Source: Sulfuricaulis sp. (GTDB taxonomy: Bacteria > Pseudomonadota > Gammaproteobacteria > Acidiferrobacterales > Sulfurifustaceae). Taken from it: DNA of 64,000 nucleotides. Position 1 is the stretch's first letter, and every line of letters starts with the position of its first letter. The translations under genes and the position numbers were made by a program. The notes beneath the pieces were generated by a model that saw only the letters and a list, made by a program, of their open reading frames with translations, was not told where the DNA came from and searched no databases. This document shows positions 1 to 64,000 of the stretch, piece by piece. The stretch is taken from contig NZ_JANLGY010000011.1 of NCBI RefSeq assembly GCF_024653915.1, positions 62,001 through 126,000 on the forward strand, written 5' to 3'.

Positions 1-1
1 T

Positions 2-883
2 TACGTGCGCGACGGTTTCCTGCTGTACACGGTTTTTTTCATCGGCTGGTATTCCCTCGCCCAGCTTTCCATTATCAACGTGATCACCTTCGTGCATTCC
101 TTCATGCACGGTTTTCAGTGGGAAGGGTTTCTGATCGACCCCATGATGTTCATCCTGTGGTCGTTCGTGGCGGTGACGCTGCTGTTGTGGGGACGCGGCA
201 TCTATTGCGGTTGGCTTTGCCCGTTCGGAGCGTTGCAGGAGCTGACCCAGCAACTGGCGCGCCGGTTTGGCGTCAAGCAAAGAGAATTTCCCGAGATGAT
301 GCACGAACGTTTGTGGGCGCTGAAATACATCATCCTGCTCGGGCTGTTCGGCATTTCGCTGCAGTCACTGACGCAGGCCGAGCGCCTGGCCGAGATCGAG
401 CCGTTCAAGACTGCCATCACCATGCGCTTTCAGCGTGAGTGGGGCTACGTCCTGTTTGCCGCCGGACTGATCCTGGTCTCGGCCATCAATCGCAAGTTTT
501 ACTGCAAGTATCTCTGTCCGCTCGGCGCGGCGCTCACCATCCCCGGCAAGTTCCGCATTTTCGACTGGTTGCGGCGGCATCGTGAATGCGGCCGTCCGTG
601 CCAGGTGTGCGCAGCAGAATGCGAGGTACAGGCGATCCGCAAGAACGGGGAGATTAATGCCAATGAGTGTCACTACTGTCTTGACTGTCAGGTAACGTAC
701 TGGAATGACCACAAATGCCCGCCGGAAGTTGATCGCCGCAAACGTCGTGGGCGCAGTGTTCGTGCACGTGAACTCGCCTTGGGCATGGAATCCGCCTTCG
801 GTTCCACAGGTCTAGATGACGTCGGTGTAAGGGGTGAACCGGGGCAGGAGGGCTGCAGCGGATGCCCTCAATCCACGAAATAA
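2..883 (+). CDS. nosR: NosR-type nitrous-oxide reductase regulator/electron donor, 5'-partial
   Basis: The frame is open to the window edge, so the start lies outside. NosR is a membrane flavo-iron-sulfur protein that passes electrons to, and is needed for expression of, N2O reductase NosZ. What remains is the C-terminal part: membrane helices, two CX3CP motifs (CGWLCP and CKYLCP), and then two ferredoxin-type cysteine clusters (CGRPCQVCAAEC and CHYCLDC followed by HKCP). This is the usual NosR order. NapH shares the CX3CP motifs, but the partly degenerate second cluster favours NosR. The tail after HKCP is basic and low in conservation. The periplasmic FMN-binding domain would be upstream. 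The next gene is nirS, so nos and nir genes are adjacent. Confidence 0.85.
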   Translation, partial: YVRDGFLLYTVFFIGWYSLAQLSIINVITFVHSFMHGFQWEGFLIDPMMFILWSFVAVTLLLWGRGIYCGWLCPFGALQELTQQLARRFGVKQREFPEMMHERLWALKYIILLGLFGISLQSLTQAERLAEIEPFKTAITMRFQREWGYVLFAAGLILVSAINRKFYCKYLCPLGAALTIPGKFRIFDWLRRHRECGRPCQVCAAECEVQAIRKNGEINANECHYCLDCQVTYWNDHKCPPEVDRRKRRGRSVRARELALGMESAFGSTGLDDVGVRGEPGQEGCSGCPQSTK

Positions 884-933
884 CGTGAAATTTCAGAAAT
901 TGCGTCGTGCAAACCTGCATGGATTCGTGGTTT

Positions 934-947
934 TTGATACAAATCAA
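934..947 (+). promoter_or_regulatory. FNR/DNR-type box upstream of first nirS
   Basis: TTGATACAAATCAA is a perfect match to the FNR-family consensus TTGAT-N4-ATCAA. A TAAAAT -10 hexamer lies at 969-974, about 31 bases from the box centre, which is the spacing of a class II activated promoter. Transcription would start near 981, leaving a 40-base leader before nirS. A strong Shine-Dalgarno (GGAGG, about 1010-1014) precedes the ATG. Confidence 0.85.
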
Positions 948-1002
948 GGAGTGAAACCAGCCCCTCTCTAAAATTCCGGCCCATTCCGACCCATTAATTT
1001 AA

Positions 1003-2781
<1,779 letters not shown>

Positions 2782-2810
2782 TTGACCAAACGATTCAGGT
2801 TTGTCACATA

Positions 2811-2839
2811 AACGGCGGGGGTGACCCCGCCGTTTTTTT
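2811..2839 (+). terminator. Rho-independent terminator after first nirS
   Basis: A 10-bp perfect stem (AACGGCGGGG with CCCCGCCGTT, loop GTGA) is followed by a run of T. It separates the two nirS genes into distinct transcription units. Confidence 0.92.
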
Positions 2840-2957
2840 GCGCACCGCGCATCAACCGGATGCTGATTTCAATTTCGGAGCGAGACGCAGATGAATTGCG
2901 CTATCTGCATGAATGCAGCGTTTCAGAACCACGAATATCCTCATTGAATGGATTTAT

Positions 2958-2971
2958 TTGATGTACATCAA
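2958..2971 (+). promoter_or_regulatory. FNR/DNR-type box upstream of second nirS
   Basis: TTGATGTACATCAA is a perfect, fully palindromic FNR-family site. Transcription from a class II arrangement would start near 3006. I see only a weak -10 candidate around 2992-2999. The leader to the ATG at 3091 is about 85 bases. Confidence 0.85.
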
Positions 2972-3081
2972 TGTAGTACGCGTGCAGGAAGGTGACGATG
3001 AATGCGTCTGAATTGGCTGCTTGCCATGCAAGCAGTAATGTCGAGCTGAGGAGGTTGGTTGTTTCAATTCTTTTACCTTGA

Positions 3082-4755
<1,674 letters not shown>

Positions 4756-4770
4756 GTAAATCGGTACGAA

Positions 4771-4797
4771 CTCCGGGAGGCCTGCGGCCTCCCGGAG
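4771..4797 (+). other. Strong stem-loop between nirS2 and nirT
   Basis: A 12-bp perfect stem (CTCCGGGAGGCC with GGCCTCCCGGAG) with a TGC loop and no T run. It may be a 3' stabiliser or processing site that sets nirS mRNA apart from the rest of the operon rather than a terminator. Confidence 0.6.
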
Positions 4798-4916
4798 TCG
4801 TCGGTGCCCTGAGGCAACCGAATAACCGGAGTAATTTTCAACTTTCACATCCATCGGCAACCTTCCCCGGTATACGACAGTACATCCGCGGAACGTCGGC
4901 AAAGAGACATTGAAGC

Positions 4917-5549
4917 ATGAGAGATAAATCAACATCGGACCCCAAGGCGCCCAAAGGCACTCTGGGGCGGCTGTGGCACACCCTGCGGCGGCCGAGCGCG
5001 CATTACTCCGTGCTGGCACTGCTTATCGTGGGTGGCATCGGCGGTATAATTTTCTGGGGCGGGTTCAACACGGCGATGGAAGCAACCAATACCCTGGAGT
5101 TTTGCATTTCCTGCCACGAAATGCGCGACAACGTCTATGTCGAGTACAAGAAGACAGTTCATTACCAGAACCGCACCGGCGTGCGCGCGATCTGTTCCGA
5201 CTGCCATGTGCCGAAGGAGTGGGTATACAAGGTCAGGCGCAAGATCGAGGCGACCAATGAGTTATGGCACAAAATGCTGGGCAGCGTGGACACGCCGGAA
5301 AAGTTCGATGCCAAACGTCTGGAACTTGCCAAACACGAATGGGCACGACTGAAGAAGAACGATTCGCTTGAATGTCGCAACTGTCACAGCTTTGATGGCA
5401 TGAAGACCGATGCACAGAAGGACCGCGCCAAGAAATTCCATGAGATTGCGCAGAAGAAAGGCGAGACCTGCATCGATTGCCACAAGGGCATTGCCCACAA
5501 GCCGGTGCACAAGCAGCTGGAAGCGGCCGACGAAGAAGAGACGCTCTGA
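4917..5549 (+). CDS. nirT: NapC/NirT-family tetrahaem cytochrome c
   Basis: A membrane-anchored quinol dehydrogenase of 210 residues that passes electrons from ubiquinol to periplasmic nitrite reductase. One N-terminal membrane segment (about residues 30-50) is followed by four haem motifs: CISCH (63-67), CSDCH (93-97), CRNCH (153-157) and CIDCH (185-189). This is the standard NapC/NirT count and spacing. Its place directly after nirS supports NirT over NapC. The start ATG closely follows a weak ribosome site. Confidence 0.93.
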   Translation: MRDKSTSDPKAPKGTLGRLWHTLRRPSAHYSVLALLIVGGIGGIIFWGGFNTAMEATNTLEFCISCHEMRDNVYVEYKKTVHYQNRTGVRAICSDCHVPKEWVYKVRRKIEATNELWHKMLGSVDTPEKFDAKRLELAKHEWARLKKNDSLECRNCHSFDGMKTDAQKDRAKKFHEIAQKKGETCIDCHKGIAHKPVHKQLEAADEEETL

Positions 5550-5618
5550 CGGCAGTCCGGTAATATCCGGAATGCGTACGGTACGATTATTCGGTTCAAC
5601 TGTGACGGAGATAGGCTT

Positions 5619-6611
5619 ATGAAAAAAATGATGACAATTATTTCGACGCTTGTATTGGCGACAATTGCGACAATGGGCACGTTGCAAGCGGCGCCGGATT
5701 GGAGCAAGGCGCCGGCCAAGAAAATGACGCTGCTTTATCCGGGCACGGCCAGCCTCGAGTGGACGCTCAAGGGCGTCGATCACAGCGGTGCCAAGGCGAT
5801 GAAGGGCGGTGAAACCTGCGCAGGTTGTCACGACAAGGAGGCGGCTGACGTTGGCAAGAAGATCGTTTCGGGCGGAAAGCCCGATCTGGAGAAGACCGCA
5901 ATCAAAGTGCCAGGCAGCATTCCGATTACAGTTCAGGCAACGCACGATGGCGCCAACCTTTACCTGCGGTTGCAGTGGAAGGACACGAAGTCCACTGGCG
6001 CCCCAAAGATGGACGAGAAGAATCAGGTCAAGGTCGCCATGATGATTGACGCCGGTAAGGTCGATTACGCCGATGTGGGCGGTTGCTGGGCCAGTTGCCA
6101 CCACGATCTGCGCACCATGCCGGACGTGGACAAGAATGCGCCCAACCATGCGAAGGCCAAGGCGCTCGATATTCGCAAGAATGGGCCAACCAAGTATCTC
6201 AAGGAATCGCGCACCTCCATCACCAACAAGGAACATCCGTGGGGTGGCTGGGACAAGCTCAAATCAGGCGCCGAGATCGACAAGGAACTCAAAGAGGGTG
6301 AATTCCTCGACATCGTGCAATATCGCAGTGGCGCCGCGCCACGCGACGGCTATGTGCTGGATGCTCGCCGCATGAAAGAGGTTGAGGGCGTGGCCGAGGG
6401 CAAGCTCGAGGGCGATACCTGGACGGTTAGCTTCACCAGGAAACTTGCGAGCGCCGAAATCGGCGATCACAAGATCGAGCCCGGTAAGACCTACCATATC
6501 GGCTTCGCGATACACGATGCCTATTCGAACGAGCGTCATCACCATGTCTCGCTGGGTCACTCGCTGGCACTCGATAATGCCAAGGCCGACATCAACGCCG
6601 TGAAACAGTAA
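5619..6611 (+). CDS. Dihaem EB_dh-type (ethylbenzene dehydrogenase-related) periplasmic cytochrome
   Basis: A secreted protein of 330 residues with a signal peptide at about 1-24. A first haem c motif, CAGCH, is at 67-71. The remainder resembles the haem-binding domain shared by the ethylbenzene dehydrogenase gamma subunit and DMSO-reductase-type partners (EB_dh family). A second possible haem site is CWASCH at 156-161, a CX3CH motif that I recall as common in this family. Its exact role is unknown. The place between nirT and the cupredoxin/nirC genes suggests electron transfer in nitrite reduction. It is not one of the classic nir genes (nirB or nirM) by sequence. A ribosome site (GGAG) precedes the ATG. 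Confidence 0.7.
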   Translation: MKKMMTIISTLVLATIATMGTLQAAPDWSKAPAKKMTLLYPGTASLEWTLKGVDHSGAKAMKGGETCAGCHDKEAADVGKKIVSGGKPDLEKTAIKVPGSIPITVQATHDGANLYLRLQWKDTKSTGAPKMDEKNQVKVAMMIDAGKVDYADVGGCWASCHHDLRTMPDVDKNAPNHAKAKALDIRKNGPTKYLKESRTSITNKEHPWGGWDKLKSGAEIDKELKEGEFLDIVQYRSGAAPRDGYVLDARRMKEVEGVAEGKLEGDTWTVSFTRKLASAEIGDHKIEPGKTYHIGFAIHDAYSNERHHHVSLGHSLALDNAKADINAVKQ

Positions 6612-6616
6612 TCGAT

Positions 6617-6655
6617 CACCCCGCACGGTATTCCTGTGCCGTGCGGGGGTGTTTT
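6617..6655 (+). terminator. Terminator after EB_dh-type cytochrome
   Basis: A GC-rich stem (CACCCCGCACGG paired with CCGTGCGGGGGTG, one bulged G) is followed by TTTTC. It separates nirT and the cytochrome from the cupredoxin gene. Confidence 0.8.
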
Positions 6656-6756
6656 CTCGGGGGAAACCGCTTCCCGGGGTGCATTCCGGTCAGATAATGT
6701 ACCAACGGCATGTTGGCTTTTTGGACATGCACGTAATTGATGGACAGGAGGGAGAA

Positions 6757-7089
6757 ATGACGAGCACTCAGGCATTGCGGTTGATGCTTGCCGCCCTGTT
6801 GTTTTGCGCGGGCCTTGTGGCGCACGCGGGCGGCACGGTGGAGGTCAGCATCGACAAGATGAAATTCGAACCCCAGCATCTCAAGATCAAGCCGGGCACT
6901 ACTGTCAAATGGGTCAACAACGAACGGCGCAACAACCACTCGGTGCTGTTCCCGAAGGAAGAGTATCTCGAGTCGCAACGGTTCTTCCCCGGCGAATCCT
7001 GGAGCCGGACCTTCGATAAACCCGGTCTTTACCCCTATACCTGCGGTCCGCATCCCGAGATGACCGGCACGGTCGAAGTCGTCGAATAG
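6757..7089 (+). CDS. Small periplasmic cupredoxin (plastocyanin/pseudoazurin type)
   Basis: A blue copper electron carrier of 110 residues. The frame is open upstream, but the ATG at 6757 has a strong GGAGGGAG ribosome site and begins a clear signal peptide (about residues 1-24). Type I copper ligands are visible as His61, Cys96, His99 and Met102, with the typical YTCGPHPEM loop. In denitrifiers such proteins donate electrons to NirS or NosZ, and this one sits directly upstream of nirC and nirF. No nirM (cytochrome c551) gene is present, so it may fill that role here. Confidence 0.88.
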   Translation: MTSTQALRLMLAALLFCAGLVAHAGGTVEVSIDKMKFEPQHLKIKPGTTVKWVNNERRNNHSVLFPKEEYLESQRFFPGESWSRTFDKPGLYPYTCGPHPEMTGTVEVVE

Positions 7090-7110
7090 GGCGGCTTGAG
7101 CAGGATCAAA

Positions 7111-7482
7111 GTGGCAACCGGGCCCACCCTCTATAAAGGGAGTATGTGGACCATCGGTTTGATCGGGGGAGCGGTATTGGCGGGTGCGGCGGTGTCTGCC
7201 GCATCGCTGGTGACGTCGCCCGAGCCGACACGGCGCGTCGAACTGGTACATCTGGTCCGGCAAGACTGCGGGTCATGTCACGGATTAACGCTCAAGGGTG
7301 GTTTGGGACCGGCGCTCACACCCGAGGCCCTGGCCGGGAAATCCCCGGAAGGCCTGCGAGCCACGATTCTGCATGGCCGTCCGGGCACGCCGATGGCGCC
7401 CTGGCGGAGTTTCCTGACGGAGCAGGAAGCGGGATGGGTGGTTGAAGTCCTGATGCAGGGACAACTCGATGCGGAGAAATAA
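7111..7482 (+). CDS. nirC: NirC-like small c-type cytochrome (c55X)
   Basis: A short c-type cytochrome with an N-terminal membrane or signal segment and one CGSCH motif at about residues 53-57. The PGTPMAPW segment supplies the distal Met. NirC is associated with maturation of, or electron transfer to, cytochrome cd1. The start is uncertain. GTG at 7111 has AGGA at good distance, TTG at 7096 and ATG at 7144 are alternatives, and the ATG has a ribosome site that is too close. It follows the cupredoxin gene by about 20 bases and overlaps nirF by 14 bases, so the genes are co-transcribed. Confidence 0.82.
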   Translation: MATGPTLYKGSMWTIGLIGGAVLAGAAVSAASLVTSPEPTRRVELVHLVRQDCGSCHGLTLKGGLGPALTPEALAGKSPEGLRATILHGRPGTPMAPWRSFLTEQEAGWVVEVLMQGQLDAEK

Positions 7483-8656
7483 TTTGAATCTATTGCGCCT
7501 GCTGACGGGCATGACAATTCTGGCAGTGCTTGCCGGCTGCGCCTCGCCGCGTGGCACGGGCGATCTCGGGGTCATCATCGAGCGTGCTGCGGGCAGCGTG
7601 CAGCTGGTGGAGACGACGACACGCACGCGTCTGGCGCAGGTAACGGGACTGGGCGATCTGTCGCATGCCTCGGTCGTCTATTCGCGTGACGCGCGTTATG
7701 CCTATGTCTTTGGGCGTGACGGCGGTCTGACCAAGGTCGACATGCTGCGCAGGCGCATCGACAAGCGCATCGTGCAGGCAGGCAACGCCATCGGCGGCGC
7801 CATCTCACAGGACGGTAAACTGATTGCGGTGTCCAATTATGAGCCGGGCGGCGTGAAGGTGTTCACCGCCGATACGCTCGAGCTGCTCGCCGACATCCCG
7901 GCGGGATCGGGCGATAGTGCCCGCCGCTCCAAGGTGGTGGGACTGGTGGATGCACCGGGCGACATCTTCGTGTTTTCCCTGTACGACGCCGGCGAGATCT
8001 GGATGGCGGACATGCGCAACCCGCGTCAGCCGCAGGTGCGCAAATTTCCCAATGTCGGCAAGCAGCCCTACGACGGCACCGTGACGCCCGACGGCCGCTA
8101 CTACATCGCCGGCCTTTTCGGTGAGGACGGCCTCGCGCTGCTCGACCTGTGGCAGCCTTCGATGGGCGTGCGCCGCGTACTGGAAGGTTATGGCCGCGGG
8201 CAGGAACCGCTGCCGGTATTCAAAATGCCGCACATGGATTACTGGGCACAGGCAAACGATACCGCCTATGTGCCGGCGGTCGGCAGGCATGAAGTGCTGG
8301 TGATTGACCAGAAAAACTGGACGGAAGCCAGTCGCATCGCCGTCGCCGGACAACCGGTATTCGTGGTGGCGCGCCCGGACGGGCGCCAGGTGTGGGTGAA
8401 TTTCGCGCCGCCGAACAATGACACGGTGCAGGTCATCGACACGCTTTCTCTCAGCGTGATCCGCACGCTCAAGCCCGGCAAAGCGGTGCTGCACATGGAG
8501 TTCACGCCGCGCGGTGAAAATGTCTGGTTGTCTGTGCGCGACGAGAATCGTGTGGATGTGTACGACACCGGTACGTTCGAGCGCGTGGCGTCGCTGCCAG
8601 CGGACAAGCCGAGCGGCATTTTCTTCTCGGCACGGGCGCAGAGGATCGGCCAATGA
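7469..8656 (+). CDS. nirF: NirF, haem d1 biosynthesis lipoprotein
   Basis: NirF is a d1-propeller-like periplasmic protein needed for a late step of haem d1 synthesis. It has 395 residues, a lipoprotein signal with a LAGC lipobox at about residues 21-24, and WD-like propeller repeats similar to the NirS d1 domain, without a haem c motif. It overlaps nirC at its 5' end and nirD at its 3' end (ATGA). This is the usual nirCFDLGHJ order. Confidence 0.93.
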   Translation: MRRNNLNLLRLLTGMTILAVLAGCASPRGTGDLGVIIERAAGSVQLVETTTRTRLAQVTGLGDLSHASVVYSRDARYAYVFGRDGGLTKVDMLRRRIDKRIVQAGNAIGGAISQDGKLIAVSNYEPGGVKVFTADTLELLADIPAGSGDSARRSKVVGLVDAPGDIFVFSLYDAGEIWMADMRNPRQPQVRKFPNVGKQPYDGTVTPDGRYYIAGLFGEDGLALLDLWQPSMGVRRVLEGYGRGQEPLPVFKMPHMDYWAQANDTAYVPAVGRHEVLVIDQKNWTEASRIAVAGQPVFVVARPDGRQVWVNFAPPNNDTVQVIDTLSLSVIRTLKPGKAVLHMEFTPRGENVWLSVRDENRVDVYDTGTFERVASLPADKPSGIFFSARAQRIGQ

Positions 8657-9114
8657 AGGCGGAATTGAGTGATCTTGACCGGCGCCTGCTGAATGATTTC
8701 CAGCAGGATTTCCCGCTTTCCTCCACGCCGTATGCGGACATGGCGCGAAGTCTTGGCGTGACAGAGGAAGAAGTACTTGTGCGATTGCATGAACTGAAAC
8801 AGGCCGGCGCCATCAGCCGCGTGGGAGCGGTGGTACGGCCCAACACGGTGGGCGTCAGCACGCTGGCAGCGATCGCAGTGCCGCCGGAAAAGCTGGAAGC
8901 GGTGGCGGCTATCGTGAGCGGCTATGCCGAAGTGAATCACAACTACGAGCGTGAACACCGGATGAACCTTTGGTTCGTGGCCACGGCGCCGGATGCCGCG
9001 CGTTTGCACACGGTGTTGGATGAAATCACCATTCGCAGCGGTTACGAAGTGTTGTCATTCCCGCTCGTCGAGGATTACCACATTGATCTGGGATTTGATC
9101 TGCGATGGAACTGA
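8653..9114 (+). CDS. nirD: Sirohaem decarboxylase subunit NirD
   Basis: An Lrp/AsnC-fold protein of 153 residues. An N-terminal winged helix is followed by an AsnC-type domain. With NirL, NirG and NirH it decarboxylates sirohaem to 12,18-didecarboxysirohaem in the cytoplasm. It shares the NHNYEREHRMNLWFV-type segment with NirG, so D and G form one paralogue pair and L and H the other. It overlaps both neighbours (ATGA at 8653; 10 bases with nirL). Confidence 0.9.
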   Translation: MKAELSDLDRRLLNDFQQDFPLSSTPYADMARSLGVTEEEVLVRLHELKQAGAISRVGAVVRPNTVGVSTLAAIAVPPEKLEAVAAIVSGYAEVNHNYEREHRMNLWFVATAPDAARLHTVLDEITIRSGYEVLSFPLVEDYHIDLGFDLRWN

Positions 9115-9650
9115 ACATCATTAAACATTCGACCGCGACGTCGCCGCGCCCGCCCGTGGACGAAGCCGACCGTCGTCTGTTGGCGGCGATCCAGCATGGG
9201 TTGCCGCTCACTCCGCGGCCGTATGCCGAAATCGGCGCCCAGCTGGGGGTGTCGGAAGAGCAGGTGATCGCCCGGCTTGCCTATTTGAAAGAGGCTGGCG
9301 TGATCCGCCGTTTCGGCGTGGTGGTGCGTCATCATGAACTCGGCTATGCGTCCAACGCCATGGTGGTGTGGGACGTGCCTGAAGAACAGGTTACAGAACT
9401 CGGGCGCTGCATCGCCGATTTTGATTTCATTACGCTGTGTTACCGGCGCCCGCGGCGCCTGCCGCAGTGGCGCTACAACCTCTACTGCATGATCCACGGC
9501 AAGAACCGTGAGGAAGTGCTGGCCCACCTGGAGTGGATGGTCAATCATTGCGGCCTGCAAACACTGCCACATGAAGTCCTGTTCAGTCGCCGGCGCTTCA
9601 AGCAGCGTGGCGCGATTTATACATTACCGGCCGAGACGGATGGATGCTGA
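9105..9650 (+). CDS. nirL: Sirohaem decarboxylase subunit NirL
   Basis: An Lrp/AsnC-fold protein of 181 residues with an N-terminal winged helix. It contains the CYRRPRRLPQWRYNLY segment, which recurs in NirH. That segment marks the partner subunit to the D/G type in sirohaem decarboxylase. Position between nirD and nirG, and overlaps of 10 and 7 bases, show an operon. L rather than H is assigned from gene order. Confidence 0.88.
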   Translation: MELNIIKHSTATSPRPPVDEADRRLLAAIQHGLPLTPRPYAEIGAQLGVSEEQVIARLAYLKEAGVIRRFGVVVRHHELGYASNAMVVWDVPEEQVTELGRCIADFDFITLCYRRPRRLPQWRYNLYCMIHGKNREEVLAHLEWMVNHCGLQTLPHEVLFSRRRFKQRGAIYTLPAETDGC

Positions 9651-10093
9651 TGGATGCCACCGACCGCCATATCATTAATAACCTCCAGGGGGATTTCCCG
9701 CTGTGCGAGCGCCCGTATGCCGAAGCAGCGGCAAGGCTGGGTCTCACCGAGGACGAACTGATCCAGCGAGTTGAGGCGATGCTTGAAAACAGGACGCTTA
9801 CCCGTTTTGGACCGATGTATCACGCCGAGCGTCTGGGCGGGGCGCTGACACTGGCGGCCATGAAAATTCCGGCGCAGGATTTCGAACGCGTGGCGCAGAT
9901 CATCAACGATTTTCCCGAAGTGGCGCACAACTATGCGCGCGAGAACGCCTTCAATATGTGGTTCGTGCTCGCCACCGAGACCCCCGCGCGTATTGGCGAA
10001 GTCATCGGCGAAATCGAGAAAACCACCGGTTACCCGGTCTACAACATGCCGAAACTGGAAGAGTTTTTTGTCGGCCTGAGGTTCGAGGCATGA
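9644..10093 (+). CDS. nirG: Sirohaem decarboxylase subunit NirG
   Basis: An Lrp/AsnC-fold protein of 149 residues, similar to NirD in length and in the AHNYARENAFNMWFV segment. It is part of the sirohaem decarboxylase set. ATG at 9644 or 9650 could each serve; both overlap or abut the nirL stop. The stop overlaps the nirH start (ATGA). Confidence 0.88.
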   Translation: MLMDATDRHIINNLQGDFPLCERPYAEAAARLGLTEDELIQRVEAMLENRTLTRFGPMYHAERLGGALTLAAMKIPAQDFERVAQIINDFPEVAHNYARENAFNMWFVLATETPARIGEVIGEIEKTTGYPVYNMPKLEEFFVGLRFEA

Positions 10094-10611
10094 GCACCGC
10101 CACCGTCTTGCGCGAAAAACAGGCTGATGCAGCGTATGCACCCGATGCGACCGATCGCCGCCTCATTGTGGCGACGCAGGAGGGTCTTCCACGCGTGAGC
10201 CGGCCGTATCATGCGATCGCGGAAAAATTGGGTATCAGTGCCGATGAAGTGATTGCACGTCTCCAGCGTATGCTGAACGGGGGCATGATACGTCGCATCG
10301 GTGCGGTGCCGAACCACTACACGCTGGGTTACCAGGCCAATGGCATGTCGGTATGGGACGTGCCGGAGGAGCGAGTACGCGAGTTGGGTCCCAGGATCGG
10401 CGAACTTGATTTCGTCAGTCACTGCTACCATCGACCGCGCCATCTCCCCGATTGGCCCTATAATCTCTTCGCCATGGTTCACGGACGCGACCGCGCGGAA
10501 GTGGAAACGAAAATGGCGCTGATCGCGGAACTCCTGGGTGAGGCTGACCATGGCCACACGGTGTTGTACAGCACGCGCATCCTCAAGAAAACCGGTTTGA
10601 GATTGGCTTAA
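10090..10611 (+). CDS. nirH: Sirohaem decarboxylase subunit NirH
   Basis: An Lrp/AsnC-fold protein of 173 residues, similar to NirL (CYHRPRHLPDWPYNLF segment). The frame is open further upstream, but the ATG at 10090 overlaps the nirG stop and begins where family homology starts, so it was chosen. Keeping all four D, L, G and H genes separate matches Pseudomonas; some organisms fuse or lose two of them. Confidence 0.88.
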   Translation: MSTATVLREKQADAAYAPDATDRRLIVATQEGLPRVSRPYHAIAEKLGISADEVIARLQRMLNGGMIRRIGAVPNHYTLGYQANGMSVWDVPEERVRELGPRIGELDFVSHCYHRPRHLPDWPYNLFAMVHGRDRAEVETKMALIAELLGEADHGHTVLYSTRILKKTGLRLA

Positions 10612-10632
10612 TAAAAAATCGAATAGACAGGA

Positions 10633-10704
10633 TTCACAGGATTAACAAGATTAAAACCGAAAAGTAATCCTGTCAATCCTGAAAAATCCTGTTAATCCTG
10701 TGAA
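10633..10704. repeat. CAGGATT-type inverted repeat between nirH and nirJ
   Basis: Two 20-base arms (10633-10652 and 10685-10704) are complementary with one mismatch. The loop holds further copies of the AATCCTG unit. Such runs of ACAGGATT are a dispersed intergenic repeat type in many proteobacterial genomes. It lies inside the nir operon and could form an RNA hairpin between nirH and nirJ. Confidence 0.75.
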
Positions 10705-10727
10705 ATGAGTTTTGAAGGTAAGATGAA

Positions 10728-11930
10728 ATGTTCCGAATATCGCAATACATGCAGGAGATCAGCAGCCCAACTCCGCTGGGCCCCAAGAGAAATCCGCCCG
10801 GGCCGGTAGTGATCTGGAACCTGATCCGCCGTTGCAATCTCACCTGCAAGCACTGCTACTCGATTTCGGCCGACACTGATTTTCCCGGAGAGCTTTCAAC
10901 GACGGAAATTTATAAGGTCATGGACGACCTCAAGGGTTTCCGCGTGCCAGTACTGATTCTTTCCGGCGGCGAGCCGCTTATGCGTCCGGATATCTTCGAC
11001 ATTTCGCGCCGGGCAAAAGAGATGGGTTTCTATGTCGGGCTGTCCACCAACGGTACCCTGATCGACGAATCCAACATCGAGCGCATCGCGGAAATCGGTT
11101 TCGACTACGTCGGCATCAGCATCGATGGCCTGCGTGAAACCCACGATCGTTTCCGTCGTCTCGAAGGCGCCTACGACGCCTCCATGAATGCCATCCGTCT
11201 GTGCCATCAAAAAGGCATCAAGGTTGGCATGCGCTTCACCATGACCCAGGACAATGCCAAAGAACTTCCCGAACTGCTGAATCTCATGGAAGCCGAAGGC
11301 ATTGACAAGTTTTACCTGTCGCACCTCAACTACGCCGGGCGCGGCAACATCAACCGCAAAGACGACGTGATCCTGAAAACGACGCGCTGGGCCATGGACC
11401 TGCTGTTTGACCGCTGCTGGGATTACACACAGCGTGGCCTGCACAAGGAATTTGTTACCGGCAACAACGATGCCGATGGCGTTTATTTATTGTTCTGGGT
11501 GCGCCAGCACTTTCCGCATCTTGTTGATCACACGCGCGCCAAGCTGGCGCAGTGGGGCGGGAATTCCTCGGGCGTGAATATCGCCAATATCGACAATCTC
11601 GGTAATGTCCATCCCGACACTTTCTGGTGGCATTACAGCCTGGGCAGTGTGAAGCAGCGGCCGTTCTCGCAGATCTGGCAGGATGTTTCCGACCCGCTCA
11701 TGGCCGGGCTCAAGGCGAATCCGCGTTCCATCAAGGGTCGTTGCGGTGCCTGTCAGTATTTTGATATTTGCGGGGGCAACACCCGGGTGCGCGCGCATCA
11801 GCTCACCAACGACCCCTGGGCCGAAGACCCGGCCTGCTATCTCACCGACGAGGAGATTGGCGTGGAAGGTCTCGGTGAACGCCTGACAAATCGCCCTTAC
11901 TCCCGGATTCCCATTGCAGTTTCCAAATAG
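10728..11930 (+). CDS. nirJ: NirJ, radical SAM enzyme of haem d1 synthesis
   Basis: A radical SAM/SPASM enzyme of 400 residues that replaces propionate side chains of didecarboxysirohaem with oxo groups. The SAM [4Fe-4S] motif CNLTCKHC has Cys at 36, 40 and 43. A GGEP motif follows, and the C-terminal cluster region (RCGACQYFDICGGN, later a further Cys) binds a second cluster. The gene is set off from nirH by the repeat region, with AAGGTAAG upstream of the ATG as ribosome site. Confidence 0.95.
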   Translation: MFRISQYMQEISSPTPLGPKRNPPGPVVIWNLIRRCNLTCKHCYSISADTDFPGELSTTEIYKVMDDLKGFRVPVLILSGGEPLMRPDIFDISRRAKEMGFYVGLSTNGTLIDESNIERIAEIGFDYVGISIDGLRETHDRFRRLEGAYDASMNAIRLCHQKGIKVGMRFTMTQDNAKELPELLNLMEAEGIDKFYLSHLNYAGRGNINRKDDVILKTTRWAMDLLFDRCWDYTQRGLHKEFVTGNNDADGVYLLFWVRQHFPHLVDHTRAKLAQWGGNSSGVNIANIDNLGNVHPDTFWWHYSLGSVKQRPFSQIWQDVSDPLMAGLKANPRSIKGRCGACQYFDICGGNTRVRAHQLTNDPWAEDPACYLTDEEIGVEGLGERLTNRPYSRIPIAVSK

Positions 11931-11943
11931 GCGCGATTGTGTG

Positions 11944-13548
11944 ATGGCCACTGATTCGGTCGCGCTACCCAAATTCGCCAGTCGCGCGAGCAGAATCCTC
12001 CCTTGGCTGTTTCTGGGCGTGGTTTACGCGTCGGGTGCCGTGGCGTCGCCGTCGGTCCCGACCGACAGGCTTTACGCCGAACACTGTGCCTCTTGTCACG
12101 GTCCGGACCGGCTGGGAGCCATTGGCCCGGCGCTATTGCCGGAAAATCTCGGAAGACTCAAACGTGAAGAGGCGGTCGCCACCATCCGCGAGGGACGCGT
12201 GGCGACCCAGATGCCGCCGTTCCGGGACAAACTGAGCGCAGAGCAGATCGCGCAACTCGCCAAGCTGATTTATCAACCACTGCCGGAAGTCCCGCGCTGG
12301 GGCATGAAGGAAATCCGCGCGTCACACCTGCTGCACGTCAAACCCGATGAAAAGCTTTCAGACAAGCCCGTGTTCAAGGTCGGGGATCCGCTCAATCTCT
12401 TCATCGTGGTGGAGCTGGGCGATCACCATGCCACGCTGCTGGACGGCGACCGCTTCGAGCCAATCGCGCGCTTTCCCACACGCTTCGCGTTGCACGGTGG
12501 GCCGAAGTTTTCTCCAGACGGGCGTTACGTTTACTTCGCCTCGCGCGACGGCTGGATATCCAAATACGACATCTACAACCTGAAGTTCATCGCCGAGGTT
12601 CGCGCCGGCATCAATACGCGCAATGCCGCGGTATCGGGCGACGGCAAATACGTCGCTGTTGGCAATTATCTGCCGCACAGCATCGTTATTTTAGACGCGC
12701 GCGACCTGACGCCGGTCAAAGTGATCGAAGTCAAAGGGCATGATGGCAAGAGTTCGCGCGTCTCGGCGGTATACGATGCCGCGCCGCGCAAGAGTTTTAT
12801 CGCGGCGCTCAAGGATATCCCCGAGGTCTGGGAAATCACCTACGATGAGCACGCGGAGCCGGTCTACGAGGGCATGGTACATGACTTTAAATATGGCGAG
12901 GGGATCGCCGTGCCAGGGCCGTTCCCGCCGAAGCGTATCCGTCTTGATGATTACCTCGACGATTTCTTTTTCGATCAGGAGTATGTCCATATCGTCGGGG
13001 CCTCGCGCGAGGCCGGCAAGGGTCAGATAGTCAATCTTGACGTGCGCCGGCGCATTGCCACGCTCGATCTTCCCGGCATGCCGCATCTTGGATCGGGCAT
13101 CACCTGGGAGCGTAACGGCCACATGGTGATGGCCACCCCCAATCTCCGGGAGGGCGTGGTGTCGATCATAGACATGAACAACTGGAAGGTTGTTCAACGT
13201 ATCGATACCCTCGGGCCTGGTTTTTTCATGCGTTCGCACGAGAACACGCCCTACGCCTGGGTCGATGCCATGATGAGTCCGAAGGACAAGGACAAAATCC
13301 AGATCATCGACAAGCGCACGTTTAAGGTAGTGAAGACGCTTACGCCCGCGCCCGGCAAGACCGCGGCGCACACCGAATTCACGCGTGACGGCAAATACGC
13401 GCTCGTGAGCGTGTGGGACGTGGATGGCGCACTGGTGATCTACGATGCGGCGACCTTCAAGGAAGTGAAGCGCTTACCCATGAAAAAACCTTCTGGCAAA
13501 TACAACGTCTACAACAAAATCACGCGCTCGGCGGGAACCAGCCATTAA
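11944..13548 (+). CDS. nirN: NirN, cytochrome cd1-like dihydro-haem d1 dehydrogenase
   Basis: A periplasmic NirS homologue of about 534 residues that finishes haem d1 by introducing the acrylate double bond. A signal peptide covers about residues 1-35, followed by CASCH at about 48-52 and a d1-type propeller. It differs from NirS by lacking the EYHPEPR motif and by carrying RFALHGG in the axial-His region. The ATG at 11944 was chosen because it starts a credible signal peptide; a TTG about 30 bases upstream would overlap nirJ. Confidence 0.92.
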   Translation: MATDSVALPKFASRASRILPWLFLGVVYASGAVASPSVPTDRLYAEHCASCHGPDRLGAIGPALLPENLGRLKREEAVATIREGRVATQMPPFRDKLSAEQIAQLAKLIYQPLPEVPRWGMKEIRASHLLHVKPDEKLSDKPVFKVGDPLNLFIVVELGDHHATLLDGDRFEPIARFPTRFALHGGPKFSPDGRYVYFASRDGWISKYDIYNLKFIAEVRAGINTRNAAVSGDGKYVAVGNYLPHSIVILDARDLTPVKVIEVKGHDGKSSRVSAVYDAAPRKSFIAALKDIPEVWEITYDEHAEPVYEGMVHDFKYGEGIAVPGPFPPKRIRLDDYLDDFFFDQEYVHIVGASREAGKGQIVNLDVRRRIATLDLPGMPHLGSGITWERNGHMVMATPNLREGVVSIIDMNNWKVVQRIDTLGPGFFMRSHENTPYAWVDAMMSPKDKDKIQIIDKRTFKVVKTLTPAPGKTAAHTEFTRDGKYALVSVWDVDGALVIYDAATFKEVKRLPMKKPSGKYNVYNKITRSAGTSH

Positions 13549-13610
13549 TCGACCTTTGTGCCATGTATTCCGCTTTACGAACCGATTTTTTGCAATCAAG
13601 CCCGCTGATT

Positions 13611-13624
13611 CTGATTTAGATCAA
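13611..13624 (+). promoter_or_regulatory. FNR-type box upstream of DsrE-like gene
   Basis: CTGATTTAGATCAA matches TTGAT-N4-ATCAA at nine of ten positions. A TATAAA -10 hexamer at 13647-13652 has the right distance for class II activation, with a start near 13660. Confidence 0.75.
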
Positions 13625-13729
13625 TAAGCCTCTACGTGGTCTCCTCTATAAAGTAAACCATCCCCAGACGGTGACCATGCTAGCGCGAAGATGGGGAGCT
13701 TCTTCCCCCAAGTTTTATGGAGACCTCCG

Positions 13730-14098
13730 ATGGCTGACAAACTGATGATCGTAATGTTGAACACCGACCCGAAAAATCCTGCGGAACTCGGGGCGCCTTT
13801 CTTTCAGGCGAGCGTGGCGGCGGCGATGGAGCTCGACGTCGAAATTGTTTTCAGTGGGGGTGCCGCCGAGCTTGCCGTTAAGGGAGTAGCCGAGAAACTG
13901 TATGTAAAGCAGGGCAGCCCCAAGACGGTGTATGACTTCATCAAGGATGCCTACGAGGCCGGCGTGAAGTTCAAAATCTGTTCGCCCGCGCTTGATCTCT
14001 GGGGCAACGATCTGATCTCGGAGATCAAGGAAACCGTGGGCGGCGCCTATGTCATCGGCCAAGCCATCGACGATGACGTGGTGACACTCACCTATTAA
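13730..14098 (+). CDS. DsrE/DsrF-like small protein
   Basis: A DsrE-fold cytoplasmic protein of 122 residues. The fold is used in sulfur relay (DsrEFH, TusBCD) and in small peroxiredoxin-like proteins. A single Cys sits in a conserved-looking position (KICSPALDLWG, about residue 84). The start at 13730 was chosen because GGAG lies seven bases upstream and the fold begins there. Its own FNR-type promoter and place just after nirN suggest a role in anaerobic growth. The substrate is not evident. Confidence 0.8.
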   Translation: MADKLMIVMLNTDPKNPAELGAPFFQASVAAAMELDVEIVFSGGAAELAVKGVAEKLYVKQGSPKTVYDFIKDAYEAGVKFKICSPALDLWGNDLISEIKETVGGAYVIGQAIDDDVVTLTY

Positions 14099-14109
14099 AG
14101 CAGCACCGG

Positions 14110-14262
14110 TTGAACAACATCCAGCCTGGAGCACGCCAAGCCTTTCTGGGTAGTGGCTACGGCATCGCGCTCAACCCGGAATCCGAGGTCGGTTTTGATA
14201 TGGAGCCCGAGATCGTGCAGGGGTTGATCCAGCAACTCGCCGCGGGAGAAACCCAGCACTGA
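14110..14262 (+). CDS. Possible 50-residue small protein downstream of the DsrE-like gene
   Basis: A short frame starts with TTG 11 bases after the DsrE-like stop and ends at TGA 14260-14262. It reads as an acidic peptide ending in LIQQLAAGETQH, with codon use like its neighbours. No ribosome site is strong, so translation would depend on coupling. It could instead be a decayed remnant of a longer gene. No family recognised. Confidence 0.4.
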   Translation: MNNIQPGARQAFLGSGYGIALNPESEVGFDMEPEIVQGLIQQLAAGETQH

Positions 14263-14380
14263 TCGCCACTGCCAGATGGTTTTGAAGAGGGATGGCCAGT
14301 CACGATCCGCCGACCCTCCCTTTCGTGGTGCGAGAGGTATATATTCTTTTGGCGTCATCTATCGGTGAACAGGAATGAAC

Positions 14381-15436
14381 ATGCGGCATTGGGTGCGGTC
14401 GGTGTTCTGGGCGGTGAGTGCGTGGCCGGTCTTGGTACTGGCTAACCCATTCTCTACGCTTGCGCTGACGCCTTCGGGCGAAATCCCGGCTTCCGGAAAG
14501 ATTCTGCTGATACTCCAGGACGGTGATTACGTATTACCGCATTTTTCGCCGGACTCGCGTTACCTGGCGTTTGCGCACGTCTTGCTGCAAGGCGCCACCG
14601 AATTGACGGAGATTCAGGCCCTCGATCTCAAGACGCTCAAAGTTAATACCCTGCTCGATGCCCAAGGCTCGCGTGAATTCGCGATCTATAAGAGCTTTGT
14701 TGCCGATTTCACCTGGAAGGACGCGACCACGCTAAAGGCGGGAATTTCGGACGGCGATGTAAATGGCGTCAATTTGTTCTTCGACGTGGCCGCTGGCAAG
14801 CTGATAGGAAAAAAGCCGTTTTCGCTCACCGATGATACGGCTGACAGGGATGAAGCGTTGACTCCCGAGCTGACCGCGGCGTTTCCCTCCGTACCGCCGC
14901 CGGCGCTGGCGAACGCGCTGGCGAATGGTTTCAAGGTCGGCCAGAAGAAATATATTGTGCAGAAGAATTACTGGAAACAGGACAATCATATCTGGTACCT
15001 CGATACGGAACGAAAGCAGATATCAAAAATTGTCGACATCACGGACGAGTGGATTTACAGCTTGCGCGGCGCGTTTGCCTCGGGCAATGCCATCATCCTG
15101 CTCGTGGCTTACGGACCGGACGCCTGGCTGGCGCGGTACACCGGTGGCAAACTTGAATTGCTGTATCGCTTCCCTGTGAAGAATTACCAGCAAACCGGTT
15201 TGCGCGTGGAGCACATTCGCGGTGACCGTGTGCTGTTTCAGGTCATCACCGGGCCGGACTATGAAAAAAGGGAAAACTTCCTGTTTGTGTATGACAAGGC
15301 AGGACTCAAGAAGATCAAGGAAACCGCCCCCATTTACGACATGGACGTGGACAGCGAGGGAAAGCTTTTGTGCCTGTCGCAGTGGAGTGGCAAGCAGCGC
15401 AAGCTGGTTGTGCGGGAGCTGAAGGTATTCCGTTAG
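14381..15436 (+). CDS. Secreted TolB-like propeller protein, function unknown
   Basis: A protein of about 351 residues with a signal peptide (about residues 1-22). Repeats resemble TolB or WD propeller blades (for example HFSPDSRYLAF). ATG 14381 is preferred over ATG 14375 because AGGA lies six bases upstream of the former and abuts the latter. No catalytic motif or haem motif is seen. It lies downstream of the DsrE-like gene but is not clearly in the same operon. Confidence 0.65.
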   Translation: MRHWVRSVFWAVSAWPVLVLANPFSTLALTPSGEIPASGKILLILQDGDYVLPHFSPDSRYLAFAHVLLQGATELTEIQALDLKTLKVNTLLDAQGSREFAIYKSFVADFTWKDATTLKAGISDGDVNGVNLFFDVAAGKLIGKKPFSLTDDTADRDEALTPELTAAFPSVPPPALANALANGFKVGQKKYIVQKNYWKQDNHIWYLDTERKQISKIVDITDEWIYSLRGAFASGNAIILLVAYGPDAWLARYTGGKLELLYRFPVKNYQQTGLRVEHIRGDRVLFQVITGPDYEKRENFLFVYDKAGLKKIKETAPIYDMDVDSEGKLLCLSQWSGKQRKLVVRELKVFR

Positions 15437-15536
15437 CCCCACTGTCACTGACAGGGTTTTGGTAATGGCCTGGCCCGAAGGAAATCGCTAGACTCCCGGT
15501 CCCCTCTGATGGCAGTTTTGGGATCGTTGTCCACTT

Positions 15537-16067
15537 ATGAAGAAATATTTCGTCATTTCCGCGCTCGGGACGGATCGACCCGGGATCGTCAACGAGTTAT
15601 CCAAGACCATTCTCGACAGCGGTTGCAACGTCGAGGACAGCCGCATGACCGTGTTGGGCGGTGAGTTTGCCCTGATCCTGATGGTTTCCGGTCACTGGGG
15701 CGCCATCACGCGACTGGAGCGGCAACTGCCGCCGCTGGAGAAAAAACTTGAGCTGACCATTTTAGCGAAGCATACCGAACCGCGCACGAGTGCCCAGGAC
15801 CGGGTGCCCTACGCGGTGGATGTGGTGGCGATGGACCATCCCGGCATCGTGCACGAGGTCGCCAATTTTTTCGCCAGCCGTGAGATCAACATCGAGGAAA
15901 TGGGAACGTGGACCTATCCCGCCGCGCACACCGGCACGCCCATGTTTTCGCTCAACCTGACGGTGAGCATCCCGGCCGACGTGCATATCGGACGTCTGCG
16001 CGACGAGTTCACCAGCTTCTGCGACACCCTCAATCTGGACGCCACCATTGAGCCGGCGCGGCACTAG
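15537..16067 (+). CDS. gcvR: Glycine cleavage system repressor-like ACT protein
   Basis: Two tandem ACT domains fill the 176 residues. The first starts with ALGTDRPGIVNELS and the second with AMDHPGIVHEVA, the GcvR pattern. GcvR antagonises the activator GcvA in control of glycine cleavage. No gcv genes are nearby. An alternative is a general ACT-domain regulator. Confidence 0.8.
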   Translation: MKKYFVISALGTDRPGIVNELSKTILDSGCNVEDSRMTVLGGEFALILMVSGHWGAITRLERQLPPLEKKLELTILAKHTEPRTSAQDRVPYAVDVVAMDHPGIVHEVANFFASREINIEEMGTWTYPAAHTGTPMFSLNLTVSIPADVHIGRLRDEFTSFCDTLNLDATIEPARH

Positions 16068-16093
16068 TGCGTCGACTTCTGTCCCCGGTGAAT

Positions 16094-17044
16094 CTAGACG
16101 GTTAAGTTGGTCCGCTTTTCCAGCAATTCATGTACCAATGGCGTGCAGATGATCTCCATGGCCAGAGACATCTTGCCACCGGGAATGACCATGGTGTTCG
16201 GGCGCGACATGCATGAATCGTGGATGCGCTTCAGAAGGTTGGGGAAATCGTATCGCCATGGATCGCGGAAACGGATGACCACCACGCTTTCATCCGCTGT
16301 CGGGACATCGCGCGCGATGAAGGGGTTGGAAGTGTCCACCACCGGCACCCGCTGGAAATTGATGTCGGTGAGGGAAAACTGCGGCGTGATGAAATTAGTG
16401 TAGTCGCGCAGGCGGCGCAGGATGGTATTGGTGACGGCCTCCGGTGTTCGCCCTTTCACATTGGTGTCGCGATGAATCTTCTGTACCCATTCAAGGTTTA
16501 ACACCGGAACCACTCCGAGCAGCAGGTCCACGTACTGCGGGATGTCCACCCCGCTGTTGCCGTTGGTGATACTGCGCCGCTCGATGACGGCGGGATTGTG
16601 CGATGGGCTCATTGTTCGGCGGGTCCAGGTACGAGCAACCATGCCGCCGTGGAGGCCTTCATAGACCAGTAGATCGGTTTTCTTGGGCAATGCCCGCCAG
16701 GGTGTGAAGGTGCCGGCGGGCAACCCAAGTTCTTCCTGGTTGTCGGGCGTGACGTATTCCCTGATCTGCCCGGTGCCGTGTTCGGAGTATTCCTTGAAAA
16801 AAGCCTCGAGGCGGTCGAGCTGGTGCATCTCCGGACCGAACAGGCTCAATGCCCGCCCTTCGGTCTGGGCCTGACGGATCAGGCGCATGCGTTCCTCGAG
16901 TTCGTAGCATTGGAATGCCTCGCCCTCGACGAATGCGGCCGTAATATTCTCGCGTCGGAAGATGTCCTGAAAGGCGTGACGCACGGTGGTAGTCCCGGCG
17001 CCCGATGAGCCGGTGACTGCAACGATAGGATGCCTTTCAGACAT
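16094..17044 (-). CDS. Phosphoribulokinase-like (PrkB-type) kinase with altered substrate loop
   Basis: A P-loop kinase of 316 residues, closest in layout to class I phosphoribulokinase and Escherichia coli PrkB. The P-loop GSSGAGTTT, YEGLHGG, GVVPVLNLEWVQKIHRD and the C-terminal VIPGGKMSLAMEII are all family hallmarks. The catalytic and substrate loop that normally reads EGDSFHRY reads EGEAFQCY here, replacing the usual Asp, His and Arg. An extra stretch of about 25 residues follows YEGLHGG. It may therefore phosphorylate a different substrate or be inactive. No rubisco gene is in the window. Confidence 0.75.
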   Translation of the reverse strand: MSERHPIVAVTGSSGAGTTTVRHAFQDIFRRENITAAFVEGEAFQCYELEERMRLIRQAQTEGRALSLFGPEMHQLDRLEAFFKEYSEHGTGQIREYVTPDNQEELGLPAGTFTPWRALPKKTDLLVYEGLHGGMVARTWTRRTMSPSHNPAVIERRSITNGNSGVDIPQYVDLLLGVVPVLNLEWVQKIHRDTNVKGRTPEAVTNTILRRLRDYTNFITPQFSLTDINFQRVPVVDTSNPFIARDVPTADESVVVIRFRDPWRYDFPNLLKRIHDSCMSRPNTMVIPGGKMSLAMEIICTPLVHELLEKRTNLTV

Positions 17045-17194
17045 GGCTCGACCTCGGGTAACCGTGAATATCGCTATCTTGTTGGTATTCGGGTGCGCTG
17101 GTCAACGGTGGCTGCCGGGCCCCGTGGCGGGATGCGAAGAAACGACCTGTAGTTATGTCCCCAGCACCTGAAAAGAGTCAAAACACCTGGGGGC

Positions 17195-18349
17195 CTAAAC
17201 GACGACGAGCTGGCGCTCACCGCGCAGTTTCAGGTTAACCAGTGCCTCGTCGGCGCGGCGCAGCATCTGGTGCGGCTCCTCGCCGGGGGAATAAAACGTG
17301 AGTACGCCGCCGAAGCCGGGAAGCGGGTAGCTCTGGCCCTTGTGGCTGAAATGCGACTCCTTGGCGCGCTTGTGAACCTTCTCCAGCGCGCGCAAGGCAT
17401 TGTCCTTGCCGGTGTTGGGCAGCAGCACGGCGAATTCGTTTTTGCTATAGCGCGCCACCATGTCGTAGCTGCGGAAGCGGCCGAGCACTTCGCTCGTGTA
17501 CCGGTTCAACACCGTATCGGCGATTTCCGCACCGTGTTTTTCCTGAATACCTTCCAGGTTGTCGATATCGATCAGCGCCAGCGCGAGCGGTTCGCCATGG
17601 CGCTTCACGCGCTCAATCTCGGATTCGATCTGCCGCACCAGCACGTCGCGCTTGGGCAGTCCGAGCGGCCTTTTCGTGGATTTCTCACCCGCCCGGATGC
17701 GGCGCCGGGCCTTGTTAAGTTCTTCGCGCAACTGCTCGCGCTCGGCCTCGATCATCTTGAGATAGGTGGTGGCGTCGGAGAGTTGACGTGACAGCGTCTC
17801 GCGCTCGCGCAGCATCTCGTCCATGCCCTTTGCCAGCATCTGGCGCAGTTCATCGAGTTGCGGTGCTACACCGGCCTCGGTAGTGCGCAACGCCTCCGAT
17901 GTCTTGGCCACCGGCGCCGATGGCTGTTCCGGCGTTCTTGGGCTTTCCATGGCGGGAGTCTCCGTGATCTGGGAATCGGGCGCCTTGAGCGCACGTGGTC
18001 TTGACGTGGTCTTGGCAGGTGCGGCCAACGTTGGCTCTGGGGTGAATTCGCGCGCCGGGATGATGTGATCCGGTTGCGGCAGGTAAATCGCCAGGTGTTG
18101 CTGGATCAGACGCGCCCGCAGACGGATGGAAGAGGGCAGTGCGTTATTCTGCGTATAGGCAAGTAACTGCTGATGCAAATGGGAGAGACAGGAACCGTTG
18201 ACGAGACCACGCTCACGGCAGTGATGCAGGCCATCCTTGATCAACTGTAACAGTTCGCCGCCGTCCGGATGGCGCTGAAGGTGCTCGAGATGTCGCACCA
18301 ACGCACGCATCAAACCGGGGTCGACGGAGAGGTTTTCGCCGACAGCCAA
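17195..18349 (-). CDS. GGDEF-domain protein with degenerate active site
   Basis: A cytoplasmic protein of 384 residues. A helical N-terminal domain is followed by a Pro/Ala-rich linker, a coiled coil (about residues 165-215) and a GGDEF domain. The signature reads SKNEF (in RYSKNEFAVLL) instead of GGDEF, and the metal-binding ALIDIDNLEGI region is kept. It is probably not an active diguanylate cyclase and may act as a c-di-GMP or GTP sensor or a structural partner. TTG at 18349 is the only start between an in-frame stop and the next ATG (residue 14), and GGAG lies nine bases upstream. Confidence 0.78.
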   Translation of the reverse strand: MAVGENLSVDPGLMRALVRHLEHLQRHPDGGELLQLIKDGLHHCRERGLVNGSCLSHLHQQLLAYTQNNALPSSIRLRARLIQQHLAIYLPQPDHIIPAREFTPEPTLAAPAKTTSRPRALKAPDSQITETPAMESPRTPEQPSAPVAKTSEALRTTEAGVAPQLDELRQMLAKGMDEMLRERETLSRQLSDATTYLKMIEAEREQLREELNKARRRIRAGEKSTKRPLGLPKRDVLVRQIESEIERVKRHGEPLALALIDIDNLEGIQEKHGAEIADTVLNRYTSEVLGRFRSYDMVARYSKNEFAVLLPNTGKDNALRALEKVHKRAKESHFSHKGQSYPLPGFGGVLTFYSPGEEPHQMLRRADEALVNLKLRGERQLVVV

Positions 18350-18460
18350 CCTTGTGTGCTCCTAGGGGGTTCGGGGACCTTTATTCATTTTTATCGCGCG
18401 TAAATGTAACCGCACAAGAGAAAAATAACAACATCTTGTGATGAAAAAATATGAATAACA

Positions 18461-19315
18461 CTACTGGTTGAAAAGCATCGACAGACGATCCACCAATGTC
18501 GGCTTGCCCATGATCGAACCGTAGACGCGCCTGTACAACGGCACGTCCCATTCGCGGACGTTCAGAAACTTTCCTCCCGCCTCTTCTATAAGGATGCGGC
18601 TGGCCGCGAAATCCCAAATAGGGTTGCCATAGTCAATGGCGGCATCAGCCATGCCCAGGATCGCGCATGTATGAGTAAAACAGGTGCGGTAAATACGGTG
18701 GTTCGGATGCGCCCGCGCCACGGCGTCGAACAGGCGCCCGTCGTCGCGGTGCTTGGTGAAGTTCGCCCGCGACGGAAGCATCACGCGCTCGGTCCCGTCG
18801 ATGGCATCGGGGTCGAGATCGGGGAGCGTCACATGTCGGCCGTTATGGTAGGCGCCCATCCCGAAGGCGGCGCTTACCCGGATATCCAGCACCGGATGAT
18901 CGATAACGCCCACGACCGGTTCGCCGCGGTAATGCAATGCGAGAATGCTGCCAAAGGCCGGCATACGCTGTACAAAGTCCTCGGTGCCATCAATCGGGTC
19001 CATGACCCACTGGAACGGCGCTTCAGGACGAGTCGGCGGATATTCTTCGCCGATAATGCCGTGGTCGGGGAAATCCCGCTCGATCAGTTCGCGCAGCAAT
19101 TCTTCGACCCTGAGATCCGCGGTGGTGACGAAGCTCTGGTCCGGTTTGCGCTTGACCTCGAATCCGGCCAGCAGCATAGACAGGATGAGCGAACGCGCCG
19201 TCGCGGAAAATTCAAGGGCCTTGGTAAAAAAGCGTTCGATGTCGCGTACTGGAATTTCGTTACGAATGTCCACGGAGTTATTTCCTCGCCCGATCTTTTC
19301 AAGATTTAACGTCAT
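18461..19315 (-). CDS. Inositol-monophosphatase-family phosphatase (CysQ/HisN type)
   Basis: A Mg-dependent phosphatase of 284 residues. The Mg ligands are in GEEYP, DPIDGTEDF and IWDFAA, complete for the family. Candidates are 3'(2'),5'-bisphosphate nucleotidase CysQ or histidinol-phosphatase HisN; the sequence alone does not settle this. A GTG at 19273 (reading VDIRNEIPV) is an alternative start that better matches typical family N-termini. Confidence 0.8.
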   Translation of the reverse strand: MTLNLEKIGRGNNSVDIRNEIPVRDIERFFTKALEFSATARSLILSMLLAGFEVKRKPDQSFVTTADLRVEELLRELIERDFPDHGIIGEEYPPTRPEAPFQWVMDPIDGTEDFVQRMPAFGSILALHYRGEPVVGVIDHPVLDIRVSAAFGMGAYHNGRHVTLPDLDPDAIDGTERVMLPSRANFTKHRDDGRLFDAVARAHPNHRIYRTCFTHTCAILGMADAAIDYGNPIWDFAASRILIEEAGGKFLNVREWDVPLYRRVYGSIMGKPTLVDRLSMLFNQ

Positions 19316-19551
19316 GTTTCTTCATCGCCGCATGCGCGATTCAGATCCAATGCCCGGCCTCCAGGCGCCATGACCCACGGGCAGTTAGTCCAGGGCGGAT
19401 TATGGCGCATATGAAAGAATATCGCGCCATTGATCCGGGCACGTGTTCCACTGGTCCGCACTGGTCTGGCGCGGTGGCCCCGGGGATCATAGCTTTGAGT
19501 AATGGGGCGGGGTGCACCACCTCCGTCCCCGTGCGAAAAGACGCCGGAGAC

Positions 19552-20127
19552 ATGCGCAAGAAACGTTTTTCCAGGACTCATCCCCGCACCTCGACGCTGT
19601 CGCATGGATGGCAGAATCTGCGTTTTCACTGGTACACGACGCGCAAGGGTCCGCTTATCTTTATTCTTGTAATCGGTCTGGTTGTTACTTCGTTCGGTTA
19701 TTTCATCCACTCGGCTTTCGCCAGGCGGGACGACGTGAAGAACCTTACCTGTCTCGCATTTAACGTGTACTTCGAGGCGCGCGGCGAGCCAATGGTCGGT
19801 CAATACGCGGTGGCCGAGGTCACCATGAACCGCGTGGCTTCGGGCCGCTACCCCGACACGATTTGCGGTGTGGTGCATCAGAGGAACTGGGATACGTTGC
19901 GCAAGCGCTATGTCGGCGCTTTCTCCTGGAACGAACTGGATGAACGTCCCTCGCTTGAAGAAGAAACCTTCCGGCGCGCCTGGGAGGTCGCCGAAACGGT
20001 TTATTACGGACGTCATACGCCGACGCTCGCGGGCGCGCTGCATTATCATGCCACGCACATCAAGCCCAGCTGGGCCCGCGGTAACAAGCCCGTCGCACGG
20101 ATCGGTAGACACATTTTTTACCGATAG
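19552..20127 (+). CDS. Membrane-anchored SleB-type cell wall hydrolase
   Basis: A protein of about 191 residues with one N-terminal membrane helix (about residues 28-47) and a Hydrolase_2/SleB domain. The domain begins NVYFEARGEP, with the Glu expected for catalysis, and ends HYHATHIKPSW. Such enzymes cleave peptidoglycan glycan strands. The frame is open for 50 codons upstream, but that part has no protein-like character, so ATG 19552 was chosen despite a close GGAG. Confidence 0.75.
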   Translation: MRKKRFSRTHPRTSTLSHGWQNLRFHWYTTRKGPLIFILVIGLVVTSFGYFIHSAFARRDDVKNLTCLAFNVYFEARGEPMVGQYAVAEVTMNRVASGRYPDTICGVVHQRNWDTLRKRYVGAFSWNELDERPSLEEETFRRAWEVAETVYYGRHTPTLAGALHYHATHIKPSWARGNKPVARIGRHIFYR

Positions 20128-20387
20128 CGCGGGTTTGCATGGCCTGCCGGGATCGGCGGGCCGAAAATGCGTATCTCCTCGACGTTCTGCCGTATTATCC
20201 ACGTCACGGGGAGGCTTGTCGGTGAGCACGGAGGCAGGCAAGATGGTTTACATCGTTTACTATTCGTCTGGTTCGTTCCTCATAGATAATCCCATGCCAA
20301 CGACAATAACTTCCGGAACGCATGCCGGATATTTTCGTCCGCCGTCAGGTCCAATCCCGGGCGTACACCTCTGGAGGATATTGTTCA

Positions 20388-21683
20388 GTGAAGCCTGACG
20401 ACGCCTCTCCAACGATCTGGGCCGTTGCGCTGGCCGCGTGCCTGTTGGCCGTGGTGCGGCCCGTGGCTGCCGCCGGGGCGCTGACGCTGGACGATTACTT
20501 CGCGCATGCGCTGACGCGCAGCGAGGTGGTCGCGACGCAGGGCGAACTGATCCAGCAGGCGGAGGAACGTTATCGCCAAGCGGGGTCTGCATTGCGCCCA
20601 ACTATCGATGGCGTCGCTTCCTATACCTGGCTGGACAAGGGGGCGCGCGACACGTCAGCGAATCCCGCGCGTCATCCCAACGCGCGAATTACCGCCACCC
20701 AGCCGCTGTTCCGCGGCTTCCGGGAATTCGCCTCGATGCGGCAGACGCAGGCACTGGTGGGCGCTCAGGGAGAGGATTATCGCCAGGCGCGCACGCAGCT
20801 GTTTAAGGACGTGGCGCAGAATTTTTACGACGTGCTGTCACTCGAACAAGACTTGAAGAATCTCGATGAGCAGATCAACTACAACCTCGAGCGCGAGAAG
20901 GAACTGCGCGATCGCGTGCGCATCGGCCGTTCGCGTACAGGCGAGACACTGACGGTGCAGAGCACGATAAGCACCCTGCGCGCGCAGGTCGAACAGTTGC
21001 GGGCCCAGCTCAGCGCCGCACGCGAGGCCTTCGCGTTCCTGAGCGGCCTGCCAGCCGCTACGCCGCTGCGTGATGTCGAGACCCTGCCAGTGAATTTGGA
21101 TGCGCTCGAGGCCTATCTTGTGCGGCTGGAGTTGCGTCCGGACGTGAAGGCGGCGCAGCAACGCCTGACCGCGGCGCAGGAAAACATCACCGTGGCACGC
21201 GGCGCGCGCCAGCCCTCGCTCGATCTGAACGCCAACCGTTACCTGGAACGCCGGGGCAGCCTTGAGAACGTCGATTGGGATGTGCAGCTGGCGCTGACGA
21301 TCCCGTTGTACGCCGGCGGAAGCCGGCAATCGCAGGTGCGCGAGGCGGTATCGCAGAGCACACAGGCCGAGCTGGGCGCAAGCCAGGTGCGCCGCCAGGC
21401 AGAGCAGGAAATCCGCTCGGTCTATCAAAGCGTGGTATTCGATCACTCGCAGCTTGAGGCGCTGGAGAAGGCGACCGAGGCGGCGCGCAAAAACTACGAA
21501 GTGCAACGGCGTGACTACCGCTTGGGGCTGGTCACGAACCTGGATGTGTTGCAGGCCCTGACCGCCTTTCAGGAAAACCAGCGGGCGCTGGACCGCGCGC
21601 GCTACACCGCGAAACTCGATTATCTCAAGCTGGAAGCAGCGGCCGTGCGTCGCCCGGCCGCGCCCGAAGAACCCACGCCATGA
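20388..21683 (+). CDS. TolC-family outer membrane efflux protein
   Basis: An outer membrane channel of about 431 residues. A signal peptide ends near the PVAAAG segment, and two repeats of the OEP domain are each rich in long helices (about residues 35-215 and 230-420). GTG 20388 was chosen because GGAGG lies ten bases upstream and a signal peptide follows. The stop overlaps the RND gene start by four bases (ATGA). No periplasmic adaptor gene lies between or beside them, which is unusual. Confidence 0.88.
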   Translation: MKPDDASPTIWAVALAACLLAVVRPVAAAGALTLDDYFAHALTRSEVVATQGELIQQAEERYRQAGSALRPTIDGVASYTWLDKGARDTSANPARHPNARITATQPLFRGFREFASMRQTQALVGAQGEDYRQARTQLFKDVAQNFYDVLSLEQDLKNLDEQINYNLEREKELRDRVRIGRSRTGETLTVQSTISTLRAQVEQLRAQLSAAREAFAFLSGLPAATPLRDVETLPVNLDALEAYLVRLELRPDVKAAQQRLTAAQENITVARGARQPSLDLNANRYLERRGSLENVDWDVQLALTIPLYAGGSRQSQVREAVSQSTQAELGASQVRRQAEQEIRSVYQSVVFDHSQLEALEKATEAARKNYEVQRRDYRLGLVTNLDVLQALTAFQENQRALDRARYTAKLDYLKLEAAAVRRPAAPEEPTP

Positions 21684-24600
21684 ACCTGCCTGAAATCGCC
21701 ATCCGCCGTCCGGTGTTCGCCTGGATGCTGATGGCGGCGCTGATCCTGTTCGGCGGGATCTCGGCCTCGCGCATGGGCATCAGCCAGTTGCCCGACGTGG
21801 ATTTCCCGGTGGTATCGATTCGCGTGGACTATCCTGGCGCCGCGCCCGAGGTCATCGAGACCAACGTCGTCGACGTCATCGAAGACGCGGTCATGACGGT
21901 GGAGGGCGTGCGCAGCGTGACCTCCACCGCGCGCTATGCCCAGGCGAGCATCAGCGTCGAGTTCGAGCTGTCGCGTGACATTGCCGACGCGCTGCAAGAG
22001 GTGCAGAATAAAGTCGCGGCGGCGCAGCGCCACCTGCCGACCGACATCGAGCCGCCGGTCATCAGCAAGACCAACCCCGAAGACCAGCCGATCCTGTGGA
22101 TGTCGGTCACGAGCGACCGGCACACGCTGCGCGAGCTGATGCGTTACGTGAAGGACTCGCTCAAGGACCGGTTCTCGTCCGTCAGCGGCGTCGGCGAGAT
22201 CACGCTCGGCGGCTACGTCGATCCCAACCTGCGCGTCTGGGTCTCGGGCAAGGAACTGAACCGCTACCAACTGGCGGTGACCGACGTGCTGAACGCGATC
22301 GTCGCCGAGCACTCGGAGCTGCCCGCCGGCCAGATCACCGCCGGGCTCAAGGAATACGACGTGCGCACCCTCGGCGAGGCCAAAACCGCCAAGGAGTTCG
22401 AGAACATCGTCATCAACCAGCGCGGCGGCCAGCCGGTCTACAGCCGCATCCGCCTGAGCCAGGTGGCGCAGATCGAGGACGGGCTGGATGACATCCGCCG
22501 CATCTCGCGCGCCAACGGCGAGCGCGCGGTCGGCATCGGCATCCGCAAGCAGCGCGGGTCGAACACCGTGGCCGTGGCGCAGGGCGTCAAGGCGCGCATG
22601 GCCGAGGTCGCCAAGCAGTTGCCGGAAGGCATGAAGATCGCCGTCAACTTCGACACCACCAAGTTCATCGAGGAGTCGGTGGACGAGTTCAAGATGGCGC
22701 TGGTGCTGTCGGCGCTCGCCACCGCGTTCGTGTGCTGGTTGTTTCTCGGCAGCTGGACCGCGACGCTGAACGTCATCCTGGCGATCCCGACGTCGATCAT
22801 CGGCACCTTCATCGTCCTGTACTTCTTCGGCTTCACGCTCAACACCTTCACGCTGCTGGGCCTGAGTCTCGCCATCGGCATCGTCGTGGACGACGCCATC
22901 ATGGTGCTGGAAAACATCGTGCGCCACCAGGAAAAGGGCGAGAACCGCGTGGAGGCGGCGCTCAAGGGTTCGCGCCAGGTCACTTTCGCCGCGCTGGCGG
23001 CGACGCTGGCGGTAGTCGCGATCTTCCTGCCGGTGGCGTTCATGAGCGGTGTCATCGGCAAGTTTTTCTTCCAGTTCGGTATTACCATGACGGTGGCGGT
23101 GCTGCTGTCGCTGCTGGAGGCGCTGACGCTGACGCCGATGCGCGCCTCGCAGTTCGTCCAGGCCGGCAGCCGCGTCACGCGCATGGGACGCGCGGCGGAT
23201 TTCGCGTTTCGCGCCGTGGCCGCGCTGTACCGCAAGCTGCTGGAGGTCGCATTGCGGCATCCTTGGATCATCATCGGCAGCTCGGCTCTGTTCTTCGCGG
23301 CCTCGTTCAGCACGCTCAATTTCATCAACAAGGAATTCATGCCGGCGCAGGACCAGAGCAGCTTCATCGTGCGCGCGCAGACGCCGGTGGATTCCTCGAT
23401 GGAGTTCACCGACTCGGTGATGCGCGAGGCCGAGAAATTCTTCGCTGCGCGTCCCGAAATCCGGCGCTACATGGTCGCGGTGGGTGGGTTCGGCACTGGC
23501 GGACAGTCGAATCTGGCAAACGCCTTCATCAGCATGAAACCGAAAGGCAGCCGCGGCATCGACCCGGAGGCCGGCCACGAACTGTCGCAGCAGGAGCTGA
23601 TGGCGGCCACGCGCGAAGCGCTCAAAAAGCTGGGCCTGAAGGTCTCGATCCAGGATCTGTCGCAGCGCGGTTTCACCGCCTCGCGCGGCTTTCCGATTGA
23701 GTTCGCGGTGCAGGGGCGCAACTGGGACAAGCTGGTGGAGTATTCCGAGACTATCATCGCGAAGCTCGACGCCACCGGTCTCGTGACCGACACCGACAGC
23801 GATTATCTGCTCGGCAAGCCGGAAATCCAGATCATCCCGGACCGCGAACGCGCCGCCGCGCGCGGCGTGAGCATCCAGGCCATCTCCCAGACGGTCAACG
23901 CCATGGTCGGCGGCGTCGTCGCCGGACAGTATTCCTCCGAGGGGCACCGCTACGACGTGCGCGTGCGGCTGCGCGACCAGGAGATCGACCGTATCGACCA
24001 GATCAAGCGACTGTACGTGCGCAACAATCGCGGCGAGCTGATCCCGCTCTCGGAGGTGGTGCAGGTGCGTGAGGCCAAGAGCCTGGCGCAGATCAACCGC
24101 AACGACCGCGAGCGCGCGATCAAGATATTCGCCAACGTCAAGGCCGGCGAGTCGCAGCAGGAGGCGCTGGATCGGGCGCAGGCCATCGCACGCGAGGTGT
24201 TGCCGCCGGAATACACGGTACGTTTCGTCGGCGGATCGCAGTCGTTCCAGGAATCGTTCGCGAGCCTGTGGTTCGTGCTGGTGCTCGGCGTGATCGTGGC
24301 GTACATGGTGCTGGCCTCGCAGTTCAACAGCTTCGTGCACCCGGTCACGGTGCTGATGGCGCTGCCGTTCAGCGTCTCGGGCGCGTTCCTGACGCTGCTG
24401 CTGTTCGACCATTCGCTCAACATTTTCAGCTTCATCGGCCTGATCCTGCTAATGGGCATCGTGAAGAAGAATTCCATTCTGCTGGTGGACTTCACCAACC
24501 AGGTGCGCGATCGCGGCGGTGTGACGGTGCGCGCGGCACTGATCGAGGCCTGTCCGATCCGGCTGCGCCCGATCCTGATGACTTCGTTCGCCACCATTGC

Positions 24601-24808
24601 CGCCGCGCTGCCGCTGGCGCTGGCCCTTGGTCCCGGCGCGGAGCTGCGCGCGCCCATGGCGATCGCGGTGATCGGCGGCGTGCTGGTATCCACGCTGCTC
24701 ACGCTGTTCGTCGTGCCTTGTGTGTACGAATTGCTGTCGCGCTTCGAACGCGACCGCCGTGCGGTGGAAAAACGGCAACAGGAGATTGTCGAAGCTACCA
24801 GGAACTAG
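21680..24808 (+). CDS. RND (HAE-1/AcrB type) efflux pump
   Basis: An inner-membrane proton-driven exporter of 1042 residues. The N-terminus (IAIRRPVFAWM) and the central membrane helices with LGLSLAIGIVVDDAIMVLENI carry the Asp pair of the proton relay. A second helix block includes GIVKKNSILLVDFTNQ. Length and layout match HAE-1 drug exporters. It is coupled to the TolC-family gene, and any adaptor must be encoded elsewhere. Confidence 0.93.
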   Translation: MNLPEIAIRRPVFAWMLMAALILFGGISASRMGISQLPDVDFPVVSIRVDYPGAAPEVIETNVVDVIEDAVMTVEGVRSVTSTARYAQASISVEFELSRDIADALQEVQNKVAAAQRHLPTDIEPPVISKTNPEDQPILWMSVTSDRHTLRELMRYVKDSLKDRFSSVSGVGEITLGGYVDPNLRVWVSGKELNRYQLAVTDVLNAIVAEHSELPAGQITAGLKEYDVRTLGEAKTAKEFENIVINQRGGQPVYSRIRLSQVAQIEDGLDDIRRISRANGERAVGIGIRKQRGSNTVAVAQGVKARMAEVAKQLPEGMKIAVNFDTTKFIEESVDEFKMALVLSALATAFVCWLFLGSWTATLNVILAIPTSIIGTFIVLYFFGFTLNTFTLLGLSLAIGIVVDDAIMVLENIVRHQEKGENRVEAALKGSRQVTFAALAATLAVVAIFLPVAFMSGVIGKFFFQFGITMTVAVLLSLLEALTLTPMRASQFVQAGSRVTRMGRAADFAFRAVAALYRKLLEVALRHPWIIIGSSALFFAASFSTLNFINKEFMPAQDQSSFIVRAQTPVDSSMEFTDSVMREAEKFFAARPEIRRYMVAVGGFGTGGQSNLANAFISMKPKGSRGIDPEAGHELSQQELMAATREALKKLGLKVSIQDLSQRGFTASRGFPIEFAVQGRNWDKLVEYSETIIAKLDATGLVTDTDSDYLLGKPEIQIIPDRERAAARGVSIQAISQTVNAMVGGVVAGQYSSEGHRYDVRVRLRDQEIDRIDQIKRLYVRNNRGELIPLSEVVQVREAKSLAQINRNDRERAIKIFANVKAGESQQEALDRAQAIAREVLPPEYTVRFVGGSQSFQESFASLWFVLVLGVIVAYMVLASQFNSFVHPVTVLMALPFSVSGAFLTLLLFDHSLNIFSFIGLILLMGIVKKNSILLVDFTNQVRDRGGVTVRAALIEACPIRLRPILMTSFATIAAALPLALALGPGAELRAPMAIAVIGGVLVSTLLTLFVVPCVYELLSRFERDRRAVEKRQQEIVEATRN

Positions 24809-24860
24809 TCTGGCAGGAATAATCCGAGTCGGCCTTGATGGCAATCGTACTGAATCCCGT

Positions 24861-26168
24861 TTAATGAAGTTTCATTCGCGGACGCGCACGTTGCTGCAGG
24901 AAATCCGAAAACATGAGCAGCAGCATCGGCAGCGTGCCGTGCAGTGCGCGCTGGTGCAGACGGTAAAGCATGCGGTAGGTCAGACGCGCGAACCAGCCCT
25001 CGATCATCATGTTCCCCATAAGATTGCCCATGATGTTTCCTAGCGTGGTGTAGTGCGCGAGTGATATCAGTGAGCCGCGGTCGCGGTAAATGAATTCAGG
25101 CAGTGACTTGCCATGTATCCGGCGGGCGACGGCTTTGACGAGTAGAGCGGCCTGCTGGTGCGCCGCCTGCGCCGTCGGTGGTACTGGCCTGTCCTTGCCC
25201 GGTTGCGGGCAAGAGGCGCAGTCGCCGATCGCGAATATATTGTCGTCGCGCGTGGTTTGCAACGTCGGACGCACCACCAGCTGGTTGAGCCGGTTGGTCT
25301 CGAGGCCGGCGAGTTCGCGCAGAAACGCCGGCGCTCGTATGCCGGCGGCCCAGACCCGGTGCGAGGCGTGAAAAAACTGGCCGTCATGCGTCTGCACGCC
25401 CTCGTCGATCACGCGCGTCACGCGCCGGCCGGTGTACACGTCTACCCCGATCTTGTGCAGCTGTTTTTCCGCGGCAGTGGAAAGCCGCTCTGGCAGCGCC
25501 GGCAGGATGCGGGCGGCGGCCTCGATGATGACAAGCTTGAGGTCTTGCTCCGGATTAATGCGGTCGAAGCCGTAGACCACGAGCTGGCGCGCCATATTGT
25601 GCATCTCCGCGGCCAGCTCCACGCCGGTAGCGCCGGCGCCCACGATCACGACCTGCAGCTGATGCGCTGACAAGCGCTCCGGATGTGTTTGCGCGTGGAT
25701 GTAATTGCGCATCACCGCGCGCTGGAAGCCGTCGGCCTGGTCGCGGTCGTCGATGAACACGCAATGCTCGCGCACACCCGGTATCCCGAAGTCGTTGCTG
25801 ACACTGCCGACCGCGAGCACCAGCGTGTCGTAGGGCAGCACGCGGCGCGGGACGAACTCGCGGCCGGCCTCGTCGAGCGTCGGCGCTAGGCTCACCTCGC
25901 GCCGGTCGCGGTCGAGGCCGTCCATGCGCCCGAGGCGGTATTCGAAATGATGCTGGTGCGCCTGGGCGATGTAGTCGACGTCGTTCTCATGCGAGTCGAA
26001 GGTGCCGGCCGCGACCTCGTGCAGCAGCGGCTTCCACAGGTGCGTGAGCTTGGCGTCCACGAGCGTGACCTGCGCCTGCTTCCGCTTCCCGAACTTGTCG
26101 CCGAGACGCGTGGCCAGCTCCAACCCACCCGCGCCGCCGCCGACGATCACGATCCGATGTGGCTTCAT
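24861..26168 (-). CDS. ndh: Type II NADH:quinone dehydrogenase
   Basis: A peripheral membrane flavoprotein of 435 residues that oxidises NADH with quinone without proton pumping. The FAD-binding motif VIVGGGAGGLELA is at the N-terminus and the NADH-binding motif VIVGAGATGVELAAE at about residue 175. IFAIGDCA is the second FAD contact. The C-terminal amphipathic region (LTYRMLYRLHQ) fits membrane attachment. Confidence 0.93.
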   Translation of the reverse strand: MKPHRIVIVGGGAGGLELATRLGDKFGKRKQAQVTLVDAKLTHLWKPLLHEVAAGTFDSHENDVDYIAQAHQHHFEYRLGRMDGLDRDRREVSLAPTLDEAGREFVPRRVLPYDTLVLAVGSVSNDFGIPGVREHCVFIDDRDQADGFQRAVMRNYIHAQTHPERLSAHQLQVVIVGAGATGVELAAEMHNMARQLVVYGFDRINPEQDLKLVIIEAAARILPALPERLSTAAEKQLHKIGVDVYTGRRVTRVIDEGVQTHDGQFFHASHRVWAAGIRAPAFLRELAGLETNRLNQLVVRPTLQTTRDDNIFAIGDCASCPQPGKDRPVPPTAQAAHQQAALLVKAVARRIHGKSLPEFIYRDRGSLISLAHYTTLGNIMGNLMGNMMIEGWFARLTYRMLYRLHQRALHGTLPMLLLMFSDFLQQRARPRMKLH

Positions 26169-26481
26169 GTCCTTATTCTACAGCGTTACAGAGCGCCGGC
26201 CTCGATAACAGTTATCTGCCGGTGTGCATGGTTCGTGAGGAAGCGCAAAGCAGGCAACTCGTGGAGACGCAGACACTTGAGACAAGGCTCGGTGTATCGA
26301 TATTCTTCGACTGCTGCAGTGTCAGTCGCGGCAAGGCACTGCGTTGGATTAATGGCTGGCTTGTGGACCGGGAATTCGCGACAGCCAGCTGGTCTGAGGT
26401 ATTATTGCCACCTGCCATATGGTGCAAAGGTTGGCGCCAGTCATATCTCTGGCTAGACTGGAATAACTACCCACACGGATT
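26169..26481. other. 313-bp divergent intergenic region
   Basis: It lies between ndh (minus strand) and the lipoprotein gene (plus strand), so it should hold both promoters. I see no FNR box, stem-loop or convincing gene. A short open frame across it has no protein-like features. Confidence 0.6.
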
Positions 26482-26487
26482 GTGACC

Positions 26488-27231
26488 ATGTTTATTCTTT
26501 TTCGCCCAATAATCATTGTTGTCCTGCTCTGCCTCGGTCTGGTGGCCTGCGCCGGTTCTACATTGCCCCCCGACCCGGCCGCTGGCGCCGATACGCAGCG
26601 GAGTTCACACTCCTCCGGCGTTGCCTACCGTGACAGACCGATCCACGTCATCGGGAGCGCACCGCCGCAAGTGAGCGTGAAGAATGATCCACGCCTGGGA
26701 AGTACCACGGCGAAGATCGGCATCGTCGAATTCAGCGACTACCAATGCTTCTATTGCCGGGATTTTCACCAGAAGCAATTCGCGCAGATCAAGAAGGACT
26801 ACGTCGATACCGGTGTGGTGCAGTTCATTCACAAGGATTTACCTCTTCGAATTCACGCGCAGGCCGTGCCCGCCGCCATGGCCGCCCATTGTGCAGGTGT
26901 GCAGGGCCGCTTCTGGGATATGCACGATGCCTTGTTTGCCCATCAGGGCCGGTTGGGCCAAAACCTGTATGCAGAGTTGTCACGCCAACTGAATCTGGAC
27001 GAGACAAAGTTCAGCGCTTGTTTCGAAGGCCAGGCCTTTGGGCAAGGTATCGGGCAGGACGTTAGCAGTGCCCGCAGGCTGGGGCTCACCGGCACGCCAT
27101 CGTTTTTGATCGGAACTATCGAGGGCGATACGCTGACCATCGTGCGCCAGTCACTCGGTGCCCCAGGATTTGAGGTGTTCGTGCAGGAAATCGAAAAACT
27201 GCGGCAGCTGTCCGTTACGTCTCCACGATAG
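26488..27231 (+). CDS. DsbA-like thioredoxin-fold lipoprotein
   Basis: A protein of about 247 residues with a lipoprotein signal (LVACAG lipobox) and a disordered Ser/Pro/Ala linker. The DsbA/DsbG-type thioredoxin fold carries CFYC in SDYQCFYCRDF at about residues 90-93 and the cis-Pro loop GTPSF. It is expected to act on periplasmic thiols. GTG 26482, six bases upstream, is an alternative start. Confidence 0.85.
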   Translation: MFILFRPIIIVVLLCLGLVACAGSTLPPDPAAGADTQRSSHSSGVAYRDRPIHVIGSAPPQVSVKNDPRLGSTTAKIGIVEFSDYQCFYCRDFHQKQFAQIKKDYVDTGVVQFIHKDLPLRIHAQAVPAAMAAHCAGVQGRFWDMHDALFAHQGRLGQNLYAELSRQLNLDETKFSACFEGQAFGQGIGQDVSSARRLGLTGTPSFLIGTIEGDTLTIVRQSLGAPGFEVFVQEIEKLRQLSVTSPR

Positions 27232-27284
27232 GAGTTCGCGAGGCATCGCTTTTATAATATACGGACAAACTCGGAAAAGATTCT

Positions 27285-27686
27285 ATGGCGGGGAAAAACT
27301 CCGGCCCGCGCAAGCCGACCGGCGCACTGGACAACAAGAAGCTCGATGACATCGTGGCCCGCGCTCATAAGGATCGCGACACGCGCCTGGCAGGTTACCG
27401 CGAGCAGTCACTGAGAATTCATCCATTGATTTGCGCACGCTGTGGCCGCACGTTCCTGCGCGAGAATTTGCACGAGTTGACGGTGCATCACAAGGACCAT
27501 AACCACGACAACAATCCCCCGGACGGCAGCAATTGGGAGAACCTCTGCCTCTATTGCCACGACAACGAACACCAGCGCTTCGCGCATCTGGTGCAAGGTT
27601 ATGACGTCAATATCGGGACGGAGAAAAAGACCGTGGCAACGCACAATCCCTTTGCCGGCCTTAAGGATATGCTCAAGAGCAAGTAG
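27285..27686 (+). CDS. yajD: YajD-family HNH nuclease
   Basis: A protein of 133 residues with two CXXC metal-binding pairs (CARCG and CLYC) around the HNH core LTVHHKDHNHDNN. This matches E. coli YajD in size and motif order. The biological substrate of YajD is not established. It lies alone between the lipoprotein gene and the DsrC-family gene. Confidence 0.88.
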   Translation: MAGKNSGPRKPTGALDNKKLDDIVARAHKDRDTRLAGYREQSLRIHPLICARCGRTFLRENLHELTVHHKDHNHDNNPPDGSNWENLCLYCHDNEHQRFAHLVQGYDVNIGTEKKTVATHNPFAGLKDMLKSK

Positions 27687-27798
27687 CTGGATGTCGAACT
27701 GTCGCGCGCAACGGCGACAGAATAATTTCCCCGTTGTTCGCGCGTGATTCCTATCACGACCGGGATATCTCCAAAGACCCGCGATAACCGGTCTCCGT

Positions 27799-27812
27799 TT
27801 GATTCAGGTCAA
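27799..27812 (+). promoter_or_regulatory. FNR-type box upstream of DsrC-family gene
   Basis: TTGATTCAGGTCAA matches TTGAT-N4-ATCAA at nine of ten positions. A perfect TATAAT lies at 27842-27847, about 39 bases from the box centre, longer than for class II sites. TACTTA at 27835-27840 would give the usual spacing. Confidence 0.6.
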
Positions 27813-27899
27813 GTGCATTCCAAACCATACGGGCTACTTAGTATAATGAAAGCCTTGTGTCCGAGGCTTGATGCCGTGACCGGTCAAGAGGAGATCATG

Positions 27900-28265
27900 A
27901 TGAAAGGTACTGTTCCCACAGCCTTTATTCGCAAACTCGATGTCGGCGGAAAGGAAGTGCTCACGGATTCCGAGGGCTATATCCTTAACCTGGAAGAATG
28001 GTCGGAGGACTTCGCGAATGCATTGGCAGCCCAGGAGCAGTTGCAGCTCACCGATGAGCACTGGGAGATCATCCGGTTTCTGCGCGAGTTTTTCGTCGAG
28101 CATGGCGTGCAAGCCAACGTGCGTGAGATGATCAAGCACTTTCGCATGAAGTGGGATCCCGAAAAGGGCAGCAACCGCTATCTCCATGAGATCTTTCCGC
28201 GTGGCGGTCCGCAGAAGCAGGGCAACCGTCTCGCCGGCTTGTTGCGCACCAAGGGCGAGCATTGA
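27900..28265 (+). CDS. Cysteine-less DsrC/TusE-family protein (RspA type)
   Basis: A protein of 121 residues with the DsrC fold (EWSEDFANALA, HWEIIRFLREFFVEHG, YLHEIFPRGGP). DsrC has two conserved C-terminal Cys and TusE one. This protein has none, ending RTKGEH, and so cannot carry sulfur on the DsrC arm. Cys-less members have been termed RspA and are thought to be regulatory. ATG 27900 is preferred to ATG 27897 because AGGAG lies six bases upstream. It is 30 bases before the cytochrome gene, in one operon under an FNR-type box. Confidence 0.82.
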   Translation: MKGTVPTAFIRKLDVGGKEVLTDSEGYILNLEEWSEDFANALAAQEQLQLTDEHWEIIRFLREFFVEHGVQANVREMIKHFRMKWDPEKGSNRYLHEIFPRGGPQKQGNRLAGLLRTKGEH

Positions 28266-28295
28266 TTGAAACAAGTCCAAGTTAAGGGGAATATT

Positions 28296-28784
28296 ATGTC
28301 GGCGACTAAAAATACCGTGGTGTATCGGGTGATCATCGGATTGTTGCTGCTCACTATTGTCGGTCTGGTCCTGAAGTTTGTAGTGCTGGGCAGGACCGGG
28401 ACCGAGGTGGATGGCAGGGTGACGATACTGCTCGATCCGTCCGAGCGCGTCGTGGTGCTGAACGAGATGCGCCAATTCCTCGTCGGCATCCAGCAGATGC
28501 TGGAGGCAGCAGAACGCAAAGACGCTGCCGCCATCGTGAAGATTACGCGTCCGCTCGGCATGGCGGCGGCACACGCGGTCCCGCCCGGATTGGCGGCAAA
28601 ATTGCCGCTGGAGTTCAAGACGCTGGGACACAGCGTGCACAACGACTTCGACCGCATCGCCATGGATGCTGAGGCCATGAATGATGTGCAGCTATCGCTG
28701 CGACAGCTCGGACAGACCATGAATAAATGTGTGGCGTGCCATGCCACGTACCAGATCGCACTCCCGCCCGGGCCCCGCCAGTAA
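28296..28784 (+). CDS. Membrane-anchored cytochrome c'-like protein
   Basis: A protein of 162 residues with one N-terminal membrane helix (about residues 10-31), then a mainly helical domain. A single CVACH haem motif lies near the C-terminus, followed by ATYQI. The C-terminal haem in a helical bundle is the cytochrome c' or c-556 layout. Such proteins bind NO or transfer electrons. The ATG at 28296 is preceded by AAGGGGAA. It is co-transcribed with the Cys-less DsrC-family gene. Confidence 0.7.
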   Translation: MSATKNTVVYRVIIGLLLLTIVGLVLKFVVLGRTGTEVDGRVTILLDPSERVVVLNEMRQFLVGIQQMLEAAERKDAAAIVKITRPLGMAAAHAVPPGLAAKLPLEFKTLGHSVHNDFDRIAMDAEAMNDVQLSLRQLGQTMNKCVACHATYQIALPPGPRQ

Positions 28785-28842
28785 GTACACCCGTTTCGCC
28801 CGGTTTTTCCTGTGAGGCTGCATCATGTGCGGCCCTTTCTTT

Positions 28843-28856
28843 TTGACCTGCATCAA
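28843..28856 (+). promoter_or_regulatory. FNR-type box upstream of radical SAM-ubiUV operon
   Basis: TTGACCTGCATCAA matches TTGAT-N4-ATCAA at nine of ten positions. The -10 hexamer TAAAAT at 28879-28884 lies 32 bases from the box centre and sits in the same TAAAATTCCGG context as the first nirS promoter. Transcription would start near 28891. Confidence 0.75.
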
Positions 28857-28909
28857 GCGCGCATGCCGATGATGTGCCTAAAATTCCGGATTCTCGGAGG
28901 TCCAGCGCA

Positions 28910-29545
28910 ATGGCTGAAACAAGGGAAACGGCGAGGCTGGCCGGCCCAGAGCAAACTGTCGGTTATACCCTGCACGGCAACCGGTATCTCAACATTACCA
29001 ACCGCTGTTCGTTGCGCTGTGCATTCTGCCCGAAATTCAACGACGAATGGACGGTGCAGGAATACCAACTGCGACTCGATCATGATCCTGCGCTCGAGGA
29101 AATCGTCGCGGCGGCGGGCAATCCGGAGGATTATCAGGAGATCGTGTTCTGCGGTCTGGGAGAACCCACTCTACGGCTGTATACGCTGCTGGATGTGGCG
29201 ACCCGCATACGGCATCGCGTCAAACGGATACGCATCAACACCGACGGGCTCGCCAGTTTTGTTTACGGGCGTGATGTGACGCCCGATATGGAAGGCCTGA
29301 TCGATGCGCTGTCGGTATCGCTGAATGCCCAGAACGCGGATATCTATAACCGGCATTGTCGTCCGAAACTGCCGGGCTCTTACGGGGCGATGCTGGATTT
29401 TGTGAGGCGTGCGCGCGAATTTATCCCGGACGTTACCCTGACCGCTATCGATGGACTCTCCGGCGTTGATATTTCGGCGTGTGAAAAGATCGCGCATGAC
29501 CTTGGAGTAAAATTCCGGCATCGCGTGCTGGACGTTGTCGGCTGA
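28910..29545 (+). CDS. Radical SAM protein, TatD-linked family
   Basis: A protein of 211 residues. ATG 28910 was chosen because GGAGG lies nine bases upstream. The SAM cluster motif is CSLRCAFC, followed by VFCGLGEPTLRL (the GGEP-like segment), INTDG and SVSLNAQNADIYNRHCRP. This pattern matches the small radical SAM proteins often found beside tatD. The reaction is unknown, and no tatD lies here. It is instead the first gene of the ubiU-ubiV operon, which points to a role in anaerobic quinone synthesis or a linked cofactor. Confidence 0.78.
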   Translation: MAETRETARLAGPEQTVGYTLHGNRYLNITNRCSLRCAFCPKFNDEWTVQEYQLRLDHDPALEEIVAAAGNPEDYQEIVFCGLGEPTLRLYTLLDVATRIRHRVKRIRINTDGLASFVYGRDVTPDMEGLIDALSVSLNAQNADIYNRHCRPKLPGSYGAMLDFVRRAREFIPDVTLTAIDGLSGVDISACEKIAHDLGVKFRHRVLDVVG

Positions 29546-29575
29546 TTTATTCGCGCCATGCCCCCCACGGGAAAA

Positions 29576-30631
29576 ATGGAACTCGTCTGCCCGGCAGGCA
29601 GCATGCCGGCGCTGAAGGCGGCGGTGGACAATGGCGCCAATGCCGTTTACCTCGGCTTTCGTGACGGCACCAACGCGCGCAATTTCCCCGGCCTCAATTT
29701 CGATCTGGATGAAGCACGCCGGGCTGTGCATTACGCGCATGAGCGCGGCGCGCGTGTATTCCTGGCAATCAACACCTATCCACGCCCATCGCAGTGGCAG
29801 AAGTGGTGCCGCGCTGTGGATCAGGCGGCCACCCTCGGCATCGATGCCCTGATTCTCGCTGACCCCGGGCTCATGGATTACACCGTACAGACTTATCCCG
29901 ATCTGCGCCTGCATCTTTCGGTGCAGGGTTCGGCCACCAGCCACGAGGCGATTGATTTTTACGTGCGGCATTTCGGCGTCCGGCGTGTAGTGTTGCCGCG
30001 GGTGTTGTCGCTCACGCAGGTGCAGAATGTCATGAAGCGCGTGAACACGGAGGTGGAGGTATTCGGCTTTGGCAGTTTGTGCGTCATGGTCGAGGGCCGT
30101 TGCACGCTGTCTTCCTACGTGACCGGCGAATCACCGAATTCGAACGGGGTGTGTTCTCCTGCGAAACACGTGAAATGGGAGGAATCGGCCAGCGGCCGGC
30201 GCTCGCGCCTGAATGGCGTATTAATTGACACCTATGCGCCGGACGAGCCCGCGGGCTACCCGACGATTTGTAAAGGCCGCTTTGCTGTACAGGGATGTAC
30301 GAATGCCGCGGGCGCAGGACGCGCAGGACGCGCAGGAGCGGCCGAGGTCGGCGGTAAGGTTTACTACGCCATGGAGGAACCGACCAGCCTCAACGTGCTC
30401 GACATTCTTCCGGAGCTGTATCGCGCTGGAGTGGCGGCGATCAAGGTTGAGGGTCGGCAGCGCAGCCCGGCCTACGTGGCGCAGGTTACGCGCACCCTGC
30501 GCGAAGCCATCGATGCCTGTATCAGTGATCCGGAGACATTTGTACCCGAAGTCGAATGGGTGAAGCAGCTTGACAACGTCGCCGAAGGACGCTGCCACAC
30601 GCTCGGTGCGTATTCCCGGCCATGGCAATGA
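29576..30631 (+). CDS. ubiU: UbiU, O2-independent ubiquinone hydroxylation protein
   Basis: A U32-family protein with a [4Fe-4S] cluster. With UbiV it hydroxylates ubiquinone precursors without O2, using prephenate. It aligns with E. coli UbiU from MELVCPAGSMPALK to the end (LGAYSRPWQ). The four cluster Cys are present in FGSLCVMVEGRC, GVCSPAKHV and TICKGRF. Relative to E. coli there is a 20-codon in-frame insertion (30296-30355) just after the last cluster Cys region, containing CTNAAGAGRAGRAGAAE. ATG 29576 matches the family start; ATG 29558 is an alternative. It overlaps ubiV. Confidence 0.93.
   Translation: MELVCPAGSMPALKAAVDNGANAVYLGFRDGTNARNFPGLNFDLDEARRAVHYAHERGARVFLAINTYPRPSQWQKWCRAVDQAATLGIDALILADPGLMDYTVQTYPDLRLHLSVQGSATSHEAIDFYVRHFGVRRVVLPRVLSLTQVQNVMKRVNTEVEVFGFGSLCVMVEGRCTLSSYVTGESPNSNGVCSPAKHVKWEESASGRRSRLNGVLIDTYAPDEPAGYPTICKGRFAVQGCTNAAGAGRAGRAGAAEVGGKVYYAMEEPTSLNVLDILPELYRAGVAAIKVEGRQRSPAYVAQVTRTLREAIDACISDPETFVPEVEWVKQLDNVAEGRCHTLGAYSRPWQ
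30296..30355 (+). repeat. Palindromic coding element inserted in ubiU
   Basis: A 60-base in-frame insertion relative to E. coli UbiU. It contains TGCCGCGGGCGCAGG (30304-30318), identical to a segment inserted in hemN at 35406-35420 and read in the same frame (AAGAG). Nested short stems of the type GCGC-AGGAC-GCGC and outer GCCGC/GCGGC are visible. Confidence 0.75.
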
Positions 30632-31518
30632 AAATTTCCCTCGGTCCGATTCCATACCTCTGGGAACGCAGCCGCGTTTTTGATTTCTATGCGCGCGCTG
30701 CCGAGGCACCGGTCGATATTGTCTATCTGGGAGAGACGGTTTGCTCTAAACGCCGCGCCATGCGTTTGCCGGACTGGCTCGATATCGCCGCGCGTCTGAC
30801 CGCCGCGGGCAAAGAAGCGGTGCTGTCAACGCTTACGCTGATCGAGGCCGAATCGGAAGCTTCCTACCTGCGCACCATCATTGAAAACGGCCGGTATACA
30901 GTCGAGGCCAACGACATGGCGGCGATCAACATGCTGGCAGGTGTCGCGCCGTTTATTGTCGGCCCGCATGTCAATGTCTATAACAGTCGCGCCCTTGAGC
31001 TGATGGCGCGTATTGGCGCCCGGCGCTGGGTGATGCCAATGGAGCTCGACCGCGAAACACTGGCCGCGCTTCAGTCCAGCCGTTCCGCCAACCTGGAAAC
31101 CGAGGTGTTCGTATTCGGGCGTCTGCCGCTGTCCTTCTCGGCGCGCTGTTTCACCGCCCGCGCGCATAACCTCCCCAAGGATGAGTGCGGTTTCCGTTGC
31201 GCGGATTACCCTGAGGGCATGCCGATGCAAACACGCGAGGGCCAGTCATTTCTGAATCTCAACGGTATCCAGGTTCAGTCCGGAGAGACTTACAACCTGG
31301 TAAACGAAATCGGAGAGCTGCGAGCGCTCAAAGTGGATATTTTGCGGCTTTCTCCCCAGCCCGAAGGGATGTTCGAAATCATCGATGCTTTCCGTCACGT
31401 CATGGACGGGCAACTGGAATCGTCTGCCGCGGCCGGTAGTATCGCGCCACATCAAACAGCTGGATTTTGCGATGGCTACTGGCATGGCGCACCAGGCATG
31501 CACCGGGTGCACGTATGA
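30622..31518 (+). CDS. ubiV: UbiV, O2-independent ubiquinone hydroxylation protein
   Basis: The U32-family partner of UbiU, 298 residues, also with a [4Fe-4S] cluster. The N-terminus MKISLGPIPYLWERSRV and the cluster region (TVCSKRR; SARCFTARAHNLPKDECGFRC) match UbiV. The C-terminal tail (about residues 262-298) is longer than I expect. It overlaps ubiU by ten bases and the LplA-DUF116 gene by ATGA, so the three are translationally coupled. Confidence 0.93.
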   Translation: MAMKISLGPIPYLWERSRVFDFYARAAEAPVDIVYLGETVCSKRRAMRLPDWLDIAARLTAAGKEAVLSTLTLIEAESEASYLRTIIENGRYTVEANDMAAINMLAGVAPFIVGPHVNVYNSRALELMARIGARRWVMPMELDRETLAALQSSRSANLETEVFVFGRLPLSFSARCFTARAHNLPKDECGFRCADYPEGMPMQTREGQSFLNLNGIQVQSGETYNLVNEIGELRALKVDILRLSPQPEGMFEIIDAFRHVMDGQLESSAAAGSIAPHQTAGFCDGYWHGAPGMHRVHV

Positions 31519-33080
31519 CTACACGCACCGGCTTTGTAATCGATACCGGACTGCATTCCGGCCCGGAAAATATCCGGCTCGACAGCGCCCAATGGCGTGA
31601 GGCGCAAGAGGCGGATGCGCCCATTTGCCACGTACGATTCCATCGTTATCGTCCCACTGTCTCGCTGGGCGCCTTTGAAACGGCGGGCCATGCCTTGCGC
31701 GCGGAGTATTGCCGCGATCAGGGGATCGACATGGTGCAGCGCGTGAGTGGCGGCGCGGCGGTTTATCTCGACCCCGATCAATTGTGCTGGACGCTGACGC
31801 TTTCCCGTCCGAGCGCCTGGGGCAAGAAAAATATCATGGAATGGCTCGCACTGTTAGGCGGGGGAGTGGTGAAGGGGCTGCAAGGATTGGGCGTGAATGC
31901 CATATTCGCGCCGCCCAACGACATCGAACTGGCGGGGCGCAAGCTGGCTTCGGGCTTTATCGCGCTCTCGGATTCGGCGCTGCTGTTTCAGGGCAGCCTG
32001 CTGCTGGATCATGACACCGAAACCATGATGACGGCGCTGCGCGTGCCAACGGAAAAACTCACACCGGATGGTGTCCGTAGCGCACGCGGTCGTTTTACCA
32101 CGTTGCGGGACGAGGGCGTTGCCGCTGAGCCGGCTGTTCTGGAATGGCATGTCCTTACTGGTTGGGCTGAATTGCTTGACGTGGAATTTGGCAAGAGAGT
32201 GGAATTGAAGTCAGAGGAAATTACCGGTGACGCGAACCATGCGCCACCCGCCGGTAACTGGGATGCCGAACTTAATTTCTGGTATCAGGCCCTGGTAAAA
32301 ACGCCGGGCGGTGTCCTGTATGTCCGTGTGCGTCTTAGCGAAAGCGGCGATACTCTGCAGCAGGTTGAATTCGCCGGTGGCATGCAATTGTATCCCGCGT
32401 ATTTGTTTATCTCGCTTTCATCCTGGCTCGCCAGGACGCCGGTGGCGTGGCTGGATGAGCGCCTCGATGAATTCTTTCGTGTCTATCCGCATGACCTGGC
32501 TGGGTTTACCACCGAGGACATTCAGCACGGCCTGCGCCTCGCACTCGATCGCTATGCCCAGCAGGCGCAGTTTGCATTGACTCATGAGCAGGCCAATACG
32601 CTCATGGTGCATGCGCCATCGCCACTGGCGGCAGCGGATGTTGCTCGCGCGGCCAGCGTCATGCTGGTGCCGTACTGCGCCAAGCCATCCTGGTGCAAGT
32701 GGCGCCACCGCGACGGTTGTCCCGATTGCGGGATGTGCGAAGTAGGCGAGGCATATCGTCTGGCACGCGAGCGCGGCATGCGCGTCGTGACGATCACCAA
32801 TTTTGAACATTTGCAGCAGACACTCGGCGAGCTGCGCGCACAGGACACACCGGCCTATGTCGGCATGTGCTGCCGCCATTTCTACCTGAAACGCGAATAT
32901 GCTTTTCGTGAGGCCGGCATTCCTGCCGTGCTGATGGATATCACCGGTTCGAACTGTTACGAGCTGCAACAGGAGGATCTGGCCTACGCGGGGAAATTCC
33001 AGGCGCAGGCGCGCCTTGATCTGGATGTGTTGCGTAGGGTGATGAAACGTGTCCCTCCGGTGGCGGGAAAGGCGGATTAA
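31515..33080 (+). CDS. Lipoate-protein-ligase-like domain fused to DUF116
   Basis: A protein of 521 residues. The N-terminal half (about residues 1-250) is a BPL/LplA/LipB-type domain with QRVSGGAAVYLDPDQ and NDIELAGRKLASG, including the Lys expected to contact the acyl-adenylate. The middle (about 260-345) resembles an LplA accessory domain. The C-terminal part is DUF116, Cys-rich: PYCAKPSWCKW, DGCPDCGMCE, GMCCRHF and GSNCYEL, likely a metal or Fe-S site. Known LplA enzymes attach lipoate to carrier proteins; no carrier is nearby. The start overlaps the ubiV stop (ATGA), so a role in anaerobic ubiquinone synthesis is likely but unproven. Confidence 0.8.
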   Translation: MTTRTGFVIDTGLHSGPENIRLDSAQWREAQEADAPICHVRFHRYRPTVSLGAFETAGHALRAEYCRDQGIDMVQRVSGGAAVYLDPDQLCWTLTLSRPSAWGKKNIMEWLALLGGGVVKGLQGLGVNAIFAPPNDIELAGRKLASGFIALSDSALLFQGSLLLDHDTETMMTALRVPTEKLTPDGVRSARGRFTTLRDEGVAAEPAVLEWHVLTGWAELLDVEFGKRVELKSEEITGDANHAPPAGNWDAELNFWYQALVKTPGGVLYVRVRLSESGDTLQQVEFAGGMQLYPAYLFISLSSWLARTPVAWLDERLDEFFRVYPHDLAGFTTEDIQHGLRLALDRYAQQAQFALTHEQANTLMVHAPSPLAAADVARAASVMLVPYCAKPSWCKWRHRDGCPDCGMCEVGEAYRLARERGMRVVTITNFEHLQQTLGELRAQDTPAYVGMCCRHFYLKREYAFREAGIPAVLMDITGSNCYELQQEDLAYAGKFQAQARLDLDVLRRVMKRVPPVAGKAD

Positions 33081-33556
33081 CTCGCGGCCAGACGCTGGTC
33101 GATGGCGCGCTGGAAAACAGCGAATGCGGCTCCGCCCAGAGTTTCCCCCAGCACATCGCGGAAATGCGCCTCCCAGTCGTAGTCCAGCGCGTCCAGCAGG
33201 TTCTTCACATGCACGCCGGTTTCCGTGTCGCCTTCAATACACAGCCGGCGATTGAAGAAGAGCGTGTCGGGGTCCTCGCGCCGGGTCGCGAGTTGCCAGA
33301 AATCTTCCACTTTGCCGCTGATACGGACATCGGCAAGGCCCGCCGCGGCTGGCTGCAACCGTCCCTGGTCGATCCGGAAATGGATCTCGCTCGCCGCATC
33401 TCGAATATGTATACAAACGGATTTGCCGTTGATTTCCGGCAGGCGCGCCGCCAGTGGCTGGCCGCGCAGCAGGTGGTTGAATGCACGCGCGAACAGTTCC
33501 GCGTGCACGGCGTCGGGGATGATGCGCAGAGGCAGTAACAGTGGATGAGGCAGCAT
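33077..33556 (-). CDS. ubiT: UbiT, SCP2-domain ubiquinone biosynthesis accessory protein
   Basis: An SCP2 sterol-carrier-type protein of 159 residues that binds hydrophobic quinone intermediates in the anaerobic pathway, as E. coli UbiT does. SCP2 features include the GRLQPAAAGLADVRISG and DTLFFNRRLCIEGDTETG segments. It is convergent with the LplA-DUF116 gene, overlapping by four bases, and divergent from ubiD, with a shared FNR-type box between. Confidence 0.88.
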   Translation of the reverse strand: MLPHPLLLPLRIIPDAVHAELFARAFNHLLRGQPLAARLPEINGKSVCIHIRDAASEIHFRIDQGRLQPAAAGLADVRISGKVEDFWQLATRREDPDTLFFNRRLCIEGDTETGVHVKNLLDALDYDWEAHFRDVLGETLGGAAFAVFQRAIDQRLAAS

Positions 33557-33612
33557 ATGTACCGGGAAAAATGGGACGAATGTTTTATAACAGGTCTGGA
33601 TGAAAGAAGTTA

Positions 33613-33626
33613 TTGATCTGGGTCAA
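33613..33626. promoter_or_regulatory. FNR-type box between ubiT and ubiD
   Basis: TTGATCTGGGTCAA matches the consensus at nine of ten positions. A plus-strand -10 (TATTCT, 33649-33654) and a minus-strand -10 (TATAAA, complement of 33584-33589) lie on either side at about 32 bases, so one site could serve both genes. Confidence 0.65.
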
Positions 33627-33663
33627 ATTATGCTCGCAGAAGTCGTTCTATTCTGAGCGCTCC

Positions 33664-35154
33664 ATGAAATTCAAAAATTTGCGCGAATTTATTGCGCATC
33701 TGGAAAAACTCGGCGAACTGCGGCGCATTACGGTCCCGGTAGACCCGCGACTGGAGATCACCGAAATATGCCAGCGCACCCTGCGCGTGCAGGGGCCGGC
33801 GCTGTTGTTTGAAAACCCGAAACAATCGGATATCCCGCTGCTGGGGAATCTTTTTGGCACCACGCGACGCGTGGCGCTAGCCATGGGACGCGAATCTATC
33901 GAAGACCTGCGCGAGGTTGGCAAGCTGCTTTCGTTTCTGAAGGAACCGCAGGTGCCACGCGGTCTCGGCGACGTCATCGAGAAGTTCCCGGAATTCAAGC
34001 AACTGTTGCACGTGGTACCGCGGGTGGTGAGCAACGCATCGTGCCGACAACATGTAATCGAAGGCAAGGACGTGGACTTGTCGATATTCCCCATACAGAC
34101 TTGCTGGCCGGAAGACGCCGGGCCCTTGATCACCTTCGGCTTGGTTGTTACCAAAGGTCCCTACAAGGAAAGACAGAACATCGGCATCTACCGTCAGCAG
34201 GTGATCGCGCGCAATAAAGTGATTATGCGCTGGCTGCCACACCGCGGCGGCGCGGTAGATTTTCGTGAGTGGAAGGAGGCTCATCCTGGAGATCTCTTTC
34301 CCGTCGTGGTTGCCATCGGGGCCGATCCGGCGACACTGCTGGCGGCGGTGACACCGATTCCCGATACACTGTCGGAATTCCAGTTCGCGGGACTATTGCG
34401 TGGGGCGCGCAGTGAGGTCGTCCCCTGCGGCTGTGCCACGCTGTACGTGCCGGCCTCGGCAGAAATAGTGCTCGAGGGCTATATCGACCCGGCAGAAGAA
34501 GCGCTGGAAGGACCGTTCGGCGATCACACCGGCTATTACAACTCGCAGGAAAAATTTCCCGTCTTCACTGTCGAGCGCATCACGCATCGCGACCAGCCCA
34601 TATATCACAGTGCCTACATGGGGCGTTCGCCGCACGATGAGCCCTCAGTATTGGCCATGGCGCTCAACGAGGTTTTCATTCCGTTGCTGCAGAAGCAGTT
34701 TCCGGAGATCGTGGATTTCTATCTGCCGCCGGAAGGCTGCTCCTACCGCGTAGCCTGCGTCAGCATTAAGAAACGTTATGCCGGTCACGCCCGACGCATC
34801 ATGTTCGGCGTGTGGTCTTACCTGCGCCAGTTCACCTACACCAAATTCGTGATCGTCACCGATGACGACATCAACGTGCGTGACTGGAAAGAAGTTGTTT
34901 GGGCCATGAGCACGCGCATGGATCCCGTGCGCGATACGCTGCTGATCGAGAACACCCCTATTGATTATCTGGATTTCGCCAGCCCGGTCTCGGGTCTCGG
35001 CGGTAAGATGGGTTTGGATGCCACCAACAAATGGCCGGCCGAAACGGCGCGTGCCTGGGGCCGGCCGATTTCCATGAGCGCCGAGGTGGTGCGCCGGGTC
35101 GACGACCTGTGGCACCAGCTGGGGATTGAGGGCATCGCGTCGCACCATCCTTGA
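33664..35154 (+). CDS. ubiD: UbiD, 4-hydroxy-3-polyprenylbenzoate decarboxylase
   Basis: A prenyl-FMN-dependent decarboxylase of 496 residues in ubiquinone synthesis. Start ATG 33664 ([19 protein letters not shown]) matches family N-termini; the open frame upstream does not. Conserved segments include [11 protein letters not shown]-type region [24 protein letters not shown] and the E-rich catalytic region. No ubiX (prenyl-FMN synthase) is in the window. The leader from the FNR-type promoter is very short. Confidence 0.94.
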
Positions 35155-35215
35155 ATCCGGCCAAACCGGACTGGGACCGATTCTGCTTCATTTCACCCGC
35201 GTACCCGATCTATTA

Positions 35216-35229
35216 TTGATACAGGTCAT
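35216..35229 (+). promoter_or_regulatory. Weak FNR-like site upstream of hemN
   Basis: TTGATACAGGTCAT matches the consensus at eight of ten positions. TATCTT at 35252-35257 could be the -10. Transcription would then start near 35264, downstream of the ATG at 35260 but upstream of the TTG at 35293. Confidence 0.35.
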
Positions 35230-35259
35230 GGGTTTCGCCGGTGACCCGCGTTATCTTTA

Positions 35260-36732
35260 ATGATCATATTTATCGACTTCTCCAAAACGAGCTTGAATCA
35301 CCAGATCATTTTTGACGCCGAACTGCTGCGCCGCTACGACAAAAGCGGACCGCGCTACACGTCGTATCCGACGGCCGTGCAGTTCCGAAGTGCAGGAAGC
35401 ACAAGTGCCGCGGGCGCAGGGATGCGCGAGAGCGGCCACACAGGCTTCACCGAGGCGGATTACCAGGACCAGGCCAAACGGAGCAATGCTTCGGCCGCGC
35501 CGCGCCCGCTGTCGCTGTACTTTCATTTGCCTTTTTGCGACACCGTCTGTTTTTACTGCGCGTGCAACAAGGTTGTCACCAAGGACCGCAAGCGCGCCTC
35601 ACCGTATCTGGGTCGGCTGCATCGCGAGATCGCCCTGCAGGCGCAACTGTTTCATCGATCACGCACGGTGGAGCAGTTGCACTGGGGCGGCGGCACGCCG
35701 ACGTTCATCAGTCACGAGGAAATGCGGGAGCTGATGGAGGTCACGCGCGAGCATTTCCGCCTGCGTGATGACGACAAGGGCGAATACGGCATCGAGGTGG
35801 ACCCGCGCGAGGTGCGGCCGGAGACGCTGGCTGTGTTGCGCAGCCTCGGCTTCAATCGCTTGAGCATGGGCGTGCAGGATTTTGAGCCCGCGGTGCAGAA
35901 GGCGGTGAATCGCATCCAGACCGAGGCCGAGACCTTCGCGGTGCTCAAGGAGGCGCGCGCGCTCGGTTTCCGTTCCATTAACATGGACCTGATTTACGGT
36001 CTGCCGCACCAAACTGTTGAAAGCTTTGGACGCACGCTGGAAAAAATTATCACCGCTGGCCCGGACCGGCTCTCGGTATTCAATTACGCGCACCTGCCGG
36101 AGATGTTCAAACCGCAGCGCCGCATCTCCACCTCCGATCTGCCGAGTCCGCAGGAGAAGCTTAATATCCTTCAGCTCACCATCGAGCGCCTGACGCAGGC
36201 GGGCTACGTGTACATCGGCATGGATCATTTCGCGCGACCGGACGACGAATTGGCAGCGGCGCAGCGCAACGGCACGCTGTACCGGAATTTCCAGGGGTAC
36301 TCCACGCATGCGGAGTGCGACATGATCGGCATGGGAATTACAGCGATTGGCATGGTGGGCGATTGTTACAGCCAGAACCAGAAAACGCTGGAAGATTACT
36401 ACGCGGTACTCGATTCAGGCCATCTGCCGGTGATGCGCGGTATTGTGCTGGATGATGACGACAAGCTGCGGCGAGAGATCATTACGCAGTTGATATGCCA
36501 TTTCATGCTCGACTTGAATGCCGTCGAGCGCGTACGCGGCATCCGTTTTGCCGACTACTTTGCCGCGGAACTCGCTGATCTCAAGGTCATGCAGCAGGAC
36601 GGGTTGGTTGAGGTGGACGCGAAGTCAATGCGCGTGCAGCCCGCGGGCAAGCTGCTCATTCGCAATATCTGCATGGTTTTCGACCGTTACCTGCGCGAGA
36701 AACAGGAACAGCGCTATTCAAAGGTGATCTGA
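35260..36732 (+). CDS. hemN: O2-independent coproporphyrinogen III dehydrogenase
   Basis: A radical SAM haem-synthesis enzyme of 490 residues. The cluster motif CDTVCFYC has Cys at 93, 97 and 100, followed by GGGTP and GLPHQT. N-terminal YDKSGPRYTSYPTAVQF is the HemN signature. An 18-codon insertion (35386-35439, residues 43-60) relative to homologues interrupts VQF and GFTEADY. It carries the same AAGAG-coding element as ubiU. A TTG at 35293 (reading NHQIIFDAELLRRYD) is a likelier biological start by homology and by the possible promoter position. No clear ribosome site decides. Confidence 0.93.
   Translation: MIIFIDFSKTSLNHQIIFDAELLRRYDKSGPRYTSYPTAVQFRSAGSTSAAGAGMRESGHTGFTEADYQDQAKRSNASAAPRPLSLYFHLPFCDTVCFYCACNKVVTKDRKRASPYLGRLHREIALQAQLFHRSRTVEQLHWGGGTPTFISHEEMRELMEVTREHFRLRDDDKGEYGIEVDPREVRPETLAVLRSLGFNRLSMGVQDFEPAVQKAVNRIQTEAETFAVLKEARALGFRSINMDLIYGLPHQTVESFGRTLEKIITAGPDRLSVFNYAHLPEMFKPQRRISTSDLPSPQEKLNILQLTIERLTQAGYVYIGMDHFARPDDELAAAQRNGTLYRNFQGYSTHAECDMIGMGITAIGMVGDCYSQNQKTLEDYYAVLDSGHLPVMRGIVLDDDDKLRREIITQLICHFMLDLNAVERVRGIRFADYFAAELADLKVMQQDGLVEVDAKSMRVQPAGKLLIRNICMVFDRYLREKQEQRYSKVI
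35386..35439 (+). repeat. Palindromic coding element inserted in hemN
   Basis: A 54-base in-frame insertion. TGCCGCGGGCGCAGG (35406-35420) is identical to ubiU 30304-30318. Nested stems are visible: GTGC-AGGAA-GCAC, GCGC-AGGGAT-GCGC and an outer GCCGC/GCGGC pair. Confidence 0.75.
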
Positions 36733-36882
36733 CGGCTCGACCTGTCAGTTCCACCACTGTCCGTCACCTGCGCACCGCGTCGGGAAACGCCGCATCAGAG
36801 TTGGCATCAGGTGCCACGGACGACAATACCCGCAAACTGGCCTAACATCTCTTTTCCACGGCAATAAAAAACGAGACTTCAT

Positions 36883-37317
36883 ATGTTGGAAGAATTCAAA
36901 AAATTCGCCATGCGCGGCAACGTGGTGGACATGGCGGTCGGCATCGTGATCGGCGCGGCATTCGGGAAGATCGTCAGTTCGTTCGTCACCGATGTGTTGA
37001 TGCCGCCCATCGGTCTCGCGCTGGGCGGTATGGATTTCAGCGAGTTGTTCGTCACGCTGGGCAGCGGCAGTTTTCCCACGCTCGCCGCGGCCAAGGCCGC
37101 GGGGGCGCCGACACTGAACTATGGTCTCTTCATCAATGCGCTGATTGACTTCGTCATCATCGCCTTTGCGTTGTTCATGGTGATCAAGGCGATGAACCGG
37201 TTGAAGAAAGAAGAGGCCCCGGCCAAGGCACTCGAAGTGAAAAGCTGTCCGGAATGCCTCTCGGAGATTCCGCTCGCCGCCAAGCGCTGCAAGTTCTGCA
37301 GCGCTTCACTCAAGTAA
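36883..37317 (+). CDS. mscL: Large-conductance mechanosensitive channel with C-terminal zinc ribbon
   Basis: A 144-residue channel that releases solutes on hypo-osmotic shock. The N-terminal [25 protein letters not shown]-type region and TM2 ([21 protein letters not shown]) are typical. The C-terminus carries [18 protein letters not shown], a small zinc ribbon that E. coli MscL lacks. Confidence 0.93.
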
Positions 37318-37340
37318 TCCGGGGATAACTGGCATCCGCT

Positions 37341-37375
37341 GAGCCGGGCCTGAAGCAATATTTCAGACCCGGCTC
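37341..37375 (+). terminator. Stem-loop after mscL
   Basis: A 14-bp stem with mismatches (GAGCCGGGCCTGAA with TTCAGACCCGGCTC). No T run follows, so it is a possible Rho-dependent or weak terminator. Confidence 0.45.
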
Positions 37376-37539
37376 GATTGACGCCGACAGCCTTAAACGA
37401 GGCTCCCATGTTCCTTGCTCGAACCCTGCATCACGTTAACAATCGTTTACCCTTTGTATTATATTGATATGCATGGGCGCGATGGACGTACCTTGGCAAT
37501 TTTGTTACAAAAGGCATCCAAAGCATAAGGAAAAGCTCG

Positions 37540-38304
37540 GTGCAAAAACGAGAAGCTGCGGCGGTCATCAATATCTCCAGCATCAAGGCAGCTTGCAAGG
37601 ATTGCACGCTCCAGGAATTATGTCTGCCGCTCGGGCTCAATGATGTCGACATTGCTGCTCTTGACAAGGCTGTCAAGCGCCGGCGCACGCTGAAAAAAGG
37701 AGAAATGCTTTATCGTTTTGGCGACCCCCTGCGCTCGCTGTACGCGATCCGCAACGGCGCGCTTAAGACCACCGGCCTGATCGAGGACGGTCGCGCCCAG
37801 GTGACCGGTTTTTATCTCCCGGGCGAGTTGCTCGGTATCGACGCCATCAGCACCGACAAGCATCCGTGCAGCGCCGAGGCGCTTGAAACCTCGGAGGTCT
37901 GTGATATTCCCTACCCGGCGCTGGAGGACTTGGCGACCAAGATCCCCGGCCTGCAGCATCAGCTGTTGCGCATCATGAGCCGCGAGATCGTACGCGACGA
38001 GGAGATGCTGATGATGCTGGGGCGCATGACCGCCGAGGAACGTCTGGCCTCTTGTCTGATGAGTTTCTCGCGTCGCTTGGCACGGCTCGGTGGACTGCCC
38101 ACTGAATTCAAGCTCAGCATGTCGCGCCAGGATCTGGGCGACTACCTCGGGCTTGCGCTCGAGACGGTGAGTCGCCTGCTGTCGCGCTTTCATGACGAAG
38201 GCCTGATTAACGTTCATGGCCGGCAGATTACCCTGCGCGACTTGAACCGCCTGCGCAACATGGCCGCCGGCAACGGTCGCGAGCACAACGTCTCGGCCCA
38301 ATAA
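37540..38304 (+). CDS. fnr: FNR/Anr-type oxygen-sensing transcriptional regulator
   Basis: A CRP-family regulator of 254 residues with a [4Fe-4S] oxygen sensor. Cluster ligands are Cys19, Cys22 and Cys28 (CKDCTLQELC) and Cys110 (KHPC). The recognition helix reads ETVSRLLSRF, with the Glu, Ser and Arg that contact TTGAT half sites in E. coli FNR. It is the natural candidate for the FNR-type boxes elsewhere in this window. The start is GTG. A half site (TTGAT) upstream near 37464 might be autoregulatory. Confidence 0.95.
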   Translation: MQKREAAAVINISSIKAACKDCTLQELCLPLGLNDVDIAALDKAVKRRRTLKKGEMLYRFGDPLRSLYAIRNGALKTTGLIEDGRAQVTGFYLPGELLGIDAISTDKHPCSAEALETSEVCDIPYPALEDLATKIPGLQHQLLRIMSREIVRDEEMLMMLGRMTAEERLASCLMSFSRRLARLGGLPTEFKLSMSRQDLGDYLGLALETVSRLLSRFHDEGLINVHGRQITLRDLNRLRNMAAGNGREHNVSAQ

Positions 38305-38307
38305 TTC

Positions 38308-38336
38308 GTCAACCTGCTTTTTGCCGCAGGGTTGAC
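38308..38336 (+). terminator. Stem-loop after fnr
   Basis: GTCAACCTGC pairs with GCAGGGTTGAC (one bulged G), with a T-rich loop. No T run follows. Its right arm overlaps a TTGACA that could be the -35 of the bioB promoter (38332-38337). Confidence 0.45.
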
Positions 38337-38388
38337 AAGCCGGCCGGCTTATCCTAAGTTTGTGCCGACTTTCCCCGGAAGAGTCCTG

Positions 38389-39360
38389 ATGCGTCCCGAA
38401 ACCTCCGAAATCGCCGATCTGTTTGAGTTGCCGTTCAACGATCTCGTCTATCGTGCCCAGACGGTGCACCGCCAGCATTTCGATCCGAACGCGGTCCAGC
38501 TTTCCACGCTGCTGTCCATCAAGACCGGCGGTTGCTCCGAAGATTGCGGCTATTGTTCCCAGTCGGCGCGGTTCCACACGGACGTAGAAAGCCAGCCCTT
38601 GATGTCGCAGAATGAAGTTATTGCTGCCGCGCGCGCGGCCCAGGCGCGCGGCGCCACCCGCTTCTGCATGGGTGCGGCCTGGCGCGGTCCGAAGGAAAAA
38701 GATCTGACTCTGGTCGCGGATATGATCCGCGCGGTCAAGGACCTCGGCCTGGAAACCTGCGCCACGCTCGGCCTGTTGCGCGACGGGCAGGCGGAGCAGC
38801 TGGCGCAGGCGGGCCTGGACTACTACAACCACAATCTGGATACGTCACGAGCCCATTACGACAACATTGTTCACACCCATTCTTTCGACAGCCGGCTGGA
38901 TACGCTGAGAAAGGTGCGTTCCGCCGGGCTCAAGGTCTGCTGCGGCGGCATTATGGGCATGGGGGAATCGCGCACGGACCGTGTTCAGTTCATCGCCGAG
39001 CTGGCCGCCCTCGATCCGCCGCCGGAATCGGTGCCGATCAACCTGCTGGTGCATATTCCCGGCACGCCGATGTCCGATAAACAGGCGCTCGACCCCATAG
39101 AATTCGTGCGCACCATTGCGGTGGCACGCATTGCCATGCCGACGTCTTTCGTGCGCCTCTCCGCCGGCCGCAGCGCCATGCCCGACCATCTCCAGGCCCT
39201 GTGTTTCCTGGCCGGCGCCAATTCCATTTTCTACGGTGACCGGCTGCTAACCACGCCCAACCCGGAATCCGACGCCGATCTCAGGCTGTTCGAGAAATTG
39301 GGCATTTACCCCTTGTCCCCTGCAATACCGGCGCCGACGCGCAAAACAGCAGAAGCCTGA
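38389..39360 (+). CDS. bioB: Biotin synthase
   Basis: A radical SAM sulfur-insertion enzyme of 323 residues that converts dethiobiotin to biotin. The SAM cluster motif CSEDCGYC has Cys at 49, 53 and 56, followed by [16 protein letters not shown] and the RLSAGR segment. ATG 38389 matches family starts; the open frame upstream is not conserved. No other bio genes are adjacent. Confidence 0.96.
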
Positions 39361-39402
39361 TAGCTTTTTTGGTTCCGGATTTCCGGACCTCAGCCGCGCG
39401 CC

Positions 39403-39951
39403 TTATTTATGATCCGTTTGTTTGTCTGGCTGCGTCACCGGCAGGCGCACCGGGCGGATTTCAAATTCCATTTTTTCCAGATCGCCGAGTACCCAGGTGG
39501 CCGGCGCGCTCACGCCGCCGACGGTGCCGGGGTCGACCCGAAGCGTTTCGCCGCCTTTGATATTTTTAATCCGCTCGATGACGGCGTGATGTTCGTGTCC
39601 GTTGCACACGAGTTCGTAATCACCCGTGAGCGCCATGGCCTTGGCGTAATGCGGATAATGGACAATGAAGATTCGTTTCCCCGCCAAAGCGAACGATCCG
39701 TCCTGACCGTAGTAATGCGCATGATTTTCCGGCTTGTGCGCCAGCTTTGAAAGATGAAACAAGTCGCCCTGGTTATTACCGTGCACCAGATGTATCGGCA
39801 GCCCCAGCGGGATGATGGCGTGCAGCGTGGAGGGCGCCACCAGGTCACCGCAATGAATCACCGCCTGTACGCCCAGTGATTTGGCCTCGGTGACGGCGGC
39901 GGCGAGATGATCACGGTGATCGTGACTGTCGGAAACGATGCAGATTTTCAT
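39403..39951 (-). CDS. YfcE-family metallophosphoesterase
   Basis: A phosphodiesterase-fold protein of 182 residues. Metal-binding motifs are in order: SDSHDH, CGDLV, HGNN and GHEHH. This is the MJ0936/YfcE family, which hydrolyses phosphodiesters in vitro. It is convergent with bioB, and its 5' side marks the left edge of the low-GC island. Confidence 0.88.
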   Translation of the reverse strand: MKICIVSDSHDHRDHLAAAVTEAKSLGVQAVIHCGDLVAPSTLHAIIPLGLPIHLVHGNNQGDLFHLSKLAHKPENHAHYYGQDGSFALAGKRIFIVHYPHYAKAMALTGDYELVCNGHEHHAVIERIKNIKGGETLRVDPGTVGGVSAPATWVLGDLEKMEFEIRPVRLPVTQPDKQTDHK

Positions 39952-40062
39952 AGGGACGTGATTCTATCGCAGTGAGTGAAGTATGCGCAGCAAGCCCGCG
40001 TTTTTATTAGTAAACCAAACATATATAAGTACACTTCTATGTTATAGTATTACAAAATATAT

Positions 40063-40091
40063 TTGACTTACTTTATATCTAAAGGCATACT
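40063..40091 (+). promoter_or_regulatory. Promoter of vapBC
   Basis: TTGACT (40063-40068), 17 bases, then CATACT (40086-40091). The surroundings are very AT-rich (about 40000-40100), with short inverted repeats that could bind VapB. GGAG at 40104-40107 serves the vapB ATG. Confidence 0.6.
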
Positions 40092-40115
40092 TTTAAAAAA
40101 TACGGAGATTCAGCA

Positions 40116-40346
40116 ATGGATACTTACATGACTATCAAAGGCCAGATCGTGATTCCCTCAAAAATCCGGCGGAAACTCGGGATGACAGAGAACACCCGCA
40201 TCCAAGTGGATGTGGATGAGCAAGCACATAAGATCGTTCTGACCCCTATTACCCGCGAATACATCCAGAGCCTGCGTGGAAAGTACAAGGGGAAAGGCCT
40301 GTTGAAAGCCTTGGCGGCGGAAAAGAAGCGCGAGAAGGAGCTTTAA
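40116..40346 (+). CDS. vapB: AbrB/VapB-type antitoxin
   Basis: A 76-residue protein with an N-terminal swapped-hairpin AbrB domain (MTIKGQIVIPSKIRRKLGM). A basic C-terminus would bind the PIN toxin. It lies two bases before the toxin gene, the standard antitoxin-first order. It probably represses its own promoter. Confidence 0.87.
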   Translation: MDTYMTIKGQIVIPSKIRRKLGMTENTRIQVDVDEQAHKIVLTPITREYIQSLRGKYKGKGLLKALAAEKKREKEL

Positions 40347-40348
40347 AA

Positions 40349-40765
40349 ATGGCGCGAAAACCCAAGGCGCTTGTCCTCGATTCGTGGGCAGTGCTGGCGT
40401 ACTTGGAGGATGAAAACTCAAGTCAGAAAGTGGCTGACCTGATCGCCGATGCCCATGAGCATGAAATTCCATTGCTTATGTCAGTCGTGAATGCCGGAGA
40501 GGTCTGGTACATCCTTGCGCGCGAAGTATCGGAAACCGAGGCTGATAAAGGTGTCGAGGGCTTGCGGCAACTTGGAATCGATTTTATTGGCGTTGACTGG
40601 AAACTGGCACGACAGGCCGGAATGTTTAAATCAAAAAATCGTATGTCATTTGCTGACTGTTTTGCGGCAGCCCTAGCTAAGGAGCAGAAGGCAGAGTTGG
40701 TGACTGGAGACAAGGAATTCAAGCAGGTAGAAAGTGACATCCGTATCAGGTGGTTGGAAGCATAA
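40349..40765 (+). CDS. vapC: PIN-domain toxin VapC
   Basis: A 138-residue PIN-domain ribonuclease. Acidic residues are in place: Asp in VLDSWAV, Glu in NAGEVWY, Asp in SFADCFAAA and Asp in TGDKEF. VapC toxins usually cut tRNA or rRNA when freed from VapB. The gene stops 18 bases before the GHKL ATPase gene, so toxin-antitoxin and the following genes may share one transcript. Confidence 0.88.
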   Translation: MARKPKALVLDSWAVLAYLEDENSSQKVADLIADAHEHEIPLLMSVVNAGEVWYILAREVSETEADKGVEGLRQLGIDFIGVDWKLARQAGMFKSKNRMSFADCFAAALAKEQKAELVTGDKEFKQVESDIRIRWLEA

Positions 40766-40783
40766 AAGAGGAAGGGTAAGCAC

Positions 40784-42658
40784 ATGGCAGAATGGTATTT
40801 TGATACTTATCGTCCACAGGACAAGCGACGTGATCCTATTCAAGGAGAATTCTTCTCGTCGGAGACAATTTCAGATCCGGGACGTGCATTGGTGCGCGAA
40901 GGAATTCAGAACAGCCTCGATGCAGCCATTGGAGATGAGCCTGTACTCGTTCGCATCTTTGTATCCGGTAAAGAGAATGCGAAGAAGAGCAAAGACGTGA
41001 GCGAATTCTTGACGGATGGTTGGGAGCATTTTCGCGCTCCTGATAACGGATTGAGAGAAGTCCCGGATGGCAGCGAACTTTGCGAATTTCTTGTCTTTGA
41101 GGATTTCTTTACGAAAGGCCTTACCGGCGATATCTCAAAAGTGCCATACGGAAAGAACCAAAAAAATGCTTTTGCTCATTTCTTCCGAGGCGATGGCATT
41201 TCAGATAAAGGCGAAGGTGATCGTGGCAGTTGGGGGGTTGGAAAAACCGTGTTTCAGCGTTCCAGTCGTATCAACACCATGTTCGGATTTACCGTGAGAC
41301 ACGATGACAAAAAGGCCTTGCTCATGGGTATGGCAGTACTGAAAGGACATCAGCTCAACAATAAGGATTATAAGCCCGATGGGTGGTATGGATTGCAGCG
41401 CGCTGACGAGATGGTGATGCCGATAGACGATGCGGCCACGCTGGAACGCTTTCGAAAATGTTTCTCATTGGATCGCGGATCGGAGTCTGGCCTGTCAATT
41501 GTTGTTCCTTGGTTGGACCCCGAAGTAACCGAAGGCGCGATCGTCGAAGCCGTATTGCGCGACTATTTTTACCCAACTCTGACTGGCAGACTCGAAGTAA
41601 TTATTAAGACGCCTTCTACAGAAATCACAGTTAGTAAGGATTCGTTGCACGAAGAGATTCAGCGGATTGGTGGAGACTTGGAGCGTGACCTCTGGCCGTT
41701 GATCAACCTTGCACGTTGGTCGCTTGGGGAGGGCACAGCGACCATTCCAAAGCTTAAAAGTCCTGATCTGAACAAAGCAATGGATTGGGATGAAAAGCTC
41801 ATTCCCGAGGAGCTACGCCCACATCTGACGAATCAATTGATGACGAACAAACAGCTTGCAATACGCGTACCTGTTAATGTGCGCGAGAAAAGCAAGCCAG
41901 CGCAACCATCGTATTTCGACGTATTTATTATTCGCGATGGTTCGGATAGAAATGAGCGTCCTGTTTTTGTACGTGGCGGGTTAATTATTCCAGACGTCCG
42001 ACCTCGGCCAAACCGTGGATTAACGGCGCTTGTGATTGTCGAGGACCGTCCACTTGCCACATTCTTAGGTGATTCTGAAAACCCCTCACATACACAATGG
42101 CAACATGATGGTTCCCATTTTAAAGGAAAGTACAAGTCTGGGCCAAAAGATCTGAAATTTGTCAGTGACAGCGTCCGCAATATTGTGAGGCTGCTGACGG
42201 AGACAGAAAGCGAAGAGGATCGTGACATTCTTTCAGATATTTTCAATCTGCCGGATGGTGAACTACAAGATAAGAAGGCCGGAAAGAATAAGGGAGGAAG
42301 TGAGAATGAGGAAAATGGTGGTCACAAGAATGGTAAGCGCATTTTCAATATTTCACGTGTAGATGGCGGCTTTATCATTGCTGCAGCAGGTACTGTTGAG
42401 GCGGCAGAAATTCCTAAATCTCTTGAGATACAGGCTGCATACGAGGTTCGACGAGGGAATGCGTTCACTCGTTACATCCCTGAAGATTTTGATTTCAAAG
42501 ACGATGAATTTGATGTCGAACTTCATAGCGCGACACTTCTGTCGCGCGCTAATAATCGGATTTCGGCAAAGCTTGATGATAAAGACTTTCAAGTTACCGT
42601 TAGGGGTTTTGACGTCAATCGGGATGTGCGTGTAAGAGTCACCGCTGGAGAAGACTGA
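40784..42658 (+). CDS. GHKL-type ATPase, probable defence component
   Basis: A protein of 624 residues with the Bergerat fold of MutL, Hsp90 and gyrase B. The N box is REGIQNSLDAA (Glu39, Asn43), an EDFFTKGLTGD motif follows, and GSWGVGKTVF (148-157) is the G box. The rest (about 250-624) resembles no family I can name; a Lys/Gly/Asn-rich linker lies near 505-530. GHKL ATPases of this kind occur in restriction-modification-like operons. A good ribosome site (AGGAAGGG) precedes the ATG. Base composition is lower in GC than the flanks. Confidence 0.75.
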   Translation: MAEWYFDTYRPQDKRRDPIQGEFFSSETISDPGRALVREGIQNSLDAAIGDEPVLVRIFVSGKENAKKSKDVSEFLTDGWEHFRAPDNGLREVPDGSELCEFLVFEDFFTKGLTGDISKVPYGKNQKNAFAHFFRGDGISDKGEGDRGSWGVGKTVFQRSSRINTMFGFTVRHDDKKALLMGMAVLKGHQLNNKDYKPDGWYGLQRADEMVMPIDDAATLERFRKCFSLDRGSESGLSIVVPWLDPEVTEGAIVEAVLRDYFYPTLTGRLEVIIKTPSTEITVSKDSLHEEIQRIGGDLERDLWPLINLARWSLGEGTATIPKLKSPDLNKAMDWDEKLIPEELRPHLTNQLMTNKQLAIRVPVNVREKSKPAQPSYFDVFIIRDGSDRNERPVFVRGGLIIPDVRPRPNRGLTALVIVEDRPLATFLGDSENPSHTQWQHDGSHFKGKYKSGPKDLKFVSDSVRNIVRLLTETESEEDRDILSDIFNLPDGELQDKKAGKNKGGSENEENGGHKNGKRIFNISRVDGGFIIAAAGTVEAAEIPKSLEIQAAYEVRRGNAFTRYIPEDFDFKDDEFDVELHSATLLSRANNRISAKLDDKDFQVTVRGFDVNRDVRVRVTAGED

Positions 42659-42659
42659 T

Positions 42660-43445
42660 ATGCCGATACGGTCATTTAACTACACAGGTCGCCGACGCAT
42701 CACTAGAGATGAGGTCAGTCTCAGATTGAGCCAATTGTCTGACAAGACGGGCACATTTGATGCTGATATTCGTCTAGACAAGGGCCATGAGATTCCGGCA
42801 GATGCTGTGGTATGTGTTGAAGCATATCGTGGGTCCAGCGCAAGCTGGATGCGCTTTCCGTACGGAACTGTTGGAGCGCTAAAACCACCGTCGGATAGAC
42901 GGTTAACCGAATTTGATGGAACTGACGGAATTCTCTTTCGCGTAAAAGTTACATCGCCAGGTGAGAAGCAGGGCTTGATCTTGGCCGAGGCAGATGAGTT
43001 GTCTCCCCGGCAACCGGATGAAGAGGAACAATCACGACAATCGATCTTACCAGTCAGGTCTGACAAGAATCTGGAGAAGCGTGTATGGAGGCTTGATTTC
43101 AGTGATAAGCCGGTACTTTTGATAAATAGTGCTCTCGGTGAAAAGTGGGATGTTGTTAGAGACCAGGCATTCAGGTCATTGGTTATGCCTGAAGTTCTGG
43201 AGGCAATACTCGTTCGTATCCTGCTTGTGGATAAGGACAAGGGCGATACTCAAGATGATGATACCGGTGATTGGCGCACGCAATGGTTGAGGTTTGTCCG
43301 TTCTATTCCAGTGACAACTGAGCCGCCGGACATCGAGGATGAGGGTGCGCTCGAAGAATGGATAGAGCAAGTTGTTGCGGCATTTTCACGTAGACTTCAG
43401 ATGCTTGATCTGTACGAAGAGTATCGTAGCAGGGGGGACAAATGA
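42660..43445 (+). CDS. Unknown protein in GHKL-ATPase operon, first of two
   Basis: A soluble protein of 261 residues, not recognised. The N-terminal half looks like beta-rich structure (RSFNYTGRRRITRDEV) and the C-terminal half is helical and acidic. No catalytic motif is evident. It starts one base after the ATPase stop and overlaps the next gene by four bases (ATGA), so the three are tightly coupled and likely form one complex. Confidence 0.7.
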   Translation: MPIRSFNYTGRRRITRDEVSLRLSQLSDKTGTFDADIRLDKGHEIPADAVVCVEAYRGSSASWMRFPYGTVGALKPPSDRRLTEFDGTDGILFRVKVTSPGEKQGLILAEADELSPRQPDEEEQSRQSILPVRSDKNLEKRVWRLDFSDKPVLLINSALGEKWDVVRDQAFRSLVMPEVLEAILVRILLVDKDKGDTQDDDTGDWRTQWLRFVRSIPVTTEPPDIEDEGALEEWIEQVVAAFSRRLQMLDLYEEYRSRGDK

Positions 43446-44176
43446 GACTGCGGCGTCTAAATGAAAAAGGCATCGAAGAACTGGGAATGTACTTGGATGC
43501 ACTTGCAGATAACCCGATGCTCACACCTCCAGCAGAAATTCTTGAAGATCAAGCGAAGTCTGAGAGTCTTTCAGTTAAGGTTGATATCGACAGCAAGAAG
43601 TTCTCGAATCGATTTGATGCTGCGAAATATCTTTATGATAAGTTCATCGAAGCAGGTGTAGCAGATTCCGATTTAGACAGGGGTGTATGGGCTTGGTTGT
43701 CGCTGTTCTGGTTCGACACGCTTCGCCCGCCCGCCGGAAAACAGGCAAAGAAATGGCCAGGAGAGCGGGCACGCTGGATTCCTTCGGAATCGCATGACTG
43801 GAAGAAGTTCTACAGACACCTTCTGGCAGGGCCTTGGCGGGTGTACCGGTTTCACCGGGATAATCCGGAGCGTGCTAGGGTAGTTCTGTGCGGTCCTCTC
43901 TACGCCCCAGGCGAGGCAAGCGAACAAATATTGTCGAGACAGGAGGTTGTGACAAACCGTAGCGTGGTCGAGCTTGCAACGCGCATGTATTACGATCCCA
44001 TTGGGAAGAAGGTGAAGCGTGGAGCGGCCAGTAAAGGGGCGGGTACGTTTCGTCGCTTTGCAAATGATTTCCTCAACCAATTCGATATGACGTGGGATCT
44101 TTATGCAATGACAGCAGACCAAGTTGCAACTCTTCTGCCAAAAGAGTTTAATCGCTTTCTGTCAGAAAGACGCTAG
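43442..44176 (+). CDS. Unknown protein in GHKL-ATPase operon, second of two
   Basis: A protein of 244 residues, not recognised. It contains WAWLSLFWFDTLRPP and a run of charged and aromatic residues (HDWKKFYRHLLAGPWRVYRFH). No nuclease or helicase motif is clear. It overlaps the preceding gene by ATGA. It may be a specificity or effector subunit of the ATPase system. Confidence 0.7.
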   Translation: MRLRRLNEKGIEELGMYLDALADNPMLTPPAEILEDQAKSESLSVKVDIDSKKFSNRFDAAKYLYDKFIEAGVADSDLDRGVWAWLSLFWFDTLRPPAGKQAKKWPGERARWIPSESHDWKKFYRHLLAGPWRVYRFHRDNPERARVVLCGPLYAPGEASEQILSRQEVVTNRSVVELATRMYYDPIGKKVKRGAASKGAGTFRRFANDFLNQFDMTWDLYAMTADQVATLLPKEFNRFLSERR

Positions 44177-44205
44177 AATCGAATTATCAGACAGCGGGGC
44201 TTTCA

Positions 44206-44373
44206 ATGAAACTTCTTGATCAGATGTCAAAGAGTGAGTTGCTGGAGCTGCTTGCAGCCGCGATAGATGGTATTGACGGCTATGAGTCAGAAACTGGTGA
44301 CCTCAGGTATTGGGATAAAAAGAAAATTGAGCAGGCGCGCCATATCATCAACCAGATGACAATAGACGCTTGA
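44206..44373 (+). CDS. Possible 55-residue protein at end of GHKL-ATPase operon
   Basis: An ATG frame ending at TGA 44371-44373. It encodes a helical, acidic peptide (begins MKLLDQMSKSELLELLAAAI, ends NQMTIDA). It lies 29 bases after the previous stop. Its last 26 bases overlap the 3' end of vsr on the other strand. No family recognised. Confidence 0.5.
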   Translation: MKLLDQMSKSELLELLAAAIDGIDGYESETGDLRYWDKKKIEQARHIINQMTIDA

Positions 44374-44758
44374 GCCTGACGGTAAGAGTTTTCACATCGT
44401 TGGTCTGACACTCCCAGACCGTAATTACTTTCCACCCGAGTTTCCGAAGATGCCGACGCGCACGCGCATCGCGGTCTCGGTTCTCTGTGAACTTGCGCAG
44501 CCAGAAGGTTCGGCGTGTTTTTGGCGTATAGGTGAACCGACAACGCGAGTGCCTGTGCCAGAAACAACCATGAACAAACACCACAGTATTGCGTCGCGGG
44601 AGGACAATATCCGGTCTCCCTGGCAGATCCTTCACATGAAGTTGTATTCGATAACCGAGCCGGCGAATTGCTGATCTGACTATCTTTTCCGGGAAAGTGT
44701 CTTGGCTGCGAATTTGGGACATATTCCAACTCCGCTTAGCTTTGCTGAGGGTATCCAT
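44348..44758 (-). CDS. vsr: Very short patch repair (Vsr) endonuclease
   Basis: A T:G mismatch endonuclease of 136 residues that repairs deaminated 5-methylcytosine sites. Motifs match Vsr: GRPDIVLPRRNTVVFVHGCFWH (Asp and His of the active site), then FWLRKFTENRDRD and GWKVITVWEC. It starts three bases after the methyltransferase stop, so the two are co-transcribed, as dcm and vsr are in E. coli. Confidence 0.93.
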   Translation of the reverse strand: MDTLSKAKRSWNMSQIRSQDTFPEKIVRSAIRRLGYRIQLHVKDLPGRPDIVLPRRNTVVFVHGCFWHRHSRCRFTYTPKTRRTFWLRKFTENRDRDARARRHLRKLGWKVITVWECQTNDVKTLTVRLKRLLSSG

Positions 44759-44761
44759 ACC

Positions 44762-46357
44762 TCAAATTGCACCAGCCTGTTTCAGCACGACGTGCACAAT
44801 TTCGGCTATCTGAAGTGCAAGCAGAGGCGGAACTGCGTTTCCGACTTGTACATATTGCGCCGTGCGAGGGCCACAGAAGAAATAGTTGTCCGGGAAGGTT
44901 TGAATTCTGGCAGCTTCTCTTACAGTCAGGCTGCGACATTGAGAGGCGTCTGGGTGGATGTAGTAATGGCCATCCTTTGAAATGTGACTGGTGATAGTAG
45001 TGGCGGGGCGTCCCCATTGCTGCACCCGGAAACGGTCAGCAAAATACGCACCATCGAGCGCATCTTCGACATTCGAATGTTCTGGAAGAAGATCGGCTGG
45101 AAAGTCGCTGATCACTGGCGATCGTCCGTGAATCTTTGCAAAGCAACTTGCGTAAAGATATCGGTACAGGTCATTGGTTATGTGTGACCGACTGCTGTGA
45201 TTACACGCACCCTCCAAGTGCTTATCAAGGAACCAGTCTGGTCGGTGAGTTATGTTTGGCGCGCATGGGACAAACTCAGCGCCCCGATCTGCGTTGGGTT
45301 GTCGCACATGCTGGGTCAATTCACGCAAAAGCTTGTAAACTTCAGCTCCTGCTTTCTTCTTGGAGGCCTCAAACCAGCGTCGTTCGCGCGCTGCATGAAG
45401 GGCATGAGCCCAATTATCAGCACTATCATTCCCGTTGGAAAGCCCGCTTCGCAATCTCGGTAATCCATCAAGAACATGGTTTGTCGGGATCGGCGCATGT
45501 TTGAAAAGACTTGGTGGCTGTGCCTGTTCGAGGTCTTCTCGTACACCCAGCAGGATGAGCCGGTGACGCGCCTGTGGAATACCGTGCTGTTCCATACGCA
45601 CCACGTAGTCCGATGATACGAGCGGTTTGGTAGTGTCAGTATGGATAACCGAATAGATGCGGTAACGAGCCCGTGTCTTATTGCGCCCCTGTTGGTTTAT
45701 TTTACGCCCCTCTCGCGCGAGCGCCCGAGAGGGGTCACGCAAGTCATCGACGATGCGGGTAAACACATATTGGTTTTTTACTGTTGCTGACAGCAGTCCT
45801 TTGACATTCTCCATCACAAACATCGCCGGGACATGATCCGCAATAACCTGCAAGTATTCGAGATAAAGATACTGCTTCCGGTCATTTTCTGGCTTGTAGT
45901 CCAATATCCCTTTGTTTCGTGACCGGCCTGCCAGTGAATATGCCTGGCATGGCGGGCCACCAATGAGAACCCATTCAGTCGACCCGTCTAAGGCCGTGTC
46001 GATTGCACCCCTGATTCTTGTCTGTTCGGCAGGGCCAAGCTCAGCATGCATGGCTTGACGAGAGGCCGCTTCGAATTCTTTTGGATATTTCTCATAAAGC
46101 TGCGTAAGCCTATGTTCTTGAGACTCTTTGGGATTTCTCAGAAATTCGTAATATTCCTTAGGAAAACGATTCTCAGAAAATTGTCGCAGGAAGGTTCTCA
46201 GAAGAAGAGTTTTATGTGCGGTACGCTCCTTCTCGATAGAGAGCATAACCTTGAAGGGGTGCTGCTTATCAGATAAACAGAAAGCAGAAAAACCCTCACC
46301 AAGCCCGCCGGGACCAGCGAAGAGATCGATTATCGGGATTATCTTACATCGTGACAT
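44762..46357 (-). CDS. DNA (cytosine-5-)-methyltransferase
   Basis: A C5-cytosine methyltransferase of 531 residues. Motif I is DLFAGPGGLGEGF, motif IV GGPPCQAYS with the catalytic Cys, motif VI ENVKG, motif VIII QARHRLILLG and motif X QVGNAVPP. The region between VIII and X (target recognition, about 290-440) is long. The recognition sequence cannot be read from the protein. A TATAAA-like element lies about eight bases upstream of the ATG, so the message may be nearly leaderless. Confidence 0.93.
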   Translation of the reverse strand: MSRCKIIPIIDLFAGPGGLGEGFSAFCLSDKQHPFKVMLSIEKERTAHKTLLLRTFLRQFSENRFPKEYYEFLRNPKESQEHRLTQLYEKYPKEFEAASRQAMHAELGPAEQTRIRGAIDTALDGSTEWVLIGGPPCQAYSLAGRSRNKGILDYKPENDRKQYLYLEYLQVIADHVPAMFVMENVKGLLSATVKNQYVFTRIVDDLRDPSRALAREGRKINQQGRNKTRARYRIYSVIHTDTTKPLVSSDYVVRMEQHGIPQARHRLILLGVREDLEQAQPPSLFKHAPIPTNHVLDGLPRLRSGLSNGNDSADNWAHALHAARERRWFEASKKKAGAEVYKLLRELTQHVRQPNADRGAEFVPCAPNITHRPDWFLDKHLEGACNHSSRSHITNDLYRYLYASCFAKIHGRSPVISDFPADLLPEHSNVEDALDGAYFADRFRVQQWGRPATTITSHISKDGHYYIHPDASQCRSLTVREAARIQTFPDNYFFCGPRTAQYVQVGNAVPPLLALQIAEIVHVVLKQAGAI

Positions 46358-46420
46358 GAATTTTATATTACCTGAATTAGAAGGCCGGCTGTCGCTTGGT
46401 AGTGAGGATTTTCTGGCGAA

Positions 46421-46451
46421 AAAGAAAAGGGCCAGCTTGCGCCGGCCCTAA
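46421..46451 (-). terminator. Terminator downstream of hppA 3' copy B
   Basis: On the minus strand GGGCCGGC and GCTGGCCC (one wobble pair, GCAA loop) are followed by TTTTCTTTTT. It is related in sequence to the terminator beside the intact hppA (47984-48007), so the duplicated block included the terminator. Confidence 0.75.
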
Positions 46452-46477
46452 TTGATAAATTTTACCCCTCATCCCCA

Positions 46478-46503
46478 CCCCTTCTCCCGCAAGGGGAGAA
46501 GGG
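46478..46503. repeat. CTTCTCCC palindromic repeat
   Basis: CCCTTCTCCC and GGGAGAAGGG form a 10-bp stem around GCAAG. Similar palindromes occur at 47870-47895 and 48055-48079. These resemble small REP-like elements. Confidence 0.6.
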
Positions 46504-46532
46504 AGCGAGCCGAAGCGCGCAGAGCGCGCACT

Positions 46533-47748
<1,216 letters not shown>

Positions 47749-47762
47749 AACGAAATCCTAGT

Positions 47763-47802
47763 GGATACTATAGTATCCGTCAACAACAGATAATGACGGA
47801 TA
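47763..47802 (-). promoter_or_regulatory. Palindromic operator-like sites upstream of nucleotidyltransferase gene
   Basis: GGATACTATAGTATCC (47763-47778) is a perfect 16-bp palindrome. It overlaps a second inverted repeat, TATCCGTCA (47774-47782) with TGACGGATA (47794-47802). The gene start itself (ATGACGGATACC on the minus strand) carries another copy of the unit. Confidence 0.65.
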
Positions 47803-47840
47803 CTGACCGGGTTTATGACGCGGCCGGAACCGGGAAAGGG

Positions 47841-47914
47841 CCTGTCTCAAAATTAAATCCCCTCCCCCTGACCCCCTCCCGCAAGGGGAGGGGGGGAAAT
47901 AATTTTGAGACAGG
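47841..47914. repeat. MITE-like inverted-repeat element
   Basis: Perfect 15-bp terminal repeats, CCTGTCTCAAAATTA (47841-47855) and TAATTTTGAGACAGG (47900-47914), enclose an inner CCCCTCCC-GCAAG-GGGAGGGG palindrome. No coding capacity. Confidence 0.7.
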
Positions 47915-47983
47915 TTCGAGTAAATTGCTCCCGCGTGCGGCAGAGGCTGGAGAGGCTCGCCGCCGGTGCACAGAAAAACAAAA

Positions 47984-48007
47984 GGGCCGGCAAAGCCGGC
48001 CCTTTTT
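47984..48007 (-). terminator. Terminator downstream of hppA
   Basis: GGGCCGGC and GCCGGCCC form an 8-bp stem with a 3-base loop. T runs flank it on both strands, so it may act in both directions. It lies about 145 bases past the hppA stop. Confidence 0.85.
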
Positions 48008-48054
48008 GATGATGGAACCCTCTCCCAGACCTCTCCCGCACCCTCACCCTCATT

Positions 48055-48079
48055 CCCTCTCCCGCTTCGCGGGAGAGGG
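48055..48079. repeat. CTCTCCCGC palindromic repeat
   Basis: CCCTCTCCCGC and GCGGGAGAGGG form an 11-bp perfect stem with a TTC loop. Degenerate CTCTCCC units lie just before it. Confidence 0.65.
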
Positions 48080-48151
48080 AGGCGAGCCGTGGTGCGCTGC
48101 GCGCACACCCCATTTACATGGCGGGAGAGGGGATTCGGTGGGAATCTTCTA

Positions 48152-50173
48152 CTATAAGAGGGGGACGATCAGCAGCGCCACGATGTTGATGATCTTGATC
48201 ATGGGATTGATCGCAGGTCCCGCCGTGTCCTTGTAGGGGTCGCCCACGGTGTCGCCGGTGATCGCGGCTTTGTGCGCCTCTGAACCCTTGCCGCCGTGCT
48301 TGCCGTTTTCGATGTATTTCTTGGCATTATCCCAGGCGCCGCCGCCGGTGGTCATGGAGATGGCGACAAAGATACCGGTCACGATGGAGCCGAGCAGCAC
48401 GCCGCCGAGCGCCTCGCGTCCGAGGGTGAAGCCGACGACGATGGGCACCAGCACCGGCAGTAGCGACGGGACGATCATCTCCTTGATCGCGGCTTTGGTC
48501 AGCATGTCCACGGCCTTGGAATAATCCGGTTTGGCCTTGCCTTCCATGATGCCCTTGATGGTTTTGAACTGGCGGCGTACCTCCACCACCACGCTGCCCG
48601 CGGCGCGGCCCACCGCCTCCATGGCGAGGGCGCCGAAGAGGTAAGGGATCAGGCCGCCGATGAATAGACCGATGATCACGTTGGGGTTGGTGAGGCTGAA
48701 TTCCACTGCCTTGCCGGCGTGTTTGAGCGCGTCGGTGTAGTCCGCGAACAGCACCAGCGCCGCCAGGCCTGCCGAGGCGATGGCGTAGCCCTTGGTGACG
48801 GCCTTGGTGGTGTTGCCGACGGCGTCCAGCGGATCGGTGATGTCGCGCACTTTTTTCGGCAGCCCCGCCATTTCAGCGATTCCGCCGGCGTTGTCGGTGA
48901 CCGGACCATAGGCATCGAGCGCCACGATGACGCCGGTCATCGACAGCATCGAGGTCGCGGCGATGGCTATCCCGTAGAGCTCAGCAAGTTCATAGGCACC
49001 CCAGATGCTGGCGCACACCGCCAGCACCGGCAGCGCCGTCGCTTTCATGGACAGGCCGAGGCCGGCGATGACGTTGGTGCCATGGCCCGTGGTCGAGGCC
49101 TGCGCGATCTTGCGCACCGGGCTGTACTGGGTGGCGGTGTAGTACTCGGTGATGACCACCATGGCGGTGGTGAGCGCGAGCCCGATGAGCGCCGCGCCGT
49201 AAATCTGCATGGTGCTGTAGGAGCCGTTGCCGACCATCATTTTGTCGGTCACGAAATAAAACGCGATCGCGGCCAGCACCCCGGAGGTGATTACGGCGCG
49301 ATACAGGCCGTTCATGATTTTTTCCTTCTTGCTGACCTTGACGGTGAAGGTGCCGAGGATGGAGGCGAGGATGGACACGCCACCGAGGACCAGCGGATAC
49401 AGCACGGCGTTGCCGAAATTCGGCAGCACCATGCTGCCAAGCAGCATGGTGGCGATGATGGTCACGGCGTAGGTCTCGAACAGGTCGGCGGCCATGCCGG
49501 CGCAGTCGCCGACGTTGTCACCCACGTTGTCCGCGATCACCGCCGGGTTGCGCGGGTCATCTTCGGGGATGCCGGCCTCGACCTTGCCGACGAGGTCAGC
49601 GCCCACGTCGGCGCCCTTGGTGAAGATACCGCCGCCGAGACGCGCGAAGATTGAAATGAGCGAGCCGCCGAAGGCGAGCCCGACCAGCGGTGCTATCAGT
49701 TCCGACTGGGAGAAGCCGGGATATAAATGTTTGAGCAGGGCGTAATACCCGGCCACGCCCAGCAGTCCGAGGCCGACCACCAGCAAGCCGGTGATAGCGC
49801 CCGAGCGGAACGCCACTTGCAGTGCCGGGTTGAGCCCGTCCTTGGCCGCCTCGGTGGTGCGCACGTTGGCACGCACCGAAATGTGCATGCCGATATAGCC
49901 GGTGGCAGCGGAAAGCAGTGCGCCGATGGCGAAGCCAATGGCAGTGCGGGGATCGAGCACGAAATAAATAACGAGGAATAGAATCACGCCGACGACAGCA
50001 ATAGTGGTGTACTGGCGATTCAGGTAGGCCGAGGCGCCTTCCTGAATGGCGGCGGCGATTTCGCGCATGCGCTCGCTGCCGGTGGGTTTATCCAGCACCC
50101 ATTTGATGGACACCACGCCGTATACGATAGCGGCGACGGCGCAAGCAAGGGCAAAGATCAGGCTGTCAGACAT
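48152..50173 (-). CDS. hppA: K+-independent proton-pumping membrane pyrophosphatase
   Basis: An integral membrane protein of 673 residues with about 16 helices that couples PPi hydrolysis to proton pumping. Substrate-site motifs such as [19 protein letters not shown] and [19 protein letters not shown] are present. [10 protein letters not shown] has Lys where K+-dependent enzymes have Ala, so it should be K+-independent. GGAGG lies six bases before the ATG. A perfect FNR box is about 100 bases upstream, implying anaerobic control. The PPi-dependent phosphofructokinase gene lies upstream on the same strand. The 3' end is the one left after a duplication (see 46533-46680). Confidence 0.96.
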
Positions 50174-50266
50174 GTGTTTCCTCCCGCAAGTGAAACGTTG
50201 CTGCGCCGTTAGGCGCTTTGGTTATCGAAGAGTGCTGAAAGTAACTGATTCAGTTGAATCGCTTCG

Positions 50267-50280
50267 TTGATCCAAATCAA
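50267..50280 (-). promoter_or_regulatory. FNR-type box upstream of hppA
   Basis: TTGATCCAAATCAA is a perfect FNR-family site, reading TTGATTTGGATCAA on the minus strand. Its centre is about 100 bases from the hppA ATG. A good -10 at the expected position (around 50243) is not evident. A separate palindrome AACTGA-T-TCAGTT lies at 50243-50255. Confidence 0.7.
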
Positions 50281-50296
50281 TTGTAATTCAAGGCGT

Positions 50297-50485
50297 TTAT
50301 TTCTTCATGGTTAAACCGCCTTCGAAATGCATTCCCGGTTCGAAGCCAAATACCCTGTCGAGATTCAAGTCACGGATTAGCCGGTCCACGGCTGCCTGGC
50401 TGTGCTCACGGCTGACTTCCGCGAGAATCAGCTTGGACGAATTGGCGTTGTAGAACCCGCCAAAACCCGCCTGTACCGTGAGCAA
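50297..50485 (-). CDS. Small conserved-looking protein between pfp and hppA
   Basis: About 62 residues from a TTG start preceded by AAGG. The frame opens shortly upstream, inside the pfp 3' end, without ATG or GTG. Segments KLILAEVSREHSQAAVDRLIRDLNLDRVFG look like a folded alpha/beta domain. No family recognised. It is probably in the pfp operon, and the N-terminus is uncertain. Confidence 0.5.
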   Translation of the reverse strand: MLTVQAGFGGFYNANSSKLILAEVSREHSQAAVDRLIRDLNLDRVFGFEPGMHFEGGLTMKK

Positions 50486-50525
50486 TTCCGTTGCCTTGTC
50501 GAGTGTAATGCGGGCGCCTGATTTT

Positions 50526-51806
50526 TCAGGGTTTGAATTCGCCCAAGAGTTTCTTTTTCACCGGCACATTCTTGAGACGCACGTATTGCGGCAGGCCATT
50601 CTTGTACGGCGGATAATCTTCGCCCTGTATCAGCGGTTCCAGATAGGTGCGGCACTTGGCGGTGATGCCGAAGCCATCGTCGGTGATGAAGTCTTTGGGC
50701 ATCATCTTCTCGACGTTCGCTACCTTATTAAGCGGGGCTTGGCCCACTTTCCATTTATAAGGTTTGCTGGACAGGCGCACCACCGTGGGCATCACCGAAT
50801 TATGACCCTTGGCGGCCAATTCCACGGCGGCCTTGCCCATGGCATAGGCCTGCTCCACGTCGTTCTTCGAGGCGATGTGACGCGCGGCGCGCTGCAAGTA
50901 GTCGGCCACGCCCCAGTGATACTTGAGATTGAGACCTTCCTTGATGATCGCGGCCACGACCGGCGCGACACCGCCGAGCTGGGCGTGACCGAAGGCGTCC
51001 TTGAGGCCTTGGTCGGCGAGGAACTTGCCGTCCGGACTCTTTACGCCTTCGGACACCACCACGGTGCAGTAGCCGAATTTTTTGACGTTGGCGTCAACGG
51101 TGGCGAGAAACTTTTCCTTGTTGAAGCTGACCTCCGGAAACAGGATCACGATCGGAATCTCAGTATCCGGAGTCGAGGCGAGCCCGCCCGCGGCCGCGAT
51201 CCAGCCGGCGTGACGGCCCATGACTTCAAGAATAAATACCTTGGTTGAGGTTTTGGCCATCGAAGCCACGTCGAAGCTTGCTTCGCGCGTGGAGACGGCG
51301 ATGTATTTGGCGACGCTGCCGAAACCGGGGCAGTTGTCGGTGATCGGCAGATCGTTGTCCACGGTCTTGGGGACGTGAATGGCCTGAATGGGGTAGCCCA
51401 TGGTCTCGGACAGTTGCGAAATCTTGAGGCAGGTATCGGCCGAGTCTCCGCCGCCGTTGTAAAAGAAGAATCCAATATCATGCGCCTTGAACACCTCGAT
51501 CAGGCGGTCGTACTCGCGCTTGTTTTGCTCCAGGCCTTTCAATTTGTAGCGGCAGGAGCCGAACGCGCCCGAAGGCGTGTGACGTAGCGCCTTGATGGCG
51601 GCCACCGATTCCTTGCCGGTGTCGATCAGGTCTTCCGTCAGCGCTCCTATAATACCGTTACGTCCGGCGTAGACCTTGCCGATTTTCTTCGGATATTTTT
51701 TCGCGGTTTCCAGTACGCCGCAGGCCGAGGCGTTGATGACGGCGGTGACGCCGCCCGATTGGGCGTAGAATGCATTTTTGGGTTTGCTTTTTGCCACAGG
51801 TTTCAA
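50526..51806 (-). CDS. pfp: PPi-dependent 6-phosphofructokinase
   Basis: A glycolytic and gluconeogenic enzyme of 426 residues that uses PPi instead of ATP. GGGDSADT, PKTVDNDLP (with the Asp pair and Lys typical of the PPi type) and MGRHAGW are visible. It is reversible, so with the HppA pump it ties carbon flow to the PPi pool. Its start overlaps the stop of the preceding small gene (ATGA). Confidence 0.93.
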   Translation of the reverse strand: MKPVAKSKPKNAFYAQSGGVTAVINASACGVLETAKKYPKKIGKVYAGRNGIIGALTEDLIDTGKESVAAIKALRHTPSGAFGSCRYKLKGLEQNKREYDRLIEVFKAHDIGFFFYNGGGDSADTCLKISQLSETMGYPIQAIHVPKTVDNDLPITDNCPGFGSVAKYIAVSTREASFDVASMAKTSTKVFILEVMGRHAGWIAAAGGLASTPDTEIPIVILFPEVSFNKEKFLATVDANVKKFGYCTVVVSEGVKSPDGKFLADQGLKDAFGHAQLGGVAPVVAAIIKEGLNLKYHWGVADYLQRAARHIASKNDVEQAYAMGKAAVELAAKGHNSVMPTVVRLSSKPYKWKVGQAPLNKVANVEKMMPKDFITDDGFGITAKCRTYLEPLIQGEDYPPYKNGLPQYVRLKNVPVKKKLLGEFKP

Positions 51807-52222
51807 TCTCCCCAGAAGTTTGGTGATAAGTCCGGTTTGTCCGGCGAGTCATCGCTATCCTTCGCCGGTTGCTGATCCGTTTTGATTTTCTGCTTGCGCA
51901 GATGATCGGACTCGACTTGCAACACGCTGATGACACAGTCGCCGATCTCGTCATAACTGTCGATGCCGGTGCCGAGTTGGTACTCCGGATGGTAATAGAA
52001 GTTGGCCCGAAAGCGCTTGGCACCGGGTTTTACAATGGCAAAGTTTGCCCCCTTCGCGCTCCAGAACAGTGCCGGGCACCAGGCCACGCCATCGGCGCCG
52101 CCGAGCATGACCTCGGAGTCGGCCCGTTGCGGTTCGATCTCCTTGCCGTAGCGTTCCTTCAGGGTATTGCGCACGGCCCAGAGCTCGGTCTCGGTAAAAT
52201 CCGGTATTTTGTTTTGATTCAT
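51803..52222 (-). CDS. Unknown protein upstream of pfp
   Basis: A protein of 139 residues, not recognised. The core (ETELWAVRNTLKERYG, then GVAWCPALFWSAKGANFAIVKPG) looks like a folded alpha/beta domain, and the last 25 residues are charged and probably disordered. ATG 52222 was chosen because the longer frame upstream has no protein-like features. Translational overlap with pfp (ATGA) suggests a linked role. Confidence 0.68.
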   Translation of the reverse strand: MNQNKIPDFTETELWAVRNTLKERYGKEIEPQRADSEVMLGGADGVAWCPALFWSAKGANFAIVKPGAKRFRANFYYHPEYQLGTGIDSYDEIGDCVISVLQVESDHLRKQKIKTDQQPAKDSDDSPDKPDLSPNFWGD

Positions 52223-52443
52223 CGGATGGAAATCAGGGCGGTATCCTGCCTGGAATACCGAGCTTAACCAAGTTTCCCTCCTTGGAACACGCGGAAAGTT
52301 GAATCTGGTGATAGGGTCCATTTATAGGGGTCGGACCATTGACGCCGAGGTGGGCAAATTGTAGTTTACGCGCCCCTGAGGTTAAACCAGGGGAAAAATC
52401 CTCAGATACCACGAACCACCAAGAACTTAAAAGCGAGAATGCC

Positions 52444-53406
52444 ATGAGAATCGTGCTTTTGGGAGCGCCGGGGTCCGGCAAGGGAACGCAAGCTAAGTTA
52501 TTGGTCGAGAAGTACAAAATTCCGCAGATGTCCACGGGCGATTTGCTGCGGGCGGAAGTCGCTGCCGGGACCGACCTGGGAAAAAAGGCCAAGGCGACGA
52601 TGGATGCCGGCCAACTGGTTTCCGATGAAATTGTGCTCGGCATGATTCAGGCGCGGCTCGCCAAACCCGACGCCAAGAATGGTTTTATTCTCGACGGTTT
52701 TCCGCGCAATATTCCGCAGGCCCAGGCACTCGATGCCATGTTGGCGCGACTCGGCCAACCCTTGCAGCTCGCGCTGCTGGTGGATGTCGACGCCGACGTA
52801 TTGATGAAGCGTCTGACCGGCCGGCGCACCTGCGGTTCCTGCGGTGCGATCTTCAACATTCATTTCTCGGCCCCGAAGATCGGGAACAAGTGCGACAAGT
52901 GCGGCAGCAGCCTCACGCACCGCTCCGATGACAACGAACAGACGGTGAGCAAGCGCCTCGCCGTGTACCAGCAGCAGACCGCACCGCTCGCCAACTACTA
53001 CAAGGCACAGGGGAAACTCCGCACCGTGCGTGGCGTGGGCGCGGTGAGCGCCATCTTCAAGAGTGCGACTGATATCATCGAGTCGCAAATCCGGCCGCTG
53101 GCTGATGTGATGAACATGATTGAGTCGGCGGCGGTGCGCCAGGCCGCCAAGGCCAAGGCGGAAGAGGCCAAGGCCAAGGCAGCGGTGAAGGCGGCTAAAG
53201 CGGCGAAGATTGCTAAAGAAGCAAAAGCCGTTAAAGATGCAAAAGTGGCTAAAGCGGCCAAAGAGGCCAAGGCCGTGGCCGCTGCCAAATCCAAGGCGAA
53301 GCCAGTTGTGAAAATATCCGCCCCGAAAAAGACCACGCCGCAAAAGGCCAAAGCCAAATCCAAGAAAGCGACCAAATCCGTTCCCAAAGCCAAAAAGGTC
53401 AAGTAA
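52444..53406 (+). CDS. adk: Adenylate kinase with lysine/alanine-rich C-terminal tail
   Basis: A protein of 320 residues where usual bacterial Adk has about 215. P-loop GAPGSGKGT is at 7-15, and RLAKPDAKNGFILDGFPR gives the NMP site. The lid has four Cys (130, 133, 150, 153: CGSC and CDKC) for a structural zinc, more typical of Gram-positive enzymes. From about residue 230 the chain is almost all Lys, Ala, Glu and Val, like histone H1-type or AlgP-type tails. The catalytic part looks intact. ATG 52444 matches family starts. Confidence 0.94.
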   Translation: MRIVLLGAPGSGKGTQAKLLVEKYKIPQMSTGDLLRAEVAAGTDLGKKAKATMDAGQLVSDEIVLGMIQARLAKPDAKNGFILDGFPRNIPQAQALDAMLARLGQPLQLALLVDVDADVLMKRLTGRRTCGSCGAIFNIHFSAPKIGNKCDKCGSSLTHRSDDNEQTVSKRLAVYQQQTAPLANYYKAQGKLRTVRGVGAVSAIFKSATDIIESQIRPLADVMNMIESAAVRQAAKAKAEEAKAKAAVKAAKAAKIAKEAKAVKDAKVAKAAKEAKAVAAAKSKAKPVVKISAPKKTTPQKAKAKSKKATKSVPKAKKVK

Positions 53407-53426
53407 TCTGGTTGGGTTCGTCAGCA

Positions 53427-53453
53427 GGGCCCGGGAAACGGGCCCGGTTTTTT
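53427..53453 (+). terminator. Terminator after adk
   Basis: GGGCCCG and CGGGCCC form a 7-bp stem around GGAAA, followed by GG and six T. Confidence 0.85.
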
Positions 53454-53503
53454 GAAAAAGTCGTCTCGGCATTTCGCCCAGCGGACGGCTAAGCTAGCAT
53501 TAG

Positions 53504-54606
<1,103 letters not shown>

Positions 54607-54612
54607 GCTTTT

Positions 54613-55449
54613 ATGAATTATCGCCATATCTTCCATGCCGGCAATTTCGCCGACGTCTTCAAACACGTCGTGCTCTCGCTGCTGCTCAAGTCGCTGCACA
54701 AGAAAGAAACTCCGTTTTGCTATCTGGACACCCATGCCGGCGCGAGCCGTTATGACCTCAGTAGCGCGGCGGCGCAGAAAACCGGTGAGTACCGGGACGG
54801 TATCAAGCGCCTGTGGAATAACTCGTCCATCCCTGAAGTGGCGGACTATCTGGCCGCCGTGCGCGCGCTGAATGACGCGGACAGCTTGCGGTATTACCCG
54901 GGATCGCCACGTGTCGCACGGTTTTTTCTGAGGCCGCAGGACCGCGCCGTACTATTTGAACTTCAGCCGGAGGAGTGCACGCATTTAAAAAACGAATTTG
55001 CCGGCGACCGGCAGGTGCTTGTTCAGGGGCAGGACGGTTATGCTGGCCTCAAGGCGCTTTTGCCCCCTAAGGAACGACGCGGCCTGGTGCTGATCGATCC
55101 GCCCTACGAATCGGACAAGGAATTTGAACAGGTTATCGATGGGCTGCGCATCGCCCACGCACGCTGGGATACAGGCATGTATGCCCTGTGGTATCCCATC
55201 AAGGGCCGCCCTCCCGTTGAGCGCTTTCATCGTATGCTCGTCGCGACGGGGATACGCAAAATCCTGCTGGCGGAATTCAGTCCATATCCGGAAGACTCGG
55301 GTTTCCGTCTGAACGGTTGCGGCATGGTAGTGATCAACCCTGCCTGGAAGCTGGATGAAACGCTCCAATCAGTGTCATCGATCCTGTTGGAGCGGCTGCG
55401 GCAGCATCCGGCTGCCCGCGCAGCAGTAACTTGGCTGGTTCCGGAATAA
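54613..55449 (+). CDS. rlmJ: 23S rRNA m6A2030 methyltransferase
   Basis: An adenine-N6 methyltransferase of 278 residues. The start MNYRHIFHAGNFADVFKH is the RlmJ signature, LDTHAG is part of the SAM site, and LIDPPYE is the DPPY-type catalytic motif. ATG 54613 matches family starts; the frame extends a few codons upstream without homology. Confidence 0.93.
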   Translation: MNYRHIFHAGNFADVFKHVVLSLLLKSLHKKETPFCYLDTHAGASRYDLSSAAAQKTGEYRDGIKRLWNNSSIPEVADYLAAVRALNDADSLRYYPGSPRVARFFLRPQDRAVLFELQPEECTHLKNEFAGDRQVLVQGQDGYAGLKALLPPKERRGLVLIDPPYESDKEFEQVIDGLRIAHARWDTGMYALWYPIKGRPPVERFHRMLVATGIRKILLAEFSPYPEDSGFRLNGCGMVVINPAWKLDETLQSVSSILLERLRQHPAARAAVTWLVPE

Positions 55450-55664
55450 GGACTCAGACGTCACCGGTAACGGTCCTGACCAGCGGTAAAAGCGCAACGG
55501 CAACCAACTGTTACAAACATCCATCGACAGAACACGCCGAACCGGGTATTTTATTCACCAGTAAGTACTGGTTTTCAATAATAAAACCGTTTCTGCCGGT
55601 TTCCGGCGTGGAGGTTCCGGTGGTCAAAGGCTTACCGGCTATGCAAGGGGAGGACAGTAACGCT

Positions 55665-55979
55665 ATGAACGAAAGGCGGGATAGTCAACGCGTGCCGGTC
55701 ACGCTCGACGCCGTGCTGAATTATCAGGCACAGGTCATGATTTGCACTATCCGGGACATCAGTTTGAATGGGGCATTTATTCAGGGTACTCCAGAGGGGC
55801 TCCCGTATTTCAATGCTCCCGTGGAGCTGGGACTGACACTGATTTCTGCCGGTGAAACCAAGCAGCATCGTATTCCCGCGAAAATCCGCCGCATTACCGA
55901 CAATGGCGTCGGCCTGACTTTCGGTGACGTCGGCATGGATGCCTATTTCAGCCTGGTCAATTTGGTCTACAACGCTTAA
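55665..55979 (+). CDS. PilZ-domain protein
   Basis: A single PilZ domain of 104 residues, a likely c-di-GMP receptor. The binding motifs are RRDSQR at the N-terminus and DISLNGAFI. ATG 55665 has GGGGAGG 11 bases upstream and starts directly at the domain. An ATG at 55641 is an alternative. It precedes a GGDEF-EAL gene, a plausible source or sink of its ligand. Confidence 0.82.
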   Translation: MNERRDSQRVPVTLDAVLNYQAQVMICTIRDISLNGAFIQGTPEGLPYFNAPVELGLTLISAGETKQHRIPAKIRRITDNGVGLTFGDVGMDAYFSLVNLVYNA

Positions 55980-56368
55980 CCCCCGGCGTTTTTCTCGATA
56001 ATTTCCCATCCGCTCCCCCCGTTTGGTTTTGATCCGACGGGGCGAAATCACACCAGTTGCCGTTTTACGTAAGCCTGGCGCCATTTTCCGGCCGGAATTC
56101 GAGAGTCGTGGACTAAACTTGTTTCTGATCGCCGTACTCTAACTCCGCGTTTCTACACTGTTTCCCATCGATATTTGTCCAGGGCCTGTTTAAGGCACGT
56201 CCCTTGCACACATATAGCCCCAAGGGACGGGGATAACCAATTAATTGCGCGTTACTACGGATACCGGATTCGAAGAGAAGGGCCGGGCGGGGAAGTAACG
56301 CGTAAGGTTGTCGGCGAAAATCGAAAATAAAAAACCTGTCGGTCATCGGCCGGGTGCCTGTATTTTGC
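55980..56368. other. 389-bp intergenic region
   Basis: It lies between the PilZ gene and the PAS-GGDEF-EAL gene. I see no gene, strong stem-loop or regulatory palindrome. Weak open frames on both strands lack protein-like features. Confidence 0.6.
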
Positions 56369-58771
56369 ATGTTTCGATATAAGTCAAAGTCTCTCATCGC
56401 CTCCGGCTTTGTTCTGGTTTTGGCGCTCACTGTCGCGCTCGCGGGAGTGGGCCTGACGCGCATTACCGCGATCCACAATCACCTCAAGCTCGTCACCGAG
56501 AAATACAACGCCAAGGCCGACATCATCTTTTCGATGCGCCACGTTGCCCGTGAACGGGCGCTCAGCACTTACGCCATGTTCATCATGGATGATCCCTTCG
56601 ACCGCGAGGAAGAATTGCGCCGGTTTACCAGCATGGCTGCTGAATTCATACAGCTTCGCGACCGACTGATGGAGATTGGCCTTGAGCAAAGGGAGCAGTT
56701 GGCGCTGGATAAAGTGCTGGAACAGGTGCGCATATACCAGCCGCTGCATCTGGCGCTGGTGGAAAGAATCACAAGTGAGCGTCTCACCGGTGTCAAGGAG
56801 GAAATCCTGCGGCATGATCTGTTACGTCAGCGAACCATGCTGGGCCTGCTGGACGAGATGGTGGAGCTGGAACGTGTCGAGAGCGAAAAGGCAACGGCGC
56901 AGGCCACCCGGGAATACAACTCGGCCTATCTGGTCATGGTCCTCCTCACTGCGATCATTATTGCTTCGGGTTTTCTCATTGCCGCCTATGTCATTTACCG
57001 CACACGCCTCGTGGAACAGGCCCTGGCGCAGGAAAAGGAACACGCGGAGATCACGTTGCATTCGGTGGGCGATGCAGTTATTGCTGCCGATGAGCAGGGT
57101 AACGTCAATTACATGAATCCGGCCGCGGAGCATATGACGGGCTGGCGTAACGCGGAGGCGCGCGGCCAGCCGCTGCGTAACATTTACCACATCATCAACG
57201 AAACCACGCGTAAGCCGCTCGAGCATCCGGCAATGATGGGCGTCTTGGATGCGCCCATCACCGGGCTGGACAAGCACACTCTGCTGGTCAGCCGTTCCGG
57301 TCGGGAGCTGGCCGTCGAGGACAACGCCGCGCCGGTCCGCAACAGCGACGGCGAGGACATCGGGGCGATCCTGGTGTTCCGCGATGTGACCGAGCAGCGC
57401 CAGATGCAAAAGCAATTAAGCTGGCAGGCCAGCCACGACCCACTCACCGGGCTGGCCAACCGGCGCGAGTTCGAGGTGCTGCTGGAGCGCCTGATCTCCA
57501 GCGCCAGGGAGCAGGACAAGCGCCACGTCCTGTTGTATCTCGATCTCGATCAATTCAAGGTGATTAACGACACTTGTGGACATGTCGCCGGTGACGAATT
57601 ATTGCGCCAGATCGCCGGGCTCATGCGACCCCTCATTCGCGACAGTGACACCCTGACCCGCCTGGGTGGCGACGAGTTCGGCATCCTGCTTGAGGGCTGC
57701 TACATCCCGCAGGCGGAGCAGATCGCGCACAAGGTGCTGGAGGCGCTGGAGGATTTCCGTTTTGTATGGCAAGACAAAACCTTCCGTGTCGGTGTTTCTA
57801 TTGGATTGGTCGGTATCCACGCCGGCAGCCATACGGCTTCGAGTGTATTGAGCGCCGCCGACGGCGCCTGCTACATGGCCAAGGACAAGGGCCGCAACCG
57901 TATATGGGTGCATCAGGAAGACGACCATGAAACGACGCATCGCCAGGGCGAAATGGAATGGGTCTCCCGCATCATGCGCGCTTTCGATGAAAACCGGTTT
58001 GTTCTATATTTTCAGCGCATTATGCCGCTCGTTACGACGGCAGGTGACTATCCCTACCGGGAAGTGCTGGTGCGCATGATTGATGAAAACGGCGAGCTGG
58101 TGCCGCCGATGGCGTTTATCCCGGCTGCTGAGCGTTATGGCGTGATGAGCACCGTCGACCGCTGGGTTGTCAAAACTGCCTTAGCTTGGCTGGCAGACCA
58201 CGCCTCCGATGAACACTTGGCCATTAATCTTTCCAGCCAGTCATTGGGCGACGAGGATTTCCTGAAATTTGTGATGGAACAATTCCGTACCACGCGCCTT
58301 TCGCCCCGTCGCATTTGTTTCGAAATCACGGAAACGGCGGCCATCGCCAACTGGAACCGCGCCACGCACTTCATTGCCGCGCTGCGCGCCCTCGGTTGTC
58401 GCTTCGCCCTCGATGATTTTGGCAGCGGTATGTCGTCCTTCGGCTACCTGAAAAGCCTGCCCATCGATATCATCAAGATCGACGGTGCCTTCGTGCGTGA
58501 CATGATCGATGACGAAGTCGACTATGCCATGGTCGAGGCGGTCAACCGCATTGGTCACGTCATGGGCATCCGCACCACGGCCGAGTATGTGGAAAACGAC
58601 AAGATCCTCGAAAAGCTGCGCGAAATGGGTGTGGACTACGCCCAGGGTTATGGCCTGCATATTCCGCAACCTCTTGAGTTGCCCTCCGATGTTCTCGCGG
58701 GGAAAGTGGTAACCGCGAAGAAAAAGCCGTTCGATATGGACATCTCGGCGCTGGGCCGTCCCGCGGTCTAG
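56369..58771 (+). CDS. Membrane PAS-GGDEF-EAL protein
   Basis: A c-di-GMP enzyme of about 800 residues. An N-terminal membrane helix, a periplasmic helical sensor (about 30-185) and a second helix (about 190-215) precede a PAS domain (about 225-350). The GGDEF domain has an intact RLGGDEFGILL. In the EAL domain the signature reads EVLVR; other catalytic segments (INLSSQSL, FEITETAAIAN, DDFGSGMSSFGYLKSLPIDIIKID) are present. It may be bifunctional. ATG 56369 is preferred to GTG 56354. Confidence 0.9.
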   Translation: MFRYKSKSLIASGFVLVLALTVALAGVGLTRITAIHNHLKLVTEKYNAKADIIFSMRHVARERALSTYAMFIMDDPFDREEELRRFTSMAAEFIQLRDRLMEIGLEQREQLALDKVLEQVRIYQPLHLALVERITSERLTGVKEEILRHDLLRQRTMLGLLDEMVELERVESEKATAQATREYNSAYLVMVLLTAIIIASGFLIAAYVIYRTRLVEQALAQEKEHAEITLHSVGDAVIAADEQGNVNYMNPAAEHMTGWRNAEARGQPLRNIYHIINETTRKPLEHPAMMGVLDAPITGLDKHTLLVSRSGRELAVEDNAAPVRNSDGEDIGAILVFRDVTEQRQMQKQLSWQASHDPLTGLANRREFEVLLERLISSAREQDKRHVLLYLDLDQFKVINDTCGHVAGDELLRQIAGLMRPLIRDSDTLTRLGGDEFGILLEGCYIPQAEQIAHKVLEALEDFRFVWQDKTFRVGVSIGLVGIHAGSHTASSVLSAADGACYMAKDKGRNRIWVHQEDDHETTHRQGEMEWVSRIMRAFDENRFVLYFQRIMPLVTTAGDYPYREVLVRMIDENGELVPPMAFIPAAERYGVMSTVDRWVVKTALAWLADHASDEHLAINLSSQSLGDEDFLKFVMEQFRTTRLSPRRICFEITETAAIANWNRATHFIAALRALGCRFALDDFGSGMSSFGYLKSLPIDIIKIDGAFVRDMIDDEVDYAMVEAVNRIGHVMGIRTTAEYVENDKILEKLREMGVDYAQGYGLHIPQPLELPSDVLAGKVVTAKKKPFDMDISALGRPAV

Positions 58772-59502
58772 GTGCTGGATCCAGCGGTTAATGCAAAGGC
58801 GGCGACCATCGTCACGGCCGCGGTTTCTATCCGCAGTATGGATGTCCCCAGTGTGAGCATTCTTGCTCCGGCCGCGACAGCCTGTTCGATCTCTGCTTCT
58901 GTGAACCCGCCTTCCGGGCCAATCAGAATCGTTACGTGTTTCGCCCCTTGATTGGCCGCGGTTGAAACGCTCACGGCCTGCGCGGCTGAGTGGGCGAGCC
59001 ACACGCTGCTGCCCGCCGCTTTCATGCGCTCAACGATGTCGCGTACCGTGGATGTTGCTTCGATGGAGGGAAGGTGTAACCGCCGGCTTTGTTTGCAGGC
59101 CTCGAGGCAAATTTTTTTCCAGCGCGCCATGCTGTTCGCGCCGCGCTTAACCACGCTGCGCTCACAGGCCAGCGGCGTGAAGTGCGCCATGCCGAGCTGG
59201 GTAGTCATGTCGAGCAGTACCTGCTGGCGGTCGCCCTTGGGCAGCGCACAGGCGAGATGAATTTCCGGTTTGGGTGCCGGTTCACTACGCCGTTCCTCGA
59301 TGCGCAATTCCAGTGTCCGCCCGCGTGCCACGACACGCAGCAGTGTGGCGCGCGCGATGCTGCCATGCCCGTCAAAAAGCCATAATGTGTCGCCATCATG
59401 GAGCCGGCGCGAGGCAGCGGCATGATGCGCCTCGTCGCCCGTCAGTACCAATGTCGCGCCGGGCTCGGCGAGCTGCTCGGAATAAAACAAGGGTTCGGTC
59501 AT
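58768..59502 (-). CDS. rsmE: 16S rRNA m3U1498 methyltransferase
   Basis: A SPOUT-family methyltransferase of 244 residues. An N-terminal PUA-like part has LTGDEAHHAAASRRL. The knot region has LIGPEGGFTEAEIE and LGTSILRIETAA, the SAM-binding signature. Its start overlaps the rsmJ stop by four bases (ATGA). It is convergent with the GGDEF-EAL gene, overlapping by four bases. Confidence 0.94.
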   Translation of the reverse strand: MTEPLFYSEQLAEPGATLVLTGDEAHHAAASRRLHDGDTLWLFDGHGSIARATLLRVVARGRTLELRIEERRSEPAPKPEIHLACALPKGDRQQVLLDMTTQLGMAHFTPLACERSVVKRGANSMARWKKICLEACKQSRRLHLPSIEATSTVRDIVERMKAAGSSVWLAHSAAQAVSVSTAANQGAKHVTILIGPEGGFTEAEIEQAVAAGARMLTLGTSILRIETAAVTMVAAFALTAGSST

Positions 59503-60317
59503 GTCTTGGTCCGATGGCGCGCAAGATACACGTCATAGCGCACCAGTTTGCCCGTCAGGCTCATGCTTGGGTCCGGCGCGAGCGGTGGTGCATCGTCTGG
59601 CCGTTTCACGACTACACGATCATGGGCGACGCCGCGACTGATCTCAAGCAATTCCAACGCGTCGGCATCGTCGCCGACCAGTTGGCGCAGTAGGCGCATT
59701 TCCTTTTTCACGGCGGCGGATTTCCGGCGTTTCGGCGGAAACATCGGGTCGAGATAGATTGCGTCGGGGCGTGGTGCCAGCGTGGGAAGCAGCGAGCGGG
59801 AATCGCCGTTCACGAGTCGTAAGCGCTCGGACAAGACCATCCCCGTCAATGTAGTGAGGCGATTCAGGCCATCCTGGGCCAGCGCCACGACCACGGGCGA
59901 GCGCTCAATGGCAGTGACGTGAAAACCCATGAGCGCCAGCAATAGCGCATCCTGTCCGTACCCCGCTGTGGCATCCGCGATAGTGCGCACTTTTTTTCCG
60001 AAGGCGCGCGCCAGCGGTTGGCGGCGCGAGAGATTTGCGCTGTAGGGGCGCAGGTCGAGAGGCGTGAAATCCACGAATACCGGACCCAGACGTGGGTCAT
60101 GAGGATCCCGTAATTCAAGGTGTTCGGGTGTCAGAACCAGCTGTAAATCAGAACCCGGATCTCCTGTCATCACCAATGGTAGTTCCAGCTCATGCGCCAG
60201 TTCCTCGGCGCGGGATTTCAGGGCCTCATTGCCATTGAAGCCGAGGGCGATGCGGCTTGTGGCACGGTGTGGATTGGTCGCGGCAGGCGCTGAGCGACGA
60301 AACGGGGAAGTTGCCAT
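59499..60317 (-). CDS. rsmJ: 16S rRNA m2G1516 methyltransferase
   Basis: A class I methyltransferase of 272 residues. SAM-binding DATAGYGQDALLLALMG and the YLDPMFPPKRRKSA motif are characteristic of RsmJ. The N-terminal 25 residues are Ser/Thr/Pro-rich and less conserved, so a later start is possible. It is coupled to rsmE, forming an rRNA-modification operon. Confidence 0.92.
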   Translation of the reverse strand: MATSPFRRSAPAATNPHRATSRIALGFNGNEALKSRAEELAHELELPLVMTGDPGSDLQLVLTPEHLELRDPHDPRLGPVFVDFTPLDLRPYSANLSRRQPLARAFGKKVRTIADATAGYGQDALLLALMGFHVTAIERSPVVVALAQDGLNRLTTLTGMVLSERLRLVNGDSRSLLPTLAPRPDAIYLDPMFPPKRRKSAAVKKEMRLLRQLVGDDADALELLEISRGVAHDRVVVKRPDDAPPLAPDPSMSLTGKLVRYDVYLARHRTKT

Positions 60318-60379
60318 GGTGCGGTTAGCATAATCACTCTTGAATCAATACGCACTCGCTGGTACAGCCGCGAACCTGG

Positions 60380-60417
60380 AACACTCTGCCCCGCTCCGCT
60401 CCGCAGGGCAGAGTGTT
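60380..60417 (-). terminator. Stem-loop after the glycine-rich membrane protein gene
   Basis: AACACTCTGCCC and GGGCAGAGTGTT form a perfect 12-bp stem with a 14-base loop. No T run follows on either strand. Confidence 0.5.
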
Positions 60418-60433
60418 CAGGCGCCTGAGGCTT

Positions 60434-60946
60434 TCAGGGGAACGCGGGAATCGTCGGATCGCGTCCGCGCGCATCGGCATCCGGGCACTGCTCCCGGATC
60501 ATGGTGGTGATTTCCCCGATTTGAAGCTTGGGGACGTCGACCATCAGCAGGATTCTTCCCTGTTCAATATCTTTTGAAAACTTTTTGAGACGGGTGTTGG
60601 GAACGTCTGCCGCAATCATGCCGGAGGCCCAGATACCGACGATGGCGCCAATCAGGCTCATGGCCAGGATAACGCCCAAACCCATCACCAGACCGGAAGG
60701 TGGAAACATCATGGCGACGACGCCAGCGAGTGCTCCGGTGGCGCCGCCCACGACCAGACCCAAGGCAAGGCCGTGGATTTCATCGCTTTTTTGCAGCATG
60801 GTGGCTTCGGGCAAATCGCCCAACGCCACGCCTTCCTTGGCCAGGAAAAACACGTGTTCTTGTTCGATGCGGGCCAAGAGCAATTTCTTGAATACTGATT
60901 TGGCGGTTTTGACGTCCGGTAACAGAAAATAAAGCCGTCTTCTCAT
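60434..60946 (-). CDS. Glycine-rich membrane protein, DUF1269-like
   Basis: A protein of 170 residues. Two glycine-rich hydrophobic segments in the middle (GLALGLVVGGATGALAGVVAM and a following helix) lie between soluble ends, the second ending in a sequence like KDIEQGRILLMVDVP. This resembles small DUF1269-type membrane proteins of unknown function. ATG 60946 was chosen: AAGGAGG lies five bases upstream, while GTG 60949 would be too close. Confidence 0.7.
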   Translation of the reverse strand: MRRRLYFLLPDVKTAKSVFKKLLLARIEQEHVFFLAKEGVALGDLPEATMLQKSDEIHGLALGLVVGGATGALAGVVAMMFPPSGLVMGLGVILAMSLIGAIVGIWASGMIAADVPNTRLKKFSKDIEQGRILLMVDVPKLQIGEITTMIREQCPDADARGRDPTIPAFP

Positions 60947-61120
60947 CACAACCTCCTTGTCCCGCGACGGGGATTGGCGCCAGATAAAGACCTCTTTACA
61001 TCCGATGGCTACAGGAAAAAATCATAGCTGATTCCGGACGGCATCCCAAAGAGATGCCGTACTTTTCGTGCAAGATTTATCTAGTGGTCGGAAACGACGG
61101 GTAGCGTAACAACAACGAAA

Positions 61121-62941
<1,821 letters not shown>

Positions 62942-63158
62942 GGAACTAACCGGGAGTAAGGGCAAAAAGGCCGCGCATTATACACGGCAACGGGGTGAGG
63001 CGTAAGGAGCCATGGGTGCTGTGTATATTGCTGTTTACGTCCTGTTCTCTCGCTGGTGTCAGTGGCGTAAATGGGTGGCCCTTCATCTTTCAGTATAAAC
63101 CCTGGGAATGCCGAAGGAAGGAAATGGAGAAAAAACTTACAACTGGATTAAGAGCACC

Positions 63159-63539
63159 TCAGCCGCTTTTTGGGGCCTTGGCCTGTTCCTTTTCGATTTC
63201 GGCGCGCACCTGGTTCATGTCGAGGGCCTTGGCCTTGTCGATTACCTGATCGAGGGCGGAGGTGGGCAGGGCGCCGGGTTGCGCGAAGATAATGATCTTT
63301 TCACGGAATATCATCAGCGTGGGGATAGAGCGGATCTGAAAATAACCCGCTAGCGCCTGCTGCTCCTCGGTGTTGACCTTGGCAAACACGATATCCGGGT
63401 ATTTTTCCGAGGCGGTTTCGTACGCGGGGGCGAACGAACGGCAAGGTCCGCACCACGGCGCCCAGAAATCGACGATCACCATGTTATTTCCGCTTACGAC
63501 CTGATTAAAATTTTCCTGCGTCACTTCTACGGTAGCCAC
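63159..63539 (-). CDS. Thioredoxin
   Basis: A thioredoxin of about 126 residues. The active site is WAPWCGPCRSFAP and the cis-Pro loop IRSIPTLMIF. The C-terminal tail of about 20 charged residues is longer than in TrxA. GTG 63539 (reading VATVEVTQENFNQVV) is preferred because GGAG lies about eight bases upstream; the frame opens further upstream. It is 217 bases from typA, in the same orientation. Confidence 0.9.
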   Translation of the reverse strand: MATVEVTQENFNQVVSGNNMVIVDFWAPWCGPCRSFAPAYETASEKYPDIVFAKVNTEEQQALAGYFQIRSIPTLMIFREKIIIFAQPGALPTSALDQVIDKAKALDMNQVRAEIEKEQAKAPKSG

Positions 63540-63705
63540 TTGAATCTCCAGCGAGCATCTCAAGGATGTCCATGACATGAGGTTGAATTATGATACCGCT
63601 ATCACGCGGTACGCTCAGGTTTTGTGATGGGGGCGTGTCAGTGGAAATCAAGCTGGTTCAGGAAAAGGTGCGGTCGTTGCCGGGCTTGAGTGTGAGCCGC
63701 CGGTA

Positions 63706-64000
63706 TCAGCGCCTGTCTTTCCCGAGAATTTCTCTTTCGACCTGATCGAGGCTGATGTGGCGCACGTCCTTGCCCTTGACCAGGTAGATGATGTATTCGC
63801 AGATGTTGCAGGCGTGATCGCCGATGCGCTCGAGGGCCCGCGCCGCCCAGATGACATTCAGCACGCGCGAAATGGTGCGCGGATCTTCCATCATGTAGGT
63901 AATCATCTGCCTCATGGTGCCTTCGTATTTCTGATCCACCTTGATGTCTTCCCGGGCGATGCGGAACGCGGCCTCGATATCGAGGCGGGCGAAGGCATCG
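63706..64000 (-). CDS. phoU: PhoU phosphate-signalling protein, 5'-partial
   Basis: The C-terminal 97 residues of PhoU; the start lies beyond the window. IARED near the edge and [37 protein letters not shown] are the PhoU hallmark segments with metal-binding E/DxxxD spacing. PhoU restrains PhoR/PhoB and the Pst transporter. Other pst genes would be expected to the right. Confidence 0.92.

Follow-up and report, generated by a model that had tools for sequence, protein, structure and literature searches.

The question raised by this locus is what a lipoate-ligase-like protein with a cysteine-rich DUF116 domain does in the same operon as ubiU and ubiV, in the company of a small radical SAM protein. 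The locus lies in a window of 64,000 nucleotides from Sulfuricaulis sp., and a first-pass annotation had taken the two flanking genes for parts of a new anaerobic quinone module. Neither product is among the UbiTUV pathway proteins in the available excerpts of PMC6747719, PMC11707229 and PMC10470549; here both genes share the operon of ubiUV, whereas most ubiUV genomes among 274 genomes of the window's class (the class draw) lack them. The gene patterns suggest that the fusion protein may serve lipoate attachment in sulfur metabolism, not ubiquinone synthesis itself.

Gene maps were drawn with a simple ORF picker, and gene names without a family profile were assigned by eye. The order radical SAM-ubiU-ubiV-LplA/DUF116, as first annotated, was recovered with all four genes on the + strand and family profiles above cut-off (Table 1), as was the coupling of the fusion gene to ubiV, whose stop shares an ATGA with the fusion start at 31515-31518. 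ubiV starts at ATG 30622 or at ATG 30628, the latter giving an ATGA overlap with ubiU. For the radical SAM gene, the best start is ATG 28910, preceded by GGAGG, with the stop at 29545.

Table 1. Features of the locus (positions in the window)
Feature	Position	Strand	Remarks
FNR-type box TTGACCTGCATCAA	28843..28856	+	53 bp ahead of radical SAM start
Radical SAM gene	28910..29545	+	TIGR04038 (TatD-associated subfamily), 211 aa
ubiU	29558..30631	+	NF047963, 537 bits (cut-off 440)
ubiV	30622..31518	+	NF047965, 403 bits (cut-off 275)
LplA-LplB-DUF116 fusion gene	31515..33080	+	521 aa; PF21948 and PF01976
DUF116 segment with eight conserved Cys (residues 388-481)	32676..32957	+	
ubiT	33077..33556	-	NF047962, 131 bits; convergent to fusion gene
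Second FNR-type box	33613..33626	+	between ubiT and UbiD gene
UbiD-family decarboxylase	33664..35154	+	PF01977
HemN, oxygen-independent coproporphyrinogen oxidase	35260..36732	+	TIGR00538
FNR regulator	37540..38304	+	NF008365

The FNR-type site claimed upstream of the operon is present as box TTGACCTGCATCAA (28843-28856), from which a single promoter would serve the whole operon. The window holds six matches to TTGAYNNNNRTCAA against 0.30 expected, a number reached in 0 of 100 shuffles. A box stands at a similar place before the radical SAM gene in relatives (e.g. L052, L053, L056, L057, L070, L120, L123, L124, L126), and 21 of the 49 linked loci examined (of 53, see below) have one 1.9-5.2 kb ahead of the fusion gene, with about 8 estimated by chance from the box rate elsewhere. 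Published ubiTUV loci likewise have an upstream FNR-type box (available excerpts of PMC6747719, PMC11707229 and PMC10470549).

The fused architecture was borne out and extended. PF21948 (LplA/B catalytic family; 99.1 bits, Pfam cut-off 27) and PF01976 (DUF116; 31.9 bits, cut-off 25) were both matched, and between them lies an additional LplB-like small domain (NF053749, 22.3 bits, below the cut-off of 65). The fusion misses the curated TIGR00545 cut-off (75 vs 280 bits); the sLpl(AB)-type protein of the same genome falls short of both profiles as well (153 bits for TIGR00545, 48 for NF053749). In the AlphaFold2 model (pLDDT 92), residues ~3-342 are predicted to form a two-domain lipoate-ligase fold (Z ~30 vs lipoate ligases); with 5ij6, residues 5-342 of the model give Z 30.8 and an rmsd of 2.9 across 302 residues. 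K143 occupies the position that we take to be the catalytic site by reference to E. coli K133; a Lys stands there in 82 of 86 fusion rows, and within the RRxxGGG motif both the second Arg and the central Gly are found in 86/86 (these rows leave out L083, L114, L116, L124 and L127, which gave no clean ORF). Lys is missing in G156, G267 (= L069) and L102, which keep the DUF116 Cys; these are probably two events, because G156 and G267 share one genus. The DUF116 part carries eight conserved Cys (388, 394, 402, 405, 408, 452, 453, 481) out of 11 in the whole protein, one fewer than the minimum of nine annotated at first, and its mean pairwise identity is 61% vs 39% for LplA. Foldseek gave no match to the DUF116 model at E<=0.001, and the best structural scores (Z 8.4 with a designed Rossmann protein, ~7 with type II dehydroquinases) were too weak, so that no family is named.

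Recurrence was followed in the class draw and in GTDB contigs, from which the 80 most similar of 150 loci were taken; the latter set is therefore biased to the window's type, and the two overlap, since L069 and G267 are apparently the same genome, as are L083 and G156. The fusion gene lies downstream of ubiV in 8 of the 11 full-length fusions of the class draw, so that fusions are not mostly away from ubiUV, the finding that was to have refuted the annotation; the eight genomes belong to six families and share descent. Among the best 80 of 150 loci, 53 show this arrangement, 47 of them with a gap of <= 200 nt, in records titled betaproteobacteria, gammaproteobacteria and Acidithiobacillus. The ubiV-fusion order is thus found again in other families and orders, and is not due to chance. 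UbiU is present in 10/10 fusion genomes of the class draw; the fusion is not present wherever ubiUV occurs, being found in 10 and absent from 64 of 74 UbiU genomes. No UbiU match was obtained in the genomes of 9 of the 27 unlinked loci among the best 80 of 150 (several are MAGs); fusions of this kind include two Aquificota records and one Chlorobiota record. An Alphaproteobacterial draw of 240 genomes yielded a full-length match in the centre genome alone, and statistics for that class are therefore not given.

The radical SAM protein meets the curated TIGR04038 cut-off (247.4 vs 129.7 bits) and has its CxxxCxxC at Cys33/37/40; a PDB sequence search with it gave no match at E<=0.001. It occurs in 29 of the 74 UbiU genomes of the class draw, and in 15 of these 29 it lies no more than ~6 kb from ubiU, so both flanking genes recur beside ubiUV. 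A functional pair with the fusion, as first annotated, was not borne out: no association between the two was detected among the 74 UbiU genomes (P=0.50), and each is also linked to ubi genes separately. We take the radical SAM gene to belong to the anaerobic gene island in its own right, probably not as the fusion's partner.

Beyond ubiUV, the fusion is most strongly associated with LipS1, the lipoyl synthase of the LbpA lipoate pathway of sulfur oxidisers, which is found in 8/10 fusion genomes vs 13/264 others of the class draw (P=1.2e-8). Among the 74 UbiU genomes, the fusion is present in 8/10 with LipS1 vs 2/64 without (P=1.3e-7); among the 21 LipS1 genomes, in 8/10 with UbiU vs 0/11 without (P=2e-4). 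LipS1 was also found in 44 of the 50 fusion-bearing genomes tested from the best 80 of 150 loci. G122 and G237, both 100% complete, have the fusion and no LipS1 match. The LipS1, LipS2, LbpA and sHdrB2 queries (L049, L043) were first named by eye, LipS1 then by best family, below cut-off. A role with a lipoylated carrier, one of several suggested for the module, is favoured; the quinone module itself was not supported, given that the fusion tracks the LipS1/S2-LbpA pathway, that 64 UbiU genomes lack the fusion and that there are fusions without a UbiU match.

By position the picture differs: among the best 80 of 150 loci, the fusion lies near ubiUV in 53, near lipS1/S2 in five (both genes within the 10-kb flanks in L108, L109, L115, L121 and L122, with LbpA also in L115 and L122) and near both in none. 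In L121, a Chlorobiota MAG without a detected UbiU, genes for TusA, DsrE and a LipS2-LipS1 fusion precede the LplA-LplB-DUF116 gene, whose product is the sole sLpl(AB) match of the genome at E<=1e-10. In the window genome, the fusion adjoins ubiUV, whereas LbpA-, LipS1-, LipS2- and sLpl(AB)-type genes lie on another contig (C28), its LipS1 and GcvH-type models scoring below NCBIfam cut-offs. The simple idea of sHdr as a required partner was not borne out: of the 17 fusion genomes tested, 11 have a strong sHdrB2 match (E<=7e-81), and none was found in G000, G267, G294 and G296, which have LipS1 matches, or in G122 and G237; G267, G122 and G296 hold a 30-33% relative only, and sHdrB2 was not matched in the window genome.

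The known protein closest in kind is sLpl(AB) of the sHdr-LbpA pathway (available excerpts of PMC10332631 and PMC6067878), which has the LplA catalytic and LplB small domains in common with the fusion, a Lys at the same position and ~28-36% identity, and occurs in mostly the same genomes, with LipS1/S2 and LbpA. It differs in that DUF116 is carried by the fusion, in its motif (RNDIEVxGRKISGTGG, where the fusion has PNDxExxGRKxAS) and in gene place, sLpl(AB) lying in the lip cluster and the fusion mostly in the ubiUV operon. In a midpoint-rooted tree, from which L101 and L094 were also left out, the window fusion falls outside the sLpl(AB) clade with the Proteobacterial fusions (81 rows including one misread canonical row, L028; support 98/99), and those of L121, L125, L128 and L129 group with sLpl(AB) at a support of only 93/70. 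The canonical LplA rows L025, L028 and L031 form very long branches; two of them, L028 and L031, seem to have been translated in a wrong frame. The 8 class-draw genomes with a ubi-linked fusion, and 14/14 Proteobacterial genomes tested, also have a separate ligase of the sLpl(AB) type, and the fusion may therefore do something else.

The reading we favour, at roughly even chances and from gene and sequence patterns, is that the fusion is related to sLpl(AB), is expressed anaerobically, probably bears Fe-S clusters and serves LbpA lipoylation, not ubiquinone chemistry. Sulfur oxidisers with anaerobic ubiquinone synthesis often carry such a Cys-tailed lipoate-ligase-like protein in the same operon. 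It would be their second lipoate-protein-ligase-type enzyme, working with the LipS1/LipS2-LbpA assembly system: the LplA/LplB part would activate octanoate or lipoate with ATP and move it to a Lys of LbpA or a related carrier, and the eight-Cys DUF116 part may hold one or two Fe-S clusters, as a redox gate on the ligase or an electron or sulfur donor to LipS1/S2. We propose that its place in the FNR-controlled ubiUV operon reflects the needs of its hosts, which presumably use reduced sulfur in anoxia and require ubiquinone in the same conditions. In favour of this reading, besides the LipS1 counts, the L121 locus and the ligase fold, ubiXDTUV transcripts are lowered in Hyphomicrobium strains without sHdrR or SoxR (available excerpts of PMC12423496). 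Points counted against lipoylation are the separate sLpl(AB)-type ligase in the same genomes, the Lys losses, the far better conservation of DUF116 than of LplA, the active-site motif unlike that of sLpl(AB), the absence of a LipS1 match in G122 and G237, the preponderance of the ubiUV (53) over the lipS1/S2 neighbourhood (5) among the best 80 of 150 loci, the lack of an sHdrB2 match in the window genome and the shared descent of the genomes.

If the fusion instead helped to assemble or shield the UbiU/UbiV clusters, or provided a cofactor or a route for electrons in anaerobic hydroxylation, its tight position behind ubiV across beta- and gammaproteobacteria and Acidithiobacillus, the UbiU in every fusion genome of the class draw and the Cys-rich DUF116 as best conserved part would fit. 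We consider this unlikely: most UbiU genomes lack the fusion, including G082, which is of the window's genus and has radical SAM-ubiU-ubiV; fusions occur in genomes without a UbiU match; the LipS1 link is strong; and the E. coli anaerobic ubiquinone pathway relies on UbiT, UbiU and UbiV (available excerpts of PMC6747719). That the fusion rather belongs to an inherited anaerobic island of unrelated FNR-controlled genes (radical SAM, fusion, ubiUVT, hemN, nrdD, moaA) appears very improbable; the FNR boxes, the HemN- and FNR-like genes found repeatedly near fusion loci, NrdD and MoaA adjoining the operon in L032, NrdD (named by eye) near further fusion loci and the lack of association of the radical SAM gene with the fusion agree with it, but between distant lineages the other neighbours change and the fusion keeps its place a short way after ubiV, and its presence depends on LipS1.

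It is also doubtful that the LplA fold only docks on a lipoyl carrier while DUF116 does electron or sulfur transfer. The conservation of DUF116 over LplA and the intact DUF116 Cys of the three distinct sequences without Lys argue for this, as do the archaeal DUF116 proteins (COG1852, arCOG02078), for which the available excerpts of PMC5898192 propose a flavodoxin-like electron-transfer domain and note that most Methanomicrobia have it linked to genes for sulfite or nitrite reductase; the Lys and RRxxGGG counts argue against it. These archaeal proteins resemble the fusion in having a Cys-rich domain with CxxCxxC and in fold, proposed as flavodoxin-like for them (PMC5898192, same excerpts) and Rossmann-like in the fusion model; they differ in having two N-terminal membrane helices (same excerpts), where the fusion has the ligase joined.

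A bolder form of the favoured lipoylation reading, which we hold to be improbable, is that an Fe-S DUF116 switches or powers lipoate attachment and maturation on LbpA in anoxia only. If so, one FNR operon would supply both ubiquinone as electron carrier and lipoyl-LbpA as sulfur carrier for anaerobic sulfur oxidation, and DUF116 would be a partner domain tying lipoate assembly to anaerobic respiration, a link for which we know of no precedent. More generally, the fusion hints at a connection so far missing between two recently described systems, ubiquinone synthesis without oxygen and the LipS1/S2-LbpA assembly of lipoate; it gives DUF116, a domain of unknown function, a testable context and predicts that its carriers are genomes with both systems. 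In open-licence PMC, no paper was found joining UbiU/UbiV with DUF116 or UbiU/UbiV/UbiT with radical SAM, none on DUF116 with lipoate and none on TIGR04038, and ubiUV was absent from the matches listed for lipoate, sulfur oxidation and operon.

Gene calls in the window confirmed the order described in the first-pass annotation. An FNR-type box precedes a TIGR04038 radical SAM gene (rSAM), ubiU, ubiV and a gene for an LplA-LplB-DUF116 protein (the fusion); the arrangement is real and recurs in both the class draw and GTDB contigs. Beyond ubiT, the window carries UbiD, HemN, MscL and FNR genes. Among 274 genomes drawn evenly from the class, 10 carry the full-length fusion, in 11 copies altogether, and in 8 of these genomes one copy directly follows ubiV. 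From a scan of GTDB contigs the best 80 of 150 relatives were kept. In 53 of these 80 the fetched flank contains ubiU, ubiV or both, upstream of the fusion and on its strand; the gap to the ubiV match is ≤200 nt in 47 of the 53. Among the named hosts of the linked loci are Ectothiorhodospira, Acidithiobacillus, Sulfuricella and Thioalkalivibrio. No paper describing the rSAM-ubiUV-fusion arrangement was found in open-licence PMC.

Features of the ubiUV operon in the window and TIGR01212 genes at other loci
Feature	Locus	Position	Strand or orientation	Remark
FNR-type box	window	28843-28856	+	
TIGR04038 radical SAM gene	window	28910-29545	+	
ubiU	window	29558-30631	+	
ubiV	window	30622-31518	+	
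fusion gene	window	31515-33080	+	start overlaps ubiV stop as ATGA
ubiT	window	33077-33556	convergent to fusion gene	
TIGR01212 gene	L146	5391-6323		
TIGR01212 gene	L149	6136-7083		
TIGR01212 gene	L070	7048-8004		
TIGR01212 gene	L090	1124-2098		
TIGR01212 gene	L116	7097-8065		
TIGR01212 gene	L120	7088-8017		

Upstream of the operon, a DsrC/TusE-family protein without any Cys is encoded at 27870-28265, with its own FNR-type box at 27799-27812; DsrC-like genes also precede rSAM in L052, L053, L056, L057 and L070. The intervening stretch (28266-28784) encodes a small protein with a CVACH motif (CxxCH, haem-c-type) and no Pfam match, relatives of which occur in L050, L051 and L147. Further FNR-type boxes lie at 934-947, 2958-2971 and 50267-50280.

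The fusion comprises an LplA/B catalytic domain, an LplB-like small domain and a DUF116 domain, which is Cys-rich as annotated, with eight rather than nine Cys. In its AlphaFold2 model (pLDDT 92, pTM 0.88), residues of about 3-342 match complete lipoate ligases (5ij6, Z 30.8, rmsd 2.9 over 302 residues). DUF116 modelled alone is predicted to be Rossmann-like (pLDDT 92.5), and a search with this model returned no clear structural relative. Across 86 fusion rows, six of the Cys (388, 394, 402, 408, 453 and 481) never vary; C405 gives way to Ser in a single row, and G122 and G237 lack C452. Two Aquificota fusions (L125:916-3153, L129:8365-10581) carry an extra CO_dh domain (PF02552, CODH/ACS epsilon subunit) past DUF116. 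Standalone DUF116-like pieces without a ligase domain (L042:1570-1797, L120:13700-14065) occur in genomes that also bear the fusion and may be remnants.

Presence of the fusion follows LipS1 AND UbiU. In the class draw, the lipoyl synthase gene LipS1 was found in 21 of 274 genomes, but in 8 of the 10 with the fusion (P=1.2e-8); the fusion was present in 8/10 genomes with LipS1 and UbiU, 0/11 with LipS1 only and 2/64 with UbiU only (G122 and G237, whose copies are divergent and do not adjoin ubiUV). LipS1 and UbiU are themselves weakly associated (P=0.04). LipS1 was found in 44 of 50 fusion-bearing genomes of the contig scan (27 with unlinked fusions, plus 23 of the 53 with linked ones), and all six records lacking it are titled MAG; UbiU was found in 18 of the 27 with unlinked fusions, and gave no match in two Aquificota and one Chlorobiota record bearing fusions. 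LipS1 and LipS2 genes flank the fusion in 5 of the 80 loci (L108, L109, L115, L121, L122), none among the 53 near ubiUV. At the Chlorobiota locus L121, TusA, DsrE and a joined LipS2-LipS1 gene precede the fusion, which is the sole sLpl match of the genome at E<=1e-10. The LipS2-LipS1 gene (L121:7939-9993, in a MAG) encodes a single protein of 684 aa, with both family scores just short of, or below, the cut-offs. LplA-only relatives from the class draw are adjoined by LipS1-, LipS2- and LbpA-type genes in the five loci checked (L043, L044, L045, L046, L048). One genome has a GcvH/LbpA-like gene at a distance of about 7 kb from its ubiUV-fusion operon (L083:2735-3136; G156:C65:111004-111363).

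Two papers describe the carrier LbpA as lipoylated by sLpl(AB) (PMC6067878, PMC10332631). Where sLpl(AB) has RNDIEVxGRKISGTGG, Proteobacterial fusions have PNDxExxGRKxAS; under midpoint rooting only, they also branch apart from sLpl(AB) (support 98/99, one misread row among them), whereas those of Aquificota, Chlorobiota and a single archaeal MAG cluster with it at weaker support (93/70). The window's genome holds LbpA-, LipS1-, LipS2- and sLpl(AB)-type genes and no sHdrB2 match, and thus apparently has an LbpA system without sHdr; the link of the fusion is accordingly with lipoylation of LbpA rather than with sHdr as such. One of its contigs (G000:C28; L043:6597-12263) carries TusA-, LbpA-, LipS1-, sLpl(AB)-, LipT- and LipS2-like genes.

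On this sequence evidence, the simplest reading is that the fusion would be a second lipoate-ligase-type enzyme of the LipS1/S2-LbpA system. It would be co-expressed with the anaerobic ubiquinone genes, we propose, because sulfur oxidation in its hosts proceeds anaerobically, and DUF116 could act as a redox gate or donate electrons or sulfur. In Hyphomicrobium denitrificans, sulfur oxidation and ubiXDTUV are reported to be linked by regulation (PMC12423496). The annotation had proposed an anaerobic quinone module; its linkage to ubiUV stands, and a quinone role is possible, if less likely than one in lipoate and sulfur metabolism. We also keep alive the reading that the fusion is a pseudo-ligase. 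DUF116 is its best conserved part (mean pairwise identity over 40 sequences 61%, vs 39% in LplA and 27% in LplB), and linked genomes also hold a separate sLpl(AB)-type gene; both points leave room for a pseudo-ligase, as do losses of the catalytic Lys, which are few: 82 of 86 rows keep it, the exceptions being Thr in G156, G267 and L069 (the latter two being one genome) and Arg in L102.

The two genes flanking ubiUV should be treated apart. In the class draw, rSAM genomes more often have UbiU (29 of 44, vs 45 of the other 230; P=2.9e-9), and in 15 of the 29 with both, rSAM and ubiU are no more than about 6 kb apart. The annotation's pairing of rSAM with the fusion found no support: the fusion is present in 5/29 UbiU genomes with rSAM and 5/45 without (P=0.50). 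G082, of the same genus as the window, has rSAM-ubiU-ubiV and lacks the fusion; in G156, G236, G267 and G147 the stretch fetched has ubiUV-fusion and gave no match to rSAM. The weak association of the two across all 274 genomes (P=0.012) is expected if both follow UbiU.

Another radical SAM gene, TIGR01212 (tRNA modification MnmL/YtqA), is a recurrent ubiUV neighbour, immediately 5' of ubiU in several lineages (6/6 tested by family profile match) and absent from the window. Away from ubiUV, TIGR04038 rSAM can lie close to MoaA (L137:4252-7794, L138:4092-6959), in L137 also near a 4Fe-4S ferredoxin (family-tested; NapF-like by eye); its neighbours there are again anaerobic genes.
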